Shown one piece after another: positions 1 to 32,038 of a stretch of DNA of 32,038 nucleotides; positions within the stretch are counted from its first letter, which is position 1; each line of letters begins with the position of its first letter. This stretch comes from a virus. Position numbers and translations under genes: made by a program. The notes beneath the pieces are model-generated. The model made no database searches, had not been told where the DNA came from, and worked only from the letters and a program-made list of their open reading frames with translations. The stretch covers positions 1 through 32,038 of IMG/VR virus record IMGVR_UViG_3300032296_002236; one strand, given 5' to 3'.

Positions 1-123
1 ACAGGTACATCTACACAATTAAGCGGAAATGGTTCTACAGTATATTCTCAAGCATCTTGGGATTACGTTGCCGCCTTTAGTGCTAGTGATTATGTTGAAG
101 TAATAATAGCAGGTGAGACAGGT
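1..123. repeat. Terminal direct repeat, left copy
   Basis: These 123 bases are identical to 31916-32038, as read base by base. The repeat is internal to the fibre coding sequence and stays in the same reading frame at both ends. This is what an assembler leaves at the ends of a circular or circularly permuted genome. A true physical terminal repeat inside a gene is less likely, but cannot be excluded from sequence alone. Confidence 0.95.
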
Positions 124-204
124 ACGTTCTCTAGTCCTTCAACAAACAGAAGTGGTAACCCAGGAGGTTATATTACTAGAGTGGTAATAACCCAACTTGC
201 ATAA
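1..204 (+). CDS. Tail fibre, 3' end (C1q-like C-terminus; continues from 28775)
   Basis: Frame 1 is open from the first base to TAA at 202-204 and has no start of its own. Its first 41 codons repeat the last 41 codons of the gene that begins at 28775, so this is the end of that gene after circularisation. The unique part (124-204) adds 26 residues ending VVITQLA. The segment reads as alternating beta strands (YVEVIIAG, YITRVVITQL), like the last strands of a C1q/TNF-type jelly-roll trimer domain commonly found at fibre tips. The full protein would be 1114 residues. The jelly-roll assignment is by pattern only. Confidence 0.85.
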   Translation, partial: TGTSTQLSGNGSTVYSQASWDYVAAFSASDYVEVIIAGETGTFSSPSTNRSGNPGGYITRVVITQLA

Positions 205-234
205 GGCAAATACATACAGTATAAATTAAATAAT

Positions 235-1458
235 ATGCTAGATCAAATCTCAGATAACAAAGACAGAAAATTTTACCGCTTCGATAAGATTTTTTCACCA
301 GCGGTTCCTACGTTAGTAGAAACTAAAGGACCTATGGGTCTTTGGACTAATTACGGGGCAGATAATCTGTATCCACAATTCATTATAGAAATGTGGAACA
401 AGTGTGCAATCTTACGCACTGGATTACTTGCTAAGATAACCGCTGTAAAAGGAAATGGACTTATCACAGAAGATCCAAACGATCTCGATGGATTAGAAGA
501 AGTAAATCCAGAAGGTGAATCTCTTAATGATCTTTGGTCAAAGGTTGTAAAAGACTACGAGATCTTCGGAGGCTTTGCACTAAATTGTATTTGGGATAAT
601 CTAGGAGAAAATATCGCAGCAGTTTATCATGTGGATTTTTCTAAAGTTAGATCTGGTATGTTAGACAAAGACACAGATCGTGTGGAATATTATTGGGTAA
701 GTTCAGATTGGACTAGAGCTAGAAAGCCAGAATGGAAACCTAAAGCATTTAAAAGCTTTTCTCCTGCAGCAGCTAAAGAATATCCTTCTCAGATTTTATA
801 TTTCTTTGAACACAATCCTGGTCAGATTTATTACGGTTTGCCTTCTTGGATTGCTGGTGGTGATGCAGTAATGGCCTCGATAGAAGTCAGTTCTTATCAT
901 GTAAGTAATTTAAAACAAGGTCTTGCACCTTCGATGATTATTAATATGAATCAAGGCGATCCGGGTCCAGCCCAACGCCAAGATATCTACGAACAGATAG
1001 CTAGTTCATTCTCCGGTACAGAAAATGCTGGTAAGTTTTTCTTAAGCTTTAACCAAAGTAAAGACACTGAAACAAGTATTCAGACCCTCCCCCCAACAGG
1101 CGACGATTATTATATTAACCTGGGGGCCCATATTCAAACGGCAGTCTTATCTGCTTTGAGGATCACAAATGCTAAGATAGCAGGACTTTATCTGGATAAC
1201 TCTGGAGGTATTAAGAATTCTACGAAAGATGAAATGATCATAGATTATGAACTATTCCAGCAGAATGTGTGTAAACCCGATATTAAACTTCTGCTTAAAC
1301 CTATGAACAAAGTTTGGAATTATATGGGTAATCCAGGTAAACTACAAGTGATTCCTATTTCTCTGTTCCCAGAACAAGCTAACATCGATCCTACTTCTGC
1401 ACCAGAATTGGTAGACAACAAAACTAATGAACCAAAAGCTGTAGAAGCAATTATTTAA
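235..1458 (+). CDS. Phage portal protein
   Basis: 407 residues, in the usual size range of HK97-type portals. The portal is a dodecameric ring at the capsid vertex through which DNA enters and to which the tail attaches. Visible signs: an N-terminal section with WTNYGADNLYP, a central QILYFFEHNPG..YYGLPSWIAGGDAV stretch like the 'YG.s...aa..ai' core of portal proteins, then a long helical C-terminal half (AVLSALRITNAKIAGL) and a disordered, Pro/Asn-rich tail. The start is ATG at 235 after an A/T-rich leader with no Shine-Dalgarno. The fibre gene ends 30 bases upstream. A putative connector follows at 1982, separated only by an HNH gene. The portal family is fairly clear; no active-site check is possible for this protein. 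Confidence 0.82.
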   Translation: MLDQISDNKDRKFYRFDKIFSPAVPTLVETKGPMGLWTNYGADNLYPQFIIEMWNKCAILRTGLLAKITAVKGNGLITEDPNDLDGLEEVNPEGESLNDLWSKVVKDYEIFGGFALNCIWDNLGENIAAVYHVDFSKVRSGMLDKDTDRVEYYWVSSDWTRARKPEWKPKAFKSFSPAAAKEYPSQILYFFEHNPGQIYYGLPSWIAGGDAVMASIEVSSYHVSNLKQGLAPSMIINMNQGDPGPAQRQDIYEQIASSFSGTENAGKFFLSFNQSKDTETSIQTLPPTGDDYYINLGAHIQTAVLSALRITNAKIAGLYLDNSGGIKNSTKDEMIIDYELFQQNVCKPDIKLLLKPMNKVWNYMGNPGKLQVIPISLFPEQANIDPTSAPELVDNKTNEPKAVEAII

Positions 1459-1474
1459 TTTGTATATTTGCGAT

Positions 1475-1972
1475 ATGGAAATTTGGAAAGACATAAAAGA
1501 ATTTGGAGGTTATCAAATTAGTAACTTAGGTAGAGTAAGAACCTTTTGGAATAATGCTAGAAAATTAACAGATAAACCAAAGATTAGAAAAGATAATTGG
1601 AAGGACGGTTATAACCAAATGGTATTTAAAAAAGACGGAAAAGCTTATGCTAGATATGTCCATCGTTTACAAGCAGAAGCTTTTATTGATAATCCTAATA
1701 ATCTTCCTACTGTAGACCATATAGATAGAAATTCTAAAAATAATATAGTATCAAATCTTAGATGGGCATCATATAAGATTCAAGTTGAAAATTCTAATGT
1801 TCCCTTTGGTGAAAGAACGGGTTCATCTAAATTAAAAGATTTTGATATACCAGAAATAAAAAGATTAGTAGCATCTGGAATGAAAAAAAAGGATGTTGCA
1901 AAAAAATATAATGTGGGCACTACTACTATTAACAAAGTAGTTAATGGTAATAATTGGACCCATATAAAATAA
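1475..1972 (+). CDS. NUMOD4/HNH homing endonuclease with C-terminal HTH
   Basis: 165 residues. The N-terminus (EIWKDIKEFGGYQISNLGRV) is a textbook NUMOD4 DNA-binding motif. It is followed by an HNH core, VDHIDRNSKNNIVSNLRW, with the metal-site D81-H82 pair and N89/N90. Residues about 120-165 form a helix-turn-helix (KKKDVAKKYNVGTTTINKVV), as in free-standing phage homing endonucleases. The enzyme would nick or cut a target allele so that its gene spreads by repair. I chose ATG at 1475 over an in-frame TTG at 1460 because NUMOD4 begins exactly there. A TATATTTG box at 1463-1470 lies just before the start, so the transcript could be nearly leaderless. The gene sits between portal and connector genes that are normally adjacent, so it looks inserted. 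Confidence 0.9.
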   Translation: MEIWKDIKEFGGYQISNLGRVRTFWNNARKLTDKPKIRKDNWKDGYNQMVFKKDGKAYARYVHRLQAEAFIDNPNNLPTVDHIDRNSKNNIVSNLRWASYKIQVENSNVPFGERTGSSKLKDFDIPEIKRLVASGMKKKDVAKKYNVGTTTINKVVNGNNWTHIK

Positions 1973-1981
1973 TTTAACAAC

Positions 1982-2638
1982 ATGGCAGTTAATGAAATCC
2001 TACTCGTGTCGGAAGAAAAGCTTAAAAGTTTTACTTCGATTAATGAGAACGTTAGTCCTCAGTTACTTATACCTTATGTGTTAAACGCACAGAACACGTA
2101 TTTAGTAAATCTAATTGGATCTAACTTTTTAAGACAACTATACGATCAAGTACGCACTAACACAGTCAGTGTAGCTAACAGATATTTGTTAGATGAGTAT
2201 GTAGGCAATGTAGTACTTAATTATGCTTTAGCAATGGCGATGCCTTTCTTGAAGTATAAGATTTTTAACAAATCTATTTTAAGTCCTAAGTCAGAGACTG
2301 CAGATTCTATTGAACTAGAAGAACTAAAGTACTTAGTTGCACAAGTGATGAACACGTCGCAACAATATGCAGTGCTATTACAAAAATATTTGTACTATCA
2401 CCAAAACGATTATCCAGCTTGGACAAACTATAATGCTTTAGATGGAGTAATCCCAGATCTTGGTTCGCCCTATCAGTCTCCTATGGTTACGTACCATTTA
2501 CCCTATGCCGCCAACAAAAGATTGTGGCAAAGAGCTGCACGTGGAGCTTATGGTTACACATTAAACTCTAGTTACAACGGAGGACAAAGCTTTATCTCTT
2601 GTGAACCCTCTTTGATTTGGGCAGCACTAGGATATTAA
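1982..2638 (+). CDS. Putative head-tail connector/adaptor protein
   Basis: 218 residues, mostly helical. It has the pattern of the adaptor-like protein that follows the portal in many Bacteroidota phages: an N-terminal LVSEEKLKSFTSINENVSPQ segment, LIPYVLNAQNTYLVNLIGSNFLRQL, then helices around YVGNVVLNYALAMAMPFLKYKI. Adaptor proteins bind beneath the portal ring and seal the filled head. Assignment rests on position after the portal, size and this helical pattern, not on catalytic residues. ATG at 1982, only nine bases after the HNH gene. A second possibility is a generic structural protein of unknown role. Confidence 0.65.
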   Translation: MAVNEILLVSEEKLKSFTSINENVSPQLLIPYVLNAQNTYLVNLIGSNFLRQLYDQVRTNTVSVANRYLLDEYVGNVVLNYALAMAMPFLKYKIFNKSILSPKSETADSIELEELKYLVAQVMNTSQQYAVLLQKYLYYHQNDYPAWTNYNALDGVIPDLGSPYQSPMVTYHLPYAANKRLWQRAARGAYGYTLNSSYNGGQSFISCEPSLIWAALGY

Positions 2639-2646
2639 TCTAAACT

Positions 2647-2766
2647 ATGAGCAAACAACCTAAACAAAAACCTGTGAAGTTAAGTAAGTCTTATAAGAAG
2701 ACTGAAGATAATGCGCAGAAGTTAAAAAAGTATATCGAAAAGAAAGATGACTCTAAAAAAGTTTAG
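2647..2766 (+). CDS. Small basic hypothetical protein (39 aa)
   Basis: ATG at 2647 to TAG at 2764-2766. It encodes a 39-residue, very lysine-rich peptide beginning MSKQPKQKPVKLSKSYKK. It starts eight bases after the connector stop in the same direction and ends just before a promoter-like and terminator segment, so it would be the last gene of the portal-connector unit. Similar short Lys-rich proteins are common in phage head modules, sometimes as DNA-binding or decoration peptides, but no family is recognisable here. Codon choice (AAA/AAG, TTA) matches the neighbours. It could also be chance. Confidence 0.5.
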   Translation: MSKQPKQKPVKLSKSYKKTEDNAQKLKKYIEKKDDSKKV

Positions 2767-2794
2767 GAACTTTTCTCTGTTTTAGAATATATAA
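2766..2794 (+). promoter_or_regulatory. Promoter-like element A (GGAACTTTT...TATATAA)
   Basis: GGAACTTTT at 2766-2774 is followed 22 bases on (start to start) by TATATAA at 2788-2794. The same pair occurs at 2877-2904 with a 21-base offset, directly before the next gene. The duplication suggests a phage-specific promoter, but it does not match the known Bacteroidota consensus. Confidence 0.3.
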
Positions 2795-2874
2795 GTATAT
2801 CATCCGAAGAAATTTGGGTGTTTCATATACATCTGTATTTCCCTCCAAGTCCCGTAAGATTTGGAGGGTTTTTT
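2795..2874 (+). ncRNA. Possible short structured RNA ending at a terminator
   Basis: Downstream of promoter-like element A there is a nested stem: GTATAT 2795-2800 pairs with ATATAC 2825-2830, and CATCC 2801-2805 pairs with GGGTG 2816-2820, with one G-T pair. An intrinsic terminator closes the unit at 2841-2874. No open frame is evident. Transcription from element A would give an RNA of roughly 80 bases. This is an inference from folding by eye. It could instead be just an elaborate terminator region for the portal unit. Confidence 0.25.
2841..2874 (+). terminator. Rho-independent terminator after the portal-connector unit
   Basis: CCCTCCAA (2841-2848) pairs perfectly with TTGGAGGG (2861-2868) around a 12-base loop and is followed by six T (2869-2874). 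It separates the head-connector genes from the next two HNH genes. Confidence 0.85.
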
Positions 2875-2876
2875 AT

Positions 2877-2904
2877 GGAACTTTTAGTTGCCAGATATAT
2901 ATAA
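2877..2904 (+). promoter_or_regulatory. Promoter-like element B before the second HNH gene
   Basis: GGAACTTTT at 2877-2885 and TATATAA at 2898-2904 repeat the arrangement of element A. The element lies immediately after a terminator and 18 bases before the start at 2922, where a new promoter is expected. Confidence 0.35.
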
Positions 2905-2921
2905 CTAAATAAAGATCTATT

Positions 2922-3410
2922 ATGAAAACACCCGAACTTTGGAAACCCATCCAAGAATTAGACGAAAACTACCACATTTCTAATCGTGGTGAGGTTAAAA
3001 GTTTTATGCAGGACAAAGTTAATGGCAGACTATTAACTCCCCAAAAGATGTCTAATGGTTATATTATGTACTTAATCCATTACAAAAATGAATGGCTTTC
3101 TTTTTATGCCCATAGATTGTGCGCTCAATACTTTTTACCTAATCCAGAGAATTTACCTGAGGTTCACCACCTTAACAAGCAAAAAGACTATAATGACATC
3201 CAGAATTTAAAATGGATAACGCATATTGATAATGTGCGCCTAGATCAATCTAAAAATATTATCTGCAAACATCCAGACGGCAGACAATATCTGGCTCAAG
3301 GAACCAGACATGCAGAACAATTAACTGGGGTTCCTCGCAGAACAGTTATGAAAGCATTAGCATCCAGTGGTAAAACCACTAGCAATTGGATTTTTAAATA
3401 TAACAAATAA
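2922..3410 (+). CDS. NUMOD4/HNH homing endonuclease
   Basis: 162 residues. NUMOD4 at the N-terminus (LWKPIQELDENYHISNRGEV), then the HNH core around PEVHHLNKQKDYNDIQNLKW with H82-H83 and downstream Asn residues. The C-terminal part (about 110-155) contains CKHPDGRQYLAQGTRHAEQLTGVPRRTVMKAL, resembling the NUMOD1-type helix-turn-helix region of such enzymes. It should cut or nick DNA as a selfish homing nuclease. ATG at 2922 lies behind a terminator and promoter-like element. The next HNH gene starts one base after its stop, so the two are probably co-transcribed. It is too diverged from the gene at 1475 to be a recent duplicate. Confidence 0.88.
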   Translation: MKTPELWKPIQELDENYHISNRGEVKSFMQDKVNGRLLTPQKMSNGYIMYLIHYKNEWLSFYAHRLCAQYFLPNPENLPEVHHLNKQKDYNDIQNLKWITHIDNVRLDQSKNIICKHPDGRQYLAQGTRHAEQLTGVPRRTVMKALASSGKTTSNWIFKYNK

Positions 3411-3411
3411 G

Positions 3412-3909
3412 ATGGAAAAATGGAATGAAGTTGTAGATTATCCTAACTATGAAATCTCTACCCAGGGTAACGTACGGAGATGGGATAATAAAAAGGGAGA
3501 AGTAAAAGTGAGTATAGCACCTGCTCCCACTTACCTTATGTTTAACACCTGGGTAAACAAGAAATATAAAAAACTATATGTGCATAGAGAAATGATGCGG
3601 GCATTTAATCCCACTGAGGATCCTAATTTAACCCATGTTTGTTTTAAAGACAACAATATTTACAATTTAAATCTGGAAAATCTTTATTGGTCTAGCCAAA
3701 ATAAAAGAATGAGGAGACGTTTTAAAGAGGGTGGATACGCTAGAGGACAAGAACATCATCGTGCTAAATTAACTGACGAGGATGTTATTAAAATTAGAGC
3801 AATGTGGGATAGTGAACAATACACCCAGAAAGTCATAGCAGAGGAATTTGGTATTCACGTTAGCACCTGTGCTAATATTATTAGTAAACGTTTTTGGCCT
3901 CACATATAA
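3412..3909 (+). CDS. NUMOD4/HNH-type endonuclease, third copy, altered core
   Basis: 165 residues. It starts with a NUMOD4-like motif (KWNEVVDYPNYEISTQGNVR). The HNH core has drifted: where active relatives have VDHID, this one has LTHVCFKDNNIYNLNLENLY. H75 and the Asn positions remain, but the preceding acidic residue is Thr74. The C-terminus (about 118-165) is a good helix-turn-helix ending IISKRFWPHI, close in pattern to the tail of the enzyme at 1475. ATG at 3412 follows the previous stop by one base. I prefer it to an upstream in-frame start at 3367, which would overlap the previous gene. Activity is uncertain; it may be decaying or may act only as a DNA binder. Confidence 0.8.
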   Translation: MEKWNEVVDYPNYEISTQGNVRRWDNKKGEVKVSIAPAPTYLMFNTWVNKKYKKLYVHREMMRAFNPTEDPNLTHVCFKDNNIYNLNLENLYWSSQNKRMRRRFKEGGYARGQEHHRAKLTDEDVIKIRAMWDSEQYTQKVIAEEFGIHVSTCANIISKRFWPHI

Positions 3910-3920
3910 AAAATACACAA

Positions 3921-4199
3921 ATGAATAATTTCTATTTAAGATTCAACCACCAGATCTGGCAAAATTCAGATCTCACTCTCGAACAAAAACTCATCGTTAA
4001 CTTTGTTTGGAACTTCCAACTTAAGAGCGGTTATTGCTACGCTTCGGATGATTACATTGCAGAAGTGTTTGGCATGCGTTCTAGCCAGGTTTATTTGCTC
4101 GTAGCTGAACTATTATCCGAAAAACATATAAAGATCTTAGAAGAAGGTCCAAGACGCTTAATGGTAGTTAATACGAAGTTATACGATATTGCAGAATAA
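3921..4199 (+). CDS. Small winged-helix protein, replication-initiator-like
   Basis: 92 residues with the pattern of the N-terminal winged helix of phage replisome organisers: NSDLTLEQKLIVNFVWNFQLKSGYCYASDDYIAEVFGM (helices one and two), RSSQVYLLVAELLSEKHIKIL (recognition helix and wing), then short beta strands. Full-length initiators are usually 200-300 residues, so this is a stand-alone domain. ATG at 3921 is preferred over an in-frame TTG at 3894, which lies inside the HNH gene. The next gene, 11 bases downstream, has the same fold type. Together they sit just before a repeat and hairpin array, so binding there as initiator or repressor is a reasonable inference. Confidence 0.6.
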   Translation: MNNFYLRFNHQIWQNSDLTLEQKLIVNFVWNFQLKSGYCYASDDYIAEVFGMRSSQVYLLVAELLSEKHIKILEEGPRRLMVVNTKLYDIAE

Positions 4200-4210
4200 T
4201 ACAGAAAAAT

Positions 4211-4579
4211 ATGAATACGGGAAGAATTATTAAACGCAGGTTAAACAAAAACTATACTGTGCTAGACAACGAGTTAATTAACTCTAGGGAATTAACCCTA
4301 GAAGAAAAGGGTCTAATGATTTGCTTATTAAGTTTACCAGAAGATTGGAATCTTTATAAAAACAATTTGGCTAAACGTCTAAACGAAAAAGAAGGTAAAG
4401 TGGATCGAGTATTTAAATCCCTCCAAGAAAAGGGTTATATTCTTTCTACCCAATTAAGAAACGAGAAAGGATTTTTTAAAGGCTGGGAGCATGTAGTACT
4501 AGAATCACCTAAGCTTAAGAATATTAAAGACGCAGATTTATGGAAAGGATTAACTATCGAAGACCTGGGCAAGGTTTAG
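4211..4579 (+). CDS. Winged-helix protein, replication-initiator/DnaD-N-like
   Basis: 122 residues. YTVLDNELINSRELTLEEKG followed by LMICLLSLPEDWNLYKNNLAKRL and a VFKSLQEKGYIL wing gives the 'lt.keKGll..Ll..p.dW......la' signature of winged-helix replication proteins. Such proteins bind origin repeats and recruit a helicase loader, or act as repressors. No ATPase or primase motif is present. The stop codon lies inside the left arm of an 11-base inverted repeat (4573-4612), and the candidate origin array follows immediately. The paralogous gene at 3921 is directly upstream. Confidence 0.65.
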   Translation: MNTGRIIKRRLNKNYTVLDNELINSRELTLEEKGLMICLLSLPEDWNLYKNNLAKRLNEKEGKVDRVFKSLQEKGYILSTQLRNEKGFFKGWEHVVLESPKLKNIKDADLWKGLTIEDLGKV

Positions 4580-4612
4580 CCGACTTTGGGTTTTGCCAGC
4601 CTCGGCTAAACC
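4573..4612. repeat. Perfect 11-bp inverted repeat overlapping a stop codon
   Basis: GGTTTAGCCGA (4573-4583) and TCGGCTAAACC (4602-4612) are exact reverse complements with an 18-base loop. A competing shorter stem, GGCAA 4568-4572 with TTGCC 4593-4597, is also possible. There is no T tract, so a simple terminator is less likely than an operator or origin element. Confidence 0.75.
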
Positions 4613-4613
4613 C

Positions 4614-4666
4614 CATGTATAGTAAGTACTCAGCTATACTAAGTACTAAGGTTGCTATCAAGTACA
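4614..4666. repeat. Iteron-like direct repeats
   Basis: CATGTATAGTAAGTACT (4614-4630) is followed directly by CAGCTATACTAAGTACT (4631-4647), matching at 14 of 17 bases. A third, degenerate copy, TTGCTATCAAGTACA, ends at 4666. The AAGTAC cores start at 4624, 4641 and 4660, spaced 17 and 19 bases. Tandem repeats of this length beside winged-helix genes resemble plasmid and phage initiator-binding iterons or an operator. Confidence 0.55.
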
Positions 4667-4668
4667 CA

Positions 4669-4692
4669 ACAATATAGCTGAAGCTATATTGT
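4669..4692. other. 11-bp hairpin in candidate origin/operator region
   Basis: ACAATATAGCT (4669-4679) pairs with AGCTATATTGT (4682-4692) across a two-base gap. It follows directly on the direct repeats. The right arm plus the next bases (AGCTATATTGTACA) also resembles another degenerate repeat unit. Confidence 0.7.
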
Positions 4693-4697
4693 ACAGT

Positions 4698-4712
4698 CGA
4701 CGCTTCGCGTCG
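4698..4712. other. Short GC-rich hairpin (CGACGC-TTC-GCGTCG)
   Basis: A six-base perfect stem with a TTC loop, five bases after the previous hairpin. It has no following T run. It is the third structured element within 140 bases that contain no gene (4580-4758). Confidence 0.6.
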
Positions 4713-4758
4713 GCATCTCATTTCTAAACAATTTAATTACATTTACAAGAAACAAATT

Positions 4759-4920
4759 ATGAATCTAGATCAGATCTCACAAGAACAACTAGACAGATTA
4801 AAACAAGAACAGATTATTAATGCTTATCGAAAGAAGCCGAAGAAGATCAAAACAATCAAAGTGAAAGCGACTAGAAGTAGGGATTTAGTTGCTGAAGCTT
4901 TGGCTAAGATAAATCCTTAG
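4759..4920 (+). CDS. Small basic hypothetical protein (53 aa)
   Basis: ATG at 4759 to TAG at 4918-4920. The sequence starts MNLDQISQEQLDRLKQEQI and then becomes Lys/Arg-rich (YRKKPKKIKTIKVKATRSR), ending with an amphipathic helix. It lies just past the hairpin array and behind an A-rich leader (AAGAAACAAATT), which fits the start context of the other genes. Its last 17 bases overlap the 3' end of the minus-strand gene at 4904. The basic character suggests nucleic-acid binding, but no family is recognised. Confidence 0.5.
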   Translation: MNLDQISQEQLDRLKQEQIINAYRKKPKKIKTIKVKATRSRDLVAEALAKINP

Positions 4921-5320
4921 CCATTCGCTTTGCCTTTCGCTTTGCGTTATATCTATTTTGGGCTTCTTGACTCCGGCCACAAATGCGGTATTTAACTTGA
5001 GGTTTATTCCAAGCCTGTGGATGAATGCGAATTTCATAAGCTTGAATACCAGTGCCAATAGATCTATCACCCAGTAGTCTAGTTTCTAAATACTCATGTT
5101 CTGTTAATGTCTGTAACACAGCAGAAAGATTAGTTAATTGAAAGCCTGGATTATGAATCCGCATAGCTTTAGCTAGATCAGCACGGGTAAAATAGCTCCA
5201 ATATTCGTCTCCTACACATAAATCATTGTATAAACTCCAGAACACCATATAGTGTCTGGCTTTAAGACCGCTTTCGTCGAATAGCGATTTAGGGAAGGGT
5301 TTTCCTCTGAGAATACACAT
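4904..5320 (-). CDS. Putative winged-helix DNA-binding protein
   Basis: 138 residues on the minus strand. KARHYMVFWSLYNDLCVG, TRADLAKAMRI, LTNLSAVLQTLTEHEYLETRL and GIQAYEIRIHP give the helix-helix-recognition-helix-wing order of a winged-helix protein. The end is strongly basic (RYNAKRKAKRMAKDLS). It is transcribed opposite to its neighbours, and convergent with the small gene at 4759. On its own strand TATATTCG lies two bases upstream of the ATG, so a near-leaderless transcript is possible. A role as regulator of the early region or as a replication partner is inferred from fold type and location only. Confidence 0.6.
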   Translation of the reverse strand: MCILRGKPFPKSLFDESGLKARHYMVFWSLYNDLCVGDEYWSYFTRADLAKAMRIHNPGFQLTNLSAVLQTLTEHEYLETRLLGDRSIGTGIQAYEIRIHPQAWNKPQVKYRICGRSQEAQNRYNAKRKAKRMAKDLS

Positions 5321-5353
5321 GCGAATATATACTTACAAATACATTTAAGATAC

Positions 5354-5848
5354 TTGACGAAAGATCAATGGATCTCCCAACACTACGAGGAATTTAAACA
5401 AGCCTGCTTACGTATATCACAAGATTCAGACCTATATGAAGAACTGTGTCATTATGTGTTAAGCGAGTTTATGCTGCGCCCAGATGTCCAGACGATAGTG
5501 GATTCAGGCGGTGCATTCTTTTACTGCCTACGTATGTGCACTAACTCGTGGAAAAGCGTGACCTCGCCTTTCTATCGTCAATATCGTCAGCAATGGGAAA
5601 GCATCACAGAGTTAACCCCACAGACAGAAGAAATCGCAGATGAAGAAGAAATAGACATTGAAGCATTAGCAGAGATAGCTCGTAAACAACTAGATGGATT
5701 AGGTTGGTATGAGAAAGAACTGTTTACTGCTTATGTGGAACACAATCAAAATGCTTCAGCGTTAAGTAAGAGCACGCACATTCCTCGGACCAGCATTAAT
5801 CTGACTGTGAGAAAGGTCAGAACTTACATCCGCACCAATTTAAAGTGA
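5354..5848 (+). CDS. Sigma-70-like/HTH protein of phage type
   Basis: 164 residues. It follows the pattern of a phage family often labelled RNA polymerase sigma-like: KDQWISQHYEEFKQACLRI, then DLYEELCHYVLSEFMLRPDV, then FFYCLRMCTNSWKSVTSPFYRQYR (region-2-like), an acidic linker (about 90-110), and a C-terminal HTH (LFTAYVEHNQNASALSKSTHIPRTSI) ending in VRTYIRTNLK. The likely job is to direct host polymerase to phage promoters, or to bind DNA as a regulator. No ATG lies near the 5' end, so TTG at 5354 is the best start. It opens the co-directional small-gene cassette that runs to 7325, and might recognise the ATATTCAY promoter-like sites. Confidence 0.65.
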   Translation: MTKDQWISQHYEEFKQACLRISQDSDLYEELCHYVLSEFMLRPDVQTIVDSGGAFFYCLRMCTNSWKSVTSPFYRQYRQQWESITELTPQTEEIADEEEIDIEALAEIARKQLDGLGWYEKELFTAYVEHNQNASALSKSTHIPRTSINLTVRKVRTYIRTNLK

Positions 5849-5879
5849 AAACTTTCCACCCTAGAATAATAAGATAGAT

Positions 5880-6302
5880 ATGGCAAATATGGACACAAAA
5901 CAACTACACTATTGGCAATTCGAAGGCTCAGAAACCATCCACAGCGCAGAAGGCTGGAGATTAGAATCTGCCATTATGGAAACACGCCACCGATTAGGCT
6001 TACCCATTTGGCAGTCTTATAAAATACTAAAGAACTATGCACCAACTAACCCTATTCCTGCAACTGCTCCCGATAGCAGCAGCGTCAGCGATTCTGACGT
6101 CCCAAATCTGGTACCAAAACGCACTCGAAAGGCTAAAGCTAAACTCGAAACCATGGAATTGCAGTCTATGCCTATCCACGTGGACATCACTAATCCTCTT
6201 GATCTTGTTCCCGGCATCCTTCGGGATTACTTCGCCGCTGGATTATCTGACACCGTTGCTGATAGCGATAGCCTCGGATCTGATCCACAAGAAATTAAAT
6301 GA
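5880..6302 (+). CDS. Hypothetical early protein, C-terminal half doubly coded
   Basis: 140 residues. The first about 50 (LHYWQFEGSETIHSAEGWRL, ESAIMETRHRLGLPIWQSYKI) look folded. The rest is disordered or charged (SSSVSDSDVP, KRTRKAKAKLE). The start may be ATG at 5880 or 5889. Its TGA (6300-6302) overlaps the ATG of the next gene as ATGA, the same coupling used elsewhere in this genome, which argues that the frame is real to the end. Codons in the shared part keep A/T or pyrimidine third bases typical of this phage. A second frame from 6037 encodes a membrane protein. Function unknown. Confidence 0.6.
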   Translation: MANMDTKQLHYWQFEGSETIHSAEGWRLESAIMETRHRLGLPIWQSYKILKNYAPTNPIPATAPDSSSVSDSDVPNLVPKRTRKAKAKLETMELQSMPIHVDITNPLDLVPGILRDYFAAGLSDTVADSDSLGSDPQEIK

Positions 6303-6309
6303 ATACTAA
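6037..6309 (+). CDS. Small membrane protein with CxxC motif, overprinted
   Basis: 90 residues in the frame one base ahead of the 5880 gene. It has a hydrophobic N-terminal segment (LFLQLLPIAAASAILTSQIW), a loop with KPWNCSLCLSTW, a second hydrophobic segment (SLILLILFPASFG), a third (LDYLTPLLIAIASDL) and a short polar tail. The 'KPWxCxxCxxxW' loop followed by a membrane helix resembles small membrane proteins of Bacteroidota phages, so I regard it as probably genuine. It overlaps the 5880 gene by 266 bases and the 6299 gene by 11. The role is unknown; a lysis-related (holin-like) job is possible, since no other holin candidate is visible. Confidence 0.5.
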   Translation: MHQLTLFLQLLPIAAASAILTSQIWYQNALERLKLNSKPWNCSLCLSTWTSLILLILFPASFGITSPLDYLTPLLIAIASDLIHKKLNEY

Positions 6310-6541
6310 TATGCCCAAAGAAATAACCCTAACTTCTGAAGTGTATGCCTTGTTTAACGAACATGGACATCTATTTGAAAGACCTAAAAATGTCTGGACC
6401 CAAGACCAAATGGCGATAGTGTACCTCATCTATAACACCCTAACAGGAAAGATGGATAAGGATACTGGTTGCTCTAGTTGCCGCACTACCCACGTGAATC
6501 ACGTGCGCCGAGCCTATGAACAATATAAAACCACACTATAA
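6299..6541 (+). CDS. Small Cys-motif phage protein
   Basis: 80 residues. An N-terminal part (EITLTSEVYALFNEHGHLFE) is followed by WTQDQMAIVYLIYNTLTGKM and the C-terminal DTGCSSCRTTHVNHVRRAYEQY. The GCSSCR..HVN motif recurs in a widespread family of small phage proteins of unknown function; the CxxC may bind metal. The ATG overlaps the upstream TGA (ATGA), indicating translational coupling. The next gene starts one base after its stop. Confidence 0.7.
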   Translation: MNTNMPKEITLTSEVYALFNEHGHLFERPKNVWTQDQMAIVYLIYNTLTGKMDKDTGCSSCRTTHVNHVRRAYEQYKTTL

Positions 6542-6542
6542 T

Positions 6543-6788
6543 ATGGGATTCCAAATCATCCAAAAGCTTTCCAGCAAAGAGAAAGCCCGCAAATGCGAAG
6601 AATGTCTGCAGTTCTTACAAGAAGAAGGCCAAATGCCTGATTTAGCAACCATTCGTAAAACGCTATTAGAAGCTTATGTCTTAACGCAAATGTTAGCTAA
6701 TGATTTACATCATCAAGAGGAAAAAGCCTTAGCAGCGAGCAAATTAGCAAGCCATATTGAAGAATTAGTAAATACAATTAAAGCATGA
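6543..6788 (+). CDS. Hypothetical helical protein (81 aa)
   Basis: ATG at 6543 follows the previous stop by one base; an earlier in-frame ATG at 6516 would overlap that gene and is less likely. The product is 81 residues, almost wholly helical (EKARKCEECLQFLQEEGQMP, LLEAYVLTQMLANDLHHQEE, KLASHIEELVNTIKA), with a CxxC at residues about 17-20. Its TGA overlaps the next ATG at 6785. I recognise no family. It belongs to the coupled small-gene cassette. Confidence 0.6.
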   Translation: MGFQIIQKLSSKEKARKCEECLQFLQEEGQMPDLATIRKTLLEAYVLTQMLANDLHHQEEKALAASKLASHIEELVNTIKA

Positions 6789-7084
6789 GTACAGTCCAAG
6801 ACCAATTAGACCAAGAAATGCCCCAAAAACCGGTAGGAGTATTAGATATAATGAACCTACCCCCAGGAGCAGCAGCACTAACATGTACAGGCCGCACGTA
6901 TAAGCGAGCAGCAGAACACCTGTTTACCCTACAGAATAGAAGAGCACAAGTGTTAAGACAATACCAAGACAAGTTAAGTGAGATGAACCCGATTATAGAA
7001 GAACTAGTGAGATGCCATCAAGGTATAGACGACATTATAGGAGAGTTAAGCAATCGTAACCCAAATACCCCACAAAATGCCTAG
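6785..7084 (+). CDS. Hypothetical protein of small-gene cassette (99 aa)
   Basis: 99 residues. A polar start (STVQDQLDQEMPQKP) is followed by GVLDIMNLPPGAAALTCTGR and a long helix region rich in Gln and Arg (LQNRRAQVLRQYQDKLSEMN). The ATG overlaps the upstream stop as ATGA, and the end overlaps the next start by eight bases, so it is translated as part of the cassette. No known domain is evident. The helical C-terminus could mediate oligomerisation. Confidence 0.6.
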   Translation: MSTVQDQLDQEMPQKPVGVLDIMNLPPGAAALTCTGRTYKRAAEHLFTLQNRRAQVLRQYQDKLSEMNPIIEELVRCHQGIDDIIGELSNRNPNTPQNA

Positions 7085-7325
7085 AGAGAAACTAACCCTA
7101 CCCCAAGTCCAAGCTATCTTTACCACATATAAAGATCTAAGTGCAAGAAAGATAGCTAAGTTATATGGAATGAGCCATAGTCAGATTAACCATATCCGAA
7201 ATGGTAGATCCTGGAAGATGCACATAGAGTATTTAGGTCTAAAACCGATGCCCGAGGCAAGATCTGGAAAATCCGCCCCGACAGAGGCAGACCCAGAAAC
7301 CTACCCACTCCATACACACAAATAA
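7077..7325 (+). CDS. Small helix-turn-helix protein
   Basis: 82 residues. Residues 6-45 (KLTLPQVQAIFTTYKDLSAR, KIAKLYGMSHSQINHIRNGR) form a helix-turn-helix. It closely matches in pattern the C-terminal HTH of the HNH enzymes at 1475 and 3412 (KL-x-D/P-x-x-V/I ... I-A-x-x-Y/F-G ... I-x-x-x-x-W). Here there is no nuclease domain; a Pro/Glu-rich tail follows. It may be a DNA-binding regulator derived from a homing endonuclease. Being next to the terminase genes, it could also bind a packaging site, but nothing shows this directly. Confidence 0.65.
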   Translation: MPREKLTLPQVQAIFTTYKDLSARKIAKLYGMSHSQINHIRNGRSWKMHIEYLGLKPMPEARSGKSAPTEADPETYPLHTHK

Positions 7326-7397
7326 CTAAGGTAGGGCACACTGTCCCGTAGCCCAAAGGGGGTTTTGCCCCGCTTTACAAGAAAATTCACAAAAAGC

Positions 7398-7994
7398 ATG
7401 CCTAGAAGGAAGCCCAAGCATTTATGGCAGCCGGGAGAGTCCGGTAATCCGAAGGGGAAGCCCATAGGAAGCACCTCTGAGATTAATAACCAGATTAAAC
7501 AAGCATTTGCCTTATTGCTTAATAACCAATTGCCTAACCTAGAAGCCTGGTTGGCAGAGGGAGCTAAAAAGGACCCCCTTAAGACTGCAGACCTACTCTT
7601 AAGGGTCTCTGAGAGGTTTATGCCTAGTCTATCCAGGACAGAACTGGTAGGCAAAGATGGCGAAGCCTTTACCCCAATCACTATCCACCTACCCAACATT
7701 CCTAAGGTGTCCCTAGGGGTAGGCGCCCCCACCGATTTGTCTTTGCCTACCTCTCCAGGAGGGGAAATCAAATTCCTTGGTGAGCCCTCCGCGTTTACAA
7801 ATATAGACGGGGAGCCTTCACAGATAGCCCCCGGACCCATGGACCCCCCGGTATCTGAACCCACCGAGGAGGCTCCCTCACCAATGTTCCATGTCCCACC
7901 CCTAGCTCTCAGCCCCAACGTGCTCAAGGATATCCAAGAGAGGGGGGACACTCCCCTGGCCCTGGATGGGGGGATGGGGGAACCTACCAGATAA
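7398..7994 (+). CDS. Putative terminase small subunit
   Basis: 198 residues. The N-terminus has HLWQPGESGNPKGKPIGS, the 'f.kGqSGNPkGrp.Gs' motif of the small-subunit-like family placed before terminase large subunits. A helical segment (about 28-70) would form the DNA-recognition and oligomer part. Residues from about 90 on are Pro/Gly/Ser-rich and probably disordered. ATG at 7398 is chosen over an in-frame TTG at 7365. The second half of the gene is much richer in C and G than the genome at large. The large subunit follows at 8314. Role: recognise phage DNA and hand it to TerL. Confidence 0.65.
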   Translation: MPRRKPKHLWQPGESGNPKGKPIGSTSEINNQIKQAFALLLNNQLPNLEAWLAEGAKKDPLKTADLLLRVSERFMPSLSRTELVGKDGEAFTPITIHLPNIPKVSLGVGAPTDLSLPTSPGGEIKFLGEPSAFTNIDGEPSQIAPGPMDPPVSEPTEEAPSPMFHVPPLALSPNVLKDIQERGDTPLALDGGMGEPTR

Positions 7995-8313
7995 AAAAAT
8001 GTTCTAAACTTTAACGGAATTCATCATTGGTATCTGGGAAAGATTCCTTAGATGGACCGGCCCGGCCAGGGGGACTGGGATCCCGGGAGCCCTTTGGAGA
8101 AAACCAGTGTTTCGGGGGTGCCCTCGCCGGGCTATTGAGAGTATATTTTTTTACCCTTATATTTTTTTATTCCCCTATTGGAACTCTTCCTCAGTTTCTA
8201 AATATATAGAGTGTGTCCTAGGTGTTAACTAGTAATTTTACCTGACATAATAATTGTTTGTTTGACGACCCCGGTTTTTTACTGGGGTCTTTTTTTAAGA
8301 GTATATAGAACAC
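7995..8313. other. TerS-TerL intergenic region, GC-rich patch, candidate packaging site
   Basis: 319 bases without a convincing gene. Positions about 8050-8135 are GC-rich and full of short palindromes (CCGGCCCGGCC-like, GGGATCCC), in contrast to the AT-rich sequence after 8140, which has ATATTTTTTT runs. A terminator closes the region. The space between terminase genes is a common place for cos or pac sites, so this is the best candidate here. A 60-codon TTG-initiated frame at 8027-8209 is not convincing. Confidence 0.35.
8267..8296 (+). terminator. Rho-independent terminator before terL
   Basis: GACCCC (8267-8272) pairs with GGGGTC (8284-8289), followed by seven T (8290-8296). It lies 18 bases before the TerL start and probably isolates it from the upstream small-gene unit. 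Confidence 0.8.
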
Positions 8314-9570
8314 ATGTCAGCTAACAACTTTAAATTTCCAGATGCTTACCATCCTATCTTTTATTCGGATAAGACCTATTACATTATTTCGGGCGGTAGA
8401 GCTGGGGGTAAATCAACCGCCGTGGCTGCTGCGTTTCTGGTGTGGCTATTTGGAGACACCTATTTTCGTGGGGTGGTCAGCCGTTACACTCTGAGATCTA
8501 TTTCCAGTTCCATTTACCGAGACATCCTAGATCTAATCGATAAGTGGGGTTTAAAAGACCATGTTAAAATCACGGGCGAAGAAATAGTTAATCCCAAGAA
8601 TGGTAACATGATTATTACCCACGCGTTAAAAATCTCAGAGAACTCGGCTTCTGCTAAATCCAAAGGTCTAGCTAACTGTACCCACTTGCTAGTAGACGAA
8701 GCGCTAGAGATGGAGCGGGAAGAAGAATACATCAAGCTAATTGACTCCTTCCGTATGAAAGGGGTAGACCGCAAGATCTTCCTGTGTTTTAATCCCGGAG
8801 CTAAAAGCCATTGGATCTTTAAAAGGTTCTTTACCCCAGATGGCCAACCTCATCCTAAATGGGCAGAGGATCACGAGTTCATTCATACCACCTATAAGGA
8901 CAATGCGGAGAATCTAGATCCTAAAAAAATCGCCGAGTGGGAGCGCATGGCTAAGATTGATCCAGAATATTTTGATCACCACATTCGCGGGAATTGGAGA
9001 GACCTCCATGAAGGCCAAGTGTTTACCAAGTGGAATTGGAGTTATTACGAACCTGATCCTGAAGCAGAAGTGGTCTACGGTCTAGACTTTGGGTTTATGC
9101 GAGATCCCTCAGCTTGTGTGAAGGTCATGAAAAAGGGCCAAAGACTTTGGATTCAAGAGGTGCTATACCAACAAGGTTTAACTAACGAGGATCTGAGTCA
9201 GCGGTTGCTGAAAGCTGGAGTGAGCCAACATGCTTCGATTGTTGGAGACTCTGCTGAACCTAAGAGTCTGGAGACTTTGCGGAGACTCGGTTGGCGTAAT
9301 ATACGTCCAGCACTTAAAGGCCAAGACTCTGTGCGTGCTGGCATTGACACCATAAACTCGTATGAAGTTTATGCAGACCCCATGAGCTTTAACCTGCGTC
9401 TGGAGTATGACAATTACGTCTATCGTCAAGGCACTGACAAACCTGTTGATGATTGGTCCCATCTCATGGATGCGTTGAGATACGCTGTGGGGACTAGTCT
9501 GCGCATAGGTAGTTCTTCCGCTTATGCAATTGCTTCTCCTCGAAGTCGCCATAGTCTAGAATGGATTTAA
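8314..9570 (+). CDS. terL: Terminase large subunit
   Basis: 418 residues, typical length. It is the packaging motor that cuts concatemeric DNA and pumps it through the portal. Walker A is GGRAGGKST (27-35) and Walker B is LLVDE (125-129). The RNase-H-like nuclease domain shows its acidic residues at D258 (YGLDFGF), D312 (VGDSAE) and D386 (HLMDALRY). ATPase and nuclease sites therefore look intact. The start at 8314 follows a terminator, so a local promoter within 8297-8313 or read-through is required. The stop shares four bases with the convergent minus-strand gene (TTAA at 9567-9570). The portal is not next to it, which is unusual. Confidence 0.96.
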   Translation: MSANNFKFPDAYHPIFYSDKTYYIISGGRAGGKSTAVAAAFLVWLFGDTYFRGVVSRYTLRSISSSIYRDILDLIDKWGLKDHVKITGEEIVNPKNGNMIITHALKISENSASAKSKGLANCTHLLVDEALEMEREEEYIKLIDSFRMKGVDRKIFLCFNPGAKSHWIFKRFFTPDGQPHPKWAEDHEFIHTTYKDNAENLDPKKIAEWERMAKIDPEYFDHHIRGNWRDLHEGQVFTKWNWSYYEPDPEAEVVYGLDFGFMRDPSACVKVMKKGQRLWIQEVLYQQGLTNEDLSQRLLKAGVSQHASIVGDSAEPKSLETLRRLGWRNIRPALKGQDSVRAGIDTINSYEVYADPMSFNLRLEYDNYVYRQGTDKPVDDWSHLMDALRYAVGTSLRIGSSSAYAIASPRSRHSLEWI

Positions 9571-9899
9571 GGATGTAACCAGATGTGACAAGAGTTTTCA
9601 ATGCTCACCCAACCCTTTCCTGCTTCATAAGCTTCCCACCAACCTCTTTGCACTCGCTTGGCTCGACGTCCAGCTAGACGAGGATGTCTAGTAAGTGTGA
9701 TAAATCGTAATCCTGGCTCCGTAGCTAACGCTATTCGCACCAAGCCAGATCTCAACATGGGTTTTAATTTGGTGGTCGTAATCGGCTCTAAACTAAGCCG
9801 ATCCCAGGCTAAATTTGTTTTTACATTTTGCGGAGTCATCCAGATAGGAATTAAGTTGGGAACTAATATAACTTCTAACACTCCGCAATCTAAATACAT
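9567..9899 (-). CDS. Hypothetical minus-strand protein (110 aa)
   Basis: 110 residues read from ATG at 9899 down to 9567. The first half is hydrophobic and beta-like (LDCGVLEVILVPNLIPIWMT). The second half is basic and Trp-rich (RHPRLAGRRAKRVQRGWWEA, GKGWVSIENSCHIWLHP). It sits 19 bases after the upstream minus-strand gene and faces terL, with which it shares the palindromic stop TTAA. Orientation and A/T-ending codons favour it over a plus-strand frame at 9658-9903. No family is recognised. It is probably the last gene of a three-gene minus-strand unit. Confidence 0.55.
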   Translation of the reverse strand: MYLDCGVLEVILVPNLIPIWMTPQNVKTNLAWDRLSLEPITTTKLKPMLRSGLVRIALATEPGLRFITLTRHPRLAGRRAKRVQRGWWEAYEAGKGWVSIENSCHIWLHP

Positions 9900-9918
9900 T
9901 TAGTCGTATAAAAAAATG

Positions 9919-10380
9919 TTATTCTGCATTAGCCACTAACATGTAAGCCTCGCAAGCTCCAAAGCAAACCTTTAGATCTAAATAGGTTAAGGGAGGCAAA
10001 GGACATTCGCGTTTTAATTGGGTTAACCAGGCGTAGGAATTTAGCAATTCTTTTTTGTACTCTTCGTCCTCTTCGAAATGAGCCCATAGGCTCTGATAGT
10101 GTTCTTTAACTTCTGCGTGGACCCGCTTTAAAAACACTTTATGCTTGGAGGAATAAGCATGGGGATTTAGATTAATAAACATTTCTAAAGAGAAATGCAG
10201 CATCTCCCGCATGTCTTTGTACTTCTGTAATTTAAAATTACGCACTATTTCTTGCCAGCGTTCTAGATAGAAATCTATAACCTTTTGGGCTAATTCATCT
10301 TGTTCATGAGAATCTGGGGCCACCTTCTTCCAGGAGGGCAGCAGCTTGCTCGGGTGGGAGCTGTGTAGTGATGGTTGCAT
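9919..10380 (-). CDS. Hypothetical helical minus-strand protein
   Basis: 153 residues if started at ATG 10380, or 134 if started at GTG 10323. The first 19 residues are Ser/Pro-rich and overlap the upstream gene by 77 bases, so the GTG start (20-base overlap) may be the true one. The body is helical with many charged and aromatic residues (LAQKVIDFYLERWQEIVRNF, EMLHFSLEMFINLNPHAYSS), ending with KVCFGACEAYMLVANAE. No known domain recognised. It belongs to the same minus-strand unit as its neighbours. Confidence 0.6.
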   Translation of the reverse strand: MQPSLHSSHPSKLLPSWKKVAPDSHEQDELAQKVIDFYLERWQEIVRNFKLQKYKDMREMLHFSLEMFINLNPHAYSSKHKVFLKRVHAEVKEHYQSLWAHFEEDEEYKKELLNSYAWLTQLKRECPLPPLTYLDLKVCFGACEAYMLVANAE

Positions 10381-10519
10381 AATCTTTAGTTATTGTTTCT
10401 TTTCGTGCAATTTCTTGCATGCTCTGTTGCATGTTTTTTTGGAAACTCCTAAGTTTTGTTTGGATCTCCGCGTTACGCTTGGCAACCTTCTTACGGTGCT
10501 CTTTGGCTTTTTTTCCCAT
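10304..10519 (-). CDS. Small basic coiled-coil protein (71 aa)
   Basis: First gene of the minus-strand unit. ATG at 10519 gives 71 residues starting MGKKAKEHRKKVAKRNAEIQ. It is strongly basic for about 40 residues and then Gln/Glu-rich (LPPEQAAALLEEGGPRFS). I prefer this ATG to an in-frame TTG at 10531. A Bacteroidota-type promoter lies 20-50 bases upstream on the same strand. The character suggests a nucleic-acid or virion-DNA binding peptide, or a coiled-coil regulator. Family unknown. Confidence 0.6.
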   Translation of the reverse strand: MGKKAKEHRKKVAKRNAEIQTKLRSFQKNMQQSMQEIARKETITKDYATITTQLPPEQAAALLEEGGPRFS

Positions 10520-10523
10520 TTTC

Positions 10524-10553
10524 TTCTGCAATTTAAGTCAAATATATATTCAT
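10524..10553 (+). promoter_or_regulatory. Late-promoter-like site before the tail operon
   Basis: TTCTGCA (10524-10530) and ATATTCAT (10546-10553), with starts 22 bases apart, as at three other sites in this genome. The gene at 10572 begins 18 bases after the second box. Activity is inferred from recurrence. Confidence 0.4.
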
Positions 10554-10569
10554 AATAAACAAGGTCAAA
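10539..10569 (-). promoter_or_regulatory. Bacteroidota-type promoter for the minus-strand unit
   Basis: On the minus strand, TTTG (10569-10566), then 19 bases, then TATATTTG (10546-10539). This fits the published Bacteroidota vegetative promoter form, TTTG-N19/21-TAnnTTTG. The minus-strand ATG at 10519 lies 20 bases beyond it. The element overlaps the plus-strand promoter-like site used by the tail operon. Confidence 0.6.
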
Positions 10570-10571
10570 TT

Positions 10572-11045
10572 ATGGCATCCGGTCCAATCTCATCGTTTAA
10601 ATCCCTAGTGCAGTATCTACGAGAGCTGTCACTTTCCCACGTTAATGTACAACAATTCACGTTTGGGCAACTATCCGACCTGGACATAGAAACCAATAAG
10701 CAGAATCCGACCAAGTTTCCATTGGTCATGCTTATTCCCAGACGAGCGGACATGGATGCCGGTGGGAAAGTGGAGTTCTCGTTTGCACTGTCAGTGCAAG
10801 ATATCACCAACAATGATTTGGATGTAGAGGAAGACCAACTGAACACCACGTTTATGATTTTGCAAGACCTAATGTCTAGGATCAGGCAAACCACTTGGGA
10901 GGATGTGGATGTGTTTGTGGAAACACCGATTGTGTGTCGACCGTTTGTGGAAAGTTTTAATAACAATCTGGCAGGTTGGTCAGCAGAGGTTAGCTTCACT
11001 GTCATGAATCCATTTAATAATTGTGACGCAGCATTTACTAGTTAA
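10572..11045 (+). CDS. Putative tail completion/neck protein
   Basis: 157 residues starting at ATG 10572, the first ATG after the divergent promoter region. An upstream extension of the frame runs into the minus-strand genes and is rejected. It begins with a helix (ISSFKSLVQYLRELSLSHVN), then strand-rich segments (FPLVMLIPRRADMDAGGKVE, FSFALSVQDI) and a WSAEVSFTVMNPF end. This is the size and alternating layout of tail-completion/terminator proteins that cap the tail below the head. It is followed by an HK97 gp10-like gene, the usual partner. Moderate confidence, on pattern and position. Confidence 0.6.
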   Translation: MASGPISSFKSLVQYLRELSLSHVNVQQFTFGQLSDLDIETNKQNPTKFPLVMLIPRRADMDAGGKVEFSFALSVQDITNNDLDVEEDQLNTTFMILQDLMSRIRQTTWEDVDVFVETPIVCRPFVESFNNNLAGWSAEVSFTVMNPFNNCDAAFTS

Positions 11046-11047
11046 TT

Positions 11048-11503
11048 ATGAAGCCAGATCCAGAATTATTAAAATTTTATAACGGTTGGGCTAAGAAAAT
11101 AGAAGCCATTATCCAAGGTCAAGCACCAGTAAAAACTGGTAAACTAAAATCTAGTGTGCAAGTTAAATTCATACCTAGCGCCAATGGATTAGGTGGAAGA
11201 TTTTTAATTAGCGCTAATGCCACTAACGGACAGAGTGCATTTAAATATGGAATGGCTTTTCAATACGGTACTTTAGATTACTACACTAAAAGTGTTAAAG
11301 GTAAACAACCCATTCCTCCTAGTGGTCCAAAGAATCAAAGAACTCGACCAGGAGCAGGCAAAGAAGGTATAAAACCTTTATACTGGATGAATCTAAGTGA
11401 CACAGTAGACCAAATGCTCATTGACGAAGTTGCACAAGCCACTAAAAAATTTACTGGGGAATTAGTACGAAAAGAAATTAAGAAGGAAAAAATAACCATA
11501 TGA
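11048..11503 (+). CDS. HK97 gp10-like neck/tail protein
   Basis: 151 residues. WAKKIEAIIQGQAPVKTGKLKSSV is the hallmark 'a....aPvkTGkLr.sv' segment of the HK97 gp10-like family, which acts at the head-tail joint. A beta-strand section (GRFLISANATNG), FQYGTLDYYT and a basic C-terminal helix follow. It starts two bases after the previous stop. Its own stop overlaps the next start as ATGA (11500-11503), so it is coupled to the tail-assembly chaperone gene. Confidence 0.75.
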   Translation: MKPDPELLKFYNGWAKKIEAIIQGQAPVKTGKLKSSVQVKFIPSANGLGGRFLISANATNGQSAFKYGMAFQYGTLDYYTKSVKGKQPIPPSGPKNQRTRPGAGKEGIKPLYWMNLSDTVDQMLIDEVAQATKKFTGELVRKEIKKEKITI

Positions 11504-12308
11504 GAATAGATTTTAGGATTGGACAGAACAAATATTTTATAGAGCAAATTAAAATCAAAGACTACTATAAAATTAAGACGCAGCTTTTCTTAGAGGGAAG
11601 TAGTGCAGAACTTGCAATTGTTAGTGCACTTAGCGGTTGTCCCGTTGATGATCTGAAAAAAATTCCTGTTGATAAATGGGAAGATCTTTCTATCGGTTTA
11701 TCTGCATTACTTCGTGGATCTTTTGCAGACGGACAAAGATCTGTTATTAAATTTAATCACGATGGTGTGGATTACGCTTTATGTGATATGAACAAAATGA
11801 CGATTGGAGAGTTTAGTGATCTGGATGTTATTGTGACTTCTGATGATGCTGAATACAGATTACACGAAGTGCTAGCAATTTTGTTTAGACCTATCATAAG
11901 TAAGACTTGGAATGGTTATAAAATACAAGACTATGATTATGACGGATTTAAAGAACGATCCCAAATCTTTTTAGACGTTCCAATTAGTATAGCCCAAAGC
12001 GTTTCCTCTTTTTTTTTGGATTCCGTAATTCAATCTATAAAGCGTATAAAAATTTATTCGAAGTCGAAGGAGTCGATGGAAGTGAAGAAGATAATTCAGA
12101 ACTCACAAGAGATGCTAACTTTGCTGCAAGACAATGGTACTTTACATTCGTTAACCTCGCAGGAGAAGATCCACTCAAAATTTCTGGAGTTACAAAACTC
12201 GGTTTTAGAGAAGCTTTCAACTTCCTTGCATATCGCAAAGAACAAGCCAAAAAAATCGAGTTGGAAAATCAACAAATGGCTCACAAATATAACAGCATGA
12301 GAAGATGA
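11500..12308 (+). CDS. Tail assembly chaperone, -1 frameshift product
   Basis: Starts at ATG 11500. The zero frame reads about 170 chaperone-like residues up to FF (VLAILFRPIIS...QIFLDVPISIAQS), where a run of nine T (12009-12017) ends in the slippery heptamer T TTT TTG. In the zero frame the next 94 codons (to TGA 12298-12300) look like noise. In the -1 frame they read ARQWYFTFVNLAGEDPLKIS, GVTKLGFREAFNFLAYRKEQ and so on, a typical tail-chaperone C-terminal domain, ending at TGA 12306-12308. That stop overlaps the next ATG as ATGA, so the -1 frame is the likely product (269 residues). Chaperones of this type bind the tape measure and are classically made by -1 shifting. A sequencing indel in the T run is the alternative. 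Confidence 0.75.
12012..12018 (+). promoter_or_regulatory. Candidate -1 ribosomal slippery site (T TTT TTG)
   Basis: In the frame of the 11500 gene the bases read T TTT TTG GAT, a permitted X XXY YYZ heptamer inside a nine-T run. Slipping back one base opens the frame carrying the conserved-looking C-terminal domain. No attempt was made to score a downstream stimulatory structure. Confidence 0.6.
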
Positions 12309-13906
12309 TTACCGCAGTTAATTTCGCTCCTAAATATTATTCACCAGGTTATAATCCAATTATTTGGAGTGTGACTTCTAATCAAGCCACAGCAGGCAGC
12401 GTGTACGATTTTAAGTATGTGTTTGATGTGTACATTGACGGAGCATACATTAATAGATTTAAACAAAGACCTAATCCAGCAGGTGCAGGTATACTAGACG
12501 TAAGCACAATGATTGATCCCTATTTAGAGATTGGTGATTTTGCTAATGAAGTAGGCGTTCCAACTTCTACTCCGTATAAAACTGGTTATAACGCAACATC
12601 TTCTGTGTATGTGTTAGTAGGCGAAGAATATCGTAGTCCAACTTCCACCTCCACTTTACAAATTTATAACGGTTTAAATAACACTCCAGGTTTAAATCCT
12701 GCTTACATTTTAGGAGCACAGGGTTATACAGGTGGCGCTGGAGGCACTGGTGCTTCTCCTGTTATTGCTATCCCTGCTTCTTTAGATTGGCAGGAACAGC
12801 AAGCACATTTACAAGTACAGCAATCAGGTAGCACTGACTATTATGGACTGTTTGGTTACATCGCACCTTACATTATGAAGAACAACACTATTGTTGCACC
12901 TTTTACTTGTGGAGGTCCTGGTTTATTTTTAAGCGATATGCCTCGCTCTGCTGCTGGAGGAAGTTGGCAAACTAGTTCTGCTCCTCCTCCACACGATTAC
13001 ACGTGTAATGATTTAAGTTATGATCGTCGCACTGTTAGTTTTTTAAATAGGAATCCTGTTTATGAAAAATATGTTGGTGGCACTAAATTACAATCTGCTT
13101 CGCCTAAAGTTGCTTGGTTTGAATTTTACACTGCTACTGGTGCGTTCATTGACGACAAAGCATTATTTAATGTGGAAGATCTGGGTGGTGCACCGAGAGA
13201 AAGTTGTGGTGATGCAATTGCTGCTACAGGTCCTAGCTCTTTTTCTAATTCGATTTCTCAAGAGTTGGTAAGCTTAAGAGTTGGTCCTAAAGATCTAGAA
13301 GATCTAAACTGGTGGAACGATATTGGGCAGGTGCCTGCTTATTACACTGTGCAACTTTTTGATCAGCTTGCTATCTCTAGTGGATGTAATGCCACTGGTG
13401 CTCCTTCTATTCCTTTATCAGAGGAAGTAACAATTAACATTGTGGAAGATTGCTTTAGCACTCTTTATCCCCGCGGCAGATTGGTATGGTTGAATGATAA
13501 ATCCGGTAGAGATTACTGGGACTTTACCATGTTCAATGAAGAATCTATTAACACGTCACAACAAGATTGGTATCAATCTGAAGTTAACTGGAGTGGTACT
13601 ACACCGGTCGAACTTTCTGGAGACACGACTCAAAACTGGCTAAGAGGAGGTAACAGGCAGTATAACAAAGTTGTTAACACTAAATGGACTATCACCTCAG
13701 ACTTTTTGACTCAAGAAGAAGTAGAATTATTAAAAGGTGTAGTAGAAAGTCCACAGACTTGGATCTACATTGGCACTGATGATTTTCCTTATACCTGTCG
13801 TGTAACTGAAAATAGCTACACAGTAAAAACCGTTAAAATGGTTAAGTTGTTTACCGCAACATTTAATGTGGAGATATCCACTCAGAAAACAATGCAAACA
13901 ATCTAA
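12305..13906 (+). CDS. Tail tip/baseplate structural protein
   Basis: 533 residues, rich in Ser, Thr, Gly and aromatics, with few helices. It opens with NPIIWSVTSNQATAGSVYDF and KYVFDVYIDGAYINRFKQRP followed by an ILDVSTMIDPYL element. This 'f.Yv.dvyv.g..v.r.k..P.p' layout recurs in putative tail-tip proteins of Bacteroidota phages. A Gly-rich stretch (YTGGAGGTGASPV) lies near residue 145. It overlaps the chaperone stop (ATGA) and is followed three bases after its stop by another tail protein. The structural role is inferred from place and composition; no enzymatic motif is seen. Confidence 0.6.
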   Translation: MITAVNFAPKYYSPGYNPIIWSVTSNQATAGSVYDFKYVFDVYIDGAYINRFKQRPNPAGAGILDVSTMIDPYLEIGDFANEVGVPTSTPYKTGYNATSSVYVLVGEEYRSPTSTSTLQIYNGLNNTPGLNPAYILGAQGYTGGAGGTGASPVIAIPASLDWQEQQAHLQVQQSGSTDYYGLFGYIAPYIMKNNTIVAPFTCGGPGLFLSDMPRSAAGGSWQTSSAPPPHDYTCNDLSYDRRTVSFLNRNPVYEKYVGGTKLQSASPKVAWFEFYTATGAFIDDKALFNVEDLGGAPRESCGDAIAATGPSSFSNSISQELVSLRVGPKDLEDLNWWNDIGQVPAYYTVQLFDQLAISSGCNATGAPSIPLSEEVTINIVEDCFSTLYPRGRLVWLNDKSGRDYWDFTMFNEESINTSQQDWYQSEVNWSGTTPVELSGDTTQNWLRGGNRQYNKVVNTKWTITSDFLTQEEVELLKGVVESPQTWIYIGTDDFPYTCRVTENSYTVKTVKMVKLFTATFNVEISTQKTMQTI

Positions 13907-13909
13907 AGC

Positions 13910-16900
13910 ATGAAGGCACAAGTACAACTTTTTGTTAAGGAATACGGAACAGGCGATTGGACTTTATTGGATTTGTACGACACAGATCCTATTAAGATGA
14001 ATTTACGAGTGCAGAATGTAACAGACCCAACTGTTGCTGTTGCTTCTTATTCTCAGACATTTAGAGTGCCACATACTTATGTGAATGGTAAATTCTTTGA
14101 ACAAGCATTTAATGTTAACCAAACACTTTTTGATCCTAGTAAAAAAGCGCAAGCTTATATCAATAACGAAGGACAACTTTGGATGAACGGTAACATTCAG
14201 TTAATGAATGTGTATCGCACAGATTCTAGTTCTCGTGTGGAATACGAAATCGTATTCATGAACGAGACTTCTGATTTTGCCACACAAATTGGTCTCGGAG
14301 ATAAAGATGGCGGATTCTTAACTGATCTAAATTTTAATGATTTAGTGCATGCTAAAGATCGTCAGACAATTATAAATTCCTGGAGCGGACAATTATTTAA
14401 TTACCAGGTGGTTTACCCGCTCATAGAATGGGGTTATAACTATACCGGTTCTGGAGCATCTACTATTCCTGATATTCCTACCCTTTCTACAGATGGGGTA
14501 AAAACATTTACTAATGTAGCAAATCCTTTATTAACTGGGCAGTTAAAACCTGCATTACAAGTTAAAACAATTTGGGATCGTATTTTTGCCAATACCGATT
14601 ACACTTATGACAGTGATTTTTTAGACAGTGAAAAGTTTAATAAGCTTTATGTTGTAGCAGATAAAGAAGCTAGAACTGTTATTAACCAAACAATTGGCTT
14701 TAAAGGTAACTTTGAAGGCAATGATTATTTTACTTATTTTGGTGGAGGATTTAATGGTCCTTCTTCAAATCCAATACATTTAGAAATAACAGGTAATCCG
14801 TTATACGATTTCGGAGCAAACTATGTTAGTAATCCAGGAGACAATTATTTTTTAATCAACGTAGCAGGAAATTATTCTTTTAATATTCAAGCTTCCTGGA
14901 TTTGGCAAGGTTCTGGTTCTCCTAGTTCTGGCGAATATTTTATTTTTTATTTAAGACAAAGAGGTGCAGGTAACACATTAGGATTTCCTGTAAACTATTA
15001 TTTTCCTCCTGGAGATTTAAGTGATACTATAAACATTACCACTTCTCCATTCTTTTTTAATCAGGGTCAGCAAATAGAATTTATGATTAAGGGAGTTGGT
15101 ATTCCTCAGGGAGCTGCTATCTTAATTAATAATATCACAGTGGAAACGGACGTAGCACCTGGAGATCAAGTAAATCCTAGTTCTTGTCTTCCTGCTAATA
15201 TTAAGCAAATAGATTTTATTCGTTCCGTTGTAGAAAGATTTAAACTGGTATTTGAACCAGATCCACAAAACGAAAAAAAGTTTTTTATTGAACCGTGGAG
15301 TGAATGGATTAAAGGCGGAATAATTAGGGATTGGACCTATAAGCTAAATGAGAAAAAAGATTACAAATTAAATCCTTTATTCCAAACACAACAGCGATTT
15401 GTTACCTTTAGAGATCAAGAAGATTCTGATTATTTAAATTACAATTACCAGCAAGCTTATAAACAAAGTTATGGTCAATTAAATTTAGATTCTTTTATTG
15501 AAGTTATTAAAGGCACTAAAACAGTGCAAGGAATTTTTGCACCTTTACCTATTGGTCCTATCGGATATGGAGCAACAGCAAGTCCAACTGATGTAGAAAA
15601 AGCTAATAAGTTTTTAATTCCACATATTGCAAAGGATGAAGTCACAAAAGACGGACCAGGAAGACGTACTCCAATTCAACCTAAATTAAGATTAGGTTAT
15701 TACAACGGTCCGACAGGTGCTCCTAAAGATTGGTATTTTGTTAATTCTACTCCTTTAAATACGTATCCGTTAATGAGTTCTTATTATCCAGATCCTTGGA
15801 CTAATGATAACGAATCTATTGATTGGAGTTGGGCACCACCACAATTTATAACTCCGCAAGAAGATCCAACTTACGCAACTAATCCTGATGGCAGAGCAAA
15901 GACTTATGCCTTTGATGAATATTGGAAAAAATGGTATTATTCTTGTTATGGAGAAACAAATCAAACCACTTTAGATAAAGATTTTTCTTATCTTTTTGAA
16001 GGTGAATTTATTTTAGATTATAAAGATCTTTTAGACTTAAGATACAACGATAAGATTTTTGTAAAAGATGCTTATTATTTAGTTAATTACATTAATAATT
16101 ATATTCCTGGACAGAAAAATCCATGTAAAGTACAGCTGTATAAGCTAAATAATATTGGAGTACAACTTCCAAATGTATTTTTACCAATCACAGATATTTG
16201 TTATAACGCAACTTCTTTATGTGATGCAGTGTGTTGTAAATTTAATTCTCCGATTACTACAGTTTTTTCTAACACACCTCAAGCTTCTTTAGCGGTAAAT
16301 TCAGTATTATTTTTAAATGCCACTGCAACAGTTTATGCTCCGAATGGATATTATTCAGACGGCGTAAAAGTTTATACTGTTACAGGAGGCATAGGAAAAA
16401 TTTCTGCAATTGATACCATAGACGTTAGCCCGGCTATTTGTGAATGTGTTCCTGTTTTAAGTTCTCTTAGTTTATGCTATGTTGGAGGCACTGGTACTTT
16501 TTGCGATGCTTGTTGCTGTCAAGGAACTAACGTTACAGTTTGGTTAGAAGATGTTGGAGCTAACTGGTACCAAAACAGTTATTTCTACGCAAGTTCTATT
16601 GGCGGTGCAGCAGCAGATGGTTGGTATTCTAATGGCACAAGATACGTTTATATTCAAAACGGAATTCCAGGTTCAACGGGACTTTGTTCTGGTTGTAATT
16701 GTGACATTTATGATTTAACAGAATACAGTGGATGCACAGGTGCTATAGAATGTGACGCAGTATGCTGCGTTAACGAGTCAGTAGCAAGCTGGTATGCTGA
16801 CGCTCCATTATTAGCAGATGCTACATTTTTATATCAAGATCAAGCATTAACTCCAGCAGGTAATGCTTGGTATTCCGATGGAATTTCAGTTGTTCAAGTT

Positions 16901-18073
16901 ACAGGAGGAACGGGGGCAGTTACCACAGTAGGAGATCCTAATAACTGTATTCCTTGTCCAAACGAAACACTAGATGTTTATTTTCATCTAACAAGTAATG
17001 CTACAGGTGCAGGATTTGCTTACATAGAAAAATCCTTAAATGGAATCAATTGGATTCCAATTACCACCGTAGATTTTACTAGTGCTTATACAACACCAAA
17101 TACAACTTATAATTATACCGGATCGGTTGCTCCAAATACATTTGTAAAAACCACAGTTAACTATCAAGCAAATCATGGCCCGTCAGGAACCTTTGTAACA
17201 ACAGTAGAACAAACTGGTGTTCCTTTAGATTCACAAAACACTGTCAGATTTGGGTATTACACTTTTACTCCACCAACCCCATCTGTTACTGGAACTGAAT
17301 ATAGATTTAGTTTAAATTTAACAGGTACTAATTTAGATTGTGGATTAAGCAATGGTACAGCAGTTAAGTGTGTAGAACCAAGTTGTACAATTGACGTCAC
17401 TAATTCTGTTTACTACATTGATAACGACATTACAATTTGTTGCGATCCTTGGTACATTACAGATACTGGATTTGCTTATGTTAATGAAGCAGAAGCATTT
17501 GTTAATGGAAATTGCACAGGTCCTACAGGAACTTGCTACGAGTGCGGAGATAATTTAACTAGTTCTTATTCTGGTAATGATTACCATCAATACGAACCTT
17601 ATGATATTTGTGACGGATTATTAGGAGACACTATTATTATTAATTATGTTTCTGTAGATCGTCCAAACAGATTTAATATTTACAGTGACTCCGGATTACT
17701 AAACACTTCTGGTTGGGTTGGATTTGCAACTTACCCTGGACCTTGGGGACTTTCATTAAATACACCAAACACTGGTATTATTTCAGCTCCTTATATTTCC
17801 GGAAATAACACATATATTTTAGTAGAAGCAGGACCAGCAGATCCAAACGATCCTATTTCAGATTCTTGGAACGTAGCAATTTCTTGCGAAGATACTTGTT
17901 ATAATTATGTTAACACCAGCGGATTTAATTGGCTAGGAGATTATCAAGACTGTAGCGGAACTTGGTACTACGGTGCAACAATAACTCCAGGAAATTTAGT
18001 TTGCGCTAGATATGGTTCGATATTTACACTTTCTGGAATGGATCTAGTACAATCAACACAATGTAATAGTTAA
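13910..18073 (+). CDS. Large tail tip/adhesin protein with Cys-rich repeats
   Basis: 1387 residues, the largest complete gene within the window. The N-terminal about 300 residues (VASYSQTFRVPHTYVNGKFF, AFNVNQTLFDPSKKAQAYIN) match in style the tip/hub proteins of Bacteroidota phages that begin a baseplate-like complex. From about 770 on there are repeated Cys-rich modules: CDAVCC at 771, CDACCC at 865 and CDAVCC at 948, each followed about 45-60 residues later by a GWYSDG/YYSDG...VTGG element. A further module starts at C1159 (CTIDVTNSVYYIDNDITICC) and resembles the end of the 28202 protein. These look like beta-rich receptor-binding or decoration domains. A short gene of adhesin type follows at 18077. 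Confidence 0.65.
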   Translation: MKAQVQLFVKEYGTGDWTLLDLYDTDPIKMNLRVQNVTDPTVAVASYSQTFRVPHTYVNGKFFEQAFNVNQTLFDPSKKAQAYINNEGQLWMNGNIQLMNVYRTDSSSRVEYEIVFMNETSDFATQIGLGDKDGGFLTDLNFNDLVHAKDRQTIINSWSGQLFNYQVVYPLIEWGYNYTGSGASTIPDIPTLSTDGVKTFTNVANPLLTGQLKPALQVKTIWDRIFANTDYTYDSDFLDSEKFNKLYVVADKEARTVINQTIGFKGNFEGNDYFTYFGGGFNGPSSNPIHLEITGNPLYDFGANYVSNPGDNYFLINVAGNYSFNIQASWIWQGSGSPSSGEYFIFYLRQRGAGNTLGFPVNYYFPPGDLSDTINITTSPFFFNQGQQIEFMIKGVGIPQGAAILINNITVETDVAPGDQVNPSSCLPANIKQIDFIRSVVERFKLVFEPDPQNEKKFFIEPWSEWIKGGIIRDWTYKLNEKKDYKLNPLFQTQQRFVTFRDQEDSDYLNYNYQQAYKQSYGQLNLDSFIEVIKGTKTVQGIFAPLPIGPIGYGATASPTDVEKANKFLIPHIAKDEVTKDGPGRRTPIQPKLRLGYYNGPTGAPKDWYFVNSTPLNTYPLMSSYYPDPWTNDNESIDWSWAPPQFITPQEDPTYATNPDGRAKTYAFDEYWKKWYYSCYGETNQTTLDKDFSYLFEGEFILDYKDLLDLRYNDKIFVKDAYYLVNYINNYIPGQKNPCKVQLYKLNNIGVQLPNVFLPITDICYNATSLCDAVCCKFNSPITTVFSNTPQASLAVNSVLFLNATATVYAPNGYYSDGVKVYTVTGGIGKISAIDTIDVSPAICECVPVLSSLSLCYVGGTGTFCDACCCQGTNVTVWLEDVGANWYQNSYFYASSIGGAAADGWYSNGTRYVYIQNGIPGSTGLCSGCNCDIYDLTEYSGCTGAIECDAVCCVNESVASWYADAPLLADATFLYQDQALTPAGNAWYSDGISVVQVTGGTGAVTTVGDPNNCIPCPNETLDVYFHLTSNATGAGFAYIEKSLNGINWIPITTVDFTSAYTTPNTTYNYTGSVAPNTFVKTTVNYQANHGPSGTFVTTVEQTGVPLDSQNTVRFGYYTFTPPTPSVTGTEYRFSLNLTGTNLDCGLSNGTAVKCVEPSCTIDVTNSVYYIDNDITICCDPWYITDTGFAYVNEAEAFVNGNCTGPTGTCYECGDNLTSSYSGNDYHQYEPYDICDGLLGDTIIINYVSVDRPNRFNIYSDSGLLNTSGWVGFATYPGPWGLSLNTPNTGIISAPYISGNNTYILVEAGPADPNDPISDSWNVAISCEDTCYNYVNTSGFNWLGDYQDCSGTWYYGATITPGNLVCARYGSIFTLSGMDLVQSTQCNS

Positions 18074-18076
18074 AAC

Positions 18077-18754
18077 ATGCCAACAGTAGCAGTAACAGTA
18101 CAAATAAATTCTATAGGCACAGACGCAGGACCTTTTACAATTAGCGATAATGTATTGGGAAATCTTGCAACTGGGGTAACTAGATTGCAATTACTAGGTG
18201 GATTTATAGTAAGTGCAGATGATACCGCAACGACAATCACTGTGACTTCTGATGCTCCATGTTCTACCGTGTTAGCTATTCCGATTGTATCAAGTCCTTG
18301 CGGAGGACCAACACCACCTCCTTCTCCTACACCTCCACCGCCTCCGCCTACTCCTACACCTACGCCGACCCCACCGCCACCTCCTGGTTCTTCTACTTGG
18401 ATTATTCGTAACGCAAACTGTGGATTTGGTACTATTAACGATGTTGGAATCAACGGTAGCTTTATGAATTCTCTAGAAGGGCCAAGTAACTTCCCATTAA
18501 CTTCCACATTGTATGGAGTTAAAACTAGTCCTAATGGTGTTATTTACGGAGGCACAAACACAATTCAATTAAACGTAACAACTAATTTACCAGGATCTGG
18601 TAACTGTGGTGCAATCTTTGTTTACATAAACGGAGTAGTAGCATACGACACATATTTCACAAGCACACCATTCCCATCTATTTCAGGAGTATTAATTCAA
18701 CCTGGAGATTCGGTAGAGGTGCAAGTTGCATGTTATATAGGACCTTGTCCATAA
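18077..18754 (+). CDS. Two-domain adhesin-like tail protein with Pro/Thr linker
   Basis: 225 residues. The N-terminal beta-rich domain (about 1-75; FTISDNVLGNLATGVTRLQL) and C-terminal beta-rich domain (about 107-225; NTIQLNVTTNLPGSGNCGAI) are joined by a linker of almost only Pro and Thr (78-103). Cys pairs (CSTV...PC, NCGF, GNCG, ACYIGPC) may form disulphides. Such domain-linker-domain proteins occur at tail tips. It starts three bases after the stop of the tip protein and is followed by the tape measure. The linker DNA is a C-rich low-complexity tract on the plus strand. Exact function unknown. Confidence 0.6.
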   Translation: MPTVAVTVQINSIGTDAGPFTISDNVLGNLATGVTRLQLLGGFIVSADDTATTITVTSDAPCSTVLAIPIVSSPCGGPTPPPSPTPPPPPPTPTPTPTPPPPPGSSTWIIRNANCGFGTINDVGINGSFMNSLEGPSNFPLTSTLYGVKTSPNGVIYGGTNTIQLNVTTNLPGSGNCGAIFVYINGVVAYDTYFTSTPFPSISGVLIQPGDSVEVQVACYIGPCP

Positions 18755-18771
18755 AAATAATTTAAGATAAA

Positions 18772-21183
18772 ATGGCTCAGAACACAGAAGATGTAGAAAT
18801 TAACGTCAAAGTCAACGCAGAAGGTTCGATTGCTCAATTACGAGATTTAAAGCAAAAGATGAAAGAACTTCCTGTAGGAAGTGCTGAGTGGACTAAGATT
18901 GCTAAGCAGGCAAGAGAAATTCAAGAAAACGTTGAAGACGCTAAAGTCACAACAATTGATTTTGCGGATCAATTAAAAGCTGCACCAGGACCATTAGGAG
19001 CTCTTGGTAAAGGAATTGATTCTGTAAAACTTGCAACACAAAGTTTTGGTACTGCTTTAAAAGCAACAGGTATTGGTTTAGTAGTTGCTGCTATTGGTGG
19101 ATTAGTTGCTGCATTCTCGCAATCAGAAACTGCAATGAAAAAGTTGCAGCCAATCATGAATGCGTTTCAGCAGATTCTAGGTGGTATTTTAAAAGCGTTT
19201 GAACCACTGATTGATGCCTTTTTGGAAATGGCCATACAGGCTTTACCTTATATCACTAAAGGTATAGGTATTTTTTATTCAACTCTTTTAGGATTTTTCA
19301 CTCTAGTTAAATCGGCAGGAATGGGGGTTGCTAATATCCTAAAAGGAATTGTGACTCTTGATTTTAGCGCTGTTGAAAAAGGCATGGGTCAATTAAAAAA
19401 TAGTTTTAGTGACGCTGTAAAAGCAGGACAAGAAGCTTATGCTAGATTTGAACAAGGCACTAAAGAGCAAACTAATATTGAAAAAGAGAACGAAGAGGAG
19501 AGACGTAAAAACGCAGAGGATGCTCGTAAGAAAAGGGAAGAAGCAGCAAAAGCAGAAAGAGAAAAAAGAATTAGAGATTTAGATGCGCAGATAGAAAATG
19601 AAATTTCTAAAGAAAATACTTCTGCGGAAGCTTTAAAACTTTTATTAGATCAAAGACTGAAAGAAGAACTTGCTAAAGAAAAATTAAGTAAGTCAGAAAA
19701 AGAAAAGTTAGAAAGAGAGTACGCAAAAAGATTAGAAGATGCTTTAAAAGAAGATGCTGAGAAAAAATTCCAGGATGCAGAAAAAGCTAGAGAAAAAGAA
19801 GCAACTGCCACACAAAAATTCCAAGAAAAAGAGATTGTAAAAGTACAAGATGCTAAACAATCAGAACTAGATCGAATTGCAATTGCTTTAAGTAAAAAAG
19901 AAATCACAGAAGAACAAGCTAGACAGAAAACATTTCAAGCCAATAAAAAAGCTCAAGATGCAGAATTAGCTTTATTCGAAGGAAATAAACAAAAAGAATT
20001 AGATGCTTTAATAGCAAATAAAGAAGCTTATAAAGGTAAAGAAGAAGAATACAACAATGCTATTGCTGGAATTAACGAAAAGTATGACAAGCAAATAGCT
20101 ACTAATAAAAAAGCAACTAACGCTTTAATTACACAGGATTTAATAGCAACTAATAAAGCTGCTATTGATGAAGCTAAAAAATTTAAAGATGATTTACTTA
20201 AAACTGTAGACGAATCTATTAAAGGAATAGACACTACATTTTTAAGTTTTAAACAAGTACAAGAAAGAGTTGGTCAAGAGTTAAAAGTTCTACAAGACTT
20301 AAAAGATAAAAACCAAATCACTAATGAAGAATATCTTAAAAGAGAAGCAGATCTACAAGATAAACTTAATGATTCTAATCAAAGAAGAATAGATCTTTAT
20401 GGTCAATTAGCTGGTGTATCGGGAATGCTTGCACAAGTAGTAGGAGAAGAAACTGCTGCTGGAGAAGCTTTATTAAAGGTACAAGAAGCATTAAACATTG
20501 CAATGCAGGTTGCAAGTTTAGTAAATCAAATAAATGCTCTTAGTAAAAAAGCAGATGCTCAAGCAACCCAGCAATCTACACTAGCTAAAACAACTAACAC
20601 TGTTGCAACACTAGGTAACAGTACTTCTACTGCTGCAAACTCTGTGGCATCAGCAGGTAATGCAGTTGCTAAGACTGCAGAAGGTGCAGCTAGTGGAGTA
20701 GCAGGAGCTGCTAAAGTTCCTTTTCCAGGAAGTTTAATTGCAGTGATTTCTATTGTTGCTACCTTTGTCGGAATTCTTGCTTCTATAAAATCTATGCTTT
20801 CTAAGAAAAAAGAAGCAGAAGCAGAAGCTGGAGGCATGGCAGCAGGTGCAGGAAAACCTGCAGGTTCTATGTTTGCTAATGGTGGATTGCTAGTTGGTCC
20901 TTCACATGCTAACGGAGGTATTAAATCTGCTTATGGAGAATTGGAAGGTGGTGAATTTGTAGTTAATAAAAGATCTACTAAATCTTTTATGCCTCTATTA
21001 CAATCTATAAATTCAGTTGGGAATAGACGTTACGCCAATGGTGGATCTATACCAAGCATTAGTGATTTACAAGACATGATGACTAACCAACCACAACCTA
21101 TTATTAAAACTTACGTGGTTTCTTCAGATATGAGTTCGGCTATGGAAGCAGATAAAAAGATAGCAGATTTGGCAAAACTGTAA
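18772..21183 (+). CDS. Tail tape measure protein
   Basis: 803 residues. After an N-terminal helical section (AEGSIAQLRDLKQKMKELPV) there is a hydrophobic segment (about 97-115, GIGLVVAAIGGLVAAF), a long Lys/Glu/Ala coiled coil (about 235-460), an Ala/Ser/Thr-rich stretch and a second hydrophobic segment (about 655-672). The end has FANGGLLVGPSHANGGIKSA and GGEFVVNKRSTKSFMPLL, hallmarks of tape measure C-termini in Bacteroidota phages. It sets tail length and helps DNA ejection. At about 0.15 nm per residue the tail would be roughly 120 nm, an estimate. No lysozyme or peptidase motif is seen. Confidence 0.93.
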   Translation: MAQNTEDVEINVKVNAEGSIAQLRDLKQKMKELPVGSAEWTKIAKQAREIQENVEDAKVTTIDFADQLKAAPGPLGALGKGIDSVKLATQSFGTALKATGIGLVVAAIGGLVAAFSQSETAMKKLQPIMNAFQQILGGILKAFEPLIDAFLEMAIQALPYITKGIGIFYSTLLGFFTLVKSAGMGVANILKGIVTLDFSAVEKGMGQLKNSFSDAVKAGQEAYARFEQGTKEQTNIEKENEEERRKNAEDARKKREEAAKAEREKRIRDLDAQIENEISKENTSAEALKLLLDQRLKEELAKEKLSKSEKEKLEREYAKRLEDALKEDAEKKFQDAEKAREKEATATQKFQEKEIVKVQDAKQSELDRIAIALSKKEITEEQARQKTFQANKKAQDAELALFEGNKQKELDALIANKEAYKGKEEEYNNAIAGINEKYDKQIATNKKATNALITQDLIATNKAAIDEAKKFKDDLLKTVDESIKGIDTTFLSFKQVQERVGQELKVLQDLKDKNQITNEEYLKREADLQDKLNDSNQRRIDLYGQLAGVSGMLAQVVGEETAAGEALLKVQEALNIAMQVASLVNQINALSKKADAQATQQSTLAKTTNTVATLGNSTSTAANSVASAGNAVAKTAEGAASGVAGAAKVPFPGSLIAVISIVATFVGILASIKSMLSKKKEAEAEAGGMAAGAGKPAGSMFANGGLLVGPSHANGGIKSAYGELEGGEFVVNKRSTKSFMPLLQSINSVGNRRYANGGSIPSISDLQDMMTNQPQPIIKTYVVSSDMSSAMEADKKIADLAKL

Positions 21184-21197
21184 GAAAACATATTCAC
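21168..21197 (+). promoter_or_regulatory. Late-promoter-like site before the head protease gene
   Basis: TTTGGCA (21168-21174, inside the end of the tape measure gene) and ATATTCAC (21190-21197), starts 22 bases apart. The next ATG is at 21214, 16 bases on. Confidence 0.4.
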
Positions 21198-21213
21198 ATA
21201 TATAAATTCTAAT

Positions 21214-23202
21214 ATGGAAAAGAAAAATAAGGATAAACGCGTCATTGAACTGGAGGTAATGGATGAATTAGAAGATTCTGGGGTATCCGCTATAGCGCTG
21301 GTAGATGAGCCAGCCATTGAAAAATTCTGGGTTTACATGCGTAAGCAAGATTTTGTTAAGCCTAGTGCTGGGGAAAGCCAGTCTGATTTTATGGGACGTT
21401 GCGTGCCCCTTATGATCGATGAAGGTAAAGAACAGGATCAAGCAGTTGCAATGTGCATTTCTATGTACGAACAAGACTTTATGAAATTCGAATCTTATAC
21501 TGACTATCCAGAATCTGCTACTGAAGCTGCTAAAAGAGCACTTGCATGGGCAGAAAAAAATGGTTGGGGTGATTGCGGAAGTCCAATTGGTAAAGCAAGA
21601 GCTAACCAGTTAGCTAATCGTGAACCAATTTCCGAAGAGACAATAGCTCGTATGGCTAGTTTTGCCAGACATGCACAGAACGCAGACACTCCTTATTCAG
21701 AAGGATGTGGTAAACTAATGTGGGATGCCTGGGGTGGCACAGCAGGAATAGAATGGGCAAGCAACAAACTAGAAAGCATTCGTACTAAATTAAGTTATGA
21801 TGTTTCTGGATTGCCTCCGTATGTAGACGAAACCCAAAAAAAGAAACGTAAATTTAACGAATTTGGTTGTCCAGAAGCAACAGTGGATATAGAACTAAAT
21901 CTTGTTAACCGCCAAGAAGCAATAGATGCAGCTAATTACGGACCACTTAATCCTGGTGAACCTAATGAAGACTATTGGCAGGCTAAAGCAGATAAGTTTA
22001 ATACCTCAGTGGAAGATGCTAAATCAGCAACCTGTGGTAATTGCGGCTTCTTTGTACGCACTAAATCCATGCTTGCATGTATAGCAGCAGGTATTGGAGA
22101 AGAGCCAGCAGCGGATCCGTATGACGCTATAGCAGCAGGTGAATTAGGTTATTGCGAAGCATTTGATTTTAAATGTGCAGCAGACCGCACTTGTGACGCT
22201 TGGATAGCTGGTGGACCAATCTTAGAAGAACAAGAGTTTATCGAACCTAATCCTTGTTGGGAAGGATACGAAGCTTATGGTTTAAAACCAGACGGTACAC
22301 CAAACTGTGTACCTGTTAAAGCTCATGCCTTTGCAGAAAGACCTATTGCTAGAATACCAAAAGAGGAAAGAGGTAGAACTGGATCTGAAAAGAATGAACC
22401 TGGTGACACTAAAACTAGCAGAGGTGGAATAGAAGTATCGGAAGAAGTAGAGTCTAGTCTAAAGGACAAGATAAAAGAACACAACGAAAAAAATCCACAG
22501 GATTCACAAAAGGCAGATTTAGGAATGCTTAAAGCAGTATGGCGTAGAGGAGCAGGAGCTTATTCGGTAGGAACACCTGGTAGAAAAGGAATGGGACGTA
22601 ATCAATGGGCAATGGGCAGAGTAAATGCTTTCTTAAAAATTTTAAGTGGATCTGCTCCGTCTGATAAAGACTATACCCAAGACAATGATTTACTCCCTAA
22701 AAGTCATCCTAAACATTCAGAAGCAATGAGTAAACTTGCTTTTGCAGTGGAAAAAGACAAACAAGTGTTAGTAGGACCTGCTATGGTTCCTGACATAGAA
22801 ATATACCGTAAAGACAATGAAAACCCTGAAGGCTATTTTGTTAAATTTAGTAAAGAAACTATCGCTAAAATTCAAGAAAAGTTCATGCGGGAAATGCGAA
22901 TCTCCGCAACCAATCTTGAACACGACGAAGAAAAAGACGGCAAAAGCTACGTCTTCGAAAGCTGGATCGTCGAAGATCCCAAAAACGACAAAGCCAACAA
23001 AGTCTACAATCTAAATGTACCTGAGGGCACATGGATGATTAAGATGAAAGTGCAAGATCCCCAGATCTGGGAAGAAATAAAATCTGGAAAATACAAAGGA
23101 TTTAGCATCGAAGGCAACTTTATTGATAAAGCAGAAATGGAAGAGATTGAAAGACAAAAAGAAGCAATTGAATCCATTATGCAAATCCTAGAAGAAAAAT
23201 AA
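21214..23202 (+). CDS. XkdF-like head maturation protease, multidomain fusion
   Basis: 662 residues, much longer than a plain prohead protease. Order: N-terminal VMDELEDSGVSAIALVDEPA (typical start of XkdF-type proteins); a KPSAGESQSDFMGRCVPLMI module; a module with KARANQLANREPISEETIAR and an LMWDAWGG element; a Cys-rich insert around CGNCGFFV and CDAWIAGG; an RTGSEKNEPGDT...KAVWRRGAGAYS module; and the C-terminal XkdF protease domain (about 515-650; LVGPAMVPDIEIYRK, H570, GFSIEG with S631). The His and Ser are candidate catalytic residues. The protease trims scaffold and capsid proteins. The scaffold and capsid genes follow. Confidence 0.85.
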   Translation: MEKKNKDKRVIELEVMDELEDSGVSAIALVDEPAIEKFWVYMRKQDFVKPSAGESQSDFMGRCVPLMIDEGKEQDQAVAMCISMYEQDFMKFESYTDYPESATEAAKRALAWAEKNGWGDCGSPIGKARANQLANREPISEETIARMASFARHAQNADTPYSEGCGKLMWDAWGGTAGIEWASNKLESIRTKLSYDVSGLPPYVDETQKKKRKFNEFGCPEATVDIELNLVNRQEAIDAANYGPLNPGEPNEDYWQAKADKFNTSVEDAKSATCGNCGFFVRTKSMLACIAAGIGEEPAADPYDAIAAGELGYCEAFDFKCAADRTCDAWIAGGPILEEQEFIEPNPCWEGYEAYGLKPDGTPNCVPVKAHAFAERPIARIPKEERGRTGSEKNEPGDTKTSRGGIEVSEEVESSLKDKIKEHNEKNPQDSQKADLGMLKAVWRRGAGAYSVGTPGRKGMGRNQWAMGRVNAFLKILSGSAPSDKDYTQDNDLLPKSHPKHSEAMSKLAFAVEKDKQVLVGPAMVPDIEIYRKDNENPEGYFVKFSKETIAKIQEKFMREMRISATNLEHDEEKDGKSYVFESWIVEDPKNDKANKVYNLNVPEGTWMIKMKVQDPQIWEEIKSGKYKGFSIEGNFIDKAEMEEIERQKEAIESIMQILEEK

Positions 23203-23215
23203 AACGGGGATAGGA

Positions 23216-23245
23216 AATGTCAGTTACTTAAACTGTCATATTCAC
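23216..23245 (+). promoter_or_regulatory. Late-promoter-like site before scaffold/capsid
   Basis: AATGTCA (23216-23222) and ATATTCAC (23238-23245), starts 22 bases apart. The same heptamer with the same spacing occurs at 25577. It lies in the 71-base gap before the scaffold gene. Confidence 0.5.
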
Positions 23246-23273
23246 ACTCGTAAATCAAAAATAAAATAACAAC

Positions 23274-23912
23274 ATGAATTACAGCAAAAAATTAAATGCC
23301 ATTCGAGTAATCCTTGGATTGCAGGTTAAACTTGCTTCAGAGAAACTAGCTGACGGCAAAACTGTAGTTGAGGCAGAAGAATTTGTAGTCGGTGCAGACC
23401 TAGCGGTTGTAGCAGAAGACGGTAGCAAATCTCCAGCACCAGCAGGTGAACACGTAACAGAGTCCGGTAAGAAAATCGTCGTTGACGAAGCCGGTAAAAT
23501 AGTTTCTATCGAAGAAGGTGAATCTGAATCAGAGGGTGCTAAAGTGGAAATCGAAGTGGAAAAAGCAGCTGAGCCTGTTAAAAAAGGTGAAGAGCCAATG
23601 AAAATGGCCGAAGATGCACCAGCAGAAGAATCTCCAATTAAAGAAAAATTAGAGGAAAAAGTCGAAGAAAAAATCGACGAAAAGATTTCTGAAGCTATGC
23701 AAAAAGTCATGATGGCTATGGAGCCAATGATTAAAGATGTAGCTGAAATGAAAGCTAAAGTAGCTAAAATGGAAGAGGCTTATGCTAAATTCAGTAAAGC
23801 TCCAGCAGCTAGTAAGATTCCTACTTTGAGCGAACCACAAAAATTTGGCGCTAACAACTCAGTCGACATCGTCGACAGATTCAATGAATTAAAAAGTTCA
23901 TTAAAAAAATAA
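23274..23912 (+). CDS. Putative capsid scaffold protein
   Basis: 212 residues with the acidic/Lys-rich, low-complexity and coiled-coil make-up of scaffolds: an N-terminal helix (KKLNAIRVILGLQVKLASEK), an acidic Glu/Ala/Val-rich middle (VVDEAGKIVSIEEGESESEG), a coiled coil (about 120-180; KEKLEEKVEEKIDEKISEAM) and a basic end (ELKSSLKK). It lies between the head protease and the major capsid gene, as expected of a protein that guides assembly and is then removed. No sequence family is assigned; role by position and composition. Confidence 0.75.
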   Translation: MNYSKKLNAIRVILGLQVKLASEKLADGKTVVEAEEFVVGADLAVVAEDGSKSPAPAGEHVTESGKKIVVDEAGKIVSIEEGESESEGAKVEIEVEKAAEPVKKGEEPMKMAEDAPAEESPIKEKLEEKVEEKIDEKISEAMQKVMMAMEPMIKDVAEMKAKVAKMEEAYAKFSKAPAASKIPTLSEPQKFGANNSVDIVDRFNELKSSLKK

Positions 23913-23927
23913 TAAAATAAATAAACT

Positions 23928-24881
23928 ATGAGTTTTAATCTTGGTGGTCTTACCGCTTACACAGACCAATTATCAACAGATTTAGTAACCAGAGCCGTTC
24001 TAAAGCCTTCTTCAGTATCTGCATTGACAGTACGTGGTGGTTTAACAGCTGGAACTACTGCTTTAAACATCTTGGGTGTTAACGCAGACATTAAAGACTA
24101 CGCTTGCGGATTCGGCGCTGGTCAAGTAGGAAGCAACACTACTATCTTTACACAACAGAATTTAGTAGTTGCTACTAAAATGATGAAAGAAGATCTTTGT
24201 CCTAATACACTTAGAGACTACTGGTTGTCTTCTCAAATGAATGTATCTGCTTATCAAGAGTCAGTTCCATTCGAGCAAGCAATTGCAGACCTAAAAGTTA
24301 GAGAAATCAATAAGTATATTGAGCAAACACTTTGGGCTGGAGACGGTTCATCTTTAGATGGTCTTATCTTCCAAACTTCAGTAGCTGAAGGTGCTATCGA
24401 TGCAACTTCAATCGCATCTGATTTCGGTGCTGCTTCAACTGCATTCCAGGCTTTCTGGGATTTAGTAGACATTCTTTCTTCTGCTAACACAGCTTTACTA
24501 CAAGAAGATGATCTTTACTGCTATGTTTCTGCTGCTACTTATTCTAAATTAGTACAGGCGTTACAGAACAAAGGTAATTCTATTCTTCTTCAGTATCCTC
24601 AAGTAAACAACGTTTCTGGTTCTCCAGTTAACGAATTTATCTGGCCAGGTACTAACATCACAGTTAGATTATCACCAGGTATTGTTGATTCAGGATCTCC
24701 TATAGTACCAACAGTTATACTTGGACCTAAGAAATATGCTTTCTTCGGAACTGGTCTAATGGATGATCAAGATAAGTTTAGATTCTATTATGATCCTTCC
24801 CAGGATAACGTGAAATTCCTTTCTGCTTTCAGAATGGGAACCGCGGCTATAGCAAATCAATTTGCTTCAACAATAGCTTAG
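23928..24881 (+). CDS. Major capsid protein
   Basis: 317 residues, common for an HK97-fold coat protein. Features: an N-terminal FNLGGLTAYTDQLSTDLVTR, a VREINKYIEQTLWAGDGSSL element like the 'E.....tLW.Gd' spine helix region of Bacteroidota phage coat proteins, QEDDLYCYVSAATYSKLVQA, and a C-terminal KKYAFFGTGLMDDQDKFRFY plus YDPSQDNVKFLSAFRMGTAA (P/A-domain strands). Codons are A/T-ending and regular, as expected for a highly expressed gene. It starts 15 bases after the scaffold stop behind an A-rich leader and is followed by a strong hairpin that may stabilise or end the transcript. Confidence 0.88.
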   Translation: MSFNLGGLTAYTDQLSTDLVTRAVLKPSSVSALTVRGGLTAGTTALNILGVNADIKDYACGFGAGQVGSNTTIFTQQNLVVATKMMKEDLCPNTLRDYWLSSQMNVSAYQESVPFEQAIADLKVREINKYIEQTLWAGDGSSLDGLIFQTSVAEGAIDATSIASDFGAASTAFQAFWDLVDILSSANTALLQEDDLYCYVSAATYSKLVQALQNKGNSILLQYPQVNNVSGSPVNEFIWPGTNITVRLSPGIVDSGSPIVPTVILGPKKYAFFGTGLMDDQDKFRFYYDPSQDNVKFLSAFRMGTAAIANQFASTIA

Positions 24882-24893
24882 TAAACAAAAATA

Positions 24894-24922
24894 AAGAGAG
24901 TGATTATAATGATCACTCTCTT
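24894..24922 (+). terminator. Hairpin after the capsid gene (partial terminator or stabiliser)
   Basis: AAGAGAGTGAT (24894-24904) pairs over 11 bases with ATCACTCTCTT (24912-24922); seven-base loop. It is not followed by a real T tract (ACTTAAA), so it may act as an mRNA-stabilising 3' end or a leaky terminator between capsid and tail-tube genes. Confidence 0.65.
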
Positions 24923-24946
24923 ACTTAAAAAAATAATAATCATAAC

Positions 24947-25498
24947 ATGGCATGTAATTTAACATACGGAATCGCACTCGATTGCATTGATAGCATTGGC
25001 GGAGTCATTAATACCGTTTGGATAAGTTCTGATGCTGATTTGGGTACTTTAACTCTTTCTTCTACTACTGGTTCTGTGTCACTAATCACTGGAGCCACGG
25101 GAGAAACAGGTACTTTCTATGGCTTCAATATTGCGAAGTCAACTGCAAGTTATACAAGCACATTTAATATCAGTAATGAAAATGGTACTGCTTTCTTTGA
25201 GCAAGCATTATCTATGAACTTACAAAAAATGGAAGCCAATAAGAGAAATGAAATTCTACTTATTGCTCGTAACAGAAATCTTAAAGTGATTTTTGAAGAC
25301 GCCAATGGTAAATATTGGTTAGTTGGATATTCTCGCGGTGCAGTAGTATCAGCTGGAACTTCGGTAACTGGTAGCGCTGTTGGTGATCTTAACGGATACA
25401 CACTAACACTAACTGCTCAAGAGCCTGCTCTTGAATACGAAGTACAAGGACCAATTGCAACAACTTTTGGAGGCTGTACTTTCACAGCAGCACCTTAA
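24947..25498 (+). CDS. Putative major tail (tube) protein
   Basis: 183 residues, beta-rich, beginning ACNLTYGIALDCIDSIGGVI. Central SMNLQKMEANKRNEILLIAR, then NLKVIFEDANGKYWLVGYSR and LNGYTLTLTAQEPALEYEVQ. This order (short strand pairs, one conserved helix, then an 'ANGKYWLVG' hairpin and 'G.tltLtg.e' end) is what I know of putative tail-tube or structural proteins of Flavobacteria phages. It sits right after the capsid gene and before a strong terminator. Tail tube is favoured over capsid decoration because no other tube candidate is visible. Confidence 0.6.
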   Translation: MACNLTYGIALDCIDSIGGVINTVWISSDADLGTLTLSSTTGSVSLITGATGETGTFYGFNIAKSTASYTSTFNISNENGTAFFEQALSMNLQKMEANKRNEILLIARNRNLKVIFEDANGKYWLVGYSRGAVVSAGTSVTGSAVGDLNGYTLTLTAQEPALEYEVQGPIATTFGGCTFTAAP

Positions 25499-25519
25499 TT
25501 TTCTAGAAGGTAAAAACAA

Positions 25520-25569
25520 TTCCAACGCGTTGGAAAGTTTTTGGGTCAGATTTTCTGACCTTTTTTTTT
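25520..25569 (+). terminator. Strong rho-independent terminator, double hairpin
   Basis: A perfect palindrome TTCCAACGCGTTGGAA (25520-25535) is followed by GGTCAGA (25544-25550) pairing with TCTGACC (25554-25560) and then nine T (25561-25569). It ends the head and tail-tube transcription unit. Confidence 0.9.
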
Positions 25570-25576
25570 GTTTTTT

Positions 25577-25606
25577 AATGTCAATTTCAGAGAAATACAT
25601 ATTCAT
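25577..25606 (+). promoter_or_regulatory. Late-promoter-like site before the fibre genes
   Basis: AATGTCA (25577-25583) and ATATTCAT (25599-25606), starts 22 bases apart, placed directly after a terminator and 21 bases before the fibre start at 25628. A new promoter is required here, which makes this the most persuasive of the four sites. Confidence 0.55.
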
Positions 25607-25627
25607 GTATAACAACACTAAGAATTT

Positions 25628-28198
25628 ATGGCAGGAACGGTAAAATTGGGAGCTACGGGAGGTCAAATCCTCTTTTCAACAAGCGGAACATCAGGTTTTT
25701 CAGCAACTTCTGGCTATGGATCGCTCTATTATGGCGATGATTTTCAGCTTAGAATCAAAGATCCAAGTGGAAATATCACTATATTAGGAGCTGGTTCCGG
25801 AACAGCAGGTACCAACGGTAGCTCTGGTTCGTCAGGAATTTCTGGTAGCAGTGGCACAAGTGGCAACAATGGAAGTAGTGGAACATCAGGTGCAGACGGT
25901 AGTTCTGGTTCGTCAGGAATTTCTGGTAGCAGTGGCACAAGTGGCAACAATGGAAGTTCTGGAACATCAGGTGCGGACGGTAGCTCAGGTTCATCTGGAA
26001 GTTCTGGAGAATCTGGAACATCAGGTAGCAGCGGAACGTCAGGACAAGATGGTTCTTCAGGAACCAGCGGGATTAATGGATCTGGTCTTTCTACTAAAAA
26101 TATAGAAATATCAGCAGCAGCTTTTACCTATTCTGCTCCTGATTCTACAGCAAGTATAACATTTGCTCAACCTTTTGGATCTACAAATTATTCAATAGAA
26201 CTTACTTGGAAAAATACAAACTCTGGTAACTGGTTTTCTTTAAGTTCAGGAGCAGGAATAGCAGTAAAAATTAATAATAAAACTGCTGCTGGATTTGATA
26301 TTGTTTATTCTGGATTTAACCTACCTGGTACTATACCAGGCTATGTTGCTTATATTACTGCAACTGCTTTAGGGGAAACTGCAGTACCTGGAACATCAGG
26401 AACATCAGGACAATCTGGTTCATCTGGAAGTTCTGGTGAATCTGGAACATCAGGTAGTAGCGGAACATCAGGACAGTCTGGTTCATCTGGTAGTTCTGGT
26501 GAATCCGGAACATCAGGTAGTAGTGGAAGCTCAGGACAATCTGGTTCTTCGGGCAGTTCAGGAAATTCAGGAAGTTCAGGAACATCAGGAGTTAATGGAA
26601 CAGGATTTATTTGGGAGGGTACATGGGACGTTAATCTATCCTATAGCGTTAATGATGTTGTAGAATATAACGGATCTTCTTATATTTGTATTCTTGCTGC
26701 TTCGTCATTGTTACCCCCACCCTCATCAAATCCTACAAATTGGTCTTTATTAGCACAAGCAGGAACTAACGGTACATCTGGTAGCTCTGGTTCATCAGGA
26801 ACCAGCGGAGCGAATGGCTTAGGTCTTTCTGCTAGAAATATTTTTAAAATTTATTCGGATTGGACCTATAGTGCACCAAATTCTTATATTGATATTACAT
26901 TTGCACAACCATTTGGATCTACAGATTATTCTATCAATGTCATTTATACATTTAACGGAACGAGATGGGTGAGTTTAAGTACTGGATCAGACACAGCTAT
27001 TACAAGTAAAACAGCTTCTGGATTTAGATATACTATTGAACTTACAAATATCCCAGCTCAACCTAATTTCCTATCTTACTTTACTTGTATTGCACTAGGA
27101 GAAACGGGTGTACCGGGCACTAGCGGAACTGCTGGAAGTAGCGGAACATCAGGACAATCTGGTTCATCTGGAAGTTCTGGACAATCTGGAACATCAGGTA
27201 GTTCAGGAAGCTCGGGGCAATCTGGTTCATCAGGAAGTTCTGGTGAATCTGGAACATCAGGTAGTAGTGGAAGCTCAGGACAGTCTGGTTCTTCTGGCAG
27301 TTCGGGAAGTTCTGGTGAATCTGGAACATCAGGTAGTTCAGGAACCTCAGGTAGCAGTGGTTCATCAGGTTCAGCAACTATTAACAACAACGCAGACAAC
27401 AGAGTAATAACTGGTTCTAATACACCAGGAGAGTTAAACGGAGAATCTACCTTATCATTTAGTAGTAACACATTAAATATAAATTCTATTTCTATCGGTA
27501 GAGGAGCTAGTGGAGATCAAAGTAACCTAGGTATTGGTGTTAATTATCCTATTGATACTGCAACAACAGGACTTAGAAATCTTGGAATTCATCATTCTGC
27601 TTTAAATGCAATAACCACGGGTGAAGATAACAGTTTTATTGGATATGGGGCAGGCCCCCTAATAACAACAGGAAATACAAACACCTGTTTTGGAAATTAT
27701 ACCTTATATAATGCCACAGGAGCAGATTCAAATGCCCTGATAGGATATGGAATTTTAGCTGATGCAACAGGGACAAACATAAACAAAAATACAGTAGTGG
27801 GAGTTTCTAGCTTGTATAATTTGCCCAACGGGAGTAACAATACCGTGATGGGGGCAGACACTGCCAATAATTTAACAGGAGCTTCTAATTCAAATACCAT
27901 CATCGGTGCCCAAATTAATACAGGAGGCACGGCAATTTCCAATCAAGTTATACTTGGAGATGGAGATGGTAATATTAGATTACGTATTACTCCGAATGCT
28001 ACTGGAACTGCAGAATTTGCAACCTCTATTAAGACCCCAAATCCTACAGGAGGTACAGCAGCAGAATGGAAACTTGGTTCAGTCTCTACAGCAGGATGTA
28101 CAATTTTTGATGCCGCTGCTTTTAATGACCAAGTAATAGAAGTAGAAATTGCTGGAACAACATATTACATTCCAGTGGTAATACCTAATTATTGTTAA
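25628..28198 (+). CDS. Collagen-like tail fibre with carbohydrate-binding-like module
   Basis: 856 residues. An N-terminal anchor (VKLGATGGQILFSTSGTSGF; LYYGDDFQLRIKDPSGNIT) resembles that of the 28775 fibre. Gly-X-Y tracts without Pro (GSSGSSGISGSSGTSG style) run at about 58-150, 255-323, 380-395 and 496-580. Between them are two copies of one domain (about 152-252 and 399-493; both ITFAQPFGST-N/D-YS ... ALGET-A/G-VPGTSG) and a small aromatic module (about 327-378; WEGTWDVNLSYSVNDVVEYN) like family 5/12 carbohydrate-binding modules. The C-terminal part (from about 584) has a TINNNADNRVITGS motif and YadA-head-like NTxxG repeats. It probably trimerises and binds surface glycans. Confidence 0.85.
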   Translation: MAGTVKLGATGGQILFSTSGTSGFSATSGYGSLYYGDDFQLRIKDPSGNITILGAGSGTAGTNGSSGSSGISGSSGTSGNNGSSGTSGADGSSGSSGISGSSGTSGNNGSSGTSGADGSSGSSGSSGESGTSGSSGTSGQDGSSGTSGINGSGLSTKNIEISAAAFTYSAPDSTASITFAQPFGSTNYSIELTWKNTNSGNWFSLSSGAGIAVKINNKTAAGFDIVYSGFNLPGTIPGYVAYITATALGETAVPGTSGTSGQSGSSGSSGESGTSGSSGTSGQSGSSGSSGESGTSGSSGSSGQSGSSGSSGNSGSSGTSGVNGTGFIWEGTWDVNLSYSVNDVVEYNGSSYICILAASSLLPPPSSNPTNWSLLAQAGTNGTSGSSGSSGTSGANGLGLSARNIFKIYSDWTYSAPNSYIDITFAQPFGSTDYSINVIYTFNGTRWVSLSTGSDTAITSKTASGFRYTIELTNIPAQPNFLSYFTCIALGETGVPGTSGTAGSSGTSGQSGSSGSSGQSGTSGSSGSSGQSGSSGSSGESGTSGSSGSSGQSGSSGSSGSSGESGTSGSSGTSGSSGSSGSATINNNADNRVITGSNTPGELNGESTLSFSSNTLNINSISIGRGASGDQSNLGIGVNYPIDTATTGLRNLGIHHSALNAITTGEDNSFIGYGAGPLITTGNTNTCFGNYTLYNATGADSNALIGYGILADATGTNINKNTVVGVSSLYNLPNGSNNTVMGADTANNLTGASNSNTIIGAQINTGGTAISNQVILGDGDGNIRLRITPNATGTAEFATSIKTPNPTGGTAAEWKLGSVSTAGCTIFDAAAFNDQVIEVEIAGTTYYIPVVIPNYC
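25823..25957 (+). repeat. DNA direct repeat in fibre collagen-like tract
   Basis: 54 bases at 25823-25876 are repeated exactly at 25904-25957, a unit of 81 bases or 27 residues. Near-identity at DNA level, including synonymous positions, implies recent duplication or gene conversion. Confidence 0.85.
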
Positions 28199-28201
28199 GC
28201 T

Positions 28202-28765
28202 ATGATAAATTTAAGTGTAGGAGCCAACAACCAATTTGCAATTTATGCTGACACTATTGATAATAGTGTGCAGGACTTTGGAGATTATTTTTTGCTCCAA
28301 TTTAGATCTTTATACACTAATCATTTGATCTATGTTGTACCAACTATAGTTAAACGTAACTCTAGATTTGTCCAATTCAATATTCAAGTGGTAGAACACG
28401 ACTCCCCGGATGATCCGTTAAACGGCATCTTAGAAGTTTTCCCGCCGGGCAATTGGAGTTACAAGTGTTGGAATATAGACTATCCCACATTAGATCCAAG
28501 CTTAGGCATCTTGATAGATGAAGGTCAAATGATAATGGCGAATTATACTCCGCCAGAAGTTGTAGAATACACGTACATTTCGGATAACGAAACGTTTCAA
28601 AATATAATTTATTATTCAGGAGTGGTAAACGACTGTATAATAGATACTAACAATTCCATTTATTACGTAAATGAAGATATGATAAGTCTTTGTCAACCAC
28701 TAATCATTTCTGATAACGGCGGATACGCTATTATCGAAGATGGGTTTACTTGGACATTAAATTAA
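28202..28765 (+). CDS. Small virion/fibre-associated protein
   Basis: 187 residues. The N-terminal domain (FGDYFLLQFRSLYTNHLIYV, RFVQFNIQVVEHDSPDDPLN, GILEVFPPGNWSYKCWNI, LDPSLGILIDEGQMI) follows a layout common in Bacteroidota phages for a small beta protein next to fibre genes ('...F.ie......pl.G.v.l...G.y.Y.iye......'). The C-terminal part from C145 (CIIDTNNSIYYVNEDMISLC) resembles residues about 1159-1195 of the tail-tip protein encoded from 13910. It starts three bases after the first fibre's stop and ends nine bases before the second fibre, so the three are probably co-expressed. Role unproven: fibre attachment or accessory adhesin. Confidence 0.65.
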   Translation: MINLSVGANNQFAIYADTIDNSVQDFGDYFLLQFRSLYTNHLIYVVPTIVKRNSRFVQFNIQVVEHDSPDDPLNGILEVFPPGNWSYKCWNIDYPTLDPSLGILIDEGQMIMANYTPPEVVEYTYISDNETFQNIIYYSGVVNDCIIDTNNSIYYVNEDMISLCQPLIISDNGGYAIIEDGFTWTLN

Positions 28766-28774
28766 TAAACTACT

Positions 28775-31700
28775 ATGAGCGGTAAATTACGCATACAGAA
28801 CGAAGGCGAGATTCAATTTGGACAATGGAGTACTTCAGGTACCGGACCAGCTAATCCATCAGCAGGATATGTAACACTATATTCACAAGGTAGCCAATTA
28901 AAGGCTAAAGATTCTAGTGGTAATATACAATTCTTTGGTAGCTCAGGAACTGCTGGAACGTCAGGTCAATCTGGTTCATCTGGAACGTCAGGTCAATCTG
29001 GTTCATCCGGAACGTCAGGTCAATCAGGAACTTCAGGCAGTTCAGGTCAATCGGGCAGTTCAGGAAGTTCAGGACAGACTGGTACATCAGGAAGCTCGGG
29101 GCAAACGGGTTTATCTGGAACATCAGGAACATCAGGAACTTCATTACCTGGTTCAGCAGGAACTAGCGGTAGCTCGGGACAATCTGGAACATCCGGCAGC
29201 TCAGGAGAGTCTGGAACATCAGGCAGCTCAGGAGAGTCTGGAACATCAGGCAGCTCAGGTACCTCTGGCGAATCTGGTACATCAGGTAGCTCGGGACAAT
29301 CAGGAACATCTGGTAGTTCTGGCGAATCTGGAACATCCGGCAGCTCAGGAGAGTCTGGAACATCAGGCAGCTCAGGTACCTCTGGCGAATCTGGTACATC
29401 AGGTAGCTCAGGTCAATCTGGTACATCAGGTAGTTCTGGAGAGTCTGGTACGTCAGGTAGCTCTGGAGAGTCTGGTACGTCAGGTGTTTCAGGAAGTTCT
29501 GGAACCAGCGGTGTGTCTGGACAATCAACTTCATTATTTCCATACAATGCAAGAACTAATTTACAATCAGGAAATCCAGGTAACACAAATATAATTTGGA
29601 ACAACGCTACCCAAACATCTGCAACCCAAATTAACATATCACATTTAGATCGAAACAATATTGATATTGATGTTTTCTTAGCACTAATACAATCAGGTTC
29701 AACTATTATTATTCAGGACGCAAACGATTCAGCAAATTATCAACGCTGGACTTTTGGAACCGGAGTAGAAGCAGCACCAAATTCATATTGGGAATTTCCT
29801 GCAACATATATTGATGGTGGATATTCATTTACAAATGGTCATAATATTCTTGTAATCATTGCACAACAACCAGTTACAACTTCAGGTACTTCAGGTAGTT
29901 CAGGAACCAGCGGTGCTAACGGGGCGACTGGTGCAACCGGTGCAGCAACAACTATTAACAACAACGCAAACAATCGTGTGATAACTGGTTCAGATACACC
30001 AGATACTTTAGAAGGTGAAACTGCTTTAACCTTCGACGGATCACAACTAAGTGTTAACGGAATTAGAATTGGCTTAGGTGCAGGTTCTATAGCAACCAAT
30101 ATAAAAATTGGTAATGACGGAAGTTTAGCTGCTAACACTACAGGATCAAATAACTTAGTTATTTCTACTCAACCAAGCTTTCCAGCATCATCTACAGGAG
30201 CAAACAATATAATTGTTAGTGCTGGAGCAACCGGTGCTTTATCTCTTGCTACCGTTGCCAGTAGTAATAATATAATGGGAGTAAATATTTTCCCAGCCTC
30301 TACCAGAACTATTAATAATAATATAATTAACGGAAACGCAATAGGTGCACAAGCTACTGGAGGTAACGTCACAGCTAATATTATTTTAGGAAATTCTACT
30401 TTTACCAGGGGAGCTACCGCATCTTCTAGTATAATGATTGGTACTGCGATAGCAGCAGCAACTGGATCTAACGTAGCTTCTTCCATATTAATTGGTCTTG
30501 GTGTAGCAGAAAATTTCTCCGGCACAGGAGCAACTTTTTCTAGTTCAATAGCAATTGGAGGGGGTGCTTTAGCTGCTGCAAGCAGCGCACATGCAACAGG
30601 TTCAACTATACTAGGATTTAATGTAGCAGGGTCAGCAACAAACGTTAAATTTAGTAATACGTTTATGGCTGGAGCATCAGCAGCAAACGCAGCTTCTGGT
30701 GCTACCTTTAGTAATGCAGTAGTAATTGGCAGTAACGCAATGCGTAATATAACAGGAACTACAGTTAGTACTGCAAATATCATTGGACATCAAGTTGCCC
30801 AAAATGCAGTTAATGGTGGTTTTGATAATGCTACTTTAATTGGACAGAACATAGGTCAAAATGCATCTGGTGGAACTTTTGCCTCTACTGTTGCAATAGG
30901 AAGTACCATTGCACAAAGTGCTACCGGCGCCTCGTTTTCAAATGCTATTTTACTGGGTACAGCAGTAGCTCAAAATTCTTCAGGATCGAATAATTCTAGC
31001 GCCGTCCTAATCGGAAACGGGGTATTACAAAACAATACTGCAACCAATAATTCTAATGCTGTACTAATAGGAAATAGTGTTGGTTCTAGTTCAGGAACAG
31101 GAACATTCCAAAACTCTACTTTTATTGGAGCAGATTCCGGAACTAACTGTAATTTAGATAATGCTAACTCGTTCGTTCTAGGTGTAAATAGTGCTAAGTT
31201 CGGAGGACAATCTTCTTCCGTAGTAATTGGATCTTTCGCTCATCAAGGAGTTACAGGAACTCAACTTCAAAGTAACATTGCTATTGGTCAATCCGCAGCG
31301 ACCACTAACAGCACTAATCAGAACATTTTCATCGGTGCGGGAGTGGCTCCAAATCTTACAGGAGGTACAGGAAGACATACTATCATTGGTCCAAATAATA
31401 CGGCGGGTGGATTAACCGGTGGCACAGCAAATACGATCATTGGTGGATCTATCAGTGGATTAACTGGTACGTTAAGTAACAATATTTTACTAGCAGACGG
31501 AGACGGTAACGTCAGAATTAAAGTAGATGGAGCAACTGCAGCTTATATTAATACGCCGCTAGTTCCTAAGAAAGATTCTTCAGCAAACATTGAAGCAATT
31601 GCTTCACCAGTTGCTGGTATGGTTATGTACGATACCACAAACAACACGTTGGATCTTTATAACGGATCAGCTTGGCAGGCAGTCTCAACCGCTACAGATT

Positions 31701-32038
31701 ATGGATATTTTGCTTATACTGATGCAACTATGGCTATTAACTTTACTGCAAAAGGTATTACAATGGCTTCGCAATCAGCAAATGGTATCACAGTAGCTTC
31801 TAATACTAGATTAACATTTGGTAAAGCAGGTACTTATAGAATTACTACCAGTCATTTTCCAGGAACAGATTATGCTCAAGAACTTTGGTTAAAGAAAAAT
31901 GGTTCTACAAATATTACAGGTACATCTACACAATTAAGCGGAAATGGTTCTACAGTATATTCTCAAGCATCTTGGGATTACGTTGCCGCCTTTAGTGCTA
32001 GTGATTATGTTGAAGTAATAATAGCAGGTGAGACAGGT
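28775..32038 (+). CDS. Second collagen-like tail fibre (continues across the window end to 204)
   Basis: Open from ATG 28775 to the last base (1088 codons); with 124-204 it is 1114 residues. Order: N-terminal anchor (LRIQNEGEIQFGQWSTSG; LYSQGSQLKAKDSSGNIQFF) like the 25628 fibre; a long Gly-X-Y tract, about 55-251, of GTS/GSS/GQS/GES triplets; a globular insert (about 252-369); a short Gly-X-Y piece with GANGATGATG; TINNNANNRVITGSDTP; a very long YadA-head-like region (about 410-900) built of repeats such as SNAVVIGSNA and NATLIGQNIG; an ILLADGDGNVRIK neck; and a C1q-like end (about 975-1114). It is the probable main receptor-binding fibre. Confidence 0.88.
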   Translation, partial: MSGKLRIQNEGEIQFGQWSTSGTGPANPSAGYVTLYSQGSQLKAKDSSGNIQFFGSSGTAGTSGQSGSSGTSGQSGSSGTSGQSGTSGSSGQSGSSGSSGQTGTSGSSGQTGLSGTSGTSGTSLPGSAGTSGSSGQSGTSGSSGESGTSGSSGESGTSGSSGTSGESGTSGSSGQSGTSGSSGESGTSGSSGESGTSGSSGTSGESGTSGSSGQSGTSGSSGESGTSGSSGESGTSGVSGSSGTSGVSGQSTSLFPYNARTNLQSGNPGNTNIIWNNATQTSATQINISHLDRNNIDIDVFLALIQSGSTIIIQDANDSANYQRWTFGTGVEAAPNSYWEFPATYIDGGYSFTNGHNILVIIAQQPVTTSGTSGSSGTSGANGATGATGAATTINNNANNRVITGSDTPDTLEGETALTFDGSQLSVNGIRIGLGAGSIATNIKIGNDGSLAANTTGSNNLVISTQPSFPASSTGANNIIVSAGATGALSLATVASSNNIMGVNIFPASTRTINNNIINGNAIGAQATGGNVTANIILGNSTFTRGATASSSIMIGTAIAAATGSNVASSILIGLGVAENFSGTGATFSSSIAIGGGALAAASSAHATGSTILGFNVAGSATNVKFSNTFMAGASAANAASGATFSNAVVIGSNAMRNITGTTVSTANIIGHQVAQNAVNGGFDNATLIGQNIGQNASGGTFASTVAIGSTIAQSATGASFSNAILLGTAVAQNSSGSNNSSAVLIGNGVLQNNTATNNSNAVLIGNSVGSSSGTGTFQNSTFIGADSGTNCNLDNANSFVLGVNSAKFGGQSSSVVIGSFAHQGVTGTQLQSNIAIGQSAATTNSTNQNIFIGAGVAPNLTGGTGRHTIIGPNNTAGGLTGGTANTIIGGSISGLTGTLSNNILLADGDGNVRIKVDGATAAYINTPLVPKKDSSANIEAIASPVAGMVMYDTTNNTLDLYNGSAWQAVSTATDYGYFAYTDATMAINFTAKGITMASQSANGITVASNTRLTFGKAGTYRITTSHFPGTDYAQELWLKKNGSTNITGTSTQLSGNGSTVYSQASWDYVAAFSASDYVEVIIAGETG
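29222..29409 (+). repeat. DNA direct repeats in second fibre
   Basis: 71 bases at 29222-29292 are repeated exactly at 29339-29409 (unit 117 bases, 39 residues). An overlapping 52-base repeat links 29181-29232 with 29325-29376. These would allow recombination that changes the length of the collagen-like shaft. Confidence 0.85.
31916..32038. repeat. Terminal direct repeat, right copy
   Basis: Exact copy of positions 1-123. Joining the ends through it keeps the fibre gene open (codon boundary at 31916 and at 1) and lets it end at the TAA of 202-204. That supports circularity. Confidence 0.95.

Follow-up and report, generated by a model that had tools for sequence, protein, structure and literature searches.

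A younger gene very probably laid over an older membrane-protein gene in a clade of uncultivated tailed phages

Results

Organization of the locus

The window (the whole 32,038-nucleotide stretch of viral DNA that was analysed) carries two genes on the same strand, one of which lies almost wholly within the other. An ORF for a 90-residue product had been placed by the first-pass annotation at 6037–6309, in an alternative frame of a gene starting at 5880, and both coordinates and frames proved right. The nested ORF begins 157 nt into the 5880 ORF in phase +1, and its stop lies 7 nt beyond the enclosing stop. The features of the locus, with the evidence for each, are as follows.

5354..5848, plus strand: sigma-factor-like / HTH gene, directly upstream, a conserved neighbour of the membrane gene (homologues in the clade of relatives and in the control loci described below)
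5880..6302, plus strand: enclosing gene, 140 aa, alternative start at ATG 5889 possible (30 homologous pairs; AlphaFold2)
6013..6036, plus strand: putative A/T-rich translation initiation region of the nested gene, within the enclosing gene (base composition in 30 sequences)
6037..6302, plus strand: very probable dual-coding stretch of 266 nt, nested frame in +1 of the enclosing frame (codon-position composition, same-column tests)
6037..6309, plus strand: nested gene, 90-aa membrane protein (family motif, clade pairs, AlphaFold2, BFVD fold matches to DUF1360 proteins of uncultured phages)
6148..6183, plus strand: KPWNCSLCLSTW signature, nested protein residues 38–49, CxxC at 42 and 45 (P39, C42 and C45 invariant in 28 aligned relatives)
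6311..6541, plus strand: downstream partner gene, 76 aa, DTGCSSCR motif, start most likely one base after the nested stop
7365..7994, plus strand: probable small terminase gene (position; homologues immediately before TerL in L124 and L128)
8314..9570, plus strand: large terminase (PHROG terminase matches; used to find the clade)

The label sigma-like for the 5354–5848 product was given by inspection only, Pfam and PHROG searches having returned no convincing match, and no family match was obtained for the probable small terminase.

The nested product and its family

As single-sequence queries, the nested and enclosing proteins gave no match in PHROGs, in Pfam (above threshold), in 50,697 phage records or in viral contigs, so that the database search proposed earlier for the 90-residue protein came back empty. 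Against the 50,697 phage records, tblastn with the window protein plus four more representatives of the family was also without a match, and the family was not recovered in PHROGs. A signature scan and a route via the terminase were therefore needed. Viral contigs were searched for the KP-x-[ND]-C-x-x-C...W signature with a degenerate DNA pattern, which returned at least 120 loci, every match listed being a short ORF with membrane segments (~70–125 aa between stops). Among the matches listed, 119 loci are without the 5880 gene and were used as the control set; homologues of the membrane frame outside the nested arrangement are thus many. The sole match of a scan of the genome collection (L143) was set aside as chance, being a long GC-rich ORF without membrane architecture.

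The AlphaFold2 model of the nested protein, built on 28 relatives (mean pLDDT 82), consists of three long helices and one short one, spanning residues 2–22, 24–32, 43–62 and 67–89. Together with the family of short membrane ORFs, the predicted helices bear out the earlier view of a membrane protein. Of the up to three membrane segments then proposed, all three are recovered as long helices in the model, but a simple hydropathy cut-off yields only two. The C-terminus is short and basic, and the charges point to a probable N-out/C-in topology. Y26, P39, C42, C45 and L52 are invariant in the 28 aligned relatives.

Five of 28 clade members match Pfam DUF1360 (PF07098) weakly; in the one checked, the match lies over the CxxC half. 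The member with the best E-value scored 18.9 bits, under the Pfam cut-off of 21 bits, and the window protein has no match to the model. In a Foldseek search of the nested model against BFVD, the best two matches were proteins named DUF1360 from uncultured Caudovirales phages, A0A6J5NR03 (TM 0.78/0.83) and A0A6J7WH63. Both have a probability of 1.00 but E-values of 0.035 and 0.12, and a DUF1360 fold of the nested protein is therefore suggestive only. The likeness to DUF1360 lies in the predicted fold and in the weak matches of some clade members, the difference in the unmatched window protein and the sub-threshold score. A fold search against the PDB gave no meaningful match. Weak Pfam matches to SLATT_1, DUF3302 and similar families were dismissed, being under the cut-off and limited to single members. 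By its Pro-x-x-Cys-x-x-Cys signature, the nested frame is a member of a family of small phage membrane proteins that is large, unnamed and DUF1360-like. We know of no DUF1360 gene that lies inside another gene.

Conservation of the gene pair

The arrangement was seen first in L023 and then in L122, and further relatives came from a profile scan and a terminase-guided scan. The same pair is present in 30 distinct sequences, the window and 29 others, always in phase +1 and with an overlap of 113–266 nt. The carriers are uncultivated tailed phages that form one clade and have genomes of ~30 kb. Since the arrangement is kept in about 30 related phages, it is a real overlapping gene pair and no chance frame. 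In 22 of the 30 the enclosing frame covers most of the membrane gene, ending 7–85 nt before the nested stop (long form). In the remaining eight it stops just past the KP signature (short form); homologues with an early stop in one frame, of the kind that the first-pass annotation had named as telling against the overlap, do therefore occur, but these still overlap by 113–152 nt. The membrane frame is unbroken throughout the clade except in one contig with a deletion (L168), at identities to the window protein down to ~22%. Enclosing proteins are poorly conserved, at 12–30% identity to the window protein over full length.

In an unrooted tree of the sigma-like neighbour, the short forms do not cluster together but fall into two groups, and long forms occur on either side of the tree, which suggests that the long overlap is probably ancestral in the clade.

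The exceptional contig L168 (about 6449–6775) is near-identical to L169; through its deletion, the N-part of the enclosing protein runs on without a frame change into the C-part of the nested one, as a real variant or an assembly error.

Coding in both frames

With the nested protein fixed and genome codon usage applied, ~4.1 stops were expected in the enclosing frame of the window, and none occurred before its own stop (P = 0.005). With the enclosing protein fixed, ~5 were expected in the nested frame and none was seen (P = 0.0007). Upon permutation of the nested gene's own codons an open enclosing frame was unsurprising (P = 0.72), and the decision thus falls to comparative evidence.

In the 119 control loci (among the matches listed), stops are common in the corresponding frame, mostly 3 to 7 each. 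Under synonymous recoding with each genome's codon usage, the overprinted genes had 65 stops in the enclosing frame versus 105 expected, and the control genes 578 versus 545. Codons ending in T make up 0.158 of the nested gene versus 0.290 in the genomes; the corresponding values for the controls are 0.316 and 0.315. Within the overlap, membrane genes with long partners have third positions of a composition like that of first positions (G 0.38, T 0.13). Where a short partner ends early, third positions of the membrane gene are normal again beyond its stop (G 0.19, T 0.25); relatives that have no partner gene show G 0.18 and T 0.31. The same alignment columns read G 0.45 and T 0.12 with a long partner versus G 0.20 and T 0.23 with a short one (chi-square p = 3e-13), and upstream of the short partner's stop the two forms do not differ significantly (p = 0.06); as related sequences are not independent, these codon-position p-values are optimistic. 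This reversal of the G/T signal within a single gene, past the partner's stop, is hard to explain otherwise. Codon-position composition and the same-column contrast, in line with the conserved pairs, indicate that both frames code, as had been claimed from the window.

For the synonymous-site constraint that had been suggested as a test, the outcome depended on the gene used as a yardstick. Divergence at 4-fold sites was lower in the overlap than in the terminase (Mantel-Haenszel OR 0.48, z = -4.4) but not significantly lower than in the sigma-like gene (z = -0.6). In view of the latter, amino-acid constraint on the enclosing tail appears weak or unproven.

Under a first alternative, translation of the overlap would be limited to the membrane frame. 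The enclosing gene would then give a short N-domain protein, and its openness farther downstream would be a by-product of the membrane gene's hydrophobic composition. Truncated enclosing versions, the poor conservation of the tail and the 23–72% of trials in which permuted nested codons leave the enclosing frame open are consistent with this. Nevertheless, the nested codon bias is abnormal only within the overlap and reverts beyond the partner's stop, and 114 control genes of the family (among the matches listed) show no bias, which makes it improbable that the membrane frame is read alone.

Frameshifting could also fuse the enclosing N-domain to the membrane protein and so yield a membrane-anchored N-domain. 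The phase is +1 in 30 of 30 pairs, and the L168 contig carries such a fusion through its deletion. A constant phase is however also expected from descent and from the scarcity of stops over hydrophobic genes in +1, and every nested ORF begins with an ATG of its own, preceded by an A-rich tract, so that we consider a fusion very unlikely. Finally, a chance nested ORF within a 5880 frame that is alone the gene, favoured by nothing but the unmatched nested protein (PHROGs, Pfam, 50,697 phage records), can be dismissed almost with certainty, since it is already refuted by the motif-scan family and the conserved clade pairs, the invariant signature and membrane architecture being common to 119 loci without the 5880 gene (among the matches listed), and since it is at odds with the DUF1360 fold match and a downstream gene that begins at the nested stop.

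The relative age of the two genes

The membrane gene had been described as printed onto the 5880 gene. The distribution of the two genes points to the reverse. The enclosing N-domain was detected beside the membrane gene in none of the 119 control loci (among the matches listed). In these loci a homologue of the sigma-like gene is present in 102, mostly just upstream of the membrane gene (iterated HMM search), a homologue of the downstream GCxxC gene in 80, mostly starting beside the membrane gene's stop, and a terminase in 69, the contigs often being fragments. The usual order is the sigma-like gene, the membrane gene directly behind it, then the GCxxC gene and the terminase. As members of the membrane family occur widely in loci that have no 5880 gene, and the 5880 gene was found in one clade only, the 5880 tail would have been laid over an older membrane gene. 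Taking coding and genealogy together, it is very likely on the sequence comparisons that 6037–6302 is a conserved dual-coding stretch in which the membrane gene is the older and the enclosing gene the younger newcomer. The simplest history would place the birth or insertion of the enclosing gene between its sigma-like and membrane neighbours, with the 3' end of the newcomer running over the older gene. Codon-usage correlation with the genome (nested 0.60, enclosing 0.65) does not decide the genealogy.

In the wider family (matches listed), the sigma-like gene itself often reaches with its 3' end into the membrane gene (L004, L005, L033, L041, L046, L069, L073, L121 and others). These overlaps measure up to 101 nt, and 32 of the 39 are in the same +1 phase.

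The enclosing protein

AlphaFold2 predicts a beta-beta-alpha-beta domain at residues ~8–50 of the enclosing protein (blocks with pLDDT >90), followed from residue 54 on by a disordered acidic tail (pLDDT ~50–60). The dual-coding stretch maps to this disordered part, in agreement with the disorder originally noted for the shared region. A fold search of the domain against the PDB gave no meaningful match, and no transmembrane segment was found in the 5880 product by hydropathy. On this model the protein appears to be an accessory one, whose tail would bear the overlap constraint by being disordered.

In several long enclosing proteins (L023, L124, L146, L155, L156, L189, L190 and L193) a GC-x-x-C motif follows right after the nested start. 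It resembles the motif of the downstream GCxxC protein and is missing from the enclosing protein of the window.

Translation start and the downstream gene

Upstream of the nested ATG, the A fraction in the 30 sequences is 0.90–0.93 at -13/-14 and the AT fraction 0.83–0.97 at -11 to -17. Such an A/T-rich tract fits hosts that do not depend on Shine-Dalgarno pairing, as in Bacteroidota. Ribosomes may start the membrane protein independently at this site within the enclosing gene.

Of the 30 clade members, 26 (L184 doubtful) have a C-x-x-C ORF that starts -4 to +3 nt from the nested stop; in L023, L122 and L126 the junction of nested stop and downstream start reads TAAgATG. The ATGA coupling at 6299 and the overlap of the nested gene into a third gene, both taken as given at first, are probably not real, as the downstream gene begins at the nested stop in relatives. 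By this comparison, the downstream gene of the window most likely starts at ATG 6311, one base past the nested stop, rather than at 6299. Translational coupling, if any, would accordingly be with the nested gene: the GCxxC start adjoins the nested stop, and ribosomes that terminate there could move directly into the GCxxC gene.

Possible function of the nested protein

The nested CxxC lies beside the second helix on the basic, therefore probably cytoplasmic, side. Together with the neighbouring DTGC-x-x-C-R gene this suggests joint action of the two proteins. We tentatively propose, from motif and gene order, a three-helix inner-membrane protein with a CxxC on the cytoplasmic face that would work with the adjacent soluble GCxxC protein. 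As a hypothesis, the pair might share a metal ion and thereby place a late phage function at the membrane.

The main rival, in line with the lysis-type gene suggested by the first-pass annotation, is a holin of class I topology (three helices, N-out, C-in) that times lysis. Three helices with a short basic C-terminus are predicted by AlphaFold2, no other small membrane ORF on the window's coding strand looks like a gene, and the nested gene is present once in 16 of 16 related genomes. It is located upstream of the terminase, between a late-type regulator and the terminase, a position that would resemble the Q-S-terminase order of lambdoid phages. The class I features are, however, three long helices in the model but two by hydropathy, with the orientation taken from charges. 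No PF08291, PF01510 or PF00959 endolysin, and thus no recognisable lysis cassette, was found in the 16 related genomes, a result that other endolysin types could escape and for which the PF05838 search was without a working control. Another conserved small TM protein is present in 3 of 10 inspected genomes. The invariant P-x-x-C-x-x-C and the constant pairing with GCxxC would moreover be left unexplained, CxxC not being a hallmark of holins. A holin is for these reasons possible but somewhat doubtful, behind the CxxC pair, and the rest falls to other membrane roles, e.g. exclusion.

The second small membrane ORF (~69 aa) lies behind the portal and DUF6712 genes and was seen in L196 (2919–3128), L212 (5999–6211) and L210 (minus strand). 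No homologue of it was found in the window.

Discussion

Comparison with known overlapping genes

Overlapping genes with a membrane product are already known from phiX174 E and from spanins (PMC8227390, PMC6139136). In phiX174, gene E likewise encodes a membrane protein and lies within gene D, on the same strand but in another frame, and third positions of E are T-poor (14%; PMC8227390), as are those of the nested frame here. There, however, D is taken as ancestral and E as new, whereas here the nested membrane gene is very probably the older. E is a lysis gene, and the nested gene of this tailed phage of ~30 kb is a holin candidate at most.

Embedded or overlapped two-component spanins such as lambda Rz/Rz1 also have a nested same-strand gene in the +1 frame, which starts ~0.4 into the enclosing gene and ends near or just beyond its end, and such pairs are missed by gene callers (PMC6139136). 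Unlike in spanins, the nested product here is without an N-terminal lipobox (its first Cys is residue 42) and has three predicted membrane helices, and the enclosing product has no N-terminal membrane helix. An embedded spanin pair was rejected on the missing lipobox and the missing helix.

Overprinted viral genes with a disordered newcomer are alike in that the clade-restricted frame is disordered over the overlap and the old frame structured (PMC8227390). The newcomer at this locus differs in having its own folded N-domain outside the overlap. It therefore looks like a gene whose 3' end has run downstream rather than a wholly new internal ORF. The nested and enclosing pair, its reversed genealogy and the membrane family behind it were not found in the open-access literature searched.

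Implications of the overlap

Considered as a whole, the locus may represent a younger gene laid over nearly the whole of an older membrane gene, with dual coding kept through deep divergence and the overlap shortened in two separate groups. Through the overlap, the enclosing, membrane and GCxxC products may be linked in their synthesis or fate, the last two acting via paired CxxC at the membrane in an undescribed process. This full picture is plausible but is put forward with some reserve. Long same-strand overlaps are usually dropped by gene callers, and few dsDNA phage cases have enough relatives to test. Here ~30 divergent pairs, relatives with an early stop as a built-in control and more than 100 single-frame outgroup genes offer a natural experiment in which the reshaping of an old frame by a new one can be followed. 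The locus also reveals a membrane-protein family, large and unnamed, that is constantly accompanied by a CxxC partner beside the terminase block and is a good target for experiments.

Other features of the window

The nearest isolates by terminase are phages of Bacteroidota (Nonlabens, Riemerella and Bacteroides phages), and this ~32–34% identity is only an indication that the host phylum may be Bacteroidota. An ORF of 138 aa on the minus strand (4904–5320), opposite to its neighbours, looks genuine and of helix-turn-helix type and has no family match. The region between the portal and replication genes contains three scattered HNH endonuclease genes (1460–1972, 2922–3410 and 3367–3909). At 25628–28198 and 28775–32038 lie genes for two large proteins with collagen-like repeats, probably receptor-binding fibres, the first of which has a CBM_5_12 carbohydrate-binding module.
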